Assembly: GCF_013408535.1 (NCBI RefSeq)
Contig: NZ_JACBZA010000001.1
Location: 6,780,850-6,844,849 of the forward strand
DNA: 64,000 nt
Direction of reading: 5' to 3'
DNA from: Actinopolymorpha cephalotaxi
GTDB lineage: Bacteria; Actinomycetota; Actinomycetes; Propionibacteriales; Actinopolymorphaceae
Below are positions 1 to 64,000 of this stretch, piece after piece. Position numbers and translations under genes: made by a program. Numbering within the stretch: position 1 is the first letter of the stretch; each line of letters starts with the position of its first letter. The notes beneath the pieces are model-generated. The model was given only the letters and a program-made list of their open reading frames with translations, did not search any database and was not told the DNA's origin.

Positions 1-1092
1 CTGCTGCTCCCGGGGGTCGAGGACGTCGACATCTGGCGTTACTTCGCCACCGCGTCGATGCCGCGCCAGGACCAGGCCGACGCCGTGCTCGCCGCACTCG
101 CCGAGGCCGGCAAGGCGCTGTCCACCGCCGCGCTGGAGGTCGTCGTCGACGTCCGCCGCACCCGGCTGGAGCTGCTGTTGAAGGTGCTCGACGTCGAGGG
201 CGCGGTCCGTCGCGTGTCCGGTGGGTGGGAGGCGACCGGCCGGCCGTGGGTCTACGACGCCGAGCGATACTCCCGGGTGGCCGGTGTCCGGGACGCCGAG
301 GCCAGGGCGATGCTCGAGTTCGAGAAGCACGACGGCTGCCGGATGGCCTACCTCCAGCGCGCGCTGGACGACCCCAGTGCCACCGACTGCGGTCGCTGCG
401 ACCGGTGCGCCGGTGAGTGGTACTCCTCGGACGTGCCGGCTCCCGCCCAGGAGGCGGCCGCGGGCCGGCTGGCCCAGGTGGGCGTCCCGATCGAGCCGCG
501 TGCGATGTGGCCGAGCGGGATGGTCCGGCTCGGCGTTCCGGTGCGCGGACGGATCGCCGCGGCCGAGCGCGCGGAGACCGGCCGCGCGGTGGCCAGGCTC
601 ACCGACCTCGGCTGGGGGCAGCGGCTACGAACGCTGCTGGCACCCGGCGCGGAGGACGCGCCGGCACCGGAGGCCGTGCTGAACGCCTGCGTCGACGTGC
701 TCCGCACCTGGGGCTGGGAGCGGAGGCCGGTGGCGGTGGTGGCGCTGACCTCGCGTGCGCGGCCGCGCCTGGTCGGTTCGGTCGCGGAGGGGCTCGCCCG
801 GATCGGCCGGCTGCCGCTGCTGGGTGCGATGGAGCCGGTCCACGGCGGGCCGATCGGCGAGCCGGGTGGCAACAGCGCGTTCCGGCTGGCCGGGGTGTGG
901 GACCGCCTCGACGCCGGTACGGAAGTACGCGAGCGACTGGCGGCGATGACCCGGGACATCGGCGAGCCGCCGCCGGTGCTGCTCGTGGACGACCTGGTGG
1001 ACTCGCGGTGGACGATGACGGTGGCGGCCCGGGCGCTGCGGCGCGCCGGAGCGGGGGAGGTGCTGCCGTTCGCGCTCGCCGTCGCCGGCTGA
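1..1092 (+). CDS. RecQ-family helicase C-terminal part fused to a phosphoribosyltransferase-like domain (5' end outside window)
   Basis: The reading frame is open from base 1 and ends at TGA 1090-1092, so only the C-terminal ~363 residues are present. The protein has the RecQ zinc-binding pattern (HDGCRMAYLQ followed by DCGRCDRC), which in RecQ helicases stabilises the DNA-unwinding core. The last ~180 residues are not RecQ winged-helix or HRDC. They end in VLLVDDLVDSRWTMT, which resembles the PRPP-binding loop of type I phosphoribosyltransferases. The helicase motor lies upstream of the window. Role in DNA repair or recombination is inferred from the family; the PRTase-like tail may be a nucleotide sensor or structural. 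A convergent hairpin follows the stop. Confidence 0.8.
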   Translation: MLLPGVEDVDIWRYFATASMPRQDQADAVLAALAEAGKALSTAALEVVVDVRRTRLELLLKVLDVEGAVRRVSGGWEATGRPWVYDAERYSRVAGVRDAEARAMLEFEKHDGCRMAYLQRALDDPSATDCGRCDRCAGEWYSSDVPAPAQEAAAGRLAQVGVPIEPRAMWPSGMVRLGVPVRGRIAAAERAETGRAVARLTDLGWGQRLRTLLAPGAEDAPAPEAVLNACVDVLRTWGWERRPVAVVALTSRARPRLVGSVAEGLARIGRLPLLGAMEPVHGGPIGEPGGNSAFRLAGVWDRLDAGTEVRERLAAMTRDIGEPPPVLLVDDLVDSRWTMTVAARALRRAGAGEVLPFALAVAG

Positions 1093-1139
1093 CCGGCGTC
1101 GGGACTCGGCGCCGACGAGACCGCCCGCGCCAAGAGTGA

Positions 1140-1166
1140 AGCCCCGGTCCAGGAAGGACCGGGGCT
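1140..1166. terminator. Bidirectional hairpin between convergent genes
   Basis: There is a perfect 11-bp stem (1140-1150 with 1156-1166) and a 5-nt loop, lying between the stop of the RecQ-like gene and the stop of the convergent TauE gene. There is no U-tract, as is common for actinobacterial terminators. Confidence 0.75.
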
Positions 1167-1215
1167 CACCCACAGGTACGTGCTCAGCCGCCGACGAGCG
1201 CGGGCTCCTCGGCGC

Positions 1216-2127
1216 TCAGGCCGCGACCGGCGCCGACTCCTCGGCCTCCGCGTCGAGCTCGGCCTTCTCGGCTCGGTGGGCCCGGAGCGACCACGCGACG
1301 GCACCCGCCCACAGCACCGCGATGATCACGTAGGCCACGGTGCGCGTGCCGGCGGCCGCGTCCACCAGGTCCGACTTCAGGATGGTGCGGACGTTGGTCA
1401 GCACGATGACGCCGCCGACCAGCGAGCCGAGGATACGGCCGGGCAGGTGCCGGACCAGCCAGGCGGCGATCGGTGCCGCGACCAGGCCGCCGACCAGCAG
1501 CGCGGCGACCGCGCCGAACGGGATGCCCGCGGAGCCGAGTGCGAGGAGGAAGCCCAGGCTCGCCGCCACGGAGACCACGAACTCGCTGGTGTCGACCGAG
1601 CCGACCACCCGGCGCGGCTCCATCCGGCCACTGGCGAGGAGGGCGGGGGTGGCGACCGGTCCCCATCCACCGCCACCGGTGGAGTCGACGAAGCCGGCGA
1701 AGATGCCGAGCGGCGCCAGGAACCTCTTTCGCACCGGCTTGCCGAGCTGCCCGCGCGGGGTGCCCCAGGCGGTGAACCGGATCAGGATGTAGATGCCGAG
1801 CGCCAGCAGGATGCCGGACATGACCGGCGCGGCGGAGTCGGTGGACAGCGAGCTGAGGAAGGTCGCGCCCGCGAAGGAGCCGATCGCTCCGGGGATCGCG
1901 ATCCGGCCGACGACCTTCCAGTCGACGTTGCCGAACCTCCAGTGCGAGGCGCCCGAGGCCAGCGTGGTGCCGATCTCGGCGAGGTGCACGGTCGCCGACG
2001 CTGCGGCCGGCGCCACCCCGGTGGCGAGCAGGAGCGTGGTCGACGTGACGCCGTAGGCCATACCCAGGCTGCCGTCGACGAGCTGGGCGGCCAGCCCGAC
2101 GATCGCGAGAAGAACGAGCTTGCGCAC
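1216..2127 (-). CDS. TauE/SafE (DUF81) family sulfite/organosulfonate exporter
   Basis: This is a 303-residue, very hydrophobic protein with about eight membrane segments in two similar halves. The family's loop signatures appear as DGSLGMAYG near the N-terminus and FVDSTGGGGWGPV in the middle, as expected for the internally duplicated TauE/SafE fold. Members of the family move sulfite, sulfonates or related small anions across the cytoplasmic membrane. The start is GTG (complement of 2125-2127). The APS kinase gene 3 kb away is a weak hint of a sulfur role. Two inverted repeats just upstream (2159-2180) suggest a dedicated regulator. Substrate is not determinable from sequence. Confidence 0.85.
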   Translation of the reverse strand: MRKLVLLAIVGLAAQLVDGSLGMAYGVTSTTLLLATGVAPAAASATVHLAEIGTTLASGASHWRFGNVDWKVVGRIAIPGAIGSFAGATFLSSLSTDSAAPVMSGILLALGIYILIRFTAWGTPRGQLGKPVRKRFLAPLGIFAGFVDSTGGGGWGPVATPALLASGRMEPRRVVGSVDTSEFVVSVAASLGFLLALGSAGIPFGAVAALLVGGLVAAPIAAWLVRHLPGRILGSLVGGVIVLTNVRTILKSDLVDAAAGTRTVAYVIIAVLWAGAVAWSLRAHRAEKAELDAEAEESAPVAA

Positions 2128-2156
2128 GCGCGCGGCCCACCTTTCACATATTCCCT

Positions 2157-2182
2157 ATCTACCCGGTAGGACTACGGTAGAG
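2157..2182. promoter_or_regulatory. Paired short palindromes upstream of the TauE gene
   Basis: CTACCCGGTAG (2159-2169) and CTACGGTAG (2172-2180) are two closely spaced near-perfect palindromes, 32 bp upstream of the exporter start and 82 bp upstream of the divergent peptidase. The arrangement looks like a dimeric-repressor operator. The CTAC...GTAG half-sites recall Rrf2-type regulators, but that assignment is a guess. Confidence 0.45.
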
Positions 2183-2261
2183 GAAACGGGGTAGGCGCGT
2201 GCACCTTTCGTCCAGATGGGAAGACGTCGGACGTCGGCGCGGCGGCGTACGCTGGCGCACC

Positions 2262-3602
2262 GTGACCAACATCGACCCCGCCGAGGCTGTTAGTGCCGTG
2301 CTTCCCGCAGTCCGGGACGACCTGGAGCGGCTGATCCGGATTCCGTCCGTGAGCGCCGACCCCGCCGCCCGCTCCGACGTACGCCGCACCGCCGAACTCA
2401 CCGCCGAGCTGTTCCGCGCCGAGGGCGCCCAGGACGTGGAGATCCTCGAGGTCGAGGGCGGCCAGCCCGCGGTGGTGGCGCGCTTCCCGGCGCCCGCCGG
2501 CCAGCCGACCGTGCTGCTGTACGCCCACCACGACGTCCAGCCCACCGGCGAGGTGGCGCAGTGGACCAGCCCGCCGTTCGAGCCGACCGAACGCGAGGGC
2601 CGCCTCTACGGCCGCGGCGCGGCGGACGACAAGGCCGGGATCGCCCTGCACCTCGCCGCCGTCCGGGCCTTCGGAGGCCGTCCGCCCGTCGGGGTGACGG
2701 TGTTCGTGGAGGGCGAGGAGGAGATCGGCTCCCCGGCGCTCGGAGCGTTCCTCGCGAAGTACCGCGACCGGCTCGCCGCCGACGTCATCGTGCTCGCCGA
2801 CTCGGCCAACTTCGACGTCGGCGTCCCCGCGCTCACCACCACCCTGCGCGGCCTCGCCGACTGCGTGGTCGAGGTGCGCGCCCTCGACCACGGTGTGCAC
2901 TCCGGGATCTACGGCGGTGCCGCGCCGGACGCGCTCACCGCCCTGTGCCGGCTGCTCGCCACCCTGCACGACGAGGAGGGGAACGTCGCCATCGAGGGCC
3001 TGGGGACGGCTCCGGCCCCGGCGGTGGACTACCCCGAGGAGAGGTTCCGGACCGAGGCCGCGATGCGTCCCGGCGTACGCCTGCTCGGCGAGGGAACCAT
3101 CGCCGAACGCATCTGGGCCCGGCCGACCGCCTCCGTGCTGGCCATCGACGCGCCCCGCGTCGCCGACGCGTCCAACACCCTGGTGCCGGTCGCCCGGGCC
3201 AAGGTCAGCGTCCGACTCGCGCCCGGTGACGACGCGACGCGGGCGATGAAGGCGCTGACCGAGCACCTTCGTACCCACGCTCCGTGGGGTGTGGAGGTCG
3301 ACGTGACTGCGGGCGACGCGGGCCAGCCCTACGCCGCGCAGGCGTCTGGCCCGGCCTACGACGCGGCCAGGTCGGCGTTCGCGCAGGTGTGGAACCGCGA
3401 GCCGGTGGACATCGGGATCGGGGGCTCGATCCCGTTCGTGGCGGAGTTCGCCGAAACCTTCCCCGAGGCCGCCATCCTGGTCACCGGCGCGGCCGACCCG
3501 CACTGCCGGGCGCACGGGGTGGACGAGAGCCTGCACCTCGGCGACTTCGCCCGGGCGTGCGCGGCCGAGGCGCTGCTGCTGACGAAGCTCGTACGGGCGT
3601 GA
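2262..3602 (+). CDS. M20-family dipeptidase / metallopeptidase
   Basis: This 446-residue cytoplasmic enzyme belongs to the M20 di-zinc family. The metal and catalytic residues are visible in order: AHHDVQP (His and Asp), GRGAADDKAG (bridging Asp), VEGEEEIGS (general-base Glu and ligand Glu), an Asp in ADSANFD, and a C-terminal His in DPHCRAHGVDES. An inserted dimerisation domain with DHGVHSGIYGG lies between. The family hydrolyses dipeptides or N-acyl amino acids; the closest match by layout is the dipeptidase group (PepV/CNDP-like). I chose GTG 2262 because the protein then begins directly with the helix preceding the catalytic domain; a longer ATG start at 2199 is possible. Confidence 0.85.
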   Translation: MTNIDPAEAVSAVLPAVRDDLERLIRIPSVSADPAARSDVRRTAELTAELFRAEGAQDVEILEVEGGQPAVVARFPAPAGQPTVLLYAHHDVQPTGEVAQWTSPPFEPTEREGRLYGRGAADDKAGIALHLAAVRAFGGRPPVGVTVFVEGEEEIGSPALGAFLAKYRDRLAADVIVLADSANFDVGVPALTTTLRGLADCVVEVRALDHGVHSGIYGGAAPDALTALCRLLATLHDEEGNVAIEGLGTAPAPAVDYPEERFRTEAAMRPGVRLLGEGTIAERIWARPTASVLAIDAPRVADASNTLVPVARAKVSVRLAPGDDATRAMKALTEHLRTHAPWGVEVDVTAGDAGQPYAAQASGPAYDAARSAFAQVWNREPVDIGIGGSIPFVAEFAETFPEAAILVTGAADPHCRAHGVDESLHLGDFARACAAEALLLTKLVRA

Positions 3603-3681
3603 ACACCGCCGCGGCCGTCCGCATACTGAGCTTTGCTACGGAATCCGGAAGAACCGCGCGGCCGCGGATGCTGCCCTGACA

Positions 3682-5019
3682 ATGTCCTCCGCACCTTCTT
3701 CGACCCAGCCACCCGGCCGGCCGGCCGCTCGACCGGCCGGTGAGCCGGTCGCCCGCCCGCCCGAGGCGACCCGGCGCCGGATCGCGCCGACGCTGATCAT
3801 CCTGCTCGGTGGGCTCACCGCCCTGGGGCCGATGACCATCGACCTCTACCTCCCGGCGCTGCCACACATGACCCGGGAGCTGCACACCAGCCAGACGTTG
3901 CTGCAGCTCACGCTGACCGCCGCCCTGGTGGGCCTCGCGGCCGGTCAGGCCGTGGTCGGCCCGCTGTCCGACGCGGTGGGCCGGCGGCGGCCGCTGCTGG
4001 TGGGGCTCGGCACCTACGCCGTCGCCTCGGTGGTGTGTGCCGTCGCCCCGACGATCGAGGTGCTGGTCGCCGGCCGGGTGGTGCAGGCGCTCGGCGGAGC
4101 CGCGGGGATCGTGATCGCCCGGGCGATCGTGCGTGACCTGGTGTCCGGCCGGGAGATCGCCCGGCTGTTCTCGCTGCTGTTGCTGGTCACCGGCCTGGCG
4201 CCCATCCTCGCGCCGGTGGTGGGTGGCCAGCTGCTGCGGCTGGGCTCGTGGCGGATGCTGTTCGGGGTGCTGACGGCGTTCGGGGTGGTGCTGCTCCTCG
4301 GTGTGGTGTTCGGGCTGCGGGAGACCCTCCCGGCCGAGCGCCGCCGTCAGGGCGGGGCCCGGGACGCGGCCCACAGCTACCTCCGCCTCGCCCGTGACCG
4401 GTCCTTCCTCGGCTACGCGCTGGCCGGCGGGCTCGGGTTCGCCGGGATGTTCGCCTACATCTCCGGGTCGCCGTTCGTCTACCAGGAGGTCTTCGGGATC
4501 AGCCCGCAGTTCTACGGCGTCCTGTTCGGCCTGAACGGCCTCGGGCTGATGGCCTTCTCCCAGGCCAACGGCAGGCTGGTCCGCCGGGTCGACCCGCGCC
4601 GGCTGCTGGTGATCGGCCAGTTCACGTCGCTGGCCGGCGCGGTCCTGCTGGTCCTCGCCGCCGCGACGTCGTTCGGCGGGGTGGTGGGCGTTCTGCTGCC
4701 GCTGTTCGTGGCGGTGGCGAGCCTCGGCATGGTCGGCCCGAACGCGATGGCGCTCGGCCTGTCCCAGCACCCGGAGATGGCGGGTACGGCGTCGGCGCTG
4801 ATCGGCACGCTGCAGTTCGTGGTGGGCGCGCTGGCCGGTCCGCTGGTCACCGCGGTCCAGGTGCGCTCGGCCCTGCCGATGGCGACGGTGGTCGCCGGGT
4901 GTGTGGTGCTCGGGATCCTGGCCCGGGTGATCCTCACCAGGCCCGAGGAGTCCGAGCGGGCGCCGGAGGAGCGGTCCGGACCGGCCCGCCCGGCTACGGC
5001 GTCGGCGGAGGAGAGCTGA
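3682..5019 (+). CDS. Bcr/CflA-type multidrug efflux MFS transporter
   Basis: This is a 445-residue protein with 12 predicted membrane helices. After a Pro/Arg-rich cytoplasmic tail, TM1 runs into the signature MTIDLYLPALPHM of the drug:proton antiporter-1 (Bcr/CflA) group. Loop 2-3 has the MFS motif A (GPLSDAVGRRRPLLVG). The role is proton-driven export of drugs or metabolites from the cytoplasm. The last 26 bp overlap, tail to tail, with the end of the convergent APS kinase gene, so no separate terminator fits between them. Confidence 0.88.
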   Translation: MSSAPSSTQPPGRPAARPAGEPVARPPEATRRRIAPTLIILLGGLTALGPMTIDLYLPALPHMTRELHTSQTLLQLTLTAALVGLAAGQAVVGPLSDAVGRRRPLLVGLGTYAVASVVCAVAPTIEVLVAGRVVQALGGAAGIVIARAIVRDLVSGREIARLFSLLLLVTGLAPILAPVVGGQLLRLGSWRMLFGVLTAFGVVLLLGVVFGLRETLPAERRRQGGARDAAHSYLRLARDRSFLGYALAGGLGFAGMFAYISGSPFVYQEVFGISPQFYGVLFGLNGLGLMAFSQANGRLVRRVDPRRLLVIGQFTSLAGAVLLVLAAATSFGGVVGVLLPLFVAVASLGMVGPNAMALGLSQHPEMAGTASALIGTLQFVVGALAGPLVTAVQVRSALPMATVVAGCVVLGILARVILTRPEESERAPEERSGPARPATASAEES

Positions 5020-6307
5020 GCAGGCCGCGTTCGTCGAGGAGGCCGAGGACCTTCGCCGCGGCGTCGTCGATGGTCACGTCACTGGTGTCGATCGCCAGGT
5101 CGGCGTCGTCCGGCGGCTCGTAGGGGTCGGAAATGCCGGTGAACTCGGGGATGAGCCCGGCCCGGGCCTTGGCGTAGAGGCCCTTGCGGTCCCGGCGTTC
5201 ACACTCGGCCAGCGGGGTCGACACGTGGATCAGCACGAACGTGCCGTCGGCGGCCTCCACCATCCGGCGTACCTCCGCACGGGTCGCGGCGTACGGCGCG
5301 ATCGGTGCGCAGATGGCGAGTCCGCCGTGCCGGGCCACCTCGGCGGCCACGAACCCGATCCGGGCGATGTTCGCCTCGCGGTCGGCGCGGGAGAAGCCGA
5401 GCCCCGCGGACAGCATCCGGCGTACGACGTCGCCGTCGAGCTGGGTGACCCTACGGTCGCCGCGTTCCAGCACCAGGTCGTGCAGGCGGCGGGCGAGTGT
5501 CGACTTGCCCGAGCCGGACAGGCCGGTGAAGAACACGACCAGCCCGCGCTGGGGCGTACCCCGGGACGAGGACCCCAGCGCCGCGGCGATCGGTGCCGGG
5601 TATCCGCCGTCTCCGCCGCCCGAGGTGGGCTCGACGGCGAGCCGGACCGGATCGCCGTACGCCCGGGCCACCAGGTCGCGGAGCGCGACGTCGGCCGCCG
5701 CGTCGGTGCGCGCCGCGAGGGGTACGGGAACGACCAGCGGCTGCCCGGGCAGCAGGTCGGCGGCGGCGAGGGTGGCCCGGACCAGCGTGTGCGCCGAGAC
5801 GCCGCGCGGTGAGCCGGCGCCGACCAGCGGAAGCAGCACGGTCTCGTCGTACCCGGCGACCGCGTCGGCCAGCCGGTCCAGCGCCGCCTGGTCCAGCGGA
5901 GCGTCGAGGACGACCGCCGCGGCTCGCCCACCGGACCGGTCCACGGAGCCGAGCAGCTCGCGTACCTGCGCCGGACTGCGGTGCAGGTGACGGAACACGC
6001 CGTCCTCGCGCGGGCGCAGCGGCGCGACGGTCCCGGTCAGCGACCAGGCGCCCGGCGCGGTCTCCGCCGCGACGGTGACGTCCAGCCGGGCCACCGGGGT
6101 GCCCTCGAGGTCGGTGAGCTCGGCGGCGGTGAGCTCGGCGGTGACGTTCCCGTCCGGGACGACGCCGGCCGGCACGGCCACGGTGACCTCGGCGAGGATG
6201 CCGTCCAGGGCCAGCGCCAGGTCGTCGTACTCCCGCGGCGACGGCGCCCATCGCGGCAGGCCGGCACCGGCTCCGGAACCGGCAGCGGCGCGATCAGGCT
6301 CGCTCAT
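4994..6307 (-). CDS. Adenylylsulfate kinase with degenerate ATP-sulfurylase-like N-terminal domain
   Basis: The C-terminal ~190 residues of this 437-residue protein are a complete APS kinase: Walker A GLSGSGKST, the DGDVVRRM region and the KGLYAKARAG substrate segment. It would phosphorylate adenylylsulfate to PAPS. The N-terminal ~230 residues keep the outline of an ATP sulfurylase (FRHLHRSPAQVREL, VLLPLVGAGSPRGV), but the catalytic QxRNPxHxxH region reads VVLDAPLDQAALDR, so sulfurylase activity is unlikely. The start ATG is complement 6305-6307. It lies 7 bp after dtd, so co-transcription is likely, and it overlaps the convergent MFS gene. Confidence 0.87.
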   Translation of the reverse strand: MSEPDRAAAGSGAGAGLPRWAPSPREYDDLALALDGILAEVTVAVPAGVVPDGNVTAELTAAELTDLEGTPVARLDVTVAAETAPGAWSLTGTVAPLRPREDGVFRHLHRSPAQVRELLGSVDRSGGRAAAVVLDAPLDQAALDRLADAVAGYDETVLLPLVGAGSPRGVSAHTLVRATLAAADLLPGQPLVVPVPLAARTDAAADVALRDLVARAYGDPVRLAVEPTSGGGDGGYPAPIAAALGSSSRGTPQRGLVVFFTGLSGSGKSTLARRLHDLVLERGDRRVTQLDGDVVRRMLSAGLGFSRADREANIARIGFVAAEVARHGGLAICAPIAPYAATRAEVRRMVEAADGTFVLIHVSTPLAECERRDRKGLYAKARAGLIPEFTGISDPYEPPDDADLAIDTSDVTIDDAAAKVLGLLDERGLLSSPPPTP

Positions 6308-6314
6308 CGACTGC

Positions 6315-6740
6315 TCACACCTCCATGACCAGCGTGACCGGCCCGTCGTTGACCAGCGAAACGTCCATGTGCGCGCCGAACCGGCCGGTCTCCACGTGTG
6401 CCCCCAGGCCGCGAAGGGCCGTGCAGAAGTGCTCGACCAGGGGTTCGGCGACCTCGCCGGGCGCGGCCTGGGACCACGACGGCCGCCGGCCCTTGCGGGT
6501 GTCGGCGTACAGCGTGAACTGGCTGACCACCAGCAACGGGGCGCCGACCTCGGAGCAGGACCGCTCCTCGGGCAGGATCCGCAGCCCCCAGATCTTGCCG
6601 GCGAGCTTCTCCGCCAGCGCCGGGGTGTCGGTGTGGGTCGCGCCGAGCAGGACCAGCAGCCCCGGCTTGTCGATCGCGCCCACGGGCTCGCCGTCGACGA
6701 CCACCCGGGCCTCGCTGACACGCTGGACGACCGCACGCAT
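6315..6740 (-). CDS. dtd: D-aminoacyl-tRNA deacylase
   Basis: This 141-residue protein is the normal length for DTD. It begins [13 protein letters not shown] and has the two chirality-proofreading motifs, SQFTLYAD (the SQxT loop) and a C-terminal NDGPVT (the NxGPVT loop with the cis Gly-Pro). The enzyme cleaves D-amino acids, and mischarged glycine, from tRNA in the cytoplasm. It is the first gene of a two-gene minus-strand unit with the APS kinase. Confidence 0.96.
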
Positions 6741-6776
6741 GGCCCCCATTGTTCCGGCTCTGCCAGGATGCGGTGC

Positions 6777-7601
6777 ATGCCGACCCTCATCACGGTCGCC
6801 CCGACCGGGGCGGAGACCACGAAGGAGGCGTGTCCGACCCTGCCGACCACGCTGCCGGAGCTGGTCGAGACCGCCCGGCGCTGCCAGGACGCCGGGGCGG
6901 CGATGATCCACCTGCACATCCGCGACGCCGAGCACCGGCCCACGCTCGACGTCGGCCGGCTGCGGGCGGCGGTCGCGGCCGTACGCGCCGAGACCGACCT
7001 GGTGGTCCAGCTGTCCACCGGCGGCGCGGTGACCGACCCGTTCGAGGACCGGCTGCGGGTGCTGGACGCCGAACCCGACTCGTGCTCGCTGACGATGGGC
7101 ACGGTCAACTTCGGTGACGACGTGTTCACCAACCCGTGGCCGTTCGTCACCCGGCTGTACGAGCTCACCCAGGAGCGGGAGGTCGTACCGGAGTTCGAGC
7201 TGTTCGACCTCGGCCACGTCGCGGCGCTGCACCGGCTGCTGGACACCTACGGCCTGCCGTACGGCGGCCGGGTGCACGCGGACCTGGTGATGGGCGTCCC
7301 CGGCGGGATGCCCGGGGACGCGGCCACCCTGGTGGCGGCGGTCCAGGCGCTGCCGGAGGCGGTGACGTCGTGGTCGGCGACGGGTATCGGCCGGACGACG
7401 CTCGCGGTCGCGCTGGCCGCGCTCAGCTGCGGCGGTCACCTTCGGGTCGGCATGGAGGACACGCTGAACTTCGCCCGGGGCCGGCCGGTACGCCACAACG
7501 ACGAGCTGGTCGCCCGGGCGGCCCGGCTCGCCGGGCTGGCCCAGCGGCCGCCGATGTCGCCGGGCGAGGCGCGCGACCTGCTCAACGTCAAGCCGCGGTA
7601 G
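6777..7601 (+). CDS. BKACE-family beta-keto acid cleavage enzyme (DUF849)
   Basis: This 274-residue TIM-barrel protein begins [20 protein letters not shown], the BKACE signature in which an early Glu/Lys pair helps bind the substrate. The zinc-binding histidine pair is in MIHLHIRD, followed by STGGAV and [20 protein letters not shown] near the C-terminus. The family uses acetyl-CoA to cleave beta-keto acids, for example 3-keto-5-aminohexanoate in lysine fermentation, but most members act on other substrates. No lysine-fermentation genes are nearby, so substrate is unknown. It is divergent from dtd with 36 bp between start codons. Confidence 0.9.
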
Positions 7602-7665
7602 ACGCGACAGCCGTGGTGGCCGCGGCGGGACCCGTCCTCACCGGCCGGGGGTAGGGTGCGGCCTC

Positions 7666-8646
7666 GTGTCGTCCCTGATGTCGTCTCAGCCCCCGCAGCC
7701 TGCCCACCTGCCCGTGGTCGCCGAGGTCGTCCGCTCCGGCTTCGTGGAGTGCCGCCACCACGGCTCGGTGGTGGTGCTGGACGCGGACGGTTCGACCGCG
7801 CTCGCCGTCGGTGACGTGGAGTCGCCGATCTACCCCCGCTCGGCCAACAAGCCGATGCAGGCGGCCGGCATGCTGCACAGCGGCCTGGACCTCGAGGGCG
7901 AGTTGCTGGCACTGGCCACCGCGAGCCACTCGGGCGAGGAGTTCCACGTCGCCGGCGTACGCCGGATCCTGGCCGGCGCCGGGCTCACCGAGGACGACCT
8001 GCGCTGCCCGCCCGACTGGCCGGCCGGCGAGGCCGCCCGGGACGCGCTCGTGCGGGCCGGCGGTGAACCCGCCCGGGTGACCATGAACTGCTCCGGCAAG
8101 CACGCCGCGATGCTCGCGACCTGTGTCGCGGCCGGCTGGCCCACACAGACCTACCTCGACCCGGGTCACCCGTTGCAGAAGGCGATCCGGGAGTCGGTGG
8201 AACGCCTGGCGGCGGAGAAGGTCGCGCACACCGGGGTGGACGGCTGCGGCGCCCCGCTGTTCGCGCTCAGCCTCACCGGGCTGGCCCGGGGGTTCCAGGC
8301 GATGGCGCTGGCGCCGGAGGACTCGCCCGAGGGGCGGCTGGTGGCCGCGGTCCGTGCCCACCCGGCGTACGTCAGCGGCAGCACCCGGGACGAGGCGGCA
8401 CTGATCGGTGCGACGCCGGGACTGTTCGCCAAGAGCGGGGCCGAGGCCTGCTACGCGGTCGCCCTGCCGGACGGCCGTACGGTCGCGCTGAAGATCGAGG
8501 ACGGCGGTCAGCGGGCACGCCCGGTGGTGATGGCCGCGGCGCTGCGCCGGCTGGGCGTCACCAACGCCGTCGTGGAGGAGCAGGCGTACGCCGTGCAGAC
8601 CGGCGGCGGGGTCCCGGTCGGTGAGGTCCGCGCCGTGGGTTTCTGA
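7666..8646 (+). CDS. Asparaginase, rhizobial AnsA-II type
   Basis: This 326-residue protein matches the asparaginase family unrelated to the E. coli enzymes. Markers are VRSGFVECRHHGSVV, YPRSANKPMQAAG (catalytic Ser-Lys region), MNCSGKHAAML (Ser/Lys and Cys) and GVDGCGAPLFALSL. It would hydrolyse asparagine to aspartate and ammonia in the cytoplasm. The start is GTG 7666; ATG 7678 is an alternative. It stands alone, followed by a short spacer with repeated TCTGAGCAG/TTTCTGA words before the next promoter. Confidence 0.9.
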   Translation: MSSLMSSQPPQPAHLPVVAEVVRSGFVECRHHGSVVVLDADGSTALAVGDVESPIYPRSANKPMQAAGMLHSGLDLEGELLALATASHSGEEFHVAGVRRILAGAGLTEDDLRCPPDWPAGEAARDALVRAGGEPARVTMNCSGKHAAMLATCVAAGWPTQTYLDPGHPLQKAIRESVERLAAEKVAHTGVDGCGAPLFALSLTGLARGFQAMALAPEDSPEGRLVAAVRAHPAYVSGSTRDEAALIGATPGLFAKSGAEACYAVALPDGRTVALKIEDGGQRARPVVMAAALRRLGVTNAVVEEQAYAVQTGGGVPVGEVRAVGF

Positions 8647-8782
8647 GCGGCGCGTTCTGAGCAGCTCGGGCTCTGAGCAGCCGGGTTTCTGACCACTGGA
8701 TTTCTGACGGGCCGACCGCCCGCGGAGGGCTGCTCGTTCGGTGATTCGCGGAGTCCGCGACCCGGATTTGCTGTGAGTTTGC

Positions 8783-8802
8783 GCTTGCTAGCTTTTGCAA
8801 GC
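8783..8802. promoter_or_regulatory. Inverted repeat upstream of the HTH regulator, probable autoregulatory operator
   Basis: GCTTGC and GCAAGC half-sites (8783-8788 and 8797-8802) lie 13 bp before the start codon of the HTH gene, in an AT-richer pocket. The position would block transcription or translation start if bound, so self-repression by the HTH protein is a reasonable inference. Confidence 0.45.
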
Positions 8803-8814
8803 ACACTGGGAGCC

Positions 8815-9243
8815 ATGAAGGTCCGGTCCATCGGCCCCCTCGGCGACTACCTGCGGGAGCAGCGACGCAACGCCGAGCTATCCCTGCGGCAGCTCGCCGA
8901 CCTCGCCGGGGTGTCCAATCCCTACCTCAGCCAGATCGAGCGCGGTGTGCGCAAACCCTCCGCCGAAGTGCTCCAGCAGCTTGCCAAGGCGCTGCGGGTG
9001 TCCGCGGAGGTTCTCTACGTCCGGGCCGGACTGCTCGACCCCACAGAGGGTGACGGCGAGCAGGACATTTCGGTCGAGATGGCCATTCACGCCGACCCAA
9101 TTCTCTCGGTACGCCAGAAGCGGGTCCTGCTCGACATCTACTCGTCGTTTCGCCGTGAGGCCGACGAGGAAGAGACCAGTGAGCCGGAACGCGAGAGCAC
9201 TACCCAGAACCGGGCTGTACGTCACGCCCGTCAGGAGGACTGA
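8815..9243 (+). CDS. XRE-type HTH regulator (Rv0474-like by synteny)
   Basis: This is a 142-residue protein. Residues ~10-65 form a Cro/CI-type helix-turn-helix (LREQRRNAELSLRQLADLAG, then VSNPYLSQIERG). The rest is acidic and helical. It is followed 1 bp later by the HBHA-like gene, so the two are probably one operon. The order HTH, HBHA, DUF2516 matches Rv0474-Rv0476 of M. tuberculosis. The nearby inverted repeat at 8783-8802 suggests autoregulation. Confidence 0.88.
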   Translation: MKVRSIGPLGDYLREQRRNAELSLRQLADLAGVSNPYLSQIERGVRKPSAEVLQQLAKALRVSAEVLYVRAGLLDPTEGDGEQDISVEMAIHADPILSVRQKRVLLDIYSSFRREADEEETSEPERESTTQNRAVRHARQED

Positions 9244-9244
9244 C

Positions 9245-10006
9245 ATGCCCCGCACCACTCGCAACAAGAACATGAACGAGACCATCACCCCGCTCTACGT
9301 CCTGGCCGGTGCCGGCGACCTGGCGGTGGAGAAGATCCGGGAGATCTCCAAGCTGGCCTCCAGCAGGATCTCCTCCCTGGAGACCACCGACCCGGCCGAG
9401 GTGTCCGACCGCATGCAGGTGCGGATCGAAGAGGGCGCCGACACCCTGGGCGTGGTGCTGCGCAGCGCCACCAGCGACATTCGCGAGCAGGCCAAGGGCA
9501 TCTCCGGCCGCGCGCAGTCGGCCATGCAGGCGATGTGGATGTCGGCCGGCGACGCCTACGACGACCTGATCGAACGCGGTGAGGGCGTCGTGAGCCACCT
9601 GCGCGGCCAGAACGGCCGGACGATCCAGCGCACCGCCGCCGGCGCGCGTGGCGGCCGGACCACCGCGGCCAAGAAGGCGAGCCGTTCGGCCACCAAGGCC
9701 ACCGGCACCTCGGCGACCGCGAAGAAGTCGGCCAAGAAGTCGGCGAAGAAGTCGGCCAGCCGTACGACCACGCAGTCCGCGTCCAAGTCGACGCGCGCCG
9801 CGAGTAAGTCGACCACCCGGAAGCGGGCGGCGGCGAGCAAGGGCCGCGCCAACTCCTCGGGCTCGGCCAACAGCCGCAAGTCCACGACCAGCGCGTCGAA
9901 GTCCGCGCCTGCCGGTGCGGCCCGCCCGGCGAGCAGCAACACCTCGACGGGGACGACCACGGCCAGCACGTCGTCGACCACTCCCAACAGCACCACCAGC
10001 AGCTGA
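9245..10006 (+). CDS. HBHA-like protein with Lys/Ala/Ser/Thr-rich tail
   Basis: This 253-residue protein has two parts. The first ~110 residues are a predicted coiled coil beginning after TPLYVLAGAGDLAVEKIREI, as in heparin-binding haemagglutinin. From ~residue 125 the chain is low-complexity: AKK/SAKK/TKS repeats that make it strongly basic, then a Ser/Thr/Asn-rich end. In mycobacteria the lysine-rich tail of HBHA binds sulfated glycans and is methylated; here it may bind polyanions or DNA, as similar histone-H1-like tails do. There is no signal peptide. Assignment rests on architecture and synteny with Rv0475. Confidence 0.72.
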   Translation: MPRTTRNKNMNETITPLYVLAGAGDLAVEKIREISKLASSRISSLETTDPAEVSDRMQVRIEEGADTLGVVLRSATSDIREQAKGISGRAQSAMQAMWMSAGDAYDDLIERGEGVVSHLRGQNGRTIQRTAAGARGGRTTAAKKASRSATKATGTSATAKKSAKKSAKKSASRTTTQSASKSTRAASKSTTRKRAAASKGRANSSGSANSRKSTTSASKSAPAGAARPASSNTSTGTTTASTSSTTPNSTTSS

Positions 10007-10041
10007 GCACGTAGCGGCTGAACCTCCCGTCCGGCGGGCGG

Positions 10042-10077
10042 ACGCGGGTGGTGTCTCGGGGCGGACACCACCCGCGT
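10042..10077 (+). terminator. Strong hairpin after the HBHA-like gene
   Basis: A perfect 14-bp stem (10042-10055 with 10064-10077) around an 8-nt loop, 36 bp after the stop codon. It closes the HTH-HBHA unit. Confidence 0.85.
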
Positions 10078-10138
10078 GCTCAGTACGCCCACGCCCCTGC
10101 CGACCGTGCGCGGTCGAGTCCTGCTCAGAGCGGGATCC

Positions 10139-10180
10139 GCGGCATCCGGGCCATCTGTGGCATCCGGGGCATCTGAGGTG
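10139..10180 (+). repeat. Short tandem of GGCATCCGGG-type units
   Basis: Three imperfect copies of a ~14-17-nt word (GGCATCCGGGCCATCT, GGCATCCGGGGCATCT and a decayed third). Probably a slippage or micro-duplication product; no function seen. Confidence 0.55.
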
Positions 10181-10309
10181 TCCAGGGCTTCGAGGCCCTT
10201 TCGCCCTCCTCGCGTCCCCTCGTCACGCGATCGGGGTGCCGTTCCTTCGGTCGGACGCGCCCGGTCCGGCAGCCGCCACCGGGGGCGTCCGGCGGTTACC
10301 CTCGGGGGT

Positions 10310-10639
10310 GTGTACGCACCCACCACGATCGTCGGCTACCTCACGATCGCGCTCTGGCTCATCCTGTTGGTCATGAAGGCGTTCGCTCTGGGTGACGCCG
10401 TGATGCGGCCGGCGCAGGCGTTCCCGGCCGTCGACAAGCAGACCAAGCCGCTCTGGCTGATCCTCACCGGCCTCGCCCTGCTGATCCACCTCATCCCGCA
10501 GTTCGGGTCGCCGATCGGCCTGCTGAACATCGCCGGCACGGTCGCAGCGGCCGTCTACCTCGTCGGTGTCCGGCCTGCCGTCCGCGAGGTGGGCGGCGGC
10601 AGGGGTGGCCGGGGCGGCGGATCCTCCGGCGGCTGGTGA
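10310..10639 (+). CDS. DUF2516 small membrane protein (Rv0476-like)
   Basis: This 109-residue protein has three hydrophobic segments: ~residues 8-28, 45-62 and 68-88. It ends in a Gly/Arg-rich cytoplasmic tail. DUF2516 proteins are small actinobacterial membrane proteins of unknown function, found next to HBHA. The start is GTG 10310. Its TGA overlaps the GTG of the downstream hydrolase by 4 bp, indicating translational coupling. Confidence 0.8.
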   Translation: MYAPTTIVGYLTIALWLILLVMKAFALGDAVMRPAQAFPAVDKQTKPLWLILTGLALLIHLIPQFGSPIGLLNIAGTVAAAVYLVGVRPAVREVGGGRGGRGGGSSGGW

Positions 10640-11472
10640 CCGCCCCGGACGACGATGCCCGCCTGCCGTACGTCCTGACCGGCGCGGGCCGTCCCACCAC
10701 CGTCTTCGCCCCCGGGCTCGGCGGCTCCGTCGAGCAGACCCGGCCGTTCGGCAGCGGGGTGCGGGGCACCCGGGCGTTCCTCGACCACGACGAGGACGAC
10801 GCTGCGCAGAGCCTCACCTACGCCGACCTGGCCGCCGACGTGCGCGGGGTCGCCGACGGCACCGGGGCGACCCGCGCGGTCGGCGTCTCCCTCGGAGCGG
10901 GCGCGATCCTGCAGCTGCTGGCCGCGACACCGGACCGGTTCGAATGCGCCGTCCTGGTGCTGCCGGCCGCCCTGGACCGCCCTCGCCCCGCACTGGTGGC
11001 CGCTCGGATGCGGGCCGCGGCCGAGAAGGCCGACCGTGGTGACGTCGAAGCCGTGGCCGCGGCGCTGCGGGACCTCCAGCCCGCTGCAGTCCGTGACCGT
11101 CCCGACGTCGTGGCCTGGTCCCGGGACCGCGCACAGGTGCTGGCGGGCCCGGCGTTCGCGCGGGTGCTGCGGGCGTTCGCCGACCAGCGGCCGCTCGCCG
11201 ACCGCGGCGTACTCGCCCACTGCACGGCACCGGTCCTGGTGGTCGGCCAGGAAGGCGACGACGCCCATCCGGCACCCGTCGCGCGGGAGACGGCGGCGGC
11301 ACTTCCGAACGCGGAACTCGTGGTGTTCCCGCCCGGCGGCCTGCTCTGGGAGTACCGGGCGCGGACCCGTGCGCGGATCAGCGGGTTCCTCAACGGCACA
11401 GCCGAGGTGGATGCCGAGGTGGATGCCGAGGTGGACGTCGACGGGCCCGGCGTTGTCGGTGACCTCCCGTAG
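10636..11472 (+). CDS. Alpha/beta-hydrolase fold protein
   Basis: This 278-residue protein has the alpha/beta-hydrolase plan. The nucleophile elbow GVSLGAGAIL supplies the catalytic Ser, an oxyanion strand is at TVFAPGLGGSVEQT, and a late Asp is in VVGQEGDDAHPAP. The expected C-terminal catalytic His is not obvious, since the segment is short and ends in three repeats of a 12-nt unit encoding AEVD. The start is GTG 10636, overlapping the DUF2516 stop. Substrate is unknown. Confidence 0.75.
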   Translation: MTAPDDDARLPYVLTGAGRPTTVFAPGLGGSVEQTRPFGSGVRGTRAFLDHDEDDAAQSLTYADLAADVRGVADGTGATRAVGVSLGAGAILQLLAATPDRFECAVLVLPAALDRPRPALVAARMRAAAEKADRGDVEAVAAALRDLQPAAVRDRPDVVAWSRDRAQVLAGPAFARVLRAFADQRPLADRGVLAHCTAPVLVVGQEGDDAHPAPVARETAAALPNAELVVFPPGGLLWEYRARTRARISGFLNGTAEVDAEVDAEVDVDGPGVVGDLP

Positions 11473-11481
11473 CGTGTGCGC

Positions 11482-12237
11482 ATGACCACAGCCGACTTCG
11501 ACCGCCACGGGCGCACGCACCGGCTCGAGCTCACCGACCAGAGCGTCCGGGAGTGGGACGCCACCGTTCTCGCCGCCGGCGCCGAGGACGGCATCGTGCT
11601 CGACCGGTCGGCGTTCTATCCCGGTGGCGGCGGCCAGCCACCCGATGAGGGCGTGCTGCTGTGGGGCGGCGTGCGCACCCGGATCGTCGGTGTGCGCAAG
11701 GGCGACGACCTCGCCCTGCTCCCGCACGAGGACGACCCGATCCCGCCGGTCGGCACGTCCGTGCGCGGTGCGCTGGAAGACGTACGCCGCACCTCGTTGA
11801 TGCGCACCCACTCAGCACTCCACCTGCTCGGCGGCGTGGTGTTCCGCGACTTCGGAGCCCTGATCACCGGGTCCAACATGAACCCCCTCGAGGGGCGGCT
11901 GGACTTCAACCTGGACACCTTGCCCGAGGGGTTCCGCGACCGGATCACCGAGGCGGCCAACACCGAGGTGGCCGCCGACCGGGCGATCGAGGTGCGCGTG
12001 CTGCCGCGGGCGGAGGCGTTCGCGTTGCCCGACATCATCCGCACCGCCACCAACCTCGTTCCCGCCGACGTGGAGGTGGTCCGGTTGGTCGACATCACCG
12101 GTCTGGACGTCCAGGCCGACGCCGGCACCCACGTGGCGTCGACGCGGAGCATCGGCGAGATCGAGATCGCGAAGGTGGAGAACAAGGGCCGCGGCTTCCG
12201 CCGGGTGCGGCTGCGGCTGCGCCCCGACCAGGCCTGA
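11482..12237 (+). CDS. AlaX-type alanyl-tRNA editing protein with an altered zinc ligand
   Basis: This 251-residue protein matches the free-standing editing domain of alanyl-tRNA synthetase: FYPGGGGQPPD near the N-terminus, the zinc motif HSALHLL (HxxxH), and VDITGLDVQADAGTHV near the C-terminus. The family normally has CGGTH at the last site; here the Cys is Asp (DAGTH), leaving three His and one Asp as candidate ligands. It should clear Ser or Gly from tRNA-Ala. The start is ATG 11482. The stop lies inside a 16-bp tandem repeat. Confidence 0.85.
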   Translation: MTTADFDRHGRTHRLELTDQSVREWDATVLAAGAEDGIVLDRSAFYPGGGGQPPDEGVLLWGGVRTRIVGVRKGDDLALLPHEDDPIPPVGTSVRGALEDVRRTSLMRTHSALHLLGGVVFRDFGALITGSNMNPLEGRLDFNLDTLPEGFRDRITEAANTEVAADRAIEVRVLPRAEAFALPDIIRTATNLVPADVEVVRLVDITGLDVQADAGTHVASTRSIGEIEIAKVENKGRGFRRVRLRLRPDQA

Positions 12238-12295
12238 GGAGACCGAGGCCTGAGGAGACCGAGGCCTGAGGAGACCGAGGCAGAGGAGATCGAGG
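12233..12295 (+). repeat. 16-bp tandem repeat across the stop codon of the AlaX gene
   Basis: Unit CCTGAGGAGACCGAGG occurs three times in perfect tandem (12233-12248, 12249-12264, 12265-12280), followed by a decayed fourth copy. The first unit contains the TGA stop, so every unit repeats a stop in that frame. Confidence 0.9.
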
Positions 12296-12387
12296 CGTGG
12301 AGATCGCGGCGTGGTGATGGTGGCTTGGTGATCGCCGAGACCGGCGTCCCCCCACGGCCGGGCAATAATGGGCCACGGGGGAACGCC

Positions 12388-12852
12388 ATGACCGAGCATC
12401 CGAGGCCTCCGGTGCCGACGGAGGAGCGCCACCTCCCGGAGGTGGACGCGGGACGGCTGTGGGCCGGTGGCCTGGCCACCGCGCTGGTGGCGGCGCTGAT
12501 CGTGATCGTCGCCGCGTTCGTCATCCAGGCGTTCGTCACCATTCCGGTCGTACCACCCCTGGGTGCCACGCACCTGGGCGACATGGTGACTCTCGCGTAC
12601 GCCCTGCTGGCGGCCCTGGCCGCGATCGCCGCCACCGGGCTGCTGCACGTGCTCCTGGTGGCCACTCCGCGCCCGCTGCTGTTCTTCTCCTGGATCGTGG
12701 CGCTCACCACCGTCGTCGCGGTGGTCACGCCGTTCCTGGCCGCCGCGACCCGCAACAGTCAACTCGTCACAGCCGCCATCAACCTGGTGGTCGGTATCGC
12801 CATCCTGTCGCTGCTGAACGGCGTCGGGCTTAGTGCTGTGAGGCGCCCGTGA
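12388..12852 (+). CDS. Four-TM membrane protein (DUF6069-like)
   Basis: This 154-residue protein has an N-terminal cytoplasmic Pro/Glu-rich stretch and four membrane helices at about residues 25-48, 68-92, 96-118 and 124-145. The layout resembles the DUF6069 family of actinobacterial membrane proteins; function unknown. ATG 12388 was chosen because it follows a GGGG ribosome-binding stretch. Its TGA overlaps the GTG of the macrodomain gene by 4 bp. Confidence 0.7.
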   Translation: MTEHPRPPVPTEERHLPEVDAGRLWAGGLATALVAALIVIVAAFVIQAFVTIPVVPPLGATHLGDMVTLAYALLAALAAIAATGLLHVLLVATPRPLLFFSWIVALTTVVAVVTPFLAAATRNSQLVTAAINLVVGIAILSLLNGVGLSAVRRP

Positions 12853-13394
12853 GTCCCCGTGTCGTACTCCTCGAAGGTGACATCACCGCCCAGTCGGTCG
12901 ATGTGGTGGTGAACGCCGCCAACTCCGCGATGCGCGGTGGCGGAGGCGTCGACGGGGCGATCCACCGGGCCGGCGGGCCGGACATCCTGGCCGACTGCGT
13001 GCGGCTGTTCCCCGACGGTCTCGCCGTGGGCGGCGCCGGTGCGACGACGGCCGGCAACCTGCCCGCCCGCTGGGTGGTGCACGTCGTCGGCCCCAACTGG
13101 AACGCCGGCCAGCGCGACCGCGGCCTGCTGGCCTCCTGCTACCGCAACGCGCTCGGTGTGGCGGACGACCTCGGCGCGGAGACGGTCGCGTTCCCGGCGA
13201 TCTCGGCGGGCATCTTCGGCTGGCCGCTCGACGACGCGGCGCGGACCGCGCTCCAGGTGGTCCGCGAGACCCCCACGCGGGTCGTGGAGGCGAGGTTCGT
13301 GTTGTTCACGACGGCGGTGTTCGGTGCGTTCTCCCAGGCGCTGGGCGCGGCCTCGGCGGGCGGGCACCCGACCGGTTCGGACACCGGGGAATGA
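12849..13394 (+). CDS. Macrodomain ADP-ribose / O-acetyl-ADP-ribose hydrolase
   Basis: This 181-residue protein is a single macrodomain. It opens [29 protein letters not shown], which contains the ADP-ribose-binding Asp and the Asn/Gly-rich loop. The second phosphate-binding loop is [11 protein letters not shown]. These enzymes remove ADP-ribose from proteins or deacetylate O-acetyl-ADP-ribose. The start is GTG 12849 overlapping the upstream membrane-protein gene, and the stop overlaps the ATG of mshA, so three genes are translationally coupled. Confidence 0.9.
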
Positions 13395-14764
13395 CCCGGC
13401 GGCGGCCGGGGGTTGCAATGGATCAGGCCGGCCGTGCCGCCGGCCGTGATCGGGAGCCGGGTCGCCGGCGGAGGAGGTGCGTCGGGGTGCGCCACGGATC
13501 CGTGCCCAGGCGGGTGGCGATGCTGAGCGTGCACACCTCGCCGCTGGACCAGCCGGGCACCGGCGACGCGGGCGGTATGAACGTCTATGTCGTCGAGCTC
13601 GCCCGCCGGATGGCGGCGCTGGACATCGAGGTGGAGATCTTCACCCGGGCGACCAGCAGTGACCAGCCGCCGATCGTGGAGGCCGAGCCGGGCGTACGGG
13701 TCCGGCACGTGGTCGCGGGTCCGTTCGCGGGCCTGGCCAAGGACGAGCTGCCCGCGCAGCTGTGCGCGTTCGCCCGCGGTGTGCTGCGTACCGAGGCGGC
13801 CCACGACCTGGGGTGGTACGACCTGATCCACTCCCACTACTGGCTGTCCGGGCAGGTCGGTGCGCTGGCGAAGGAACGCTGGGGCGTCCCGCTGGTGCAC
13901 TCCATGCACACCATGGCCAAGGTCAAGAACGCCCAGCTCGCCAAGGGTGACCGGCCCGAGCCCCGGGCCCGGGTGATCGGCGAGGAGCAGGTGGTGGAGG
14001 CGGCGGACTGGCTGGTCGCCAACACCGACGAGGAGGCCCGCCAGCTGATCGAGCTGTACGACGCGGACCCGGCGGGTGTGGTCACCGTCAACCCCGGCGT
14101 CGACCTGGACGTCTTCGCCCCCGGCGACACCCGGGCCGCCCGGCGTGAGCTCGGCCTGCCCGAGGACGCCGCGGTGCTGATGTTCGCCGGTCGGATCCAG
14201 CCGCTGAAGGCGCCGGACGTGCTGGTGCGCGCGACCGCCGAGCTGCTGCGCGCCCGGCCCGAGCTGCGGCGGCGCCTCGTGGTCGCGGTCGTGGGCGGCC
14301 CGAGCGGATCGGGTACGTCCGCGCCGGGCAAGCTCGCCCGGCTGGCCCGCGACCTCGGCCTGGCCGACGTGGTGCGGTTCGTGCCGCCGGTCCGGCAGGC
14401 GGAGCTGGCCCGGTGGTACCACGCGGCGACCCTGGTGGCCGTTCCGTCGTACAACGAGTCCTTCGGGCTGGTCGCACTCGAGGCGCAGGCCTGCGGCACC
14501 CCGGTGGTGGCGGCCGCCACCGGGGGCCTGCTGACCGCGGTGGCCGACGACGTCTCCGGGGCGCTGGTCGACGGCCACGACCCGCGCCGGTGGGCCCGGG
14601 TGCTGGAGGGTCTGCTCGACGACTCCGACCGGCTCGCCCGGCTGGGTGCGGGCGGCGTACGCCACGCGCAGGGGTTCGGCTGGGCGGTGACGGCGGCGCG
14701 GATGCTCGACGTCTACTCCGCGGCACTCGCCCGACCCGAACGCAGGGTCAGCATGCTCCGCTGA
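13391..14764 (+). CDS. mshA: D-inositol-3-phosphate glycosyltransferase, mycothiol biosynthesis
   Basis: This GT4 glycosyltransferase makes the first intermediate of mycothiol by transferring GlcNAc from UDP-GlcNAc to 1L-myo-inositol-1-phosphate. Markers are [20 protein letters not shown] at the acceptor site, [21 protein letters not shown], and the donor-site EX7E in [19 protein letters not shown]. The length from ATG 13391 is 457 residues, with a basic ~35-residue extension before the conserved core. GTG 13484 would give a more typical N-terminus. Synteny with the next two plus-strand genes (YbjN, gpm) matches mycobacterial mshA-Rv0487-gpm1. Confidence 0.95.
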
Positions 14765-14801
14765 TCGCCGGCCCGCCCCACCGCGCGGATACGGTGGGCG
14801 G

Positions 14802-15305
14802 GTGAGTGACGATCCCGCCGCCGTGATCCGGGCGACCCTCGCCGACCTGGGCGTCGAGGCCGAGGAGCCGCGCCCCGGCTCGTTCGTGGTGCAGTTGCCC
14901 GGCGAACGCAAGCTGCGCACCACGTGTGTGCTGGACGTGGGCGAGCAGGCGGTGACCGTGCACGCGTTCGTCGCCCGCCGCCCGGACGAGAACCACGAGG
15001 GCGTCTACCGCTACCTGCTCGAACGCAACCTGCGGTTGTACGGCGTGGCGTTCGCGATCGACCATCTGGGCGACATCCACCTCACCGGCAAGCTGGCGTT
15101 GACAGCCGTCACGCCCGAGGAGATCGACCGGATCCTCGGCACGGTGCTGGACGCCGCCGACTCCTCGTTCAACCAGTTGCTCGAACTCGGCTTCGCCGGC
15201 GCGATCCGCCGCGAGTGGGAATGGCGTACGTCGCGGGGTGAGTCGACGGCCAACCTGGCGGCGTTCCGCCATCTGCTCCCCGACCGGCTTCCGGACGGGG
15301 AGTAG
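14802..15305 (+). CDS. YbjN-domain protein (Rv0487-like)
   Basis: This 167-residue acidic cytoplasmic protein has the YbjN / type-III-chaperone-like fold pattern, with alternating strands and the segment ENHEGVYRYLLERNLRLYGVAFAI. The family is common in actinobacteria and its exact role is unknown. The start is GTG 14802, 37 bp after mshA, so co-transcription is likely. It keeps the mycobacterial order mshA-YbjN-gpm, except that a reversed thioesterase gene is inserted before gpm. Confidence 0.85.
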   Translation: MSDDPAAVIRATLADLGVEAEEPRPGSFVVQLPGERKLRTTCVLDVGEQAVTVHAFVARRPDENHEGVYRYLLERNLRLYGVAFAIDHLGDIHLTGKLALTAVTPEEIDRILGTVLDAADSSFNQLLELGFAGAIRREWEWRTSRGESTANLAAFRHLLPDRLPDGE

Positions 15306-15325
15306 ACCCTGGCTTCCGCAGGCCC

Positions 15326-15787
15326 TCAGGTTCCGGGCCGATCCACCGTGGCAATCGTTCCCTGGGCGACCGCGCACAGGGTCGGCGTACCGGCGTCGTC
15401 GCGGGCCGACACGTCGCAGCGCACCACCGCGAGCCGGCGTCCGCCGTTGACCACGGTCGCCACCGCCGCCAGCCGCGCACCCTCCGCGGGCCGGAGGTAG
15501 TTGATCGAGAACCCGACGGTGGTCACCGCCGGGCCGAGCACCGAACCACCGGCGAAGGTCATCGCGTTGTCGGCGAGATAGCTGACCACGCCGCCGTGGG
15601 CGTGGCCGTACTGCTGCAGCAGGCGGGGGCCGAGCGGGAGGGAGAGCTCGGCCAGACCCGGCCGGAAGGTGTCCAGCCGGGCCTCGAGCAGCAGGCTGAA
15701 CGACTGGGCGGCGAGCAGTTCGCGGCCGAGCCGGAGGAGCGCCTCGGGGTCTTCGGGGAGGTCGTCGGGGAGTGAGGGAGCGGTCAC
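15326..15787 (-). CDS. PaaI-type hotdog-fold thioesterase
   Basis: This 153-residue protein has the hotdog signature [20 protein letters not shown], with the Gly-Gly and Asp of the PaaI acyl-CoA thioesterase active site, then [11 protein letters not shown] and [17 protein letters not shown]. It would hydrolyse acyl- or aryl-CoA thioesters. It lies on the opposite strand between the YbjN gene and gpm, so it interrupts an otherwise conserved order. Confidence 0.85.
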
Positions 15788-15849
15788 ACCGACCCAGTCA
15801 ACCGTTCCGGGGTGCGGCCCGCCCAGGAAGCGTCGGTAAAGTCGGGCCC

Positions 15850-16608
15850 ATGAGCGCAGCGCCGTACCGACTTGTCCTCCTCCGCCACGGCGAGAGCGAG
15901 TGGAACGCCAAGAACCTCTTCACCGGCTGGGTGGACGTCAACCTGTCCGCGACCGGCGAGGCGGAGGCACGCCGCGGCGGGGAACTGCTGCGCGAGCGTG
16001 CCCTGCTGCCCGACGTCGTGCACACCTCGGTGCTGCGCCGGGCGATCCGCACCGCCGAGATCGCGCTGGACACCTGCGACCGGCACTGGCTGCCGGTCCG
16101 CCGCAGCTGGCGGCTCAACGAGCGGCACTACGGCGCGCTGCAGGGCAAGGACAAGAAGCAGACGCTGGAGGAGTTCGGCGAGGAGCAGTTCATGATCTGG
16201 CGGCGGTCGTACAACACGCCGCCCCCGCCGATCGAGGACGCCTCGGAGTTCTCCCAGGCAGGCGACGCCCGTTACGCCGACCTTCCGCCGGAGATCCTGC
16301 CCCGCACCGAATGCCTGGCCGACGTGGTCGAGCGGATGCTGCCGTACTGGTACGACGCGATCATCCCCGACCTGCGGCGCGGGTCGACGGTCCTGGTGGC
16401 CGCGCACGGCAACTCCATCCGCGCCCTGGTCAAGCACCTGGACGGGATGAGCGACGAGGCCGTCGTGGGGCTGAACATCCCCACCGGTGTCCCGCTGCTG
16501 TACGAGCTCGACGACCGGATGCGGCCGACCAAGGTGGGCGGGGAGTATCTCGACCCGGCCGCGGCGGCCGCCGCGATCGAGGCGGTCAAGAACCAGGGCC
16601 GCCGCTGA
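15850..16608 (+). CDS. gpmA: 2,3-bisphosphoglycerate-dependent phosphoglycerate mutase
   Basis: This 252-residue cytoplasmic glycolytic enzyme interconverts 3- and 2-phosphoglycerate. It has the catalytic [10 protein letters not shown], the [12 protein letters not shown] segment and the second active-site His in [14 protein letters not shown], with the Glu in LNERHYG. The start is ATG 15850. A 13-bp perfect hairpin 56 bp after the stop is the likely terminator. Confidence 0.97.
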
Positions 16609-17470
16609 TCGCCCGCCGGCCCTTCACCAGCCTGCAGATCACCAGCCAGATCACCAGCCCGCCGTCGGACCGGCAGCGAGAATCGTCGGACAAAGCTGCC
16701 GGTCCGACGTAACCGTGCATGCCACCGGGGAGTTGACAGTTTCGTACGACCCAAGGGGTGGTGAGCTCGCTCACGTCCATGATGTGGAAAGCGGTCGCGA
16801 GTTTCGCACGCCCCGGTTAGCCTTTTGTCATTCGCAGACGACGAAGCCTGCTTCCTTCTCTTCCTGGCCAACCCACAGCAGCAGTTGAGGTGCGTGCGCG
16901 CCATGTCAGCGTCACATCGGACGCTTCGCAGGACCCTTCCCCACCGACCCACAGTGCGGCGTTATCACCCGCACGTTCCCGCGTACTTCTTCCCGTCCAT
17001 TCTCTTGTGACAGGGACCCTCGGCACGGGCGCCTGAGAGCATTCGTGTGGAGAGGGAACGCCGGACCCTGTGGCGAGCTGTAGCCACCTGAGTGGGATCG
17101 TTTCCACAACCCGGACCCGCGAGACGACCTGACGCCTGCCGCGTCGCGGCTGGTGGCCGATCGTCGCGCCTGGCCCTGCCGTGTGCACCCGGATGGTGTG
17201 CCGTGGCGTGTCCGGGATGTGCCCGAAGGATCCTGTGCGGTCTGTTGCCCTGCCATGGAGTCCGCGACTTCCTCTCCCACACCTGCTCGAGATCGCGATC
17301 ACCTCGCCGTCGGCGGACGAGGTGCCCGACCATGCCGGCCCTGTTGATGATGTGACTTCCGACGTTCCGCCGTCGGCGGGAAAAGACCAATCGTGTTCTC
17401 TCTTGGGTCCCGGGCCGGGGCCCGGACCAGACCTGTCCTGCCCACACCGCGTTCGAACAGTTCGACGCCG
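16609..17470. other. Long intergenic region (~860 bp) upstream of the fused ABC exporter
   Basis: No open frame here has a recognisable product or a convincing ribosome-binding site. The first part holds the gpmA hairpin (16664-16708) and CACCAGCC-type short repeats. The remainder is less GC-rich than the flanking genes and may contain a long leader or a small RNA before the ABC gene. CTGAGAG at 17031 recalls a thi-box, but the rest of that motif is missing. Confidence 0.5.
16664..16708 (+). terminator. Hairpin after gpmA
   Basis: Perfect 13-bp arms (16664-16676 and 16696-16708, GTCGGACCGGCAG) around a 19-nt loop, 56 bp after the gpmA stop. Confidence 0.7.
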
Positions 17471-20400
17471 ATGGCCACACCCACCGCCACCTCGTCGGTG
17501 TCGGTGGCCCGTCAACCCGTGGCAGTGCCGAAATCCCTTCCTGCCAAGGAGATTCCGGCCCAACCTGCTCCCGTCAAGGGCTGGTTGCGGTGGCTGGCGC
17601 CCTACCTCGGCCGTCATCGCCGCGCGCTGGTGATGGCGCTGGCGGCCGCGACCGCGTGGACCGCCGCGCTGGTCAGCGCACCGCTGCTGCAAAGGCTCGT
17701 GGTCGACGACGCGATCGTGGCGCGGACCCGGCCGGTGCTTCCCTGGGTGCTCGCCCTGGTGGGCGTCGTCGCGCTCCGGGCCTGCGCCAGCGGCCTGTGG
17801 CGCGAGACCGGCGGGCGGCTGAGCATCCACGTACAGAACGACATCCGCGACGACCTCTACGCACACCTGCAGCATCTGGACGCCGCCGCGCACGAGCGGA
17901 TGCAGAGCGGGCAGCTGGTCGCCCGGGTCAACTCCGACCTGGTGCTGATCCAACAGGCCGTCGGTCTGCTGCCGCCGGTGCTCGGCACCGTCCTGCAGGT
18001 GACCTTGGCCCTGTGCATCATGGCCATGTTGTCGCCCCTGCTGGCATTGGTGTTGTGCGGTGTCCTCGTGGTGCTGGTGACGGTCACCCGCCGGCTGCAC
18101 ATGCGGGTGTACGCCGCGTCCTGGGACGCGCAGCAGCGTGAGGCGGACATGACCACGGTCGCCGAGGAGGCGATCACCGGCGTACGAGTGGTGAAGGGGT
18201 TCGGCCAGGAGCGGTCAGAGCTCGCCCGGTTCGTGGAGTCGCTGACCGTCCTGTTCCGTTCCCGGGTGCGTGCGGTGCGCGAACGCTCGCCGCTGCTCGC
18301 GACTCTGCAGGCCTCGCCGCTGGCCGGCCAGGTGCTGGTGTTGTTGTTCGGTGGCTGGCTCGCCCTGAACGGTCACCTGACCGTCGGCACGTTCTTCGCC
18401 TTCCTCGCCTACCTGGCCGACCTGAACGGTTCGGCCCGGCTGCTGGCGATGGTGCTCACGCTGCTCCCGCGGGCGCGGTCGGGCACCGAGCGGATCGCCG
18501 AGGTGTTCGCCGTCGAGCCCGAGGTGCGCGACGAGGCGGCCCGGACCACGACGGACGGGGCCACGATGGACGAGGCCACGACGGACGGGGCCACGACGGA
18601 CCGGTCCGGCGGCAGCGCCGAGCGCGGTGCGTTCGTGACGTTCGACGACGTGTCGTTCTCCTACCCTGACGGGCCGGAGGCGCTGGACGGGTTCAGCCTG
18701 GACGTCCTGCCCGGTGAGACCGTGGCGATCGTCGGGCCCACCGGCTCCGGCAAGTCCTCCGCCCTGCAGCTGGTGTCCCGGCTGCGCGACGCGAGCGCGG
18801 GCCGGGTGCTGCTGGACGGCGTGGACGTACGGCAGCTGCCACTGCCGGACCTGCGCCGGCGGGTCAGCATGGTCTTCGACGAGGCGATGCTGCTGTCGGG
18901 TTCGATCCGGGACAACATCGCCTACGGCCGCGCGGACGCCACCGACGACGAGGTTGTCTCGATGGCGAAGATCGCCGCCATCCACGACTTCGTGACCAAC
19001 CTGCCCGAGGGGTACGACACCGAGGTCGGGCAGGAGGGCCTCGGCCTGTCCGGCGGGCAGCGGCAGCGGATCGCGCTGGCCCGGGCGCTGGTGGCCGACG
19101 CGGACGTACTCGTTCTGGACGACGCGACGTCGGCGGTGGACGTGCACGTCGAGCGGCGCATCCTGGACGCGATGCGTGAGGTGGTCGACGGCCGCACCGT
19201 GATCGTGGTCGCCTACCGCGAGTCCACCGTCGCGCTGGCCGACCGGGTAGTGCTCGTGGACGCCGGCCGGGTGGTCGACCAGGGCACCCACGAGGAGCTG
19301 CTGGCCCGCTCCGGGCTGTACCAGGCCCTGATGTCGGAGCTGGCCGACACCAACGACGACAACAACGACCCCAAGGGTGGTGAAGGCGACGGCGCACCGG
19401 AGTCAGCGCCGGTGACCACCGAGGCGTGGCAGCCCTCGCAGACGGTGGCGAACCCGTTGCGGGCAAGGGTCGGCGACCCGGTGTCGCCGGAGCTCCTGGC
19501 CGCGCTGGCCGCACTGCGGCCGGCCGCCGACGAGGCCGGTGTCGACGTCGAGCAGGAGTCCAACCGGCACGAGCGGTTCAAGCTCACCCGGATGCTGCGG
19601 CCGCAGCGCTGGGGGATCCTGCTCGGCCTGGCGTTGCTGCTGGTGGACGCGCTGGCCGTGCTGGCCGGTCCGCTGCTGGTGCAGAAGGGCCTGGACCAGG
19701 CCCTGGGCAGCAGGTCGCTCGGCATGCTGCTGGTCACCTGCGCGGTGTTCGGACTGGTGGCGCTGATCGACTGGAGTGACGTCTGGGCCACCACGTTCGT
19801 CACCGCACGTACCACCGAGCGCATCCTGTACGCCTTGCGGATAAGGCTGTTCGCCCATCTGCAGCGGCTCGGCATGGACTACTACGACCGCACGCACGCG
19901 GGCCGGATCATGACCCGGCTCACCTCCGACGTCAACGCGGTGGCCGAGCTGATCCAGGCCGGGCTCACCAACGCCCTGGTCGCGATCGTCACGTTCACCG
20001 GCATGACGGCGGTGCTGCTGGTGCTCAACCCGACGCTCGCGCTGGTGGTGCTGGCGGTCGTTCCGCCGGCGACGGTGGCCACGATCTGGTACCGCCGGGT
20101 GGTGGGTCCGGCGTATGAGGAGGCACGCGAACTCAACTCCGCACTCAACACCTACCTGCACGAGACCCTCGCGGTGCTGCCGGTCACCCAGGCGTTCCAG
20201 CGCGAGTACGCCAACCAGGCGCACTTCCGTGGCCTCGCCGACCGGCAGTTCGCCGCGCGGCGAACGAGCAACCGGGCGACCGCGATGTACGTCGCGTTCA
20301 TCGAGCTGCTCGCCGGGCTCACCGTGGCGACCACGCTGCTGGTCGGCTGGCACCTGGTCGAGGCCGGTCAGCTGCGGGTGGCCGAACTCGTGCCGTTCCT

Positions 20401-21265
20401 GCTCTACCTCGCGCTGGCGTTCGCTCCGATTCAGCAGATGGCGACGGTGTTCGACATCTACCAGCGGGCGCGTACGGGTGTCACCCGTATCGCTGCCCTG
20501 CTGGCGGAGGAGGTCAGCGTCCCCACGCCGGCCGAACCCGCCGAGATCGGCAAGCTGCGCGGCGACATCGAGTTGCGCGACGTCACGTTGCAGTACAACG
20601 GCACCCGCAAGCCCGCCTTGCGCGGCGCCGACCTGCGCATCGACGCAGGCGAACGGGTGGCGTTCGTCGGGCAGACCGGCGCCGGGAAGTCCACGATCGC
20701 CAAGGTGATAACGAGGTTCTACGACGCTACCGACGGGCAGGTCGAGATCGACGGTGCTCCGGTGACCGGCTTCGACCCGGAGAAGTTCCGTCAGTCGATC
20801 GGTTACGTCCCGCAGGAGCCGTTCCTGTTCTCGCGCACCATCCGGGACAACATCGCGTACGGCATCCCGGACGTCACCGACGAGATGGTGGAGCAGGCCG
20901 CCCGCGCGGTGGGCGCGCACGACTTCATCGCCCGGCTGGACGGCGGCTACCTTCACGAGGTGCAGGAACGCGGCCGGTCGCTGTCGGCGGGACAGCGCCA
21001 GTTGCTGTGCCTGGCCAGGGCGCTGGTCCTGGACCCGCGGATCCTGGTGCTCGACGAGGCCACCTCACACCTGGACCTGCAGAGTGAGCGCCGCGTCGAG
21101 CAGGCGATGGCGAAGGTCGCCGCCGGGCGGACGACCATCGTGATCGCGCACCGGCCGCAGACGCTGCGGTGGGTGGACCGGATCGTCACCGTGCACGACG
21201 GGCAGGTGGTCGCCGACCAGACCGCCGAGCAGTTCCAGGCGGCCCGGGTCGCCGCGGCGCAGTAG
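17471..21265 (+). CDS. Fused ABC exporter (TMD-NBD-TMD-NBD) with one degenerate ATPase site
   Basis: This ~1264-residue protein is two complete half-exporters in one chain. NBD1 has Walker A GPTGSGKSS (~420) and signature LSGGQRQRIALAR (~525), but Walker B is VLVLDDATS (Asp for catalytic Glu) and the switch His is Tyr (VIVVAYRES). NBD2 has GQTGAGKST (~1066), normal VLDEATS and AHRPQ, but signature LSAGQ. All deviations fall in one composite site, as in heterodimeric exporters such as TM287/288. It should export drugs, lipids or peptides. ATG 17471 was chosen; an earlier ATG at 17393 is possible. A 15-nt tandem repeat encodes a Thr/Asp-rich linker before NBD1. Confidence 0.92.
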   Translation: MATPTATSSVSVARQPVAVPKSLPAKEIPAQPAPVKGWLRWLAPYLGRHRRALVMALAAATAWTAALVSAPLLQRLVVDDAIVARTRPVLPWVLALVGVVALRACASGLWRETGGRLSIHVQNDIRDDLYAHLQHLDAAAHERMQSGQLVARVNSDLVLIQQAVGLLPPVLGTVLQVTLALCIMAMLSPLLALVLCGVLVVLVTVTRRLHMRVYAASWDAQQREADMTTVAEEAITGVRVVKGFGQERSELARFVESLTVLFRSRVRAVRERSPLLATLQASPLAGQVLVLLFGGWLALNGHLTVGTFFAFLAYLADLNGSARLLAMVLTLLPRARSGTERIAEVFAVEPEVRDEAARTTTDGATMDEATTDGATTDRSGGSAERGAFVTFDDVSFSYPDGPEALDGFSLDVLPGETVAIVGPTGSGKSSALQLVSRLRDASAGRVLLDGVDVRQLPLPDLRRRVSMVFDEAMLLSGSIRDNIAYGRADATDDEVVSMAKIAAIHDFVTNLPEGYDTEVGQEGLGLSGGQRQRIALARALVADADVLVLDDATSAVDVHVERRILDAMREVVDGRTVIVVAYRESTVALADRVVLVDAGRVVDQGTHEELLARSGLYQALMSELADTNDDNNDPKGGEGDGAPESAPVTTEAWQPSQTVANPLRARVGDPVSPELLAALAALRPAADEAGVDVEQESNRHERFKLTRMLRPQRWGILLGLALLLVDALAVLAGPLLVQKGLDQALGSRSLGMLLVTCAVFGLVALIDWSDVWATTFVTARTTERILYALRIRLFAHLQRLGMDYYDRTHAGRIMTRLTSDVNAVAELIQAGLTNALVAIVTFTGMTAVLLVLNPTLALVVLAVVPPATVATIWYRRVVGPAYEEARELNSALNTYLHETLAVLPVTQAFQREYANQAHFRGLADRQFAARRTSNRATAMYVAFIELLAGLTVATTLLVGWHLVEAGQLRVAELVPFLLYLALAFAPIQQMATVFDIYQRARTGVTRIAALLAEEVSVPTPAEPAEIGKLRGDIELRDVTLQYNGTRKPALRGADLRIDAGERVAFVGQTGAGKSTIAKVITRFYDATDGQVEIDGAPVTGFDPEKFRQSIGYVPQEPFLFSRTIRDNIAYGIPDVTDEMVEQAARAVGAHDFIARLDGGYLHEVQERGRSLSAGQRQLLCLARALVLDPRILVLDEATSHLDLQSERRVEQAMAKVAAGRTTIVIAHRPQTLRWVDRIVTVHDGQVVADQTAEQFQAARVAAAQ

Positions 21266-21292
21266 CCGAAGGCAGGGGCGAAGCAACGAAGA

Positions 21293-21330
21293 ACCGGGGC
21301 CGGTGTCGAGAGTTCGACACCGGCCCCGGT
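21293..21330. terminator. Bidirectional hairpin between ABC exporter and phoU
   Basis: A perfect 17-bp stem (21293-21309 with 21314-21330) and a 4-nt loop in the gap between convergent genes. It is among the strongest hairpins in the window. Confidence 0.88.
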
Positions 21331-21378
21331 CACGTTCGAGCCCGCCCGAAAGGATCGTTCGGGACCAGGCTGAACCGG

Positions 21379-22032
21379 TCAGGACGAACGAACCGGCACG
21401 TCTCCGGTCACGAGGTAGATCACCCGGCGGGCCATCGAGACCGCGTGGTCGGCGATGCGTTCGTAGTAGCGCCCCAGCAGGGCGATGTCGATCGCGGCCT
21501 CGACGCCGTGCGACCAGTCCTTGTCCAGCACGATGTGGAACAGCGACCTCCGCAACCGGTCCATCTGGTCGTCCTCGGCCACCAGGTCGACCGCCTGGGT
21601 GACGTCGGAGGAACGCACGGTCTCGGCGACCTTGTGCACCATCCGCTCCGCCACCGAACCCATCTCGGCGATCGTGTCGTGCAGCTCGGCCGGGATCGCA
21701 CACTCGGGGTAGCGCATCCGGGCGATCTTGGCGACGTGCTCGGCGAGGTCGCCCATCCGCTCCAGGTCGGCCACCATCCGCAGCGCGGCCACCAGGGCAC
21801 GCAGGTCGCTGGCAACCGGCTGTTGCAGGGCAAGCTGCTCGAACGTGCGTTCCTCGACCAGTGACTGCAGGCGGTCGATCTGGGCGTCGGCGGCGATCAC
21901 CCGTTCCGCCCGCCGGGCATCGGCCTCCAGCAGGGCGCCGGTCCCTTCCCGGACGGCGACCTCCACCAGATTGGCCATTTCGACCATTCGGTCGGTCAGG
22001 TGCTGAAGCTGCTCGTGAAACGCGTCTCGCAT
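21379..22032 (-). CDS. phoU: Phosphate-transport accessory regulator PhoU
   Basis: This 217-residue protein is entirely helical, with two PhoU repeats: MRDAFHEQLQHLTDRMVEM at the start, and the metal-binding motifs ERMGDLAEHV and ERIADHAVSMARRVIYLVTG. PhoU damps the phosphate-sensing kinase when phosphate is plentiful. The start ATG (complement 22030-22032) is 134 bp from the divergent senX3, so the shared promoter region probably has PHO-box sites for RegX3. Confidence 0.96.
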   Translation of the reverse strand: MRDAFHEQLQHLTDRMVEMANLVEVAVREGTGALLEADARRAERVIAADAQIDRLQSLVEERTFEQLALQQPVASDLRALVAALRMVADLERMGDLAEHVAKIARMRYPECAIPAELHDTIAEMGSVAERMVHKVAETVRSSDVTQAVDLVAEDDQMDRLRRSLFHIVLDKDWSHGVEAAIDIALLGRYYERIADHAVSMARRVIYLVTGDVPVRSS

Positions 22033-22166
22033 AGCGAACACCGTAGGTGATTCAGGTGACGAGGCGGAGTACGCGGCCAAACAACGGGTGAACTCTGGCT
22101 GTCGGCTGTGCGGATCACCGCCCCCGACGTGGGCTTTTGCTGGGAAGGTCGGCTTACCATCGGGGC

Positions 22167-23492
22167 GTGGAAGCGACGCTCGCCGCGACCCTCAGCGGCC
22201 TGGTCGGCCTCGCCATCGGCGCGGTCGCGGTCCTGGCTTTCCGGTTGAGCGAAGGCGCCCAGACCAGGACGCCGGAGGAGCCGGAGCCGGCCGTACCCCC
22301 CGACGTGGCGAAGGTCCTCGCCGTGCTGCGCTCGGCCGGCGTGGTCGTCGGCCCCCACGACGAGGTACGCCAGGCCAGCGCCCCGGCCCGGTCGTTCGGG
22401 CTGGTTCGCGGCAGCCGGATAGTGGTCGAGGACCTCCTCGAACTCGTCCGGCAGGTACGCCGGGACGGTGAGATCCGGCAGTGCGACCTCGAGCTGCCCC
22501 GCGGCCGTTTCGGTCAGGACGTGCTGTCCGTTTCCGCCCGGGTCGCCCCGCTCGGCAGTGAGCTGATCCTGGTGCTGGTCGAGGACCGCACCAAGGAACG
22601 CCGGATCGACACCATTCGGCGCGATTTCGTCGCCAACGTCAGCCACGAGCTGAAGACCCCGATCGGCGCCCTCGTCCTGCTGGCCGAGGCGGTCCAGCAC
22701 GCCGCCGACGACCCCGAGGCCGTCCAGCGGTTCGCCGGCCGGATGCAGGTCGAGAGCGACCGGCTGACCCGGCTGGTGCAGCAGATCATCGAGCTCTCCC
22801 GCGTACAGGCCGACGACCCGGTGGAGGAGGCCGCGTCGATCGAGCTGGACCAGGTGATCGACGGCGCCCTGGACCGGTCCCGGGTGGACGCGCAGACCAA
22901 GCAGGTCGCGCTGGTCCGAGCCGGGGACACCGGCCTCACCGTGACCGGAAGCGCCCAGCAGCTGATCATCGCGCTCGGCAACCTGGTCGAGAACGCCGTG
23001 ACGTACAGCCCCGAACACACCCGCGTGGTGGTCGACGTACGCCGGCGGCCGGCGGCCACCTTCGAGGGATTCGGCCCGATGGCCGAGATCGCGGTGTCCG
23101 ACCAGGGCGTCGGCATCCCGGAGAAGGAGCTGGAGCGGGTCTTCGAACGCTTCTACCGGGTGGACCGGGCCCGCAGCCGGCAGACCGGCGGCACCGGCCT
23201 CGGCCTGTCCATCGTCAAGCACGTGGCGGCCAGCCACGGCGGAGCGGTCGATGTGTGGAGCGTGGAAGGGGAGGGGTCGACGTTCACCCTCCTGCTGCCG
23301 CTGCGACCTGACCCCGCGGCCGAGCCGTCCGCGTCCTCCGCGCCCATCCGCGAGATCGGCTCGGTCCGCCTTCCCGGGCCGGCCGACCTCCCGCACCCCG
23401 ACCAGACCAGATCCACAACCAGACCCGCAACCAGACCCGCAACGCCGGCGGACGCGAGTGCCGTACGCCGTCCGAAGGAGGCAAGCCGGTGA
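22167..23492 (+). CDS. senX3: Phosphate-responsive sensor histidine kinase SenX3
   Basis: This 441-residue kinase starts at GTG 22167 with one N-terminal membrane helix (SGLVGLAIGAVAVLAF). A PAS-like region follows. The phosphoacceptor box is FVANVSHELKTPIGAL, and the ATP-binding domain carries LVENAVTYSPEHTRV, DQGVGIPEKELERVFERFYR and GTGLGLSIVKHV. It phosphorylates RegX3 in response to phosphate, together with PhoU and the Pst transporter. The last codons contain a small Thr-Arg-Pro-Ala repeat and overlap regX3 by 4 bp. Confidence 0.95.
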   Translation: MEATLAATLSGLVGLAIGAVAVLAFRLSEGAQTRTPEEPEPAVPPDVAKVLAVLRSAGVVVGPHDEVRQASAPARSFGLVRGSRIVVEDLLELVRQVRRDGEIRQCDLELPRGRFGQDVLSVSARVAPLGSELILVLVEDRTKERRIDTIRRDFVANVSHELKTPIGALVLLAEAVQHAADDPEAVQRFAGRMQVESDRLTRLVQQIIELSRVQADDPVEEAASIELDQVIDGALDRSRVDAQTKQVALVRAGDTGLTVTGSAQQLIIALGNLVENAVTYSPEHTRVVVDVRRRPAATFEGFGPMAEIAVSDQGVGIPEKELERVFERFYRVDRARSRQTGGTGLGLSIVKHVAASHGGAVDVWSVEGEGSTFTLLLPLRPDPAAEPSASSAPIREIGSVRLPGPADLPHPDQTRSTTRPATRPATPADASAVRRPKEASR

Positions 23493-24172
23493 CCCGTGTG
23501 CTCGTCGTGGAGGACGAGGAGAGCTACAGCGACGCGCTGTCGTACGTGCTCCGCAAGGAGGGGTTCGAGGTCGCGCTGGCGGCCACCGGCACCGTCGCGC
23601 TGGAGGAGTTCGAACGCGGCGGCGCCGACATCGTGTTGCTCGACCTGATGCTGCCCGGCCTGTCCGGGACCGAGGTCTGCCGCGAGCTCCGCCGTACTTC
23701 CAACGTCCCGGTCATCATGGTGACCGCGAAGGACACCGAGATCGACAAGGTGGTGGGGCTGGAGCTGGGCGCCGACGACTATGTCACCAAGCCCTACAGC
23801 CCGCGTGAGCTCGTCGCCCGGATCCGTGCGGTCCTGCGCCGCGGCATCGAGCCGACCGGCGAGGTCGTCCAGGCCACGCTCGAGGGCGGACCGGTCCGGA
23901 TGGACGTCGAACGCCACGTGGTGTCGGTCGGCGGTGGCGACGTACGCCTGCCGCTGAAGGAGTTCGAGCTGCTGGAGATGTTCCTGCGCAACACCGGCCG
24001 GGTGCTGACCCGCGGTCAGCTGATCGACCGGGTGTGGGGAGCGGACTACGTGGGTGACACCAAGACGCTGGACGTGCACGTCAAGCGGCTGCGGGCGAAG
24101 ATCGAGCCGGACCCGGGCAACCCACGTCACCTGGTGACGGTGCGCGGGCTGGGCTACAAGTTCGAGAGCTGA
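23489..24172 (+). CDS. regX3: OmpR/PhoB-type response regulator RegX3
   Basis: This 227-residue protein has a receiver domain with the acidic pair in VVEDEES, the phosphoacceptor Asp in VLLDLMLPG and Lys in YVTKPYSPREL. A winged-helix DNA-binding domain ends LVTVRGLGYKFE. It is coupled to senX3 by a GTGA overlap. RegX3 activates the phosphate-starvation regulon by binding direct repeats of PHO-box type. Converges with the lipoprotein gene 4 bp downstream. Confidence 0.96.
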   Translation: MTRVLVVEDEESYSDALSYVLRKEGFEVALAATGTVALEEFERGGADIVLLDLMLPGLSGTEVCRELRRTSNVPVIMVTAKDTEIDKVVGLELGADDYVTKPYSPRELVARIRAVLRRGIEPTGEVVQATLEGGPVRMDVERHVVSVGGGDVRLPLKEFELLEMFLRNTGRVLTRGQLIDRVWGADYVGDTKTLDVHVKRLRAKIEPDPGNPRHLVTVRGLGYKFES

Positions 24173-24176
24173 GAGC

Positions 24177-24704
24177 TCAGCCGGGGATCGGCTTCGGCGT
24201 GCGCTTCGGCGTGGGGCCACCGGGCGGGGGCACGGTGGCCCAGATGCCCTTGCGGGGGACGACGAGTACGTCGAGGCGCACCGTGCCGGCCCGCTGGAAC
24301 TTGAACGTCACCGGGATCACCAGCCCGGGCTTGACGCCCGCGCCGGTCAGTGTCGTGGGCACCGCCGCGCCCTGGCTGGTGGTGTCGCCGAGCACCGCCG
24401 CGCCACCGGCCGGCAGCGGCACGGTGCCCGAGCCCACTTTGGCCTGGCCGCCGGACACACGTACGCCGGTCAGGACGTCCGCACCGGAGCCGGTGTTGAA
24501 GATCGTGCCGACCAGCGTGGCCGCGCCCTCGCGCGGTGCGACCGCGACGACGTTGCGAAGCTGCAGGTTGTCGTGGTTGGTCCACACGCCGTCGCTCGGG
24601 GTGTAGGGCGTCTGCGTAGCAGTGGAGCCACAGCCCGCGAGAACGGGCAGAGCGATCGCGACCAGGCCTGCGGCCAGGCCACGGCCGAACCTCGATGACA
24701 GCAC
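24177..24704 (-). CDS. Exported lipoprotein, function unknown
   Basis: This 175-residue protein starts with a signal peptide ending in a lipobox LAGC (Cys ~25), so the mature form should be lipid-anchored on the outer face of the membrane. The mature part is beta-rich, with Gly/Thr/Val repeats like an immunoglobulin-type domain, and ends in a Pro/Lys tail (GPTPKRTPKPIPG). No catalytic motif is seen. Its position next to senX3-regX3 may reflect phosphate control, but this is only proximity. Confidence 0.75.
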   Translation of the reverse strand: MLSSRFGRGLAAGLVAIALPVLAGCGSTATQTPYTPSDGVWTNHDNLQLRNVVAVAPREGAATLVGTIFNTGSGADVLTGVRVSGGQAKVGSGTVPLPAGGAAVLGDTTSQGAAVPTTLTGAGVKPGLVIPVTFKFQRAGTVRLDVLVVPRKGIWATVPPPGGPTPKRTPKPIPG

Positions 24705-24792
24705 GGCGTTCCTTCCTCGGTGTCACATCCGGCGCGTGGCACAGCGTATCGGGCCTGCCTGAACACATTGACGCCAAGGGCGAGGGCGCGCC

Positions 24793-25677
24793 CTACGGAA
24801 CGAACGCGCGCCGGGCACGCCGCCGGTACGCACGCGGAGAGAGTTCGTGCGCCCGGTGGAAGCACCGAGTGAAGTACGACTGGCTGGCGAAACCGGTGCG
24901 GTGGGCGATCGCGGTGACGGTGAGGTCGGTCGTGGCCAGCAGGACCCGGGCGCGTTCGAGCCGCAACTCGGTGACGAAACGCGTCGGCGAGGTGGCGTAG
25001 TGCGTGCGCATGGACCGGGCCAGGTGCGCCCCGCTCACGGTCGCCAGCTCGCGCAGCCGGGGTACGCCGGCCCGCAGGTTGTCCTCGGTGCGCATCTCGG
25101 CACAGGCGCGGACCAGCCACGCCGGGCGGGGCTCCCCGGCGAGCGCACCGGCGCCGCCGCGTTCGGCCTCGAGGTGCCCGTCGAAGCCGCCGAGGGCGAG
25201 GATCTCCGACCAGAACCTGATCAGGTCGAGCATCGTCGGCGTGCGGTGGAACGCCGCCAGGGCGCGGTCGAACGCCGCCCGGCCGGCCTCGCCCCGCTCG
25301 CCGCGCAGCGCCAGCAGCGGGGGTTCCGGGCGCTGCTCCCAGGTCCCGTCCGGGTCGGCGCCGGCGAGGTCGACGAACGACCGCCAGGCCGGCGCCGGAA
25401 AGGCGACGTTGACGAACGTCACCCCGGCCGGTGACCGCCCCGCGATCGCGTGCTGGTCGCGAGGCCGGACGAGGACCACGTCGCCCGGCTCCAGTGCCTG
25501 TACGCCGGAGCCGACGTGATGGTCGGCGTACCCGGCGACCACGGTCATCAGCTCGTAGAAGTCCGCGTGGCCGTGCCGGTCGGACCCGCCCGAGCGGGGG
25601 CCGAGCCGGACCAGGGCGGCGTGGTAGGCCCGCCCCACGGCGTGGGACTCGAACCTCAGTGACTGCCGGGACGGCAT
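24793..25677 (-). CDS. AraC-family transcriptional regulator with cupin sensor
   Basis: In this ~294-residue protein the N-terminal ~120 residues are a cupin-like ligand domain (GHADFYELMTVVAGYADHHV, then LEPGDVVLVRPRDQHAI). The C-terminal ~100 residues carry the two AraC helix-turn-helix motifs, ending ATSPTRFVTELRLERARVLL and SQSYFTRCFHRAHELSPRAYRR. The layout is typical of sugar-responsive activators. It diverges from the PhyH-like gene, which is a plausible target. I prefer ATG at complement 25675-25677 over one 15 bp upstream. Confidence 0.88.
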   Translation of the reverse strand: MPSRQSLRFESHAVGRAYHAALVRLGPRSGGSDRHGHADFYELMTVVAGYADHHVGSGVQALEPGDVVLVRPRDQHAIAGRSPAGVTFVNVAFPAPAWRSFVDLAGADPDGTWEQRPEPPLLALRGERGEAGRAAFDRALAAFHRTPTMLDLIRFWSEILALGGFDGHLEAERGGAGALAGEPRPAWLVRACAEMRTEDNLRAGVPRLRELATVSGAHLARSMRTHYATSPTRFVTELRLERARVLLATTDLTVTAIAHRTGFASQSYFTRCFHRAHELSPRAYRRRARRAFVP

Positions 25678-25815
25678 GTCAGAAAAGTACACATTCCCGC
25701 ATCGGCAGTGCTATCCCGCGACCGGGACCGGCTCCGACGATGGGTGCAGTGCACGAGCCGGACCATCACCACCATCAGGATCCTCGGGATCCCGCCGACG
25801 AAAGGGACGAGTTCG

Positions 25816-26601
25816 ATGAGCGCAGAGGTACTGGACGAACGCGACGCACTCGAACGCTACGACGCCGACGGCTACGTGATCTTCCGCGACGTCATCGACG
25901 CCGACCTGATCAAGGAAGTGAACGCCCACGTCGACTGGCTGCAGGCGAAGCACCCCGACCTGCGGCCCGAGAACCTCGGGCACGTTCTGATGCGGGACGA
26001 CCCGTTCTGGGTCCGCCTGATCAGTGACGACCGGTTGGTGGACATCGCGCAGACGTTCGTCGGGCCGGACGTCGCGTTGTTCGCCTCCCACTACATCTGC
26101 AAGCCGCCGTACTCGGGCCAGGCGGTGCTGTGGCACCAGGACGGCGCATTCTGGCCGCTGGAGCCGATGAAGGTGGTCACGCTGTGGCTGGCGGTCGACC
26201 CGTCGACTCCGGAGAACGGATGCGTACGCCTGGTGCCGGGATCGCACAAGTGGGACGTCGCGGGGATGCGGGACAACACCGACGTGGACAACGTTCTGGG
26301 CAAGGAGATCGCGGTCGACGTGGACGAGGACCAGGCCGTCGACATGGTGCTGCGGCCCGGCGACGTCGAGGTCCACCACCCGCACATCGTGCACGGGAGC
26401 AACGCGAACACCTCACCACAACGTCGATGTGGGCTCACGATCCGCTACATTCCGACCACGACCCGTATCGTCACCGACGAGTTGCCGTGGTCGAGCGCGT
26501 TCCACCTGCGCGGTGCTCCGGGCGTCAATCCGTACCAGCCGAAGCCCGTGTACGTCGAGGGAGAACACCTGCCGTTCCGGGGTTGTGAGGCCTGGTCGTA
26601 G
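25816..26601 (+). CDS. PhyH-family Fe(II)/2-oxoglutarate dioxygenase
   Basis: This 261-residue protein has the phytanoyl-CoA dioxygenase fold. The iron site is WHQDGAFWPL (HxD) with the distal His in HIVHGSNANTS, and the 2-oxoglutarate-binding Arg follows in RRCGLTIRYIPT. Such enzymes hydroxylate small molecules, including ectoine, phytanoyl-CoA or natural-product intermediates; the substrate is not predictable. It is divergent from the AraC regulator at 24793-25677, which probably controls it. Confidence 0.85.
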   Translation: MSAEVLDERDALERYDADGYVIFRDVIDADLIKEVNAHVDWLQAKHPDLRPENLGHVLMRDDPFWVRLISDDRLVDIAQTFVGPDVALFASHYICKPPYSGQAVLWHQDGAFWPLEPMKVVTLWLAVDPSTPENGCVRLVPGSHKWDVAGMRDNTDVDNVLGKEIAVDVDEDQAVDMVLRPGDVEVHHPHIVHGSNANTSPQRRCGLTIRYIPTTTRIVTDELPWSSAFHLRGAPGVNPYQPKPVYVEGEHLPFRGCEAWS

Positions 26602-26746
26602 CCGCTCCTTGCAGGCCCTTTCACCTGCCCGAGCATGCCGCGACGTCGCTTGTCAACCCCCCATCCCCGCGCTGACCTGCGGAAACGTCGAGGGTGTCAG
26701 GATCGCCCCGTGTTACCCTTGTCACCGAGGAAGGGGTACCTGACAT

Positions 26747-27232
26747 ATGACTTTCAAGGTCGGCGAGACAGTGGTGTACCCCCATCATGGGGCTGCCGTC
26801 ATCGATGACATCGAGACACGCAAGATCAAGGGCGTGGACAAGATCTACCTCGTCCTGCGGATCGTGGCACAAAGCGATCTCGTTGTCCGGGTCCCGGCGG
26901 ACAACGTCGACCTGGTCGGCGTCCGCGACGTAGTGGGTCAGGAAGGTCTGGAGAAGGTCTTCGAGGTTCTCCGTGCACCACACACGGAGGAGCCGACCAA
27001 CTGGTCGCGGCGCTACAAGGCCAACCTCGAGAAGCTTGCCTCCGGTGACGTGATCAAGGTGGCGGAGGTCGTCCGCGACCTGTGGCGCCGGGAGCGGGAC
27101 CGCGGGCTTTCCGCGGGCGAGAAGCGGATGCTGGCGAAGGCCCGGCAGATACTCGTCTCGGAGTTGGCACTGGCGGAGAACACCAACGAGGACAAGGCGG
27201 AAGCTCTCCTCGACGAGGTACTCGCTTCCTGA
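26747..27232 (+). CDS. carD: RNA polymerase-binding transcription factor CarD
   Basis: This 161-residue protein begins [19 protein letters not shown], the Tudor-like RNA-polymerase-interaction domain, followed by a helical DNA-binding domain ([21 protein letters not shown]) with the conserved Trp in [13 protein letters not shown]. CarD stabilises open complexes at rRNA and other promoters. It is monocistronic here, with a strong hairpin 12 bp downstream, although ispD-ispF follow as in mycobacteria. Confidence 0.97.
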
Positions 27233-27243
27233 CGACGTGCGTG

Positions 27244-27277
27244 AGCCTCGACCCCGGTTGACGCCGGGGTCGAGGCT
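27244..27277 (+). terminator. Intrinsic-type hairpin after carD
   Basis: A perfect 14-bp stem (27244-27257 with 27264-27277), loop TTGACG, followed by TCTCCTG. Confidence 0.85.
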
Positions 27278-27339
27278 TCTCCTGCGCCCGGACTCCTTCC
27301 GTACGACCCACACCCCTTCCGTACGACCTCACAGAGCTG

Positions 27340-28065
27340 ATGAGAACCGCAGCGATCATTCCGGCCGCCGGCCGCGGCGAACGTCTGGGCCCGGGCCTGC
27401 CGAAGGCGCTCCGTGAGCTGGGCGGCGCACCGCTGCTCGTGCACGCGGTCAGGGCGGTGGACCGCGCCCGTTCGGTCGACCTCGTGGTGGTGGCCGCACC
27501 ACCCGAGGACCCCGCTGCCGTCGAACGCCTGCTGAACGACTACGAGTGGGTCGGTGAGGTGCTCGTCGTCGCCGGTGGCCTGGACCGGCAACAGTCCGTG
27601 GCCCGCGCACTGGCCAGCCTGCCCGAGGACGTGGACGTCGTCCTGGTCCACGACGCGGCCCGGCCCCTGGCGCCGCCGGAGCTGGTCGACGCGGTGGCCG
27701 CGACGATCCGCCGCGGAGCCGCCGCCTGCGTCCCCGTCGTCCCACTCGCCGACACCGTGAAGGTGGTCGCCGACGACCAGGTGGTCCGCACCCTGGACCG
27801 GTCCTCGCTGCGTGCCGTGCAGACTCCGCAGGGGTTCCGGCGGGCCGTGCTGGCGGCGGCGCACGCCGCGGTCGAGCAGGCTCTGGCCGACGGCGGACTT
27901 CCGGAGGGCCCAGCTGCCACCGACGACGCCGGCATGGTCGAACGCCAGGGCGTGCCGGTGGTGGCCGTTCCCGGCTCGGAGGAGGCGTTCAAGGTGACCA
28001 GGCCGCTGGACCTGCTGACCGCGGAGGCGCTGCTGACCCGGCGGAGGGCAGCCGGTGCCCGCTGA
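27340..28065 (+). CDS. ispD: 2-C-methyl-D-erythritol 4-phosphate cytidylyltransferase
   Basis: This 241-residue MEP-pathway enzyme couples CTP to methylerythritol phosphate. The nucleotide-binding loop [16 protein letters not shown], the VHDAARPL segment and the C-terminal [15 protein letters not shown] are all present. It overlaps ispF by 11 bp, so the two consecutive pathway genes are translated as a unit. Confidence 0.96.
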
Positions 28066-28558
28066 CTCGCCGGTCGATCTGACCGCACTTCCCCGGGTGG
28101 GCGTCGGGGTCGACGTGCATCCGTTCGCGCCCGGCCGGCCGATGTGGGTCGCCGGCCTGCACTGGCCGCAGGAGACCGTCGGGCTGTCCGGGCACTCCGA
28201 CGGAGACGTGGCCGCACACGCCTGCTGTGACGCGATCCTTACCGCCGCGGGGCTGGGCGACCTCGGTGCGCAGATCGGTACGTCGGACCCGGTGTGGGCC
28301 GGCGCCTCCGGTGTCGCGTTGCTGACCGAGATGGCCGGACGGGTCCGGGCGGCCGGGTGGCGGATCGGGAACGTCTCGGTGCAGGTGGTCGGAGTCCGGC
28401 CCCGGATGGCCGCCCGCCGCGTGGAGGCCGAGGGCGTGCTGAGCGAGGCGTGTGGCGCGCCGGTGGGCGTGGCCGCGAAGACGACCGACGGGCTCGGATT
28501 CACCGGGCGCGGCGAGGGGCTGGCGGCGTTCGCCACCGCCCTGGTCGTACCCGCCTGA
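28055..28558 (+). CDS. ispF: 2-C-methyl-D-erythritol 2,4-cyclodiphosphate synthase
   Basis: This 167-residue MEP-pathway enzyme has the zinc-binding GVDVHPF and the downstream His of the same site in [33 protein letters not shown] is the usual C-terminal signature. The start is GTG 28055 within ispD. Its stop codon lies in a 15-bp tandem repeat. Confidence 0.96.
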
Positions 28559-28588
28559 GTCGTACCCGCCTGAGTCGTACCCACCTGA
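28544..28588 (+). repeat. 15-bp tandem repeat across the ispF stop codon
   Basis: GTCGTACCCGCCTGA is repeated three times head to tail (28544, 28559 and 28574, the last with one change), each copy carrying the TGA. A further decayed copy may follow at ~28597. Confidence 0.9.
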
Positions 28589-28724
28589 CCGACAACATGT
28601 CGTATCCACCTGGCCGACGGACAGATCCACTGATCGGTGGATGTGGGGATCGCCGGTGCGTCGTTACGTTCGTGGGGCCGGTGGCACGAACAGCGTGACC
28701 GCCTTGCCAGGAACGGATCTCGCG

Positions 28725-30365
28725 ATGACGAACGTGACCAGACGGGGCTTCCTCGGGACCGCCGCACTCGCCGGGGTGGCGGGCGCCGGGGTGGTGGGAA
28801 CACAGGCGGCCGGCGCCGGTGTGGCACTGGCGGACACCGGGACCTCGGCTGCGGGCCGCGGCGGTGGGCCCGGCGCCGGCGGTGTCGGTCCGGACGACCC
28901 GCGCTACGCCGACCTGATGCTGCGCGGCCAGAACCGCCGGTTCGCCGGGCAGCCCGAACGCATCGAGGTGGTGCGTTCCACCGAGGACGTCGCACGTGCG
29001 GTCGAGAAGGCGGCCCGGTCCGGCCGGCGGGTCGCGGTGCGCGGCGGCGGGCACTGCTTCGAGAACTTCGTCGACAACTCCGACGTGCAGGTCGTCGTGG
29101 ACATGTCGGCGCTGTCGGAGGTGACCTGGGACCACCGCCGCGGAGCGTTCACCGTCGGGGCGGGCGCGACGTTGGAGCAGGTCTACAAGGCGCTGCTGTT
29201 CGGCTGGGGTGTCACCGTGCCGGGCGGCGGCTGCCTGTCGGTCGGTGTCGGCGGTCACTTCAGCGGCGGCGGGTACGGCCCGCTGTCCCGGCTGCACGGC
29301 TCGGTGGTCGACCACCTGTACGGCGTCGAGGTGGTGGTCGTGGACAGGTCCGGGCACGCCCGGCCGGTGGTGGCGACCCGGGAGCCGGGCGACCCGCACC
29401 GTGACCTGTGGTGGGCGCACACCGGCGGAGGTGGCGGGAACTTCGGCGTCGTCACCCGCTACTTCCTGCGCAGTCACGGAGCTGCTGGCAACGATCCCAC
29501 CCGGGCCCTGCCCAGGCCACCGGCCACGCTGCTGAGCGCGTTCGTCGCCTGGGACTGGAAGGCCGTCACCGCGGAGTCGTTCGCGCACACGATGGCGAAC
29601 TACTTCTCGTGGTACGAGAAGCACGCCGGTGCGGACTCGCCGTACGCCAGTCTCTACGCCCCGTTCCTCATTCCGACCAGCGCTGCCGACGGGTTCCTGC
29701 TGTCCACGCAGTTCGACGGGACGCTGCCCGATGCCAAGGCGAGGTTGACAGCGTTCCACGAGGCGATCGTGGACGGTGTTTCGCCACGGCCCTACGTGGG
29801 TGAGCCGACGGAGGGCCCGTTCCTGAACATGACCCTCACCCGGTCCATCGCGGAGACCCCGCAGCCGGGCCGGGGGAAGTACAAGGCGGCCTACCTGCGC
29901 AGGGGCTACACGCCTGCGCAGGTGGCCACGATCCACCGGCACCTCACCGACCCGGGCTACCGCAACCCCGAGTCGCTGGCGTTGTTCGTTCCGTACGGCG
30001 GCAAGGTCAACACCGTCGACCCGGCGGCCACCGCCACCGCGCAGCGGAGCTCGATCATGAAGGTGGTCTACGCGTCGTCGTGGACCGACCCGGCGCGCGA
30101 CGAGCAGGAGGTCGACTGGGCCCGGCGCATCTACCGGGACGTGTACGCGGAGACCGGCGGCGTTCCGGCGCCGAACGCCGCCAACGACGGGTCGTACATC
30201 AACTATCCCGACCGCGATCTCGCCGACCCGGGGTGGAACACCTCCGGCGTGCCCTGGCACACGCTGTACTACAAGGGGAACTACCCGCGGCTGCAGCGGA
30301 TCAAGGCCCACTACGACCCGCGCGGCGTGTTCGGGCACGAGCTCGGCATCCAGCCGGCCCGCTGA
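28725..30365 (+). CDS. Tat-exported FAD-linked oxidoreductase (BBE/p-cresol methylhydroxylase type)
   Basis: This 546-residue secreted flavoenzyme has a twin-arginine signal (TRRGFLGTAAL). The PCMH FAD-binding domain has VRGGGHCFENFVDNSDVQVV, in which the GHC positions suggest bicovalent flavin (His/Cys), and PGGGCLSVGVGGHFSGGGYG. The C-terminal berberine-bridge-like segment contains NYPDRDL and the YYKGNYPRLQRIKAHYDP signature. It oxidises a sugar, alcohol or secondary metabolite outside the cell. It sits between ispF and cysS, where a direct ispF-cysS junction would be expected, so it is an insertion in a conserved cluster. Confidence 0.88.
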   Translation: MTNVTRRGFLGTAALAGVAGAGVVGTQAAGAGVALADTGTSAAGRGGGPGAGGVGPDDPRYADLMLRGQNRRFAGQPERIEVVRSTEDVARAVEKAARSGRRVAVRGGGHCFENFVDNSDVQVVVDMSALSEVTWDHRRGAFTVGAGATLEQVYKALLFGWGVTVPGGGCLSVGVGGHFSGGGYGPLSRLHGSVVDHLYGVEVVVVDRSGHARPVVATREPGDPHRDLWWAHTGGGGGNFGVVTRYFLRSHGAAGNDPTRALPRPPATLLSAFVAWDWKAVTAESFAHTMANYFSWYEKHAGADSPYASLYAPFLIPTSAADGFLLSTQFDGTLPDAKARLTAFHEAIVDGVSPRPYVGEPTEGPFLNMTLTRSIAETPQPGRGKYKAAYLRRGYTPAQVATIHRHLTDPGYRNPESLALFVPYGGKVNTVDPAATATAQRSSIMKVVYASSWTDPARDEQEVDWARRIYRDVYAETGGVPAPNAANDGSYINYPDRDLADPGWNTSGVPWHTLYYKGNYPRLQRIKAHYDPRGVFGHELGIQPAR

Positions 30366-30412
30366 GCCGGCGGAACCGTCGGGTGAATGCCGGGGAATTC
30401 GGATGATTTGAC

Positions 30413-30442
30413 GGCCCCGATCGCCGGGAGGCGACCGGGGCC
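30413..30442 (+). terminator. Hairpin after the FAD oxidase gene
   Basis: A 13-bp stem (30413-30425 with 30430-30442) with one mismatch and a 4-nt loop, 24 bp before cysS. Confidence 0.75.
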
Positions 30443-30465
30443 TGGGTCATCGGTACGCTGAGTCA

Positions 30466-31899
30466 ATGAACTTGCGCCTGTACGACACGCGCGCGCGTGC
30501 GATCCGTGACTTCGAGCCGCTGCAGCCCGGCAAGGTCACGATGTACGTCTGTGGCGCCACCGTGCAGAGCCCTCCGCACATCGGGCACGTGCGGTTCGCC
30601 GTCAACTTCGACCTGCTCCGCCGCTGGCTGCTGCAGCAGGGCAACGAGGTCGTCTACGTCCGCAACGTCACCGACGTCGAGGACAAGGTGATCGCGAAGT
30701 CCCAGGCGGAGCAGGTGCCCTGGTGGGACCTGGCCTACCGCAACGAGCGGGCGTTCACCGCGGCGTACGACCTGCTCGGCTGCCTCCCGGCGACGCTGGA
30801 GCCGCGGGCGACCGGGCACGTCCCCGAGATCGTCGCGCTGATCGCCCGACTGATCGAGGCCGGCCACGCCTACGCCAGCGGCGGTGACGTGCTGTTCGAC
30901 GTCGGTTCGTTCGCCGACTACGGCGCCCTGTCCGGCCAGCGGGTCGAGGAGGTCCAGTCGGCGGGCGACACCGAGAACGCCGGGGCCAAGCGCGACCCTC
31001 GTGACTTCGCGTTGTGGAAGCGGGCCAAGCCGGGCGAGCCGAGCTGGGACACGCCGTGGGGCCCGGGCCGGCCCGGCTGGCACATCGAGTGCTCGGCGAT
31101 GTCGACGAAGTACCTCGGGCCCGAGTTCGACATCCACGGCGGCGGCATCGACCTGGTGTTCCCGCACCACGAGAACGAACGCGCCCAGTCGCTCGCGGCC
31201 GGTGACCCGTTCGCCCGCTACTGGCTGCACAACGCCTGGGTCACGCTGTCCGGGGAGAAGATGAGCAAGTCGCTCGGCAACTCCCTGCTGGTCCGGGAGG
31301 TCGTCCGCCGCGACGTCCGCCCGGTCGAGTTGCGCTACTACCTCGCCTCGCCGCACTACCGCTCGATGATCGAGTACTCCGAGGAGGCGCTGCACGAGGC
31401 GGCCGCCGGCTACCAGCGGCTGGAGGGCTTCGTCGAGCGGGCGACGGAGTTCGCCGGGGACGGGGACGGCGAATCCGTCCTGGACGGGGATGGGCGGGCG
31501 TCCGCCCTGCCGGACGCGTTCGTCGCGGCGATGGACGACGACCTGGGCGTCCCGCAGGCGCTTGCGGTCGTGCACGCGGCCGTACGCGACGGCAACACCG
31601 CCCTGGCCGCCGACGACAAGGCGAGCGTCCGGGCGCGACTGCTCGAGGTCAGGTCGATGCTGTCCGTGCTCGGCCTGGACCCGATGGACCCGCGCTGGCG
31701 GCGTTCGGCCGGCCAGGACGACTCCCTCCGCGCGGTGGCCGACACCCTGGTGCGAGCATTGCTGGTTCAGCGTGAGGAAGCGCGGGCCCGGCGGGACTGG
31801 GCGGCGGCCGACGCGGTGCGTGACCAGCTCAGGGACGCGGGCGTGGAGGTCACCGACACCCCGCACGGCGCCCGGTGGGACGTCGCCGACCGAGGCTGA
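30466..31899 (+). CDS. cysS: Cysteinyl-tRNA synthetase
   Basis: This 477-residue class I synthetase has the zinc/Cys-binding [10 protein letters not shown], the HIGH motif PPHIGHVRF and KMSKS in [13 protein letters not shown]. The [11 protein letters not shown] and [19 protein letters not shown] segments are diagnostic for CysRS rather than the related ligase MshC, which also occurs in mycothiol makers. Followed closely by rlmB, probably co-transcribed. Confidence 0.97.
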
Positions 31900-31932
31900 T
31901 CGACGTACGACATCGAGTGGGTGGAGGCTGGC

Positions 31933-32931
31933 GTGGCCGGCAACAGCAAGCGCCGTGGTGCGATCCGGCAGCGGTCCTCGGGCAACCCGACGGCGGGATC
32001 GGGCGGCCGGGTCCGCCGCGGACTGGAGGGCAAGGGCCCGACGCCGCGGGCGGAGGACCGGCCCTACCACAAGGCGCACAAGCGGATGCAGGCGCAGAAG
32101 CGGGCCGGTGCCACGTCGGACACCCGGCGCGGCGGTGGCTCCGGCCGGGCGGGTACGGGCGGCCGGGCCGGTGACAAGCCGGAGTGGATCGTCGGCCGCA
32201 ACCCCGTCGTGGAGACCCTGCGCTCCGGCGTACCGGTGAAGACCGTCCAGATCGCCGAGCGGGTCGACCGCGACGACCGGGTACGCGAGATCCTGCGGCT
32301 GGCCGCCGAGACCGGCACCCCGCTGCTGGAGGTCACCCGGCTGGAGCTGGACCGGATCACCAGCGGCGCGGTCCACCAGGGCGTGGCGGTGCAGGTGCCG
32401 CCGTACGACTACGCCGACCCCGACGAGCTGCTCCAGGACGCCATCGACAGCGGGCACCCGGCGCTGCTGGTGGCCCTGGACGGCGTCACCGACCCGCGCA
32501 ACCTGGGCGCGGTGGTCCGCTCGGCGGCGGCGTTCGGCGCGCACGGTGTGGTGGTGCCCGAACGCCGGTCGGCCGGGATGACGGCGGCCGCGTGGAAGAC
32601 TTCGGCCGGGGCGGCGGTGCGGGTGCCGGTGGCCCGGGCGGTCAACCTCAACCGGACGCTGAAGGCGTACCAGAAGGCCGGGCTGCGCATCGTCGGGCTG
32701 GCCGCGGAGGGCGAGGGCGACCTCGCCGAGGTGGCCGACCTGGACGGGCCGGTGGTCCTGGTCGCGGGCTCGGAGGGCAAGGGCCTGTCCCGGCTGGTCC
32801 GCGAGACCTGCGACGACCTGGCGCGGATCCCGATGCACTCGGGCACGGAGTCGCTGAACGCCGGGGTCGCGGCGGGTATCGCGTTGTACGAGGTGGCCCA
32901 GCAGCGCGCCCGGGCCGCGACCGCGGAGTGA
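31933..32931 (+). CDS. rlmB: 23S rRNA 2'-O-methyltransferase (RlmB/TrmH, SPOUT fold)
   Basis: This ~332-residue protein has a basic N-terminal extension rich in Arg/Gly, an eL30-like substrate-binding domain (WIVGRNPVVETLRSG) and a SPOUT knot with the three motifs VTDPRNLGAVVRSAAAFG, VAGSEGKGLSRLV and SLNAGVAAGIALYEVA. It methylates the 2'-OH of a guanosine in 23S rRNA using S-adenosylmethionine. I chose GTG 31933 (protein starts AGNSKRRGAI-like). The end is in an 11-bp tandem repeat that holds the stop. Confidence 0.93.
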   Translation: MAGNSKRRGAIRQRSSGNPTAGSGGRVRRGLEGKGPTPRAEDRPYHKAHKRMQAQKRAGATSDTRRGGGSGRAGTGGRAGDKPEWIVGRNPVVETLRSGVPVKTVQIAERVDRDDRVREILRLAAETGTPLLEVTRLELDRITSGAVHQGVAVQVPPYDYADPDELLQDAIDSGHPALLVALDGVTDPRNLGAVVRSAAAFGAHGVVVPERRSAGMTAAAWKTSAGAAVRVPVARAVNLNRTLKAYQKAGLRIVGLAAEGEGDLAEVADLDGPVVLVAGSEGKGLSRLVRETCDDLARIPMHSGTESLNAGVAAGIALYEVAQQRARAATAE

Positions 32932-32938
32932 CCGCGGA

Positions 32939-34009
32939 GTGACCGGACCCGAGGCGACCGGCCCGGAGGCGCAGGCGCGGGTGGAGCGGGAGTTCGTGGT
33001 CCGCGACGACCCGCGGTTCGCGGCCTGCCACGCGTCCACGGTGCTGCTGCTGCCGGACGGGCCGCTGGTGGCGTGGTTCGGTGGCAGCCGCGAGGGTGCG
33101 GACGACGTGGCGATCTGGCTGGCCCGGCGTACGCCCGAGGGGTGGTCACGCCCCGAACGCGTGGCCGGCGAGGACGGCCTGCCGCACTGGAACCCGGTGC
33201 TGTTCGCGCCGCCCTGGGGTGGGGCCGGCGAGGTGTGGCTGTTCTACAAGGTGGGGCGGCAGATCCCGGCCTGGCGCACCCGGGTGGTCGTCTCCGGTGA
33301 CGGCGGGCGTACCTGGTCCGCGCCCCGGGAGCTGGTGCCGGGCGACGAGGGCGGGCGCGGCCCGGTGAAGAACAAGCCGATCGTGCTCGCCGACGGGGGC
33401 TGGCTCGCGCCGGCGTCGATCGAACGCAGCGACACCTGGGACGCGTTCGCCGACCTGTCGTACGACCGGGGGCGCAGCTGGCAGCGCGGCGAGTTCGTGC
33501 CGGTCGACCACGCGGCGTTCCCCGGCAAGGGGATCATCCAGCCCACGGTCTGGGAGTCCGCGCCCGGCCGGGTGCACATGCTGGTGCGCAGCAGCAGCGG
33601 TTGGGTGTGCCGCAGCGACTCCGCCGACGGCGGCCGGACCTGGAGCCCGGTGACGCCGACGTCGCTGCCGAACAACAACAGCGGGATCGACCTCGCGCCT
33701 CTCCCGGACGGCCGGCTGGTCTGCGTGCACAACCCGGTCGGCAGGTCGTGGGGAGTGCGAACGCCGCTCACCGCGGCGATCTCCGCCGACAACGGCCACA
33801 CCTGGCACCACTGGGCGACCCTGGACGACGCGCCGGCCCTGGACGACGCCGGGCCGACGGGGGCGGCGGGGGATCCGGGCGAGCAGAACGTCGAGGAGCG
33901 GGAGTTCTCCTACCCGGCCGCGGTGACCGACGGTGAGGGGATCACCGTGACCTGGACCTGGCGGCGCCGCGGGATCAGGTCCGCCCGTCTCACTCCGCAA
34001 GACGCGTGA
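32939..34009 (+). CDS. Sialidase-fold protein (BNR/Asp-box repeats)
   Basis: This 356-residue protein is a six-bladed-propeller type. Four Asp-boxes are visible (SGDGGRTWS, SYDRGRSW, SADGGRTWS and SADNGHTWH), and the N-terminus carries AWFGGSREGADDVAIW, as in exo-alpha-sialidase-like proteins. There is no signal peptide, so it is probably cytoplasmic and may act on a glycoside or a polysaccharide fragment. The start is GTG 32939, 8 bp after the rlmB stop. Substrate unknown; sialic-acid genes are not seen in the window. Confidence 0.8.
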   Translation: MTGPEATGPEAQARVEREFVVRDDPRFAACHASTVLLLPDGPLVAWFGGSREGADDVAIWLARRTPEGWSRPERVAGEDGLPHWNPVLFAPPWGGAGEVWLFYKVGRQIPAWRTRVVVSGDGGRTWSAPRELVPGDEGGRGPVKNKPIVLADGGWLAPASIERSDTWDAFADLSYDRGRSWQRGEFVPVDHAAFPGKGIIQPTVWESAPGRVHMLVRSSSGWVCRSDSADGGRTWSPVTPTSLPNNNSGIDLAPLPDGRLVCVHNPVGRSWGVRTPLTAAISADNGHTWHHWATLDDAPALDDAGPTGAAGDPGEQNVEEREFSYPAAVTDGEGITVTWTWRRRGIRSARLTPQDA

Positions 34010-34085
34010 CAGAGTACGCCGTGCGGCGGTACCAGTAGGAGACCTGCCGTACGGACGCCTTCCCCACCGTCGAGGAGGACCCGCC

Positions 34086-35261
<1,176 letters not shown>

Positions 35262-35555
35262 CCAGGCTCCGCGTGGGATCTCGGCGGGTGGTGACGACCG
35301 CCGGCGGTTGGTAACCGTCGGAATCCCTTCCTACGTTGGGAATCGTCGTCGGCAACCGGAGTGTCGGCAATCACCGGCACCACTGTCCGCGCCGTCAGTT
35401 GCCGGCATCGGTAGCCCACACCGATCCGGCGTTGTTTCCGTCCTACCGGACAGGTCCGGTGCGGGACCTCCCTCGGCGTCGGCGAGGCAGGGCGCGGCGG
35501 CTTACGGGCCGTCCGGGGGAGGCGTTCGACGGTACGCCGTTCGCACGATGAAGGC

Positions 35556-36287
35556 ATGGATACCGGCTCGGCCAGCAACCATCGTCTGCACTTCTCGCGC
35601 AAGGCGCTCGTCGCCATCGGAGTCCTGGTGGCGGTGATCGCCGTTGTCGTGGCACTGGCCATCTCGCGGTCACCGCAGGTGCCCAGGGCGGGGGCACCGG
35701 CCGGTGGCGTTTCCGAGGTCCAGCGGCTGATGCCGCCGACACCGCCGTTCACGAAGACCATCGACGCGTACCAGAAGTACCAGGGCGGCACCACCTGCAG
35801 CCCCACCGACAAGCCGGGGGCGGTGGACATCAAGAACCTCGTCGTGGCGACGTATCACAACGCCTGGTGGGGAATTCACCGCGCGTGTACGTCGTCGGTG
35901 AACGAGCACAAGGAGGGCCGGGCGATCGACGTCGCGTTCAACGCCGCCGACCCGGTCCAGCGCACCCGGGCCAACGACTTCCTGTACTGGCTGCTCAAGC
36001 CCGACCAGTACGGCAACCGGAACGCGATGGCCCGCCGGATCGGCGTCATGTACCTGATCTGGAACCACAAGATGTGGCGGTCCTACAACCCCAGCGCGGG
36101 CTGGCTGCCGTACAGCGGGTCCAACCCGCACACCGACCACGTGCACATCAGCCTCAGCTGGGACGGGGCGCTGCGGAAGACGACGTGGTGGACCCAGAGG
36201 ACCGGCGCGGCCACACCGATGCCGTCGCCGCCGGCCGGGGTCAGCCGGGAACGCGCGCCGACCGACATCACCGACAGCCCGCGCTGA
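35556..36287 (+). CDS. Secreted or anchored M15-like (ARB_07466-type C-terminal) protein, copy 1
   Basis: This 243-residue protein has an N-terminal membrane anchor (residues ~18-38) and one extracellular domain. The zinc site of the LAS/M15 peptidase fold is visible: SSVNEHKEGRAIDVAFN (SxHxxGxAxD) and HTDHVHIS with the third His. YGNRNAMARRIGVMYLIWNHKMWRSY is the characteristic middle segment of the ARB-07466-like family. It may cleave peptidoglycan peptides, although the family is mostly uncharacterised. A closely related paralogue follows 87 bp after the stop. Confidence 0.78.
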   Translation: MDTGSASNHRLHFSRKALVAIGVLVAVIAVVVALAISRSPQVPRAGAPAGGVSEVQRLMPPTPPFTKTIDAYQKYQGGTTCSPTDKPGAVDIKNLVVATYHNAWWGIHRACTSSVNEHKEGRAIDVAFNAADPVQRTRANDFLYWLLKPDQYGNRNAMARRIGVMYLIWNHKMWRSYNPSAGWLPYSGSNPHTDHVHISLSWDGALRKTTWWTQRTGAATPMPSPPAGVSRERAPTDITDSPR

Positions 36288-36322
36288 GATGCCGAACGAG
36301 CCCGGTCCGCCCGGGAGGGGCA

Positions 36323-36360
36323 CTACCCGCGGTTTCCCAGGACGGGAACACCGCGGGTGG
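36323..36360 (+). terminator. Hairpin between the two M15-like paralogues
   Basis: A 14-pair stem with a one-nucleotide bulge (36325-36338 with 36344-36358), CCCGCGG-rich, between the tandem paralogues. Confidence 0.6.
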
Positions 36361-36374
36361 TGCACCTTGGTGTG

Positions 36375-37178
36375 ATGAGCCGCGACCGGGACCAGCGGGA
36401 CCACCGGATCCTGCGCCGGTCACTCGCCGTCGCGGCGATCCTCGGGTTGCTCCTGGTGGCCGGACGGGCAGGGCTGGGGGCGTCGGCGACACCCCGTGCG
36501 GCCGTCTCCTGGCCGGCCGGCACGTCGTGGCCCGCGATGGAGTCCGGCCGGTCGGTCGCCTCCGGCGAGCCGATCAGCACCCTCGGCTCGGCCACCTCGC
36601 TGGGCGCGATCACCTCGGGTGAGTCGGTCCGGTCCGCGGCGTTCGGACCCTGGATCGACCCGTACGCGCCGTACGTCGGCCAGTGGCTGTGCGACCCCAC
36701 CCCCAAGCCGGGAGTGGTGGACGTGCTGAACCTCGTCCGGATGGTGTACCGGCCGCGCTGGTGGGGCATCTCGGGCACCTGCGCGGGCCGGATGCAGAGT
36801 GAGCACAAGGAGGGGCGGGCGCTGGACATCGCGTTCAACGCCCGGTCCCCGCGCGAACGGGCGGCGGCGGAGGACTTCCTGCGCTGGCTGCTGGCACCGG
36901 ACCAGTACGGCAACCAGAACGCGATGGCCCGCCGGCTCGGCGTCATGTACATCATCTGGGACCACCAGATCTGGCGTTCCTACCGCGCAAGCTCGGGTTG
37001 GCAGCCGTACTCGGGTACACCGAACCCGCACACCGACCACATCCACATCAGCTTCAGCTGGCAGGGCGCGCTGCGGCAGACCAGTTGGTGGCGGCAGGGC
37101 GGCCCGGCGGCGCCCGGCGGGGCAGGGACGGAGCTTCCACCGACGGGTGGCCGGATCGCGAACGACAGCAGCAGATAG
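36375..37178 (+). CDS. Secreted or anchored M15-like protein, copy 2 (tandem paralogue)
   Basis: This ~267-residue protein has an N-terminal membrane segment (~residues 19-38) and a Ser/Ala-rich linker. Its domain is nearly superposable on that of copy 1: QSEHKEGRALDIAFN, YGNQNAMARRLGVMYIIWDHQIWRSY and HTDHIHISFSWQGALR. The zinc ligands are conserved. It and copy 1 are a tandem duplication that has diverged in the linker and tail. Start ATG 36375. Its own promoter region is 87 bp. Confidence 0.78.
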   Translation: MSRDRDQRDHRILRRSLAVAAILGLLLVAGRAGLGASATPRAAVSWPAGTSWPAMESGRSVASGEPISTLGSATSLGAITSGESVRSAAFGPWIDPYAPYVGQWLCDPTPKPGVVDVLNLVRMVYRPRWWGISGTCAGRMQSEHKEGRALDIAFNARSPRERAAAEDFLRWLLAPDQYGNQNAMARRLGVMYIIWDHQIWRSYRASSGWQPYSGTPNPHTDHIHISFSWQGALRQTSWWRQGGPAAPGGAGTELPPTGGRIANDSSR

Positions 37179-37249
37179 GGCCCGTCCTGCGGATCGTCGT
37201 GCAAGGCTGGGTTGACACCACCTGCCAACCCCGGGTTGACGACGGTCGG

Positions 37250-37277
37250 GACCAGGGACCAGGGACCAGGGACCAGG
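37250..37277 (+). repeat. 7-bp tandem array (GACCAGG x4)
   Basis: Four perfect copies of GACCAGG between copy 2 of the M15-like gene and the end of the convergent DUF4032 gene. Likely replication slippage. Confidence 0.9.
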
Positions 37278-37279
37278 GG

Positions 37280-38590
37280 TCAGGGCCTGGGCCGGTGCCC
37301 CGGTCGGGGATCGAGGTCGCGCACCGGTTCCAGGTCGGTGAGGGTGTCGTCGGGTACCGCTTCCATGTCGGTCAGGGTGTCCTCGCCGCGCGGCAGCGCC
37401 TCGCGTTCGTCCGGGCGCATCCGCAGGACGGTGTCGACGTAGGAGCGGGCGGACTCCAGCAGCGGGAGCTCGCGGTGGGCGTTCTCCGAGCGGTACCACC
37501 GGTGTTCGAGGACCTCGTGGAACACCTCGGCGGGCTCCAGCTTGCCGCGCAGCTCGGCCGGGACCGCCTGCACGACGGGTTCGAACACCTCGGTGAGCCA
37601 CTGGTGCGCGACGATCTCCTCGTCCTCGTACTGCTGCTCGGTCGCGGCCCGGAACGCGTCCAGGTCGTTGAGCAGCCGGCGCGCCTGGTTCTCCTCCACG
37701 TCCAGCCCGGTGAGCCGCAGCAGCCGGCGGGAGTGGTGCCCGGCGTCGACGACCTTCGGCTGGATCCGGATGTGCCGGCCGTCGAAGTCGGTGTGGATGT
37801 CGAGCTCGGCGACGTCGAAGCCGAGGTCGTTCAGCCGCTGGATGCGCTGCTCCAGGCGGTACATCTCGCCGGTGTCGAACTCCTCCGGTTCGGTCAGCTC
37901 CGCCCACAGCCGCTGGTAGCGCTCGACCACGGTGTCGGCAAGCTCGAGGAGTTCGAGGTCCTCCGACAGGTAGCCGCCGGCCTGCAGGTCCATCAGCTCA
38001 CCGAAGATGTTGGTGTGGGCGAGGTCCAGGTCGTAGGACCGCTGGCCGGGGGAGAGCTCGTCGTGCAGGTCGCCGGTCTCGGCGTCGACGAGGTATGCCG
38101 CGAACGCGCCCGCGTCCCGCCGGAACAACGTGTTGGACAGCGAGCAGTCGCCCCAGAAGAAGCCGGCCAGGTGGAGCCGGACGAGCAGCGCGGCGAGCGC
38201 GTCGACCAGGCGTACGACCGTGTCCGGGCGGAGCGTACGGGAGAAGACCGCACGGTAGGGCAGGGAGAACGACAGGTGCCGGGTGATCAGGATCGGGTCG
38301 AGCGGCTCGCCCGCGGCGTCCACCCGGTCCAGGACGATGCCCACGGAGTCCACGGACGGGACGTCGAGGCGCTCGAGGTCGCGGAGCAGACGGTTCTCCC
38401 GTACGACGTACCGCTCGGCGGCCTCCTTCAGCGCGTACACCTGACCGCGGTTGCGGATGAACCGCACCACGTGGCGGGAGATGCCGCGGGGGAGGGCGAC
38501 GAGGTGGTGCTGCGGCCACTCCGCGAGCGGGGTGTTCCACGGAAGGGCGAGCAGACCGGGGTCTGCGGCCATGGAGGCGAACCGAGGCAT
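37280..38590 (-). CDS. DUF4032 protein, kinase-like fold
   Basis: This 436-residue protein is of the actinobacterial DUF4032 family. A protein-kinase/aminoglycoside-phosphotransferase-like centre is visible: LVRLHLAGFFWGDCSLSNTLF (catalytic loop, D with N six residues on) and YLVDAETGD (metal-binding Asp), with an Arg/Lys-rich first lobe. The C-terminal ~170 residues form the DUF4032-specific helical domain, and an acidic tail follows. It probably phosphorylates an unknown molecule. It is transcribed after the sugar-ABC ATPase gene, but a strong hairpin lies between. Confidence 0.8.
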   Translation of the reverse strand: MPRFASMAADPGLLALPWNTPLAEWPQHHLVALPRGISRHVVRFIRNRGQVYALKEAAERYVVRENRLLRDLERLDVPSVDSVGIVLDRVDAAGEPLDPILITRHLSFSLPYRAVFSRTLRPDTVVRLVDALAALLVRLHLAGFFWGDCSLSNTLFRRDAGAFAAYLVDAETGDLHDELSPGQRSYDLDLAHTNIFGELMDLQAGGYLSEDLELLELADTVVERYQRLWAELTEPEEFDTGEMYRLEQRIQRLNDLGFDVAELDIHTDFDGRHIRIQPKVVDAGHHSRRLLRLTGLDVEENQARRLLNDLDAFRAATEQQYEDEEIVAHQWLTEVFEPVVQAVPAELRGKLEPAEVFHEVLEHRWYRSENAHRELPLLESARSYVDTVLRMRPDEREALPRGEDTLTDMEAVPDDTLTDLEPVRDLDPRPGHRPRP

Positions 38591-38631
38591 GGGGACCAGT
38601 TAATCCGCATTGCCGCCCGGGAGACAAAACG

Positions 38632-38665
38632 ACGGGGTCCGCCGGACGAAACCGGCGGACCCCGT
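38632..38665 (-). terminator. Hairpin after the sugar-ABC ATPase gene
   Basis: A perfect 14-bp stem (38632-38645 with 38652-38665), loop ACGAAA, 69 bp after the ABC gene stop on the minus strand. Confidence 0.85.
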
Positions 38666-38733
38666 GGCCGACCATGGTCGACCGATGTCGTTTCTTCTGT
38701 GCGGACACCTGGCCCGCACGGGCGGCGGCTGCG

Positions 38734-39822
38734 TCAGTCGGTGAGACGGTCGCCGGTGGAGGCGGAGAAGACGTGGATCCGCTCGGTGTCGGCCGCGAGC
38801 TTCACCTTGGCGCCCTTCTCCGGCGGGCGGCGGGCGTCGATGCGAGCGATGATCTCCTTCTGCTCGTCACCGTTGCCGACCAGGCCGTAGAGGTAGGCGT
38901 CCGCGCCGAGCTCCTCGACCACCGCCACCTCGACGGGCAGGCCGTTCTCCTCGTTGGAGACGATGCGGAAGGCCTCCGGGCGGATGCCGACGGTCGCCGC
39001 GGCGTCCTGGCCGAGCTTGCTGCGCACGGCCGGCAGGAGCGGGACGGTGTAGCTGCCGACGTCCACGCCGGACTCGGTGACCTTGCCGTCCAGCAGGTTC
39101 ATCGCAGGGGAGCCGATGAAGCCCGCGACGAAGACGTTGTTCGGCTTGTCGTAGAGGTTCAGCGGGGTGTCGTTCTGCTGCAGAAGGCCGTCCTTGAGGA
39201 CCGCCACCCGGTCGCCCATCGTCATCGCCTCGGTCTGGTCGTGGGTGACGTAGACCGTGGTGATGCCGAGGCGGCGCTGCAGCGCGGCGATCTGGGTACG
39301 GGTCGAGACACGCAGCTTGGCGTCCAGGTTGGACAGCGGCTCGTCCATGAGGAAGACCTTCGGCTCCCGGACGATCGCGCGGCCCATCGCGACGCGCTGA
39401 CGCTGACCACCGGACAGCGCCTTCGGCTTGCGGTCGAGGAACTCCTCCAGGCCCAGCAGCTGCGCGGCCTCGCGGACCTTCTGCAGCCGCTGCTCCTTGG
39501 ACACGCCCTGCATCTTCAGCGCGAAGCCCATGTTCTCCGCGACCGACATGTGCGGGTAGAGCGCGTAGTTCTGGAACACCATCGCGATGTCGCGGTCCTT
39601 CGGCGGGAGGTGCGTGACGTCCCGGTCGCCGATGCGGACCGCGCCGTCGTTGATCTCCTCAAGCCCCGCGAGCATGCGCAGGGAGGTGGACTTCCCGCAT
39701 CCGGAGGGGCCGACGAGGACCATGAACTCGCCGTCGGCGATGTCGAGGTCCAGCTTGTCCACCGCGGGCTTGTCGGAGCCGGGGTAGATCCTGGATGCGC
39801 TGTCGTACGTGACGGTAGCCAT
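38734..39822 (-). CDS. Carbohydrate ABC transporter ATP-binding protein (UgpC/MsmX type)
   Basis: This 362-residue protein has an N-terminal ATPase domain: VGPSGCGKSTSLRML, LSGGQRQRVAMGRAI, FLMDEPLSNLDAKLR and YVTHDQTEA. The C-terminal OB-type regulatory domain is the one seen in MalK/UgpC/MsmX proteins that energise several sugar importers. No permease or binding-protein genes lie alongside, which fits a shared ATPase. The start is complement ATG 39820-39822. The 390-bp gap to the divergent LacI gene has direct repeats and may be LacI-controlled. Confidence 0.93.
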   Translation of the reverse strand: MATVTYDSASRIYPGSDKPAVDKLDLDIADGEFMVLVGPSGCGKSTSLRMLAGLEEINDGAVRIGDRDVTHLPPKDRDIAMVFQNYALYPHMSVAENMGFALKMQGVSKEQRLQKVREAAQLLGLEEFLDRKPKALSGGQRQRVAMGRAIVREPKVFLMDEPLSNLDAKLRVSTRTQIAALQRRLGITTVYVTHDQTEAMTMGDRVAVLKDGLLQQNDTPLNLYDKPNNVFVAGFIGSPAMNLLDGKVTESGVDVGSYTVPLLPAVRSKLGQDAAATVGIRPEAFRIVSNEENGLPVEVAVVEELGADAYLYGLVGNGDEQKEIIARIDARRPPEKGAKVKLAADTERIHVFSASTGDRLTD

Positions 39823-40212
39823 GAAGAAGCTCCATCCCTTCACCGGCAGGAACGTGCCGGACGATCCGAGCAAAGGGTTGCTGGCGTGCTTTTTGCAGTA
39901 CGCCACGGGCAGGGTCATGGTGACATGACGTTCACCTGGATGTCACCAGGTGGCGGGCGGTCAGCCCGAAACCGGCCGCCGGTCGCGGGCGCCCCTGCGC
40001 ATGATCGTCAGTACGTTTGGTGAGAGTACGGCTGCGGCGCGTCGGGACCTGCCCTTTCTTTCACAGGTTTTCTGCAAGAACGGTCCGATCCGTGCATGCT
40101 GATGCTGGCCGGACGGCCGAGGGGCCGTCCGGAGTGCTGTTCGGCGGGTGATCCCCGCCCCGGCCACACCGCCGGCGGGTGATCCTCGCCGGACCGACAG
40201 ACGGAGGGACGC
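39823..40212. promoter_or_regulatory. Divergent intergenic region between the sugar-ABC ATPase and LacI genes
   Basis: This region holds no gene. It contains a LacI-type candidate half-palindrome TTCTGCAAGAA (40069-40079), a TTTTTGCAG word near 39890, and two 18-bp direct copies of CGGCGGGTGATCCYCGCC (40143-40160 and 40174-40191). The direct copies are spaced 31 bp apart, three helical turns, just upstream of the LacI start. Operator function is inferred from placement. Confidence 0.5.
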
Positions 40213-41247
40213 ATGCACGGAGGGCCTGGCAAGCGGGCGCGCCTGGTCGATCTTGCCGCCCAGGCGGGCGTGAGCGAGGCGACCGTGTCCAGGGTCCTCA
40301 ACGGCCGGCCCGGGGTGAGCCCGGAGACGACGCGGGCCGTGCTCACCGCGCTGGACGTGCTGGGGTACGAGCGCCCGGCCCGGCTGCGGCAGCGCAGCGC
40401 CGGCCTCATCGGTCTCGTCGTACCAGAACTGGACAATCCGATCTTTCCGGCGTTCGCCCAGGTGATCGAGACGACCTGCGGCCACCACGGCTACACCCCG
40501 GTGCTGTGCACCCAGACCCCGGGCGGGGTCGGCGAGGACGAGTATGTCGAGATGCTGCTCGACCGGGGCGTGTCCGGGATCATCTTCGTCTCCGGCCTGC
40601 ACTCCGACCTGTCCAGCGACCCCGGGCGCTACCAGAAACTGACCGGGCGCGGGCTGCCCGTCGTGTTCGTCAACGGGTACGTCGAACAGGTCGACGCGCC
40701 GTTCGTGTCCTCCGACGACGCGGTGGCGACCGAACTCGCCGTACAGCACCTCGCCAGCCTCGGGCACCGGCGGATCGGGTTCGCGTGCGGGCCGGACCGC
40801 TACGTGCCGGTGCAGCGGAAGCTGGCGGCGTTCAGCGCTTCGGTCGGCTCTCCGTCCTTGAAGGCGTCCGGGGTGGTCGGGATCGTGGAACAGTCGCTGT
40901 TCTCCGTCGAGGGCGGGCACGCCGCTGCCACCCGGCTGCTGGCCGAGGGTGTCACCGGGATCGTGTGCGGCTCGGACCTGATGGCGCTCGGGGCGATCCG
41001 GGCGGTGCGCCAGCGCGGGCTGGAGGTGCCCCGGGACGTGTCCGTGGTCGGGTACGACGACTCCCCGCTGATCGCGTTCACCGACCCGCCGCTGACCACC
41101 GTGCGCCAGCCCGTCCACGCGATGGGGCTGGCCGCCGTACGTGCGTTGATCGACGAGATCCACGGGCACGGCGCGCCACACTCGGAGTACCTCTTCCGTC
41201 CCGAACTCGTGGTGCGTGGGTCGACCGGGGCGGCGCGGCCTCGCTGA
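40213..41247 (+). CDS. LacI-family transcriptional regulator
   Basis: This 344-residue protein has an N-terminal HTH (LVDLAAQAGVSEATVSRVLN) and hinge helix, then a periplasmic-binding-protein-like sensor (GLIGLVVPELDNPIFPAF, SLGHRRIGFACGP, SVVGYDDSPLIAFTDPPLTT). It probably represses sugar-use genes and senses a sugar; the divergent sugar-ABC ATPase is a candidate target. It directly precedes the tRNA-Thr insertion site. Confidence 0.92.
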   Translation: MHGGPGKRARLVDLAAQAGVSEATVSRVLNGRPGVSPETTRAVLTALDVLGYERPARLRQRSAGLIGLVVPELDNPIFPAFAQVIETTCGHHGYTPVLCTQTPGGVGEDEYVEMLLDRGVSGIIFVSGLHSDLSSDPGRYQKLTGRGLPVVFVNGYVEQVDAPFVSSDDAVATELAVQHLASLGHRRIGFACGPDRYVPVQRKLAAFSASVGSPSLKASGVVGIVEQSLFSVEGGHAAATRLLAEGVTGIVCGSDLMALGAIRAVRQRGLEVPRDVSVVGYDDSPLIAFTDPPLTTVRQPVHAMGLAAVRALIDEIHGHGAPHSEYLFRPELVVRGSTGAARPR

Positions 41248-41329
41248 GGGCTGCGGTTTGTGTTTGCGTCGCCGTCGGCCGGGCCGCGGGTGGGGCGGAC
41301 GCCCCGCGCGGCTAGGCTTGGCGGGCCTG

Positions 41330-41405
41330 GCCAGCGTGGCGCAATTGGTAGCGCACCCGACTTGTAATCGGGCGGTTAGGGGTTCAAGTCCCCTCGCTGG
41401 CTCCA
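41330..41405 (+). tRNA. tRNA-Thr(UGU)
   Basis: The 76-nt cloverleaf has acceptor GCCAGCG/CGCTGGC, discriminator T, an encoded CCA (41403-41405), and anticodon loop CTTGTAA with anticodon TGT at 41363-41365, reading ACA. The T-arm GGGGTTCAAGTCCCC is normal. The 3' half, from the anticodon to the first C of CCA (41363-41403), is the attachment site copied at 57,220 and, more degraded, at 58,501. The gene is intact at the left end of the island. Confidence 0.97.
41363..41403 (+). other. Left attachment-site core (3' half of tRNA-Thr)
   Basis: 41 bases identical to 57220-57259 apart from one missing G. Similarity between the two ends continues for another ~100 bp beyond the tRNA. Confidence 0.85.
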
Positions 41406-41410
41406 CATGA

Positions 41411-41445
41411 AAGCCCAGGTCAGAAGCTTTTTCTGGCCTGGGCTT
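41411..41445 (+). terminator. Hairpin after tRNA-Thr
   Basis: A 15-bp stem with one mismatch (41411-41425 with 41431-41445), loop GCTTT. The same structure, with changes, follows the right-hand att copy at 57264-57302. Confidence 0.75.
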
Positions 41446-41472
41446 CATCTTTGCTCGGCGTGGCGTCTGTCA

Positions 41473-42771
41473 ATGGCGGCTGTCGATGAACGCGCTCACC
41501 GTATGGTTGCGAAGACGCGCGGTAGGCGCCGAGAACGCAGCTACCTGCGCCGGCGGGGCAACTCGTTCCAGGTGCTCGTCTACTCCGGTGTTTACCCGCT
41601 GACCGGCAAGGACAGCTACCTCACCGACTCGACGAAGAACGAGCGCCAGGTCGAGAAGATACAGACCCGGTTGCTCGCCCAGGTCGACCAACAGCGCCAG
41701 GCAACAACCAAGGCGACACCCGCGTACGTCCTCGACTCCTGGCTGGAGGTGCACGAAGCCGAACCCACAACTCTCGCCGGCTACCGCCGAGCAGCTGAGA
41801 TCCGCATCAAGCCGGCGCTGAGCCGAGTGCCGATCGCCAAGCTCACACCGCGCGTCCTGGAGCAGTTCTACGCAGAGCTGCGCCGGTGCAGGAACCGGTG
41901 CGACGGGTGGCCCTACGTCGAACACCGGACGAGTGAGCCGCACGACTGCGACGAGGACGACCGGACGACGCGCCGGCGGTGTCAGCCACACCAATGCCGG
42001 CCCTACGCCGCAGCGACGATCCGGGAGGCGCACGTCATCATTAGTGGTGCGTTGTCGACCGCGGTCCGGTGGGGCAGGCTCCAGAGCAATCCGACCGAGG
42101 TGACCAAGAAGCCGAAGCAGCCGAAGCCCCCGACACCGAAGCAAGCCGCGCAGCAGGTCGAGGCCGCGATGGCGCAGGACGAGTCGTGGGGAGCACTGGT
42201 CTGGCTCTACATGGTCACCGGCGCCCGCCGGGGCGAGGTTCTCGCTCTTCGGCGGCACGACGTACACCTCGACACCGGAATGCTCGAGATCCGCCGCAAC
42301 ATCGTCGACGGGATCGAGAAGGACACCAAGACCCACCAGATCCGCCGCATAGCGCTGGACGAGGGCACCTGCGACCTGCTGCGAGCCCATCGGAAGCGCT
42401 ACGAGAAGCAGGTCTGCGGCTTGGACGAGGAACCACGGGACGACGCCTTCGTCTTCTCCTACCAGGCCGACCACCGCCGCCCATGCGACCCGGACGGCGT
42501 AAGCCACCGCTACAAGACCATGTGCACGAGCCTGGGTATCGACAGCCACCTGCACGCACTACGGCACTACTCCGCGACGGAGCACATCACCGCCTGCGTC
42601 GATGTCCGCACGGTCGCCGGCCCCCTCGGACACGGCGGCGGCGGCACCACAACCCTGCGCGTTTACACGGCGTGGGTAGCCGAGTCCGACAAGCGGGCCG
42701 CGGAAGTCCTAGCTAGCAGCGTGGCGTCGGCGGTCCCGTCCGATTTGGTCAGGACGCCGCTTTTCAGCTAG
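41473..42771 (+). CDS. Tyrosine recombinase / phage-type integrase of the island
   Basis: This ~432-residue integrase has an N-terminal arm and core-binding domain (LDSWLEVHEAEPTTLAGYR) containing a Cys/His-rich insertion (RCRNRCDGW, HDCDEDD, RRRCQPHQC), then the catalytic domain with TGARRGEVLALR (first Arg), HALRHYSAT (HxxR) and LGHGGGGTTTLRVYTAW (His and Tyr). It would insert and excise the island at the adjacent tRNA-Thr. A truncated copy lies after the right att site at 57,329. No excisionase is seen. ATG 41473 is chosen because the duplicate copy conserves it. Confidence 0.9.
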   Translation: MAAVDERAHRMVAKTRGRRRERSYLRRRGNSFQVLVYSGVYPLTGKDSYLTDSTKNERQVEKIQTRLLAQVDQQRQATTKATPAYVLDSWLEVHEAEPTTLAGYRRAAEIRIKPALSRVPIAKLTPRVLEQFYAELRRCRNRCDGWPYVEHRTSEPHDCDEDDRTTRRRCQPHQCRPYAAATIREAHVIISGALSTAVRWGRLQSNPTEVTKKPKQPKPPTPKQAAQQVEAAMAQDESWGALVWLYMVTGARRGEVLALRRHDVHLDTGMLEIRRNIVDGIEKDTKTHQIRRIALDEGTCDLLRAHRKRYEKQVCGLDEEPRDDAFVFSYQADHRRPCDPDGVSHRYKTMCTSLGIDSHLHALRHYSATEHITACVDVRTVAGPLGHGGGGTTTLRVYTAWVAESDKRAAEVLASSVASAVPSDLVRTPLFS

Positions 42772-42812
42772 ATCGCACACGAAGTGGCAGCTCCGGGTAG
42801 CAGAATAGGACT

Positions 42813-45185
42813 ATGCCTCGAGGGTCATCGGATGCCGCGTCCGTCTTCTTCGTCTATCCAGGTAAGCCTGCTCTCGCAGCTGAGGTGATGACGTCTGCTG
42901 CCAAGCTCATTGGTCAACGCGGTGGTCCGACCACAAGAACGTGGCAAGACCTAGAAGTGGATGGGCGTTTGGTTATCGACAGGGTGCTGGAAGCAATCTC
43001 GTCTGCCAGCGTGATCGTAGCTGACGTCGGTTCGATGAACAGCAATGTTCTCTTCGAGGTCGGATACGCTCTTGCCAGCAACAAGCAGCTCCTCCTGTGC
43101 CTAGACACCACTGACCAGAGCTGCATGCGCAACTGGCAGGAACTTGGCATCTTGTCTGGTATTGGCTTCACGGCACACGACGGAAATAGTGAGAATCTAG
43201 CCAAGGTCTACTTGGAGCAGCGACCCGAACTTCGTGAGGACCGCCTCTGGGAGGAACTACTAGTTGCAGGCGGGGTTGGACCTAGGGAATCACGATCGCT
43301 ATTCTATCTTCCGGTAGGCCTTCGCTCTGACGCGGAAAAGACGGTTGATCGACTACTCTCGGCTCGCCGTGATCTTTCAATCTACAATGTGGCAGAAGAA
43401 GAGCAGGGACTGGCCCCGCTTTCTTGGTACTCGGCGCGCATATACCGCTCAAGTGCCGCGTTAGTTCACCTTCGTTCTCCTTCACGAGTTAGGGCGACGG
43501 TGCATAATGCGAGAGCGAGTCTAATGGCTGGAATGGCGCACGCACTAAACGTGCCCACGTTGCTCATCGCTGACGAGCTGTTCGAGCCGCCGTTCGATTA
43601 TCAGGATCTTCTAATGCGTTACTCGTCCACGCGAAGGCTGAGCGAAAAGGTAGACAATTGGTTAGATGGACTTCCAATCGTCTCTAGAACTAAGACGCTC
43701 GGTCGAATGAGCCTTACGGCAGAGTTGCCCGTCCATCGTTTCGGCGAATACGTTGCCGAAAATGAACAAGATGAGCTTGCTGAATACTTCGTGGAGACCG
43801 GCCAGTATCGAGCTGTCCTAGCGAGTCAAACTGCAATTTTCGTAGGGCGTAAAGGTACAGGTAAAACCGCGAACATGCTTCAAGCGTCCGCGCAGCTAAG
43901 GAAAGATCGACGCAACCTAGTTACCGTTATTAAGCCGAGTGGATATGAACTCGAGAGCCTGATTGAGGTGCTATCACATTTACCGCGACGTGATGTTGCC
44001 GATTATCTCTTAGATGGCCTCTGGCGCTATATGCTCCTGACGGAGATTGCGGTAGCAGCCGTGCGAGAAGCCGAAGGTCGTGCAGCGGGAATTGCCACCG
44101 GCAGTCCTATGGAAGCGCTGCGCGCCTATCTGGACGACACTGGCATAGCAACCGATGCGAACTTCGCCATCCGCCTAGAGCACATCGTCAACGAACTCAT
44201 GGCCGAGCTTGCAAGTTTGCCATCCGGGGTTGCCGACGCCGAGGCATGGCTCGGCAAGCGACTATATGCGAGCATGCTCAATGACCTTCGGCGGGAGATG
44301 GGACACGCGCTCAAGGGGCGAAAGCGCGTCGCTGTGCTGATCGATAATCTAGACAAAGCGTGGGAGCGAAACGCAGATAGAGAGCAGCAGTCGCGCGTAA
44401 TTCTTGGCCTGCTCGGCGCAGTCGGCCGACTGGAACGTGAACTTCGTCGAGACGATGCATGGCGTGATCAGGTAAATGTGACACTTGCTGTATTTCTGCG
44501 GGCGGACATCTTCGATGTCGTCCGTCAGCACGCGCGCGAGCCTGATAAGATCTCTACTCTGCAAGTGCGCTGGGACGATCCAGAATTGCTTGCGCGAATA
44601 GTCGAGGATCGTTATGTGGCGATGCGCAATGATGAGGCTGAGCCGCACGAACTGTGGTCCGTCTTCTTTACACCTAAGGTCAAAGGACGGGACACTCGCA
44701 CACACCTGTTGTGGAGATCCCTGCCACGGCCTCGTGATCTAGTCTACTTATGCAACTCGTGCGTCTTGACCGCTATCAACAGGCGACGGTCATACGTTTC
44801 CGAGGAGGAGATACTAGCGGCTGAGGTCGACTATTCGCGTTTCGCCTTCGATGCGTTGATGGTAGAAGGTTCCACGTCCGAGGAGCTCGACAATGTCCTG
44901 CTCGAGTTTGCTAGCGCGGACCCCGTCATGCCCGTTTCTGAGGCAAAGTCACTAATTTCAAGTGCGGCGCCTGGGTCGGACGTCGACGAAATGTTCAGTC
45001 GTCTTCTACGTGCGAACTTCCTGGGCCTTGAAGTGGAGGTCGACCGCTACGATTATCCGGCGGAAGATCAGGCCAAGAAGCGGGCACTGGTGATGGCGAG
45101 GAAGCTTGAGAAGACGAAACGTCGTGAGCCTCGAGTGTCGGTACACCCCGCATTCCGTCCGTACCTCGAGATCAAGGACGACTAA
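42813..45185 (+). CDS. Predicted defence protein: tandem deoxyribosyltransferase/TIR-like domains plus P-loop ATPase
   Basis: This 790-residue protein has three parts. Residues ~10-130 are a nucleoside 2-deoxyribosyltransferase/TIR-like Rossmann domain with IVADVGSMNSNVLFEVGYA (Asp71, Asn78 and candidate catalytic Glu82). Residues ~160-255 look like a second copy (SSAALVHLR, MAGMAHALNVPTLLIA) lacking the Glu. Residues ~330-790 are a STAND-like P-loop ATPase of the Sll1717 type, with GRKGTGKT at 345-352, Walker B VLIDNLDKAW at ~508-517 and a helical C-terminus. Its GC is much lower than the host's (43% in a 60-base line I counted), so transfer is likely. A NAD/nucleotide-consuming or nucleotide-sensing antiviral role is inferred. 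It converges with the SLATT gene. Confidence 0.75.
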   Translation: MPRGSSDAASVFFVYPGKPALAAEVMTSAAKLIGQRGGPTTRTWQDLEVDGRLVIDRVLEAISSASVIVADVGSMNSNVLFEVGYALASNKQLLLCLDTTDQSCMRNWQELGILSGIGFTAHDGNSENLAKVYLEQRPELREDRLWEELLVAGGVGPRESRSLFYLPVGLRSDAEKTVDRLLSARRDLSIYNVAEEEQGLAPLSWYSARIYRSSAALVHLRSPSRVRATVHNARASLMAGMAHALNVPTLLIADELFEPPFDYQDLLMRYSSTRRLSEKVDNWLDGLPIVSRTKTLGRMSLTAELPVHRFGEYVAENEQDELAEYFVETGQYRAVLASQTAIFVGRKGTGKTANMLQASAQLRKDRRNLVTVIKPSGYELESLIEVLSHLPRRDVADYLLDGLWRYMLLTEIAVAAVREAEGRAAGIATGSPMEALRAYLDDTGIATDANFAIRLEHIVNELMAELASLPSGVADAEAWLGKRLYASMLNDLRREMGHALKGRKRVAVLIDNLDKAWERNADREQQSRVILGLLGAVGRLERELRRDDAWRDQVNVTLAVFLRADIFDVVRQHAREPDKISTLQVRWDDPELLARIVEDRYVAMRNDEAEPHELWSVFFTPKVKGRDTRTHLLWRSLPRPRDLVYLCNSCVLTAINRRRSYVSEEEILAAEVDYSRFAFDALMVEGSTSEELDNVLLEFASADPVMPVSEAKSLISSAAPGSDVDEMFSRLLRANFLGLEVEVDRYDYPAEDQAKKRALVMARKLEKTKRREPRVSVHPAFRPYLEIKDD

Positions 45186-45238
45186 AGTTCAGGGCGGTAA
45201 TTCCGCAAAGGACTAGAAGTCCGCGCATCGTCCACTGA

Positions 45239-46135
45239 CTACATTGTCGTAAAGGATCTTGAGCCATGCCACATGGTGTGTTCGCGGCTAATCGCTTCCT
45301 CTGTATCGGAGACTTCCGCTCCCCAACTTGGTTCGTCTTGCACTCGGTTCAGCCGCTCGCGAGCGACTGACAATTCACCGTGAGCGAAGGTGTAGGCCCG
45401 TGCGAGCGCCTCATGCTGGCAGACGGCAAGCCACGCGGCAGCTCCAGTCACGACAGACGCGGCGACGCTGGCTAGGTCTAAATGTATCCAGCCAGCGCCC
45501 CTTGCTACAGCTAGGATTATTGCTGCCAGCTCAGTGGAAAGCATTACCCCGCGCCAGACAGCGGAGCTGCGGGAATGTCGCCTTGCCTTAATCCTGTACC
45601 AAGCGCACTGTCCGTCGACCCGTTCGTTTATGTATATGGTTCGCCGTACATCGAGAGGCTCTTCCCGAAGCCTCAGCATTGCCTCAGTGATAACTGGTCC
45701 GCTGGACGGAAGGATGCCGGTAGCCGGAGCATCCTTTAGTAGCCTTTCGAGGCGATCGAGCAGGATGTCCTCTGCCAGCTGGTGGTCCTGTGCGAACGGG
45801 AGGCCGCAAACCGAGAAGCGCCAGGCTAAAGTCTTGACTGACTCCGCCACTGCGCGGCCGTCGTACCATCGCCGCTCGGGCCTAACCGCCCAAAGCCATG
45901 CCTCAACACCAAATATTAAGAGAAAAATTATCGCTACGACGAACGCGAGCTCACGGCTGCTATCGGCGAACACTACAGATACTGCCGCTGCAGCTATTGC
46001 TAGCACTGAACGAAGAGCAGTCGCCGTCAGGTAGCTGCCTTGCGCCGAGTTGGACGTGGTGTCTCCGGCGCTGTACAGGCTGGGCAGGTCTCCAGCGTTT
46101 GAGAGTGACCTATTCCTTCGGATAACGCGATCCAT
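45239..46135 (-). CDS. SLATT-type (DUF4231-like) four-TM predicted effector
   Basis: This 298-residue protein has two pairs of membrane helices: ~residues 38-58 and 62-84, then ~190-212 and 214-237. Each pair is followed by a long helical cytoplasmic segment (for example AVCQHEALARAYTFAHGELSVARERL). This double layout matches SLATT-domain proteins, which are predicted pore-forming effectors in nucleotide-signalling antiviral systems. It converges with the NDT/TIR-like ATPase gene, 53 bp between stops, and has similarly low GC for this window. Pairing with that gene as one system is inferred. Start ATG complement 46133-46135. Confidence 0.68.
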   Translation of the reverse strand: MDRVIRRNRSLSNAGDLPSLYSAGDTTSNSAQGSYLTATALRSVLAIAAAAVSVVFADSSRELAFVVAIIFLLIFGVEAWLWAVRPERRWYDGRAVAESVKTLAWRFSVCGLPFAQDHQLAEDILLDRLERLLKDAPATGILPSSGPVITEAMLRLREEPLDVRRTIYINERVDGQCAWYRIKARRHSRSSAVWRGVMLSTELAAIILAVARGAGWIHLDLASVAASVVTGAAAWLAVCQHEALARAYTFAHGELSVARERLNRVQDEPSWGAEVSDTEEAISREHTMWHGSRSFTTM

Positions 46136-46285
46136 CTTCCGGGTCCTCCCCTAAGGCCAACGGCTGATCACAAAGGGTAGCGCTGCGGTCAGTCAGTGCG
46201 TAGTTGTTGCTGCTGTTCAGTTGGTGAGGTCGTCGACGCTGAGGACCGTGGTTGGCCTCCGTCGACGTCGACCGAGGGGACTGCC

Positions 46286-46672
46286 ATGCTTACATGTCGT
46301 GGAACTGATTCACTCGGGCAAGGTTCCGTAGGCGGCGCCGACGAGACGCAGGCCGATCCCGAGGCGGGACCGGTCGACATCCGGGCGCGGGCCACAGACG
46401 AGCAAGCACACCAACAAGACGCCGGCGACGACTGGACCACCGTGCCCACCCCTGACCAGACCGCCGACGCCGTAGCCCGCGCCCAACGCGCCCTAACCGA
46501 AATCCGTCAACGCGAGCACTTCGACCAGCAGCGAGCCCACGAGGACGCCCGCGACGCCGAGGACGCCCGCGACGCCGAGCTCGCCCGCTGGCATGTCGAC
46601 GACCAGGCCGACGTGCGGGCTACCGCAGCTACGCCAGCCCCAGACCTCGACCTGTCCACTCCGCTCGACTGA
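46286..46672 (+). CDS. Small acidic coiled-coil protein of the island, unknown
   Basis: This 128-residue protein is Asp/Ala/Gln-rich with a predicted coiled coil around IRQREHFDQQRAHEDARDAEDARDAE, written here only in part (IRQREHFDQQ, HEDARDAEDA). It contains a short DAEDARDAE repeat. No family recognised. Its composition resembles accessory proteins of actinomycete integrative elements. GC is high, unlike the two genes before it, so it may belong to the older mobile backbone. Confidence 0.5.
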   Translation: MLTCRGTDSLGQGSVGGADETQADPEAGPVDIRARATDEQAHQQDAGDDWTTVPTPDQTADAVARAQRALTEIRQREHFDQQRAHEDARDAEDARDAELARWHVDDQADVRATAATPAPDLDLSTPLD

Positions 46673-46715
46673 TCCTACGTCTCGGGAGTCACGGGTGCGT
46701 CAGCCCTGGACTCGC

Positions 46716-47153
46716 CTACTCAGGTCGCGAGCAGCTGCTCGAAGGCTCTGAACCGGGCACGAACTGCTCCGGCAGATCCCGAACGCCAAGCCACCACGCG
46801 AGCCAGGAGTACACGCCCAGCGTGAAGCTCTCATCCCCGCGCCGACGGCCCTCCAACACCTCCACCGCCAGGAGTAGTTCGTCGGAGACAGCAGACTGAT
46901 TGGCGGTACGTACCAGTGCGCGGTCCGCCCGGACGGCCAGCCGCGCCACATCCCCCATGGTCAACCCCAGCCGACGCATCGGGCGCACGTCCGTCAGCTC
47001 CAACACCCACTCCGCCGCCGCATAAGCACCAACAATCGACGGGTACTCAAACTCCAGCCGAAGCCGCACCACGCCGGCCCACGCACCCTGTACCTGCTGC
47101 CGAGTCGGCCGCGCCGTACCCGGGATCCGCACATACAAGTCCGTGACCGCCAT
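46716..47153 (-). CDS. Hypothetical protein of the island
   Basis: This 145-residue protein is mostly helical with alternating hydrophobic and charged stretches (AYAAAEWVLELTDVRPMRRL, GVYSWLAWWLGVRDLPEQF). No catalytic motif or membrane segment is clear. The start is complement ATG 47151-47153. It faces the small coiled-coil gene, converging with a 43-bp gap. Not recognised. Confidence 0.5.
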   Translation of the reverse strand: MAVTDLYVRIPGTARPTRQQVQGAWAGVVRLRLEFEYPSIVGAYAAAEWVLELTDVRPMRRLGLTMGDVARLAVRADRALVRTANQSAVSDELLLAVEVLEGRRRGDESFTLGVYSWLAWWLGVRDLPEQFVPGSEPSSSCSRPE

Positions 47154-47349
47154 CGCCGCACACCTCCACAAGCTGGCTCCAAGAACCACAGTCTCACTCC
47201 AGCCACCGACAGCGACGTCGCGGCCGCGAACGGCCTACTACCCCGAGGCGTTCGCCGCCGCCGAGCGGTGGTCGGCCGGGCGGTGTAGTCCAGCCGTTGC
47301 CGCACCCGCGAGACGTTCATGCCGACGTCCCTTCCCCGTGCGGCCTGCC

Positions 47350-47604
47350 GGCACGTCGTAGGTGGCGGTGTGCACGAACGCCTCGACGGCGAGCCGCTGC
47401 CGCTGGTCCAGGGTGAAACCGCCGGCGGCGACCGCGGCCAGCACGTCGGCGTACCGCTGCGGGGAGGTGACCACCGCGACACTGGCGTGGTTCTTGGCGG
47501 CCGCACGGGTCATCGCCGGGCCACCGATGTCGATCTGCTCGACCACCTCGTCCGGACCGGCGCCGGAGGCGACCGTCTCCGCGAACGGATAGAAGGCGAT
47601 CGCC
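47350..47604 (-). pseudogene. purH fragment (AICAR formyltransferase/IMP cyclohydrolase)
   Basis: Read on the minus strand, this piece encodes [31 protein letters not shown]-type sequence, given in parts: [58 protein letters not shown]. This is the MGS-like domain of PurH. Only ~85 residues remain, with no start or end. It adjoins, in opposite orientation, an aldehyde dehydrogenase scrap. Confidence 0.85.
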
Positions 47605-47757
47605 CGCTCGGTCGCCGGCACCCCGAAGAAGGTCACCCTCGAGCTGGGCGGCAAGGCCGCCAACGTCGTGTTGGACGACGCGCCGCTGGACCAGGCCGTG
47701 GAGGGCATCGTCAACGGCATCTTCTTCAACCAGGGCCACGTCTGCACACGGCCGTCA
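47605..47757 (+). pseudogene. Aldehyde dehydrogenase fragment
   Basis: The plus strand encodes [20 protein letters not shown] and [18 protein letters not shown], the region around the catalytic Glu (ELGGK) and just up to the catalytic Cys of NAD-dependent aldehyde dehydrogenases. About 45 residues survive. It is joined directly to the antisense purH piece, so the junction is a rearrangement scar. Confidence 0.8.
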
Positions 47758-47808
47758 CGGCGTTCGCCGACTTCATCTTCACCATCGCCCATATCCCCGC
47801 ATGCCATC

Positions 47809-48039
47809 CGGGGGGCTCCGCCCCCCGCACCCCCGACCCTCTCTCCGAGAGCCACGAGGCACCGGCTCCGTAGGTGGTTGGGAGGGGGTCGTTCTCTCAT
47901 CGATCGGGCAGCGGAGCCAAGCACCGAACCTGCCCGGCTGCAAGGGCCAAGCCTCGCTCCGCTCGGTCGCTCTACGAGCCCTTGCATCCGACCAGAACCG
48001 GCGTTTCCCCTGCGGGTGCCCGATCGACGAGAGAACGAC
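47809..48039. repeat. Nested inverted repeats, possible cruciform
   Basis: Three structures are nested or adjacent. There is a small hairpin (six G then six C, 47809-47827). A 23-bp inverted repeat with one mismatch (47889-47911 and 48017-48039) has outer arms beginning GTCGTTCTCTC. A 9-bp hairpin (47940-47948 with 47979-47987) lies inside it around a CTCGCTCCGCTCG loop. The region has no gene. It may be a rearrangement hot spot or an old transposon end. Confidence 0.7.
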
Positions 48040-48074
48040 CGGGAAGGCACCGTCCATGCGAGGGTCGGCCGTCG

Positions 48075-48162
48075 CAACGGGGCAACGGGGCAACGGGGCA
48101 ACGGGGCAACGGGGCAACGGGGCAACGGGGCAACGGGGCAACGGGGCAACGGGGCAACGGGG
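48075..48162 (+). repeat. Octamer tandem array (CAACGGGG x11)
   Basis: Eleven perfect head-to-tail copies of CAACGGGG with no interruption. The period is not a multiple of three, so three units make one 24-nt cycle and the array is open in several frames, which creates false long ORFs on both strands. It lies 213 bp before the NACHT gene start. Confidence 0.97.
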
Positions 48163-48375
48163 GCGGAGAGGAACTCCACCGCTTGAGTTAGTCGCAGCGC
48201 GCCTACCTACCTCTGCTCCGAAGTCAAGCCGGGACGGCGGGGGAGTTCGAGTCGTAGTGCAGCTCGGAGCACGGCGCGACTTGTGGATCGAAGTGCTATT
48301 CGTGGGATGAGCCTGCCAAGCTGCCCGAACCATGCCAAGATCATCTCATCTTCATGTGCTACCCGGGGGGGTCAG

Positions 48376-51279
48376 ATGGCTATCACTGAAGCGGTAATCG
48401 CGAAAATGCTTGGCGAGCTTGCGATGGTTGCGGCACGCCAGGTGGGACGGACACCGAAACCCGATTATTTGAATGTAGAAGACGTTGCCATCGCGGTCCG
48501 GGACGCTTCAGGCGAGATAGTTGGCCTCTTAGGCTCCAACCATATGCAGATATTTGTAAAATTTCTGAAGAGTCCGGAAGTTCAAGGGCTAATACGCTCC
48601 TATTTCCTATGCCAACTGGCTGAAAAAGACGGCTATCCGGTGACGGAAATCAGAGAGGACCTAAACAGAGCGTTTTGCCAACTTGCAAAACACCACAGCG
48701 ATGACGCAGATCCGTGGCACTCTATGGCGCCTGACGTATGGGACCGCCTAACCAATTTCGTGGACGAGGTGCTACCCGTAGCTGAGATCGTCGACGACGG
48801 TAGCCAGGACGATCTTGACGACCTTAGGAATCTGGTGGACGGGGCGCACGTCTCCGGCGAGCTTCGAACGACCCCTCCCCGATACCTGCGCGAAGTCGCT
48901 GACATCTCAGGCGACTTGACTAGACTTCTCACGATCAGTCAACACATCTCAGATATTAGACTTCAGCTGAGGGATCATTACTCGCAAATGAGATTGGAGC
49001 ACGCGCAAGAAGATCATCGATATGAAATGGCCGATCTCTATATTGAAAGGACGTTGTTATCCGAAAGAACTGGCCGCGACGTGGACAGCTCCCAACTGCT
49101 ACAGCCGGAGCGGCGGCTGAGGTGGATCGTCACAGGCGACCCAGGTGTCGGGAAGAGCACCTTCACGGAGCATGCAATTCGGACTATTTGTTCGAGACCC
49201 GAACTTGACATTGTGGCGCCACTTGTAATTAGGGGGCGTGAGTATGCAAGCAGTGGGTATCTTCCGCTTATTGACGAATTGCGCCGAGTCCTTTCGAAGC
49301 GCTTCAACCTCCGACTATCGACGGCTAGCGTCGAAGACATCTTGGTGATGGGGAGGGGAATTTTCGTCGTAGATGGTATCGATGAGGTTCTCGACCTAGG
49401 GCTCCGACGAGATCTTATACGCGAAATAGAGAGCTTCTCCCGCCAGTACCCACTGTGCACCGTCCTAGCTACTAGCCGTAACGTCGGATACGGTCAGGCT
49501 CGGTTTGATCACAAGTTTTTTGATCGCTACCATCTGAAGGCCTTCACCGACGAGCAAGTTCAAGACTACTCGGAGCGATGGTTCAAGCTTGTTGGACGGC
49601 CCAAAAGTGATCTGACAAAGTTCATTAGTGAACTCGAATCAATTCCAGATCTTCGGGCAAATCCATTGATGCTTTCCCTTCTCTGTATTCTTTTCAGAGC
49701 GCGAGGGTACATCCCTAGGAACAGGAGGCAGGTGTACGCGGCTTGTGCCGACCTCCTATTTCGTCGCTGGGATTCTATGCGTCATATAGCGCAGCCATAT
49801 GATCACGAACATTATGGCGAGACGTTAATGCAGGAGATTGCTGGATGGTTTTATAAAAGCAGAAGTGCGCAGAGTGGCGTAGAAGAGAGGCAGATCGAGA
49901 AGGTAATCAGTACGTTCTTCGTCGATACTGCGGGAGTTCTGCCGACCGAAGCGCAGAAGCGTGCGCGGGATTTCCTAGAGTTCTGCGCCGGCCGCGCGTG
50001 GCTATTGGCTGTTTCCGGTACCAATGACCGGAACCAAAGGTTGTTTGTTTTCACGCACCGTACCTTCATGGAGTTCTTCGCCGCCGAGTCTTTCGTGCGA
50101 GAAACTCAGAGCATCGATCAAATAATAGATCGAGTGGCCGAGGTTTATAGGCAAGATGCGAGTTCGGTATTGCCTGACTTGATTGTTCAGTCAGCCGAAG
50201 CTCATCGGAGCCACGGGGCGCGCGATATTATTGAGGGCCTTCTCGAACGAAAGTCCACTAAGGTCGCCGACCCCTTCCTGCCTCTATGTCTACGCATAAT
50301 CAATATCTCACCCGTGAATGCTGTGATCACGGAGAAGCTCTTTCGTCGGACTCTTGACCAGTGGCAACAATTCGGCCCAGATTTATTCTTGCCAACTTTT
50401 GTTGCCATTCTGGAACTTTACAGGGATCCTCGGCAGCGCTTCATCAATTTATTGACGTCTGATGTCGAAGAGCTCCAAGAGGAGGGCGTCGAAGGCTCTG
50501 AGATATTGAGCCGACCGGCAACGCAGTTTCTGCAACGATGGGCCAGGGTGTATCTAAGTGAAGGCGCCGTGAACTATCAAGAGGAGTGGGGCACTTTCGT
50601 AGCCGAGATCGCTGAAGTTGTCGCGGACTATGTCTCAGAAATTGATGACATGGCACTAATCCACTACCTCGTCGAAGCGGGGTTATGTACGTGGATGGAT
50701 GACCGTCCTCTGACTTTGACTACTAGAGCGTTCGGACACCCGGTAGCAGGCGCCACGCTACGTTCTTTCGAACGACTCCTATTGGGTAATCAACCGACCG
50801 AATACGACGCTCGACACTTACTCGGCGTGGCTGAATACCTACATGGAGCAGCTGGAGATGTAGTAACAGAAGAATTTGCTAGTGAACTCAATTCCGTCCT
50901 GCGAGATCGGGTTACGTCTTGGCCGCATCGCGGGGGCGCGGGGGTTCTAGAAACAGAGATGGAACCTGCGGTAAGTTCGCTAGGGCTGTGGATGGGATTT
51001 GTAACATACGAGTATTCCACTTCGGTCGGGCCATATCATGAGGCTTGCAGCGATTTACTGGGTGTCGAATTGCTATCGCTTTGTGTTACCCGGGGATATC
51101 TCCTAGGAGATCACGCTGGCGATCCAGAACAGTTGACAGATGGAAATATCCGAGTACTGAGCCTAACGGAATGTCGAGCGGAGCTCGCTGGGCCGCGCGA
51201 TTACCCGCATTGGTATGTCCGGTGGGCAAGGGGGGCTGTGCAGCTAGTGGAGTCTGAAGACGACGACGAAGACGATTAG
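48376..51279 (+). CDS. NACHT-type STAND NTPase, predicted antiviral sensor
   Basis: This 967-residue protein has ~240 residues of helical N-terminal domain with no recognised catalytic motif. The NACHT core has Walker A VTGDPGVGKST (Gly254-Thr262), Walker B IFVVDGIDEV (~329-338, with DGIDE typical of NACHT) and sensor VLATSRNVGY followed by YHLKAFTDEQV. A long helical C-terminal half probably senses a ligand and ends in an acidic tail (ESEDDDEDD). Bacterial NACHT proteins act as phage sensors. ATG 48376 was chosen because a GGGGGG ribosome-binding run lies just before it. Its low GC (50% in a 60-base line I counted) and rare codons suggest transfer. Confidence 0.85.
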   Translation: MAITEAVIAKMLGELAMVAARQVGRTPKPDYLNVEDVAIAVRDASGEIVGLLGSNHMQIFVKFLKSPEVQGLIRSYFLCQLAEKDGYPVTEIREDLNRAFCQLAKHHSDDADPWHSMAPDVWDRLTNFVDEVLPVAEIVDDGSQDDLDDLRNLVDGAHVSGELRTTPPRYLREVADISGDLTRLLTISQHISDIRLQLRDHYSQMRLEHAQEDHRYEMADLYIERTLLSERTGRDVDSSQLLQPERRLRWIVTGDPGVGKSTFTEHAIRTICSRPELDIVAPLVIRGREYASSGYLPLIDELRRVLSKRFNLRLSTASVEDILVMGRGIFVVDGIDEVLDLGLRRDLIREIESFSRQYPLCTVLATSRNVGYGQARFDHKFFDRYHLKAFTDEQVQDYSERWFKLVGRPKSDLTKFISELESIPDLRANPLMLSLLCILFRARGYIPRNRRQVYAACADLLFRRWDSMRHIAQPYDHEHYGETLMQEIAGWFYKSRSAQSGVEERQIEKVISTFFVDTAGVLPTEAQKRARDFLEFCAGRAWLLAVSGTNDRNQRLFVFTHRTFMEFFAAESFVRETQSIDQIIDRVAEVYRQDASSVLPDLIVQSAEAHRSHGARDIIEGLLERKSTKVADPFLPLCLRIINISPVNAVITEKLFRRTLDQWQQFGPDLFLPTFVAILELYRDPRQRFINLLTSDVEELQEEGVEGSEILSRPATQFLQRWARVYLSEGAVNYQEEWGTFVAEIAEVVADYVSEIDDMALIHYLVEAGLCTWMDDRPLTLTTRAFGHPVAGATLRSFERLLLGNQPTEYDARHLLGVAEYLHGAAGDVVTEEFASELNSVLRDRVTSWPHRGGAGVLETEMEPAVSSLGLWMGFVTYEYSTSVGPYHEACSDLLGVELLSLCVTRGYLLGDHAGDPEQLTDGNIRVLSLTECRAELAGPRDYPHWYVRWARGAVQLVESEDDDEDD

Positions 51280-51303
51280 GTAACAAATGGGCAGCTGCGC
51301 TGG

Positions 51304-51800
51304 CTAAGTGCTGCAGACGATCCGGACTTTCAGGATGAGGGCGTCCATGGCGACGAAGGTGAAGGGGCCGGCGTCGAGTGTCCGGGTGCGGAACGCCTCG
51401 ACCTGCTCGTCCAGCTCCGCAGCCATCACCGACACCTGGGACTTGGACAGGCGGGGTATGCAGATTGTTCGACGAGTTTCTCTATCCGCTAGGTCGACAC
51501 CCCCAGCAGGTAGCAGGTCGCTACCACGCTCGTTGGGCCTGTTCGGCCCGGCGCCGGCGTTCCACCAGCCAGTCCGGGAAGTAGGAGCCGGACCGCAGCT
51601 TGGGAATCGCGACGTCGATCGTGCCGGCACGGGTGTCGAAGTCGCGGTGGTGGTAGCCGTTGCGGGAGTTCGTACCGTTCGGGCTCGGCTGGCCATCGGG
51701 GGCGCCGCAGATCGCGTCGCCTTCCGCGCCCATCAACGCGTCGATGAACGTGGACAACAGCTCGTGCAGCAGGTCCGGCGACGCAGCCGACGGACCTGCT
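51304..51800 (-). pseudogene. IS256-family transposase remnant
   Basis: On the minus strand two frames together match the first half of the intact IS256 transposase at 54,914-57,102: ELLSTFIDALMGAEGDAICG and PKLRSGSYFPDWLVERRRRA, then after a frameshift RLSKSQVSVMAAELDEQVEA and FVAMDALILKV. The first ~17 codons and the entire second half are missing, and a stop occurs at VDLADRE. It is inverted relative to the intact copy. Confidence 0.9.
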
Positions 51801-51884
51801 GCACGGATAAGTGACATTTGGTCTATGCGGCAGACCCTACGTGAAACCTGGGATCGAAGATCCTATGTGTCGAAGCCGGTGCCG

Positions 51885-52951
51885 TCACCAAAGAGACTCC
51901 ACGACCCTGTCGCCTCGGTCGCAATACTCGTCAAGCGCGGCTGCGGCGCGCTCCGCTGATCCATCGAAGAGCCCGGCCTTCAGGGGCGGCCAATTCGAAC
52001 CTTGCGCCTCGAACTCTGCTTGGATCCGGTGGTGTAGTGGGCGGTCCGAGTGTCGGTACCTCCAGGTGAACCGCCCGTACCACTGGCGGCCGACGTACCG
52101 GCTCTCCTTTTGTGCCTGGAGGTATGCATCAACGGCCAGCGCACCCAGAAGAACTTCCGTCTCATCGAACAAGTCACTGTAGTCTTCCTGGTCCGGCACA
52201 AGATCTTTTAACAGCGGCGCAAGCAGGTCGTGCAAGTGGTCTGAGATCGGCGTATGCCGCATGCCGCCACGCTGGAACCAGTCGGCAACAGCGCTGTCCT
52301 CGACCTTCGCCCCGTTGGTGGTGACCGCAAGGAGGTTCGCTGCGATCTTGAACGACTCGACGTAGTGCGGCGCCATGTAGCTGATGACCGAGTTGCGGTC
52401 GCGGTTGTACCGCACTGTCGGATCGACCGTGACCGCCTTGAGGGAGGTGTAGTTCTTCCGTGCCATTGCGCCGAGCGCGGCAGCGTACACGAGCGCCTGG
52501 ACCGGATACTCCTGTATGGCGAGCAGATAGGTGTTTCCCGACCTTGGCCCGTCCACCGTCGAGGCGACCGCCCGGACCGCCTGTGTCCAGAGGGCGGCAT
52601 GGTCGCCACTGCCCCACGCACAGCCGGTCACGAGGGCGCTCGCTAGCGGCTCTACGGTCAACCAATACGCGTTGAAGCGATCAACGACCCTGCGCGCGCT
52701 GGGCACGTCAGAGGTCAGGGCGATGTTTTCGGGGAAAAGCTCTTGGTTGCGGAGTTCAAAACGTGCCCGGTCAGCCTCGGACTGCACCAAATCGTGAAGC
52801 TCGATCTGCCGGCTCGGCTCCATCAGCATCGATTTGATGGCGGACGCGAGAAGTGAGCCGCGGGAGCCTTGATCGGCCTGGGTGAGCGACGCCTTGATGG
52901 ACGCGCTATCGACTGCTCCCTCACCCAGAATTCTAAGGACGGCGGTGACTA
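51885..52951 (-). pseudogene. TIR-domain gene, C-terminal part (split by IS5-family insertion)
   Basis: Continues the gene whose N-terminal part is 53881-54309. After the TA target copy the frame runs LVTAVLRILGEGAVDSASIK, then SLLASAIKSMLMEPSRQIEL to the stop at 51885. This part is ~354 residues, mostly helical (YPVQALVYAAALGAMARKNY, DEYCDRGDRVVESLW), with no recognised domain. Removing the insert and one TA gives 498 codons including the stop, with no frameshift, so the gene was whole before insertion. An internal ATG at 52829 could still permit a shorter product. Confidence 0.85.
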
Positions 52952-52992
52952 GGGCGTGTCCTGCGGATCTTCGGTGATCGTTCGGTCACGAT

Positions 52993-53415
52993 GTGTGGGT
53001 GGTTGGACGGGGTGAGGTTACTGACCGGGCGTGGGCGCGGATTGAGCCGTTGTTGCCGGACGCTGGAACGCCTGGTGGCAGGTGGCGTGACCATCGGCAG
53101 GTGGTCAACGCCATCTTGTGGAAGTTGCGTACCGGGGCGCCGTGGCGTGACCTGCCAGAACGCTACGGGCCATGGAAGACAGCCCATGAGCGGTTAAGGA
53201 AATGGACCGCGGACGGCACCTGGGACACGCTGATGAGCGAGGTCGTCACCAAGGACGACTCGATCGGTGAGGTCGAGTGGGTGATCAGCGTGGACTCCAC
53301 CTACATCCGGGCACACCAGCATGCTGCTGGGGCCCGGAAAAAGGGGGCTGCGCGAACTGGATCGAAGACCTCGCCATACCCGGAGAAGCCCTGGGCAGGT
53401 CCCGGGGCGGGCTGA
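52993..53415 (+). CDS. IS5-family transposase, first frame (element A)
   Basis: This ~140-residue frame has the DUF4096 N-terminal domain of IS5/IS427 transposases: EVTDRAWARIEPLLPDAGTP, WKLRTGAPWRDLPERYGPWK and the first catalytic Asp in VISVDSTYIRAHQHAAGARK. The second frame, -1 relative to this one, begins before it ends. A run GGAAAAAGGGGG (53337-53348) in the overlap is a good slippage site for a fused protein. Start GTG 52993 or ATG 52991 in another frame. Confidence 0.88.
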   Translation: MWVVGRGEVTDRAWARIEPLLPDAGTPGGRWRDHRQVVNAILWKLRTGAPWRDLPERYGPWKTAHERLRKWTADGTWDTLMSEVVTKDDSIGEVEWVISVDSTYIRAHQHAAGARKKGAARTGSKTSPYPEKPWAGPGAG

Positions 53416-53861
53416 CCAGCAAACTGCACCTGGCCGTCGACGGCGCCGGGCTGCCGGTCAGCGTGATCCTCACCCCGGGTCCGGCGGGTGACAACCCTCA
53501 ACTGCTGCCGCTGCTGGATGAGATCTCCGACCTGCGGATTGACGGGGTGCGGGTGCAGGTCGGGCGAGTGCTGGCCGACAAGGCCTACTCCCATCCCTCT
53601 ACCCGCAAAGCCTTACGGCGCAGGCGAATCAAGGTCACCATCCCCGAGCGGGCCGACCAGATCCAACGCCGCAAACAACGCGGCCAAGCCGGCGGGCGCC
53701 CACCAGCGTTCGACGCCGAGATCTACCGGGACCGCAACGTGGTCGAACGCTGCTTCAACCGCCTCAAGCAGTTCCGCGGCCTGGCCACCCGCTACGCCAA
53801 AAGAGCCGCCTACTACCGCTCCGAAGTCCTCATCGCCTGCCTCATCCTGCTCCTGCGATGA
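53277..53861 (+). CDS. IS5-family transposase, second frame (element A)
   Basis: The DDE core continues here: RGGLTSKLHLAVDGAGLPVS, VLADKAYSHPSTRKALRRR (second Asp) and RDRNVVERCFNRLKQFRGLA (catalytic Glu). It has no start codon or ribosome-binding site of its own at a sensible place and is expected to be made by -1 frameshifting from the first frame at the A/G run near 53,337. The frame begins ~140 nt before the first frame ends. Both frames look intact, so the element may still move. Confidence 0.88.
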   Translation: MGDQRGLHLHPGTPACCWGPEKGGCANWIEDLAIPGEALGRSRGGLTSKLHLAVDGAGLPVSVILTPGPAGDNPQLLPLLDEISDLRIDGVRVQVGRVLADKAYSHPSTRKALRRRRIKVTIPERADQIQRRKQRGQAGGRPPAFDAEIYRDRNVVERCFNRLKQFRGLATRYAKRAAYYRSEVLIACLILLLR

Positions 53862-53880
53862 AGATCCGCAGGACACGCCC

Positions 53881-54309
53881 TAGGCGGATCGTCTCGTCCT
53901 TGGCGTCTTCGCCGAAAAGGTCAACTCGCTGAAGCGAGTCGAGCGTGCGCCCCGCACCGAGGTCGTAGTCAGGAAGCTTGCAGTCGTCCAGGCGCACGGG
54001 GATCAGCCACACGCGTCCTGGGGGGTGCTGCCGGAACTGCTCCACCGCGAGGAGAAGTTCCTCGTGCTGGTAGGATTGGTCTCGAGCCTGGCTGCTACTA
54101 GAGAACACCGCGAGGAACGCTAGGGCGTTGCGCTGGATCGCCTTGCGGATGGTGAGTTTCCAGTCCTCTCCGGGCGACAGCTTCATCTTGTCGGTCCAGA
54201 CCGGGATGTCGGCCGCCTTCAGGGCGCTCACGATGTCCTGCATCCGGTCGACGTCCTCGCGGACGTAGGAAATGAAGGCGTGGCCGGCCGCCTCATTGGA
54301 GATCGTCAT
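53881..54309 (-). pseudogene. TIR-domain gene, N-terminal part (split by IS5-family insertion)
   Basis: The first ~142 residues are a TIR domain: GHAFISYVREDVDRMQDIVS (A strand and loop), DIPVWTDKMKLSPGEDWKLT, FLAVFSSSSQARDQSYQHEE with candidate catalytic Glu83/84, and VWLIPVRLDD. TIR proteins of bacterial defence systems usually degrade NAD or make cyclic ADP-ribose signals. The start is complement ATG 54307-54309. As it stands, translation runs 13 codons into the insertion sequence and stops, giving a TIR domain without its partner region. Confidence 0.85.
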
Positions 54310-54436
54310 GACGAGAACCCTAATGACGGGCACCGTGCGCCGTACACCTCCGGCGTATATACAGTCGCTTCGACCATGATTTGCCACGTGCATGCCGTGC
54401 CGATGCTCTACTCAGTTGGTCCGTTCGTAGGCGGCG

Positions 54437-54862
54437 CTACGGGTGGCTACCGCGTGGTGCCCAACCGTTGGGACGGTTTGGTTGGTATCTCGGGTTGACC
54501 TCAACCCCACCGAGCCAGAACTCACCGACCAACCACCGCGTTGCGCCCAGGGGGCGGCTGCCGATCGAAAGGCCTCCGCCGGACCGCCAGGAGCGCCTCG
54601 ATCTCGGTGGCCCCGCTAGGGCCGCCAAGGCACACCACTCGGCCAGCACGTCGATTAGTGGCAGTTCCGCTCGGCTGACTCGGTGGGAGGCCATCCATGC
54701 CTTGCTCATGACCGAACTGGGTAGGGGCGTGTCAATGGTTCTGTCAATGAAACGGAGCTGCAGCGCTCCGGTCACGGCAGTCCAGACAGAGTGGCGTCCA
54801 TCAAAGTGGTGTACCGCAGGCGCCTTGTTGATGGGCGTGTCGTAGACGTGTAGGGCGGTCAT
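54437..54862 (-). CDS. Unrecognised ORF running out of the IS256 end
   Basis: This 141-residue frame begins at ATG complement 54860-54862, which lies inside the inverted-repeat end of the IS256 element, so the true N-terminus is unclear or lost. The early part (HHFDGRHSVWTAVTGALQL, MASHRVSRAELPLIDVLAEW) looks protein-like; the end is Arg/Gly-rich and less convincing. No family recognised. Probably the 3' remainder of a gene cut by the IS256 insertion. Confidence 0.4.
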   Translation of the reverse strand: MTALHVYDTPINKAPAVHHFDGRHSVWTAVTGALQLRFIDRTIDTPLPSSVMSKAWMASHRVSRAELPLIDVLAEWCALAALAGPPRSRRSWRSGGGLSIGSRPLGATRWLVGEFWLGGVEVNPRYQPNRPNGWAPRGSHP

Positions 54863-54913
54863 CGCGTGATCCTTCGAACTGAGTTCCCGCTCAAGCTCAA
54901 GGAGACCTTCGCG

Positions 54914-54964
54914 ATGACCGCCAAGCCCAGTATGACCCCTGACCGGTTCCTGCATGAGCAGTTA
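54914..54964 (+). pseudogene. IS256 transposase, first 17 codons
   Basis: ATG 54914 starts MTAKPSMTPDRFLHEQL, the usual N-terminus of IS256/Mutator transposases of this subgroup. The frame is cut by the IS5-family element B at the TA of the final TTA codon. Confidence 0.88.
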
Positions 54965-55915
54965 GGGCGTGTCTCCCGAATGTCGGCCTTCCGGGCTGCG
55001 ATGGTTGACCGATGTCGCGTTCAGCCGTGCTGTCCGATGCCCAGTGGGAGCTGATCGAGCCCTTGATGCCGTCCTCGGACGGCAAGCGGGGCAACAGGTT
55101 TCGGGACCACCGCAGGATCGTCGAGGGTGTCGTGTACCGGTTCCGGACCGGCATCGCCTGGCGTGACCTGCCGGAGCGGTTCGGGCCGTGGCAGACGGTC
55201 TGGAAGCGGCATCGCCGGTTCTGCGGCGACGGCACTTGGGACCGGATCCACACCGCGCTGCTCGCGCACGCCGACGCGGCCGGTGACATCGACTGGTCGG
55301 TCAGCGTGGACTCGACGATCAACCGCGCGCACCAGCACGGCACCAACCTGACCAGGCCCGCCACTGGCACAGGGGGAACTGTCGAATCACACGAATCTGC
55401 GGATCGAGCCGGCTGACCACGCCATCGGCCGCTCCCGCGGAGGCCTGAGCACGAAGATTCACCACTTGTGCGACGGCAAGGGCCGCCCGCTCGTGCTGCT
55501 GCTCGGGCCCGGCCAGGCCAACGACTCGCCGATGTTCGCGAACCTGCTCAAGGCGATTCGCGTACCCAGGCAGGGTCGAGGGCGCCCGCGGACCCGACCC
55601 GACGCGGTCCTGGCGGACAAGGCGTACTCCTCCCGCGGCAACCGGGCGCTGCTGCGCTCCCGTGGCATCACCGCCGTGATCGCCGAACCGTCCGACCAGA
55701 CAGGAAACCGCAAACGCAAGGGCTCCAAGGGTGGCCGACCACCGACGTTCGACGCCGAGGCGTACAAGGGGCGCAACGTCATCGAGCGTTCTTTCAACGT
55801 CCTGAAGCAGTGGCGAGGCTTGGCCACCAGGTACGACAAGCTCGCCCTGACCTACCGCGGCGGCGTCGTACTCGGCGCGATCATCACCTGGCTACGCGAA
55901 CTGGGAGACACGCCC
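54965..55915 (+). mobile_element. IS5-family insertion sequence B, nested in IS256
   Basis: A 951-bp element with perfect 13-bp inverted ends GGGCGTGTCTCCC, flanked by TA (54963-54964 and 55916-55917). It shares the first nine end bases with element A but differs after that. It carries two transposase frames. Confidence 0.95.
55012..55416 (+). CDS. IS5-family transposase, first frame (element B)
   Basis: This 134-residue frame has the DUF4096 domain (AVLSDAQWELIEPLMPSSDG, YRFRTGIAWRDLPERFGPWQ) and the first catalytic Asp in WSVSVDSTINRAHQHGTNL. It ends in an alternative frame after a G-run near 55,371-55,375, where a frame change would join it to the second frame. Only ~45% or less of the residues appear shared with element A, so these are two different IS types. 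Confidence 0.88.
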   Translation: MSRSAVLSDAQWELIEPLMPSSDGKRGNRFRDHRRIVEGVVYRFRTGIAWRDLPERFGPWQTVWKRHRRFCGDGTWDRIHTALLAHADAAGDIDWSVSVDSTINRAHQHGTNLTRPATGTGGTVESHESADRAG

Positions 55916-55918
55916 TAG
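55394..55918 (+). CDS. IS5-family transposase, second frame (element B)
   Basis: The frame carries EPADHAIGRSRGGLSTKIHH, VLADKAYSSRGNRALLRSRG (second Asp) and KGRNVIERSFNVLKQWRGLA (catalytic Glu). The TAG stop at 55916-55918 is formed by the TA target duplication plus the next base, so the element's own sequence does not encode its stop. A clear start codon (GTG 55466) lies inside the domain, so expression by frameshift from the first frame is more likely. Confidence 0.85.
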   Translation, partial: NLRIEPADHAIGRSRGGLSTKIHHLCDGKGRPLVLLLGPGQANDSPMFANLLKAIRVPRQGRGRPRTRPDAVLADKAYSSRGNRALLRSRGITAVIAEPSDQTGNRKRKGSKGGRPPTFDAEAYKGRNVIERSFNVLKQWRGLATRYDKLALTYRGGVVLGAIITWLRELGDTP

Positions 55919-57102
55919 CTGCTGCGTCGCCGGACCTGCTGCGCGAGTTGTTGTCCACGTTCATCGACGCGCTGATGGGTGCCGAAGCCGACGCGGTCTG
56001 CGGCGCACCCTACGGGGTGGCCAGCCCGGACCGGACGAACTCCCGTAACGGCTACCGTCACCGTGACTTCGACACCCGCACCGGCACGATCGACGTGGCG
56101 ATCCCCAAGCTCCGCTCGGGTTCGTACTTCCCGGACTGGCTGCTGGAACGGCGCCGCCGGGCCGAACGGGCCCTGACGTCGGTGGTGGCGACCTGTTACC
56201 TGCTCGGGGTGTCGACGAGGCGGATGGAGAAACTCGTCGAACAACTCGGCATCACCCGCCTGTCCAAGTCCCAGGTCAGCGTGATGGCTGCGGAGCTGGA
56301 CGAGCAGGTGGAGGCGTTCCGCACCCGGCCCTTGGACGCCGGCCCCTACACGTTCGTCGCGATGGACGCCCTGGTGCTGAAGGTCCGTGAGGGTGGCCGG
56401 GTCGTCGGGGTGCACGCCCTCGTCGCGACCGGTGTCAACGCCGACGGACACCGAGAGATCCTCGGCATCGACGTCACCTCCGCCGAAGACGGCGCGGGCT
56501 GGCTGGGATTCCTGCGTGGGCTGGTCGCCCGCGGCCTGTCCGGTGTCGGGCTGGTGACCTCTGATGCCCACGCCGGCCTGGTCGCAGCGATCGGGGCGAC
56601 CCTGCCCGGCGCGGCCTGGCAGCGGTGCCGCACCCACTACGCCGCCAACCTGATGGCTGTGACCCCGAAGGCGTCCTGGCCGTGGGTGCGGACCCTGCTG
56701 CACTCGGTCTATGACCAGCCCGACGCCGCCGCGGTGCACGACCAGTTCAACCGCGTCCTGGACGCCTTGGGCGACAAGCTGCCCAAGGTCGCCGACCACC
56801 TCGAGGCCGCACGGCCCGACGTGCTCGCGTTCACCACGTTTCCCAAGCAGCTGTGGCGACAGATCTGGTCCAACAATCCCCAAGAACGGTTGAACCGCGA
56901 GATCCGCCGCCGCACCGACGTCGTCGGGATCTTCCCCGACCGCAACTCCCTCATCCGCCTCGTCGGAGCCGTCCTCGCCGAACAACACGACGAATGGATC
57001 GAAGGCCGCCGCTACCTCGGCCTGGACCTCCTCGCCAAAGCCCGCAACGACATCGTCTCCGAGGAGGTGACCCACACCGACCTCAAGGCGCTCAGCGCCT
57101 AA
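55918..57102 (+). pseudogene. IS256 transposase, remainder (codons 18-411)
   Basis: Continues exactly where the first 17 codons stop, in frame after the TA: AAASPDLLRELLSTFIDALM to the end LLAKARNDIVSEEVTHTDLK. The DDE residues are in FVAMDALVLKV, GLVTSDAHAGLVAAI and NPQERLNREIRRR. Everything except the 17-codon start is present, so only the IS5 insertion disables it. Open reading upstream through element B is accidental. Confidence 0.9.
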
Positions 57103-57219
57103 CCCACGAAGAGATCACGCGACACGACCGCTACACCACGCCAATGGACTTGACCCCAGACAGGCAAAGATGCAGGTCAGCAAGCGTGAAACTGACCATG
57201 GACGGCGTGGCGTCGCTCG

Positions 57220-57259
57220 TGTAATCGGGCGGTTAGGGTTCAAGTCCCCTCGCTGGCTC
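57220..57259 (+). other. Right attachment-site copy (3' half of tRNA-Thr)
   Basis: The 40-base copy of tRNA-Thr 41363-41403 with one G missing. It is followed by the same hairpin (57264-57302) and the same integrase start as at the left end, so it marks the boundary between the first island and an older element. Confidence 0.88.
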
Positions 57260-57328
57260 AACACGAAAGCCCAGGTCAGATGCCTTTTCTGGCCTGGGCT
57301 TCATCTTGCTCGGCACGGCCTGTTGTCA

Positions 57329-57450
57329 ATGGCTGCTGTCGATGAACCGCTCGCCGCACGGTTGCGAAGACGCGCGTGGAGGCGCACGAGGCCGAACCCC
57401 CAACACTCGCCGGCTACTGCCGCGCAGCTGAGACCCGTATCAGGCCACCA
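57329..57450 (+). pseudogene. Remnant of a second, deleted island integrase
   Basis: ATG 57329 starts AAVDEPLAARLRRRA, matching the N-terminus of the intact integrase at 41,473. The sequence then jumps, by an internal deletion of about 220 bp, to VEAHEAEPPTLAGYCRAAET, which corresponds to codons ~90 onward of the intact gene, and stops matching by ~57,450. Confidence 0.88.
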
Positions 57451-57517
57451 AACCCGCCAGCCCTCCGAGCTGCGGATTCTGCTTCCGGGAGCGCCAGGGC
57501 GATGTCATGATCACGCC

Positions 57518-58063
57518 ATGGACCAGCCCCGCCGGCGCGTATCCCACTCCGTCTGGATCGCCCTCGCCGTCGTCACCGCCGTCAGTGGCTGGTTCCTGTT
57601 GCTCGGCGGAGACGTGGTGAGCACCATCCGCGAGTCAGACCGTTCGAGTCGTGAGTACGTCGCCGACCAGCGCGACCAGGCAGAAGGCGTACCCATGGTG
57701 TTGCCGGTAACCCTCCCATCCGGGTACGACTCCGCGAGCAACTACGGCTACATCGATCTCAACGCCCCCGACGAACCCGGCGAGCCCGACGACACCCCAG
57801 CGCATGCTGACGCCCGCGAAGTGGGCTTCACGCCTACCGAAGGCGTCCAGGCGCGGGGAGGGCTCCCAGCTGTCCAGCTCTGCGTCGAGTACGCCGGTCC
57901 GAAGCCGGAGGCGGCGTGCCACGCCAGTCCACACGCCATCAAGCGACGCCACGGACGGACCATCGTCACCTTCTACGCCGCCAGTACCAGCGGCCAGGAC
58001 CTGTCCGGCTGGAAGTCCGTCGAACTCACCACCGACCTCGCCAAGGTGACCTGGCTGCACTGA
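57518..58063 (+). CDS. Membrane-anchored hypothetical protein
   Basis: This ~181-residue protein has one N-terminal membrane helix (SVWIALAVVTAVSGWFLLLG, residues ~10-29) and an extracellular domain rich in Pro/Asp/Glu. Two Cys (in VQLCVEYAG and EAACHASPH) could form a disulfide. The start is ATG 57518. No family recognised. It is cargo of the older, inner element between the att copies at 57,220 and 58,501. Confidence 0.65.
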   Translation: MDQPRRRVSHSVWIALAVVTAVSGWFLLLGGDVVSTIRESDRSSREYVADQRDQAEGVPMVLPVTLPSGYDSASNYGYIDLNAPDEPGEPDDTPAHADAREVGFTPTEGVQARGGLPAVQLCVEYAGPKPEAACHASPHAIKRRHGRTIVTFYAASTSGQDLSGWKSVELTTDLAKVTWLH

Positions 58064-58101
58064 GCGGGTCGGGCCACCCCACGGAAGGGCGATGCGCAGC
58101 G

Positions 58102-58353
58102 ATGAGTAGGACACCACTAGCAGTGCTGATCCTCGGCGCGATCGCCGCGGTGGCAGTCGCCGGGATCGTCGAACTCGCGTTTCTCGGCAACCCTCTTGCT
58201 GGCGTGGTCCTGCTGGTCCTCGCCGTCCTGGCACTCTTGCTTGCCCTCTTCGTCGCGATCCGCGAGCCTGACGAGGAACCCGGTGAGTCGGTTCAGACGC
58301 ACAGCGGAAGGATGGAGTGGAAGGCGCCGTCGCAACGCGACGACATCCGCTGA
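58102..58353 (+). CDS. Small two-TM hypothetical protein
   Basis: This 83-residue protein has two membrane helices (LAVLILGAIAAVAVAGIVEL and LAGVVLLVLAVLALLLALFV) and a charged C-terminal tail. It starts 38 bp after the membrane-anchored protein at 57,518-58,063 and probably shares its transcript. Function unknown. Confidence 0.6.
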   Translation: MSRTPLAVLILGAIAAVAVAGIVELAFLGNPLAGVVLLVLAVLALLLALFVAIREPDEEPGESVQTHSGRMEWKAPSQRDDIR

Positions 58354-58583
58354 GCAAGGCGAGCGTCCCACTTAACTCCCAGTTTGGACGCCCATCGACA
58401 CCGATCGACGGCAGACGACGCATATCGCCAGGCCGACGATCCGCCAAGCAGCGTTGACGATTGTCAGATATCGCAAGCTAAGACAACCCTCCGAGCCCAA
58501 GTCGGGCGGGTGGGGTTTCAGGTCCCCTCGCCGGCTCCCAGTAGGACACCAGGTTCCGCTGCGAGGATCCCGGCGTGGCGCCG
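58354..58583. other. Intergenic region containing the third tRNA-Thr remnant
   Basis: No gene seen. Bases 58501-58540 resemble the 3' end of the tRNA-Thr (GTCGGGCGG, GGTCCCCTCGCCGGCTCCCA) with several substitutions. Confidence 0.65.
58501..58540 (+). other. Degenerate third attachment-site copy
   Basis: About 40 bases aligned to tRNA-Thr 41367-41405 with roughly six differences, keeping TCCCCTCG and GGCTCC. It marks the outer edge of an older integrated element. Confidence 0.65.
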
Positions 58584-59879
58584 TCACGGCCCGCTGGTCA
58601 CCTGGATGCCGCGGGTGACGGTGAACATCCGCTCCCACGCGACGACGACCCCGCCAGTACGTGTCGCGTCCAGGCGCGGCGCCTCGCCGTTGGAACTGAT
58701 GGTGGCCGCGCTGCCGAACGTTCCGCCGCTACTGACTCTGGCCGTCTGAATGGTGTTGACCGTGCTGGCGGAATTGCGTCCCTGCCAGACCACTACGCCG
58801 TCGCCGTCGTCGTCGACGGCAAGGTCGGGTTCACGACCGATGCCGAGTTGGACGACCGACCCCACCGTGCCGGTACGGGTGATCCGGCGCGCGTGGAGAG
58901 CCGTCGCGTCGGTTCGGTCCCAGACGACGACAACATCGCCATCGAGGTCACTGGCGACCACGTGGTTCGACACCTCGTCGGTGGAGGGCGAGAGCGTCCG
59001 CGAGACCCCCAGATCGCCGACCGGCGACACCCCACGTGACCACAGCGCCGAATGGCCCGTAGCCGCGTCCCTCCGTCGGAAGGCGACGATGCCGTTGCCG
59101 TAGCGGTCGACCGCAACGCGGGCGCTGGAGTAGCCGTCGATCGGGCTGAGTGCCGGAGACGCCGTACGCACCAGGCTGTAGACGCCGGTCGAGGACAGCG
59201 TCCTGGCATAGATCGCGTTGTCGTCGGCCCAGCCGATGAGCGCGTCACCCTGGCGATCGATCGCCACGGCCGGCACGTCGGCATTGCGGGCCGTCCGGGT
59301 CAGCTGGGTGACCGACCCGGTGGTGCCGTCGCGGCGGAAGCGTCGGACCATCGGCCAGGAGGTTCCGTCGGAGCGGCGCTCGTTCCATACGACCAGCGCG
59401 TCGCCGTCGGAGTCGGTGGCGACATCGGCCAGGAACGCCCTGGGTGTGGCCGTCGACATCGCCAGCACCGGTCCGAGTACGCCGGTCCGGGACACCCTGC
59501 GGGCGTAGATGCGGTAGGTGTCACCGGCGTAGGCCTGCCACACCACGACCGCATCACCATCGTCGTCGAGGGCCACCCGGGGAGACTTCGGCACCTGGCC
59601 GCTCGGCGAGATCACCTTCGTCGAGCCGAGAACACCCGACCGAGACCGCTGCCGCACAAGTAGGCGGTACGTGTACGGGTAGGAGGTGGACACCTCCGTC
59701 CATGCCAGCAGCGTGTCGCCCTCACGGTCGACGCCGACCGCCGGGCTCGTCGCGTTCCAGGTCGACGACGAGACCGTGACCGGACTGCTGTACGCCGCGA
59801 ACGCCGGGTTTGCCCCCAGCACCATGACTGACGCGGCACCCGCCGCAACGAAACCTGAGATCCACCGACGCAGGACCAT
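58584..59879 (-). CDS. Secreted propeller-like repeat protein
   Basis: This 431-residue exported protein has a signal peptide ending FAAYSS. The mature part has about eight repeats of ~45 residues with the core VAVDxxGDAVVVW and IYARRxSRTGVLG, the pattern of a beta-propeller or beta-solenoid-like surface protein. The Asp/Gly pairs recall Asp-box or calcium-binding turns. No enzyme site is seen. Start complement ATG 59877-59879. It is the first host-like gene after the island. Confidence 0.75.
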   Translation of the reverse strand: MVLRRWISGFVAAGAASVMVLGANPAFAAYSSPVTVSSSTWNATSPAVGVDREGDTLLAWTEVSTSYPYTYRLLVRQRSRSGVLGSTKVISPSGQVPKSPRVALDDDGDAVVVWQAYAGDTYRIYARRVSRTGVLGPVLAMSTATPRAFLADVATDSDGDALVVWNERRSDGTSWPMVRRFRRDGTTGSVTQLTRTARNADVPAVAIDRQGDALIGWADDNAIYARTLSSTGVYSLVRTASPALSPIDGYSSARVAVDRYGNGIVAFRRRDAATGHSALWSRGVSPVGDLGVSRTLSPSTDEVSNHVVASDLDGDVVVVWDRTDATALHARRITRTGTVGSVVQLGIGREPDLAVDDDGDGVVVWQGRNSASTVNTIQTARVSSGGTFGSAATISSNGEAPRLDATRTGGVVVAWERMFTVTRGIQVTSGP

Positions 59880-59979
59880 CGTGTCCCAACCCCTTCACTG
59901 GCGCGTGAGCGGGCACAGCATCCCACTGTCCGTGCCCAGCCGGAACAACGACCTGGCGACCACCGCGCCTCGCGGTTCG

Positions 59980-60705
59980 TCAGGTGGTGGGGATGACCTG
60001 GAAGACCTCGGCCAGGCGGCCCGCGGGAAGCCCGGCGCCGAGCGCGGCCTTGTCAGCCGTCTCGTGAACTCGCTGGGCGAGGTCGTCGAGATGCCCCGTC
60101 TGGCTGCCGTGCGCGCGAAGCGCCGCCACCCTGACGTCGACGTTGTCGGTGATGTCGACGTACGCATTCGGGTCGGCGGCGCCCATCAGCCATGCCTGCG
60201 ACGCACGCCACGGCTGGAAGCCTTCGTCGTCATGAAGCTCGGGATGGATGAAGCGGTTGGCGGCATCGGGATAGATCGCGCACAGCGTGGCTTCGCCGAC
60301 CGCGCGGTGGTCGGGGTGGTTGCTGCGGATGGAGTCCCGGGTTCGTTCCGGTGCCCAGGTGAGTACGAGGTCGGGCCGGACCCGCCTGATCTGCCGTGCG
60401 ATGTCGCGCCGGAGCGCGAGCGTGACCTCCACCCGGCTGTCGGAGTAGCCGAGGAACGTGACGTCGCGGACTCCGAGTTCGCGTGCGGCCGCGCGGGCTT
60501 CTGCCTGCCGGACGGCGGCCACCTGGTCCCGGGGAGTCTGGCCGAGTTGGCCGGCGTCCCCGTTGGTCACGATGCAGATGGCGACCTCGAGCCCGGCGCG
60601 CGTCCAACCGGCGATCGTTCCACCCGCGAGGAAGTCCAGGTCATCCGGATGCGCTGCGACAGCCAGCACCCGGGTGACATCGCGTACTTCGGTTCGGTCG
60701 TCCAC
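59980..60705 (-). CDS. PIG-L family N-acetyl-hydrolase
   Basis: This 241-residue protein has the zinc motif AAHPDDLDF (HPDD) with the later His in SNHPDHRAVGEA. The family includes MshB and Mca of mycothiol metabolism, and LmbE proteins that deacetylate GlcNAc-like sugars. It lacks the full MshB-specific surroundings, so a general deacetylase of a small glycoconjugate is the safer call. The start is GTG at complement 60703-60705. Confidence 0.88.
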   Translation of the reverse strand: MDDRTEVRDVTRVLAVAAHPDDLDFLAGGTIAGWTRAGLEVAICIVTNGDAGQLGQTPRDQVAAVRQAEARAAARELGVRDVTFLGYSDSRVEVTLALRRDIARQIRRVRPDLVLTWAPERTRDSIRSNHPDHRAVGEATLCAIYPDAANRFIHPELHDDEGFQPWRASQAWLMGAADPNAYVDITDNVDVRVAALRAHGSQTGHLDDLAQRVHETADKAALGAGLPAGRLAEVFQVIPTT

Positions 60706-60797
60706 GCGCCCACCATGGCATCGGTGGTCGTCCGTTGTCGACGGCTCGTGACTCGCCGTGGACGGGCTCCGGCGAGGCCCGGCGTTAAGCTCGCGCC

Positions 60798-61301
60798 ATG
60801 GCCGAGTACCCGCCGATGGCGCTGCACCTGGAGACCGAGCGGCTGACGATGCGCCCGTGGACCCTCGACCATGCCGCCGCTCTTCGTGAGCTCCATGCCG
60901 AACGAGGTGGCGGTACGCCGGCGATCGAGGACGTACGCGAGATCATCGCGAAGCAACTCGCCGAGGTCGAGCGGACAGGCCTTGCGCTGCTGCCCATCCG
61001 GCGCCGCGACGTCGGTGACTTCATCGGATACTGCGGGCTCCTCGTCGGCCGGTCCACCGTCGAAGAGCCCGAGATCGCGTACGAGTTGTTCCAGCGCGTG
61101 CACGGGAAAGGCTATGCGACCGAGGCGGCCAGGGCTGTTGTCGACGCCGCGATCGCAACGGGTCGGAAGCGGCTCTGGTCGACTGTGGGTCCGTGGAACA
61201 CACCGTCCTTCCGGGTCCTCGAGAAGCTCGGCTTCGAGCGCAGCCACGTCGCGACCGACGACCGCGGCGAACATGTGTGGCTCACCCGCGAACTGCCGTG
61301 A
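60798..61301 (+). CDS. GNAT family N-acetyltransferase (RimJ/RimL type)
   Basis: This 167-residue protein has the RimJ/RimL pattern: LETERLTMRPWTLDHAAALR at the start, GLLVGRSTVEEPEIAYELF, and the acetyl-CoA-binding QRVHGKGYATEAARAVVDAA. The C-terminal NTPSFRVLEKLGFERSH is typical. It would acetylate a protein N-terminus, antibiotic or metabolite; substrate is unknown. It is divergent from the PIG-L gene. Confidence 0.9.
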   Translation: MAEYPPMALHLETERLTMRPWTLDHAAALRELHAERGGGTPAIEDVREIIAKQLAEVERTGLALLPIRRRDVGDFIGYCGLLVGRSTVEEPEIAYELFQRVHGKGYATEAARAVVDAAIATGRKRLWSTVGPWNTPSFRVLEKLGFERSHVATDDRGEHVWLTRELP

Positions 61302-61438
61302 GCGGACGCCGTTCGCGAAGAGCAACGAGTGCGAACACCAAGCCACCACACAGGTAACTCCACGACTCGTCACAGGTACGAGACGGATCGTTTCCTCCGT
61401 AGAGCCGCCGTCTGGGCGGTGACATTTCAGGAGGAACG

Positions 61439-61891
61439 ATGAACGAACGAGTCAGGAGCCACGGCCGGATCGCTCGATGGGTAGGCGCAGCGAGCCTGTT
61501 GGCCGCCGGGGCCGTCGGCGGAGGGCTGGTCGCCGGCGCGCTGTCGGCGAACGCCGCAACGAACGCCAACGTGAATAGCACCAGTACCACCGCGGTCGCC
61601 GACGGCAACTCGCCGCCGACTCCGACCAACGAGGGCGAGCAGCGCGCAGGATTTCCCCCACACGGCACGGCAGCCCACGAGGCACTGGAGAAGCCGGTCA
61701 CCGGCTCCAACGCCACCAAGGCGAAGGCCGTCGCCGTCAAGGCCGTTGGCAGCGGTACCGCCGGAGCGGTGACCACCGACGCGTCCGGCAACGGATACGA
61801 GGTCACGGTCACCAAGTCCGACGGGTCGAAGACGGAGATACATCTGGACCAGTCGTTCGACGTCATCGACCACGGCCGACCCGGCAGGTGA
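61439..61891 (+). CDS. Small exported PepSY-like protein
   Basis: This 150-residue protein begins with a signal sequence or membrane segment (ARWVGAASLLAAGAVGGGLVAG). The C-terminal ~60 residues have a PepSY-like pattern (KAKAVAVKAVGSGTAGAV, then GYEVTVTKSDGSKTEIHLDQ). The Asn/Thr-rich linker suggests an extracellular or wall location. A GGAGGA ribosome-binding site is 6 bp before ATG 61439. Function unknown. Confidence 0.75.
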   Translation: MNERVRSHGRIARWVGAASLLAAGAVGGGLVAGALSANAATNANVNSTSTTAVADGNSPPTPTNEGEQRAGFPPHGTAAHEALEKPVTGSNATKAKAVAVKAVGSGTAGAVTTDASGNGYEVTVTKSDGSKTEIHLDQSFDVIDHGRPGR

Positions 61892-61957
61892 GGGCGGCGG
61901 ACGGGGGCGCGCCGTGCCGCCCCCGTCCAGCCGAATGCAGCCGTTGGTCCCGGGCCC

Positions 61958-62728
61958 TCACCCAGGGACGTCACTCAGGATCGCCAGACAGAGCAGCCGA
62001 TCATCCGATCCTCTGTCGTTCAGGTCAGCGATCCTCTGCACCTGGAACCCAGCCAACCGAACGCGTTCATCCAGTTCCGCGTGAGTCCACGGGCGCATCG
62101 TGAAGTCGTAGACGGCAAGGCGTGGTGGCCCGGAAGCGGCACGTAGTTCGTGTTGCTCGTGAATGTAGAGGAGACCGTGCTCGAACCTTCCGTCGGCTCT
62201 GAAGGTCAGCGTCCCGCGCGGAGTGTCGATCACCTTCTCCAGGCGGAAGTTGTCTCTGTAGCGACGTTCGGATCCGTCCTGGTCCCTGACATCGAGGACG
62301 ACGGCGCCGCCTGTTCGCACGTGTGCGGCGAAGTTGTCCAGTACGGCTTGCCGATCCTCGTCCCTGATCAGGTCATTGAGTACGCCGCGGCACACGATGC
62401 CGTCGTAACGTCTTCCCAGGTTGAGTTCACGGAGGTCTGCGACCTGAGCATCGGCCCCCGGCAGCCGCTCGACAGCTTGCGAGAGCAGTTCAGGTGAGCC
62501 ATCCACCAGGTCGACGTCGTAGCCACGCGCGTGGAAGGCCGCGGCGTAGCGGCCCGTCCCGCAGCCGGCGTCGAGCAGTTTCGCGCCCAGTCCGATGCCA
62601 ACCGAATCAAGGGCTGCGCAAGCTTCCGCGACCCATGATCCCTCCGGAGTGGCGACAACCTGGTCGTACGCCCACCCGAAGTCCCCATAGAAAGGTCGGG
62701 CGCTTCCTCCGGAGACGGAACGAGACAC
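61958..62728 (-). CDS. Class I SAM-dependent methyltransferase
   Basis: This 256-residue protein has motif I LLDAGCGTGRYAAAF, an acidic motif II at VDLVDGSPELLSQAVE, and LNLGRRYDGIVCRGVLNDLI. The C-terminal strands are normal for a Rossmann methyltransferase acting on a small molecule. It lies 4 bp downstream of the serine hydrolase gene and is probably co-transcribed with it. Substrate unknown. Confidence 0.9.
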   Translation of the reverse strand: MSRSVSGGSARPFYGDFGWAYDQVVATPEGSWVAEACAALDSVGIGLGAKLLDAGCGTGRYAAAFHARGYDVDLVDGSPELLSQAVERLPGADAQVADLRELNLGRRYDGIVCRGVLNDLIRDEDRQAVLDNFAAHVRTGGAVVLDVRDQDGSERRYRDNFRLEKVIDTPRGTLTFRADGRFEHGLLYIHEQHELRAASGPPRLAVYDFTMRPWTHAELDERVRLAGFQVQRIADLNDRGSDDRLLCLAILSDVPG

Positions 62729-62732
62729 CTGG

Positions 62733-63734
62733 CTATGCTCCCATGTCCGGCGTCGACGGACCGGCTGAGGTCAGGGCGGCGCGCCCAGGCCGCCTGCCGA
62801 GCCGGAGGGGGTACGCCGAGCAGGAAGGTGCGGAAGCTAGATGGGCGGGTACGGCCGCTCGGGCCGGCGTCCAGTCGGCGGGCAGGAGACTCGGCAGACC
62901 GGTGGTGACAACGACGAGGTCGTACGCCGGGAAGACGCTGGTGTGCTGACCGGCCCAGCCACCGAAGAAGAAGCCGTCGTCAGCTACCCAGGTGAGGTAG
63001 CCGTACCCCGTGTTCTCCGGCGGCCCGCCCGGGGTCCAGGCCGTCGTCATCGCCTGCACCCAGGAGGAACTGAGGACCCTTCGCGTGCTCGTCGTACCTC
63101 CGTCAAGAAGAAGTTGCCCCAGGGTCGCGAGGGAGCCGGCGGAGAGTTGCAGGTGTGCGGCGCCGAAGCAGTAGCCCTCGGGGTCGCGCAGCCACTTGGC
63201 CTCGTCGATACCCAAGGGACCGAAGAGATGCTCGGCGGCGTACTTCTCTAGGTCGCCGACGCGCCTGCTCAGCCAGATCGCCAGCAGGTGTGCGGCTTCG
63301 TTGTCGTAACAGAACCGTGTACCCGGTGCCCAACGGCGCGTCCGGCCACGGATCGCCTGCTCCCACCCGGACGGAAGTTCCATCACCCGGTCGATGTCCT
63401 CTGGGTCGCTCGCGACCCCTCGGGTCATGGTCAGGAAGTCCCGGACCGTGGCGTCATCCTCGACGCATTCCTCGAGAGTGACGGCGCCGCTGTCGACGGC
63501 GAGGCCCACCAGCATGGCCAGCACGGACTTGGTCATCGAGAAGCAGTCCCGCAGTTGTCCTGGAGCGTACGAGGCGCGGTGGATGAGCTGTCCGCCCTGC
63601 AGGACAACGAGGTCGGCCGTCTGGGCCATCCGAGGATCGGCCCGAATCGCTGCTTCGAGAGTGCTACTCCACTGAGTCCAGGCCACTTGGCTTTCCAATG
63701 GACCTCCTCGTCGCGGTCGGTCGCGGAGCTGCAT
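62733..63734 (-). CDS. Beta-lactamase-fold serine hydrolase
   Basis: This ~333-residue protein belongs to the class C / esterase group of penicillin-binding-protein folds. It has the SxxK motif in DCFSMTKSVLAMLVG, a YxN-type motif in CYDNEAAHLLA and a GGWAGQH segment in place of KTG near the C-terminus, as in many hydrolases of this family. I chose the ATG at complement 63732-63734, because upstream codons are Arg/Ser-rich and unlike a signal peptide. The substrate may be a beta-lactam, ester or D-amino-acid peptide. Confidence 0.85.
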   Translation of the reverse strand: MQLRDRPRRGGPLESQVAWTQWSSTLEAAIRADPRMAQTADLVVLQGGQLIHRASYAPGQLRDCFSMTKSVLAMLVGLAVDSGAVTLEECVEDDATVRDFLTMTRGVASDPEDIDRVMELPSGWEQAIRGRTRRWAPGTRFCYDNEAAHLLAIWLSRRVGDLEKYAAEHLFGPLGIDEAKWLRDPEGYCFGAAHLQLSAGSLATLGQLLLDGGTTSTRRVLSSSWVQAMTTAWTPGGPPENTGYGYLTWVADDGFFFGGWAGQHTSVFPAYDLVVVTTGLPSLLPADWTPARAAVPAHLASAPSCSAYPLRLGRRPGRAALTSAGPSTPDMGA

Positions 63735-64000
63735 TGTTGGCAAGGGTCGGCCCTGACCGCAACTTAAATAGTGCAAGCTTGCACACCAAAGCGACTGGCG
63801 CCTGGCAATAGACAGGAACGGCGACCCGGTATAGCCGGTGATGCCGCTGCTGTCTCTCACCCACCGTTTCCGCCTTTCGCTACTCCGAGTCCGGATTGCT
63901 TCGCTACCGTAACTACACGGACATCCGGTCGAGTTGGCTCGGGAGGGCCCGTTCGGGCCCCGAGTTACGGAGGGGGAACGGATGAGGGGGGCATTCAGAA
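63735..64000. other. Intergenic region and start of a truncated gene at the window edge
   Basis: No complete gene. The last 19 bases hold the start of a plus-strand frame, ATG 63982, preceded by a good GGAGGGGG ribosome-binding run (63969-63976). Only six codons are visible, so the product cannot be named. Confidence 0.55.

Follow-up and report, generated by a model that had tools for sequence, protein, structure and literature searches.

An NDT/DrHyd-like domain fused to an Sll1717-type ATPase in a tRNA-Thr island of Actinopolymorpha cephalotaxi, and its SLATT neighbour

A protein of 790 residues encoded in a mobile island of A. cephalotaxi joins an N-terminal domain of the nucleoside deoxyribosyltransferase (NDT)/DrHyd kind to an Sll1717/ORC-CDC6-like ATPase, and the gene meets that of a SLATT membrane protein tail-to-tail. 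Its key residues are conserved throughout the family, the island is absent from the relatives searched, and in a minority of the family's loci a small membrane protein recurs in the same tail-to-tail place. With a little less than even confidence, we propose that this DrHyd-ATPase is a self-standing protein of immune type which in some lineages is paired with a membrane effector. The family is widespread yet unnamed: full-length homologues occur in Actinomycetota, Gemmatimonadota, Poribacteria, Stahlbacteria, Cyanobacteriota, Spirochaetota and Pseudomonadota (at least six phyla), and the best 13 plasmid records listed are annotated as 'hypothetical protein' (10) or as nucleoside 2-deoxyribosyltransferase (3).

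The island and its genes

The window (the whole stretch of 64,000 nucleotides analysed here) contains the two ORFs at 42813-45185 (forward strand, 790 aa) and 45239-46135 (reverse strand, 298 aa), which converge with a gap of 53 bp, as a preliminary description of this DNA had reported. Both genes lie inside a tRNA-Thr island carrying an integrase, which agrees with the integrase island described there. A tRNA-Thr (TGT) gene found by ARAGORN (41330-41405, forward strand), the probable attachment site, precedes a tyrosine integrase gene (41407-42771, forward strand; Pfam Phage_integrase, E 1e-14), and the island ends are imperfect repeats, starting at about 41363 and 57220, of the 3' half of the tRNA and the bases after it. 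The far copy, recognized by repeat comparison, is attR-like (57220-57307, forward strand). Of the host's family, 7 further genomes were searched, and neither the ATPase gene nor the SLATT gene was found in any of them. The GC content of the ATPase gene (0.554) and of the SLATT gene (0.582) is indeed well below the 0.719 of positions 1-41000 of the window; however, three more island genes that we measured were also low (integrase 0.663, NACHT 0.526, PDC-S65 region 0.628), so low GC is not specific to the pair, and the shared composition offered earlier as a basis for pairing was dropped.

The same island holds a TIR gene (TIR_2, 53842-54393) more than 7 kb from the SLATT gene, and its companion PDC-S65 region (51885-52829), with transposase-like ORFs between the two. 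In a Rhodococcus plasmid (L049), 1.5 kb from a SLATT gene, a single 508-aa protein combines both: the TIR gene corresponds to one of its ends (40% identity) and the PDC-S65 region to the other (28%). The SLATT protein of the window itself matched Pfam SLATT_3 (E 2e-37, 129 bits) and SLATT_1 (E 3e-31, 108 bits) against a cut-off of 26.3 bits, and four stretches of its sequence are hydrophobic (first residues 39, 63, 193 and 221), in keeping with its first assignment as a four-TM SLATT-like protein.

Architecture of the ATPase protein

Two NDT/TIR-like domains in tandem had been proposed at the N-terminus, and the first of them was borne out. Domain 1 (about residues 8-150; 42834-43262, forward strand) carries invariant W44, G51, N78 and E82; E82, which we take to be the nucleophile, is conserved in 21/21 rows of alignment A3 and in 19/19 rows of A1. 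The residues picked out beforehand (D71, N78, E82 and the GRKGTGKT motif at 345-352) are all present, residue 71 being D in 15 of the 21 rows of A3 and otherwise E (5 rows) or N (1 row). NDT-type profiles match this domain: Pfam PF05014 (Nuc_deoxyrib_tr) matched the window protein below threshold (E 0.0028, 18.2 bits, cut-off 28.8) and 14/21 family members at E<=0.01 (best 1.7e-7), and the family profile matched DNPH1 structures (best E 5e-5). With NDT/DNPH1 proteins, of the TIR-DrHyd-SLOG class, domain 1 shares the N-x-NVLFE-G-A motif, its Glu being aligned with the DNPH1 Glu; unlike them, the window protein lies under the Pfam cut-off and is fused to an ATPase, and any N-glycosidase activity is a prediction from sequence. 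Domain 2 (about residues 155-300; 43275-43712, forward strand; invariant G240 and D262) is probably a degenerate copy that lacks the Glu. In hhalign it matched domain 1 with E 0.0025, compared with 0.0068-0.32 for seven control segments of the ATPase and 0.15-0.87 for ten column shuffles, a level of sequence similarity that is no more than suggestive of kinship.

The ATPase (residues 310-785, Walker A 345-352; 43740-45167, forward strand) belongs to the NCBIfam Sll1717 family (NF047389, E 4.9e-85, 286.3 bits versus a curated cut-off of 75), whose 454-position model covers the ATPase only and excludes the two N-terminal domains. Invariant residues in A3 are K351, D511, N512 and D514 (21/21 rows), R563, D565, R600 and R641. 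The ATPase had been labelled STAND, a label that we rejected, as neither a STAND nor a NACHT model matched the window protein at E 1 or below; among the 21 family members, one matches nSTAND_NTPase5 and one NACHT, and in seven the nearest Pfam ATPase name includes ORC-CDC6-like. With the anti-phage protein DS-41 (NF053860) the ATPase has its first part in common (residues 310-372, E 8.8e-13), but with 48 bits versus a cut-off of 370 the window protein is not a member. As a model of how such a protein might work, the DUF4062 TIR-like NADases (Swarozyc; human NWD1 and TEP1, with DUF4062 next to NACHT) combine a TIR/NDT-like enzyme, in some cases beside an ATPase, with a conserved Glu (PMC13174449). 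The window protein differs from these in that DUF4062 was not among its matches up to E 1 and in having an Sll1717 ATPase in place of NACHT. The PADLOC 2023 models gave a best E of 0.041 for the ATPase protein (a TIR effector model) and no match for the SLATT protein, and neither protein matched the ThsB_TIR model of Thoeris.

Neighbours of the ATPase and of SLATT

We compared the window with 35 other ATPase loci, counting once each the loci that proved to be the same place (L002/L139, L003/L150, L004/L140 and L101/L117) and leaving out one with the ATPase cut by a contig end (L059/G021); a locus whose SLATT gene runs off the record (L062) was dropped from the comparisons as well, and three members with broken frames (L013, L022, L028) were omitted from the ATPase tree. 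Within the DNA examined per locus, a SLATT_3-SLATT_1 gene was near only 2/35 (L032 and L101), in each of which the SLATT gene has a ThsB-type TIR gene next to it, either between the two or to the side (TIR match weak in L101, Pfam E 0.054), and neither SLATT nor 8xMP was present in 28/35; the nearest ATPases (L002 and L004, 62-63% identity) are among those lacking both. SLATT was therefore rejected as a regular neighbour of the ATPase, which speaks against the dedicated pair first suggested. No conserved non-membrane neighbour emerged either: when the flanking ORFs of 29 ATPase loci were compared all against all, every family was confined to 2 loci at most, and when 150 flanking ORFs of 33 loci were scanned with Pfam and PADLOC, the commonest family was seen in no more than 4 ORFs. 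Among these neighbours are some with matches to TIR, restriction and DISARM-type (Drm) models. For these scans, 157 ORFs qualified (>=100 aa, within 2.5 kb, composition filter passed), seven of which were left out (five phage-structural-looking, two short); the 33 loci do not include L151 and L152. In a class sample, 2 of the 6 genomes with a whole ATPase besides the host had both families (hypergeometric p 0.04), and the two genes adjoined in one of the six.

In 4/35 other loci an 8xMP membrane protein directly adjoins the ATPase (<60 bp), on the same strand in L006 and tail-to-tail in L023, L151 and L152. L151 and L152 are from one genus; in L023 the ATPase gene directly follows a relaxase gene. 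On a quick tree, the starred branches require the 8xMP trait to have been gained or lost three times or more, and, as SLATT and 8xMP belong to different families, a membrane neighbour likely arose more than once. Kinship of 8xMP with SLATT was unsupported (hhalign E 0.017-0.025; 0.0022 for one half in an earlier three-row test), and a literature search on 8xMP found nothing relevant. Such a membrane neighbour was present in 5/36 family loci, window included, versus 0/19 ATPase-only relatives, a difference that is not significant in so small a sample (Fisher p 0.15; 0.29 without the window).

From the side of SLATT, a TIR or SLOG-like gene adjoins the SLATT_3-SLATT_1 gene in 28/35 other SLATT loci and lies tail-to-tail in 17/35. 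The SLOG-like name, in 13 actinobacterial loci, is our assumption from a motif only, and Pfam, NCBIfam and PDB searches with this partner gave nothing of SLOG kind; a scan of viral_contigs for SLATT confirmed nothing. The window resembles these pairs in its tail-to-tail SLATT and TIR-class genes, but it has the DrHyd-ATPase in the partner's place and no adjoining TIR gene. In the SLATT tree (without L108-L110, weak or partial members) the window SLATT nests within a mainly TIR-paired clade (support 95/92), and its nearest relative (L096, 44%) lacks a neighbour of TIR or SLOG-like kind, as is the case for 6 others of the 35. These placements, the 33/35 ATPase loci without SLATT and the arrangement in L049 are what one would expect if SLATT were a bystander and the ATPase worked alone, SLATT coming from a TIR-SLATT system with its partner lost or belonging with the island's TIR gene. 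We consider this the main alternative, with a fair chance, below even, of being correct. Against it, that TIR gene is distant, the DrHyd domain is the sole TIR-class match near SLATT and occupies the common tail-to-tail place, and three other ATPases likewise adjoin a membrane protein tail-to-tail.

A dedicated two-gene abortive-infection system, with the DrHyd-ATPase making a signal and SLATT as its obligate pore, would fit the adjacency and the published prediction that SLATT is a membrane effector regulated by ADPr derivatives (PMC9503650); with ATPase homologues mostly lacking SLATT and neither gene in the related genomes, it is improbable. Flat rejection of the pairing is nevertheless unwarranted, because tail-to-tail SLATT-TIR/SLOG-like pairs are common and 8xMP adjoins the ATPase in 4/35 loci: ATPase and SLATT could plausibly be one form of a modular pairing. 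We give very little credence to the ATPase being a factor for mobile-element maintenance or competition, not immune, with domain 1 as a nucleotide sensor: many homologues are on plasmids and virus-like contigs (the collections searched hold only such records, and the phage records searched had none), one follows a relaxase gene and some bear the ORC-CDC6-like name, but domain 1 has an invariant catalytic-type Glu and some neighbours match defence-type models.

A possible mechanism and its meaning

In the self-standing DrHyd-ATPase that we favour, the ORC/CDC6-like AAA+ module would sense an invader and oligomerise on ATP, and the assembly would license the N-terminal DrHyd (NDT/TIR-like) domain as an N-glycosidase, with E82 attacking the substrate. 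The degenerate second domain may bind nucleotide or scaffold. Cleavage of NAD+ or another (deoxy)nucleotide would then stop growth, and the small membrane protein encoded tail-to-tail, SLATT in this island and 8xMP in other loci, would probably be an added effector responding to the enzyme product. To our knowledge, the activating signals of SLATT and 8xMP membrane proteins are mostly unknown. Signal-gated membrane permeability of SLATT is itself a prediction (PMC9503650). A wider reading, which we regard as doubtful, is that the DrHyd-Sll1717 ATPases are an unnamed family of immune proteins: assembly of the AAA+ module would activate the DrHyd enzyme, and the product would open interchangeable small membrane effectors encoded tail-to-tail, SLATT in one lineage and 8xMP in others. 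If that were true, SLATT-type effectors would be fed by DrHyd as well, a third class of enzyme besides TIR and SLOG-like.

The ATPase family spans at least six phyla with an invariant catalytic-type Glu and no PADLOC match. The recurring tail-to-tail arrangement could serve as a simple, testable rule in the search for partners of SLATT and 8xMP proteins, and, if the family's members are ATP-gated nucleotide hydrolases, they would be a bacterial parallel to animal proteins in which a TIR-like enzyme and an ATPase are joined.

Domains and genomic setting of the ATPase protein

The host genome is a single contig of 6.86 Mb, and the window lies near its end. An island starts at a tRNA-Thr gene (41330-41405) directly followed by a tyrosine integrase gene, recognised by a profile match; an imperfect copy of the 3' half of the tRNA and its following bases recurs at 57220, so that the island measures ∼15.9 kb. 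The ATPase gene (42813-45185, plus strand) and the SLATT gene (45239-46135, minus strand) are convergent, with a gap of 53 bp. Each family was absent from the seven other genomes of the host family that were searched, which fits horizontal acquisition of both genes. The same island encodes a NACHT-domain protein (48388-51279, GC 0.526; Pfam NACHT, E 4.8e-7, above the cut-off), whose top PADLOC match reached only E 0.061; upstream of its gene lies a perfect tandem array (48074-48162) of 11.1 copies of GCAACGGG.

The preliminary description proposed a two-gene abortive-infection unit consisting of a tandem NDT/TIR-like STAND ATPase and a SLATT protein. Domain matches bore out these protein identities, the STAND label being the one exception. 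The Sll1717 family covers residues 310-785 of the ATPase protein (NCBIfam, E 4.9e-85), and Pfam ORC-CDC6-like is a near match under its cut-off. Domain 1 is NDT/DrHyd-like: the window protein itself is sub-threshold for PF05014 (Nuc_deoxyrib_tr), 14 of 21 family members match it at E ≤ 0.01 (best 1.7e-7), and the family profile found DNPH1 structures (best E 5e-5). Residues W44, G51, N78, E82, G240, D262, K351, D511, N512, D514 and R600, among others, are invariant in the 21-row family alignment. Domain 2 aligns with domain 1 in register but weakly (hhalign E 0.0025, compared to 0.0068-0.32 for seven ATPase segments and 0.15-0.87 for ten shuffles used as controls) and is without the Glu of domain 1; judged from sequence, it is probably a degenerate copy.

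In published work, TIR, DrHyd and SLOG are classed together as domains that bind or process nucleotides (PMC9503650), iSTAND proteins are reported to carry DRHyd or TIR at the N-terminus (PMC7159879), and DUF4062, kin of TIR and NDT, is reported to act as an NADase that defends against phages (preprint PMC13174449). Among the papers listed by literature searches, none was recognised as describing an NDT/DrHyd-like region joined to an Sll1717 ATPase; such a description may exist elsewhere. The anti-phage protein DS-41 (NCBIfam NF053860; DefensePredictor paper, PMC13092281) was rejected as the identity of the ATPase protein, the match being partial and far under the DS-41 cut-off.

Neighbours of the ATPase

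We examined 35 other loci carrying both the N-terminal region and the ATPase: L002-L013; L101 and L141-L143; L151-L152; eight plasmid regions (L022-L029, from 130 records with any match); and, out of 19 virus-like contigs, the nine in which the two parts occur together (L030-L038). Three with broken frames (L013, L022 and L028) were kept. Flanks ranged from ∼0.2 to 8 kb; those on the 3' side were short in L013 (∼0.6 kb), L037 (∼0.3 kb) and L038 (∼0.2 kb), so a 3' neighbour could go unseen there.

The idea of a dedicated ATPase–SLATT pair fails on the ATPase side. A SLATT_3-SLATT_1 protein is near the ATPase in 2 of the 35 loci, separated from it by TPR-S and ThsB_TIR genes in L032 and, in L101, by a gene that matches a ThsB-type TIR weakly. 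8xMP, a distinct membrane-protein family, directly adjoins the ATPase in four loci, tail-to-tail in L023, L151 and L152 (gaps of 43, 12 and 23 bp) and on the same strand in L006 (39 bp); L031 has a sub-threshold 8xMP upstream. L151 and L152 come from the same genus; in both, a ∼1030-aa protein flanks the ATPase on the side opposite 8xMP, with matches in L151 to PLD, helicase and DUF3427 models. Within the flanks examined, neither SLATT nor 8xMP was seen at 28 of the 35 loci, and L002 and L004, whose ATPases are nearest the window's, are without such a membrane neighbour.

On a quick ATPase tree (33 rows, the three broken-frame loci omitted), the immediate membrane neighbour requires at least three changes on the starred branches, and these may be gains or losses. 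As SLATT and 8xMP belong to separate families, multiple origins are likely. None of 19 control Sll1717 ATPases in which a DrHyd domain was not detected (L120-L138; flanks ≤1.5 kb, some cut by contig ends) had an immediate membrane neighbour; the difference from 5/36 with the window included was not significant (p 0.15), and without the window the comparison was 4/35 versus 0/19 (p 0.29).

In the class sample, from which the host genome was excluded because it was chosen for having both, the whole ATPase occurred in 6 genomes, SLATT in 23 and both in 2 (p 0.04), less than 1 kb apart in one. Random placement would give 0.0004 cases of adjacency within 4 kb; with 50-fold gene clustering, a factor that we assumed, the chance of at least one adjacent case is 0.02.

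Neighbours of SLATT

The SLATT family is present in 24 of 394 sampled genomes of the class, host included. The 35 other SLATT loci are L032, L056, those of the remaining 23 class-sample genomes and ten plasmid regions (11 taken from 69 records, minus one whose SLATT is cut off by the end of the record). In 28 of them, SLATT is adjacent to a TIR gene or to one called SLOG-like from its motif only. The arrangement is tail-to-tail in 17 (six TIR and 11 SLOG-like, the latter a single clade within one family), with gaps of ∼18-241 bp. Near-copies occur among the loci (L055/L064 and L050/L051), and L106 rests on an overlapping-frame call.

A family with the motif GxTGHR...GADQxFA...AVWDGxPARGxGGT stands tail-to-tail with SLATT at 11 actinobacterial loci (L090-L095, L098, L105, L107, L111 and L112); no scanned member gave a convincing match in Pfam, NCBIfam or PDB. 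The enterobacterial plasmids L061 (<6 kb), L064 and L055 carry tail-to-tail SLATT/TIR pairs with gaps of 28, 38 and 112 bp. In L103, a KGGVGR-motif ATPase adjoins SLATT (NCBIfam NF047398, E 1.5e-35) and a TIR or SLOG-like gene was not detected.

The clade that contains the window SLATT (support 95/92) has seven rows, five of them TIR-paired, suggesting that the SLATT lineage was probably once TIR-paired. L096, adjacent to the window SLATT on the tree, is without a TIR or SLOG-like neighbour. In the window, the DrHyd-ATPase occupies SLATT's tail-to-tail place.

Modular pairing or bystander

A TIR_2 gene found in the same island (53842-54393, E 2.4e-20) shows 40% identity to the N-terminal end of a TIR protein (508 aa) of the Rhodococcus plasmid L049; the C-terminal part of that protein shows 28% to the window PDC-S65 region (51885-52829), and transposase-like ORFs called by eye (52993-53861) lie between this region and the TIR_2 gene. 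On L049, a distance of 1.5 kb separates the 508-aa protein from a SLATT that also has a tail-to-tail TIR. Given this likeness, the window SLATT could be the leftover of a TIR system.

Roles of the ATPase and SLATT in defence, catalysis and signalling are putative. Given the tail-to-tail place, the habit of the SLATT family and the parallel with 8xMP, modular pairing of the ATPase with a membrane protein is about as likely as SLATT being a bystander.
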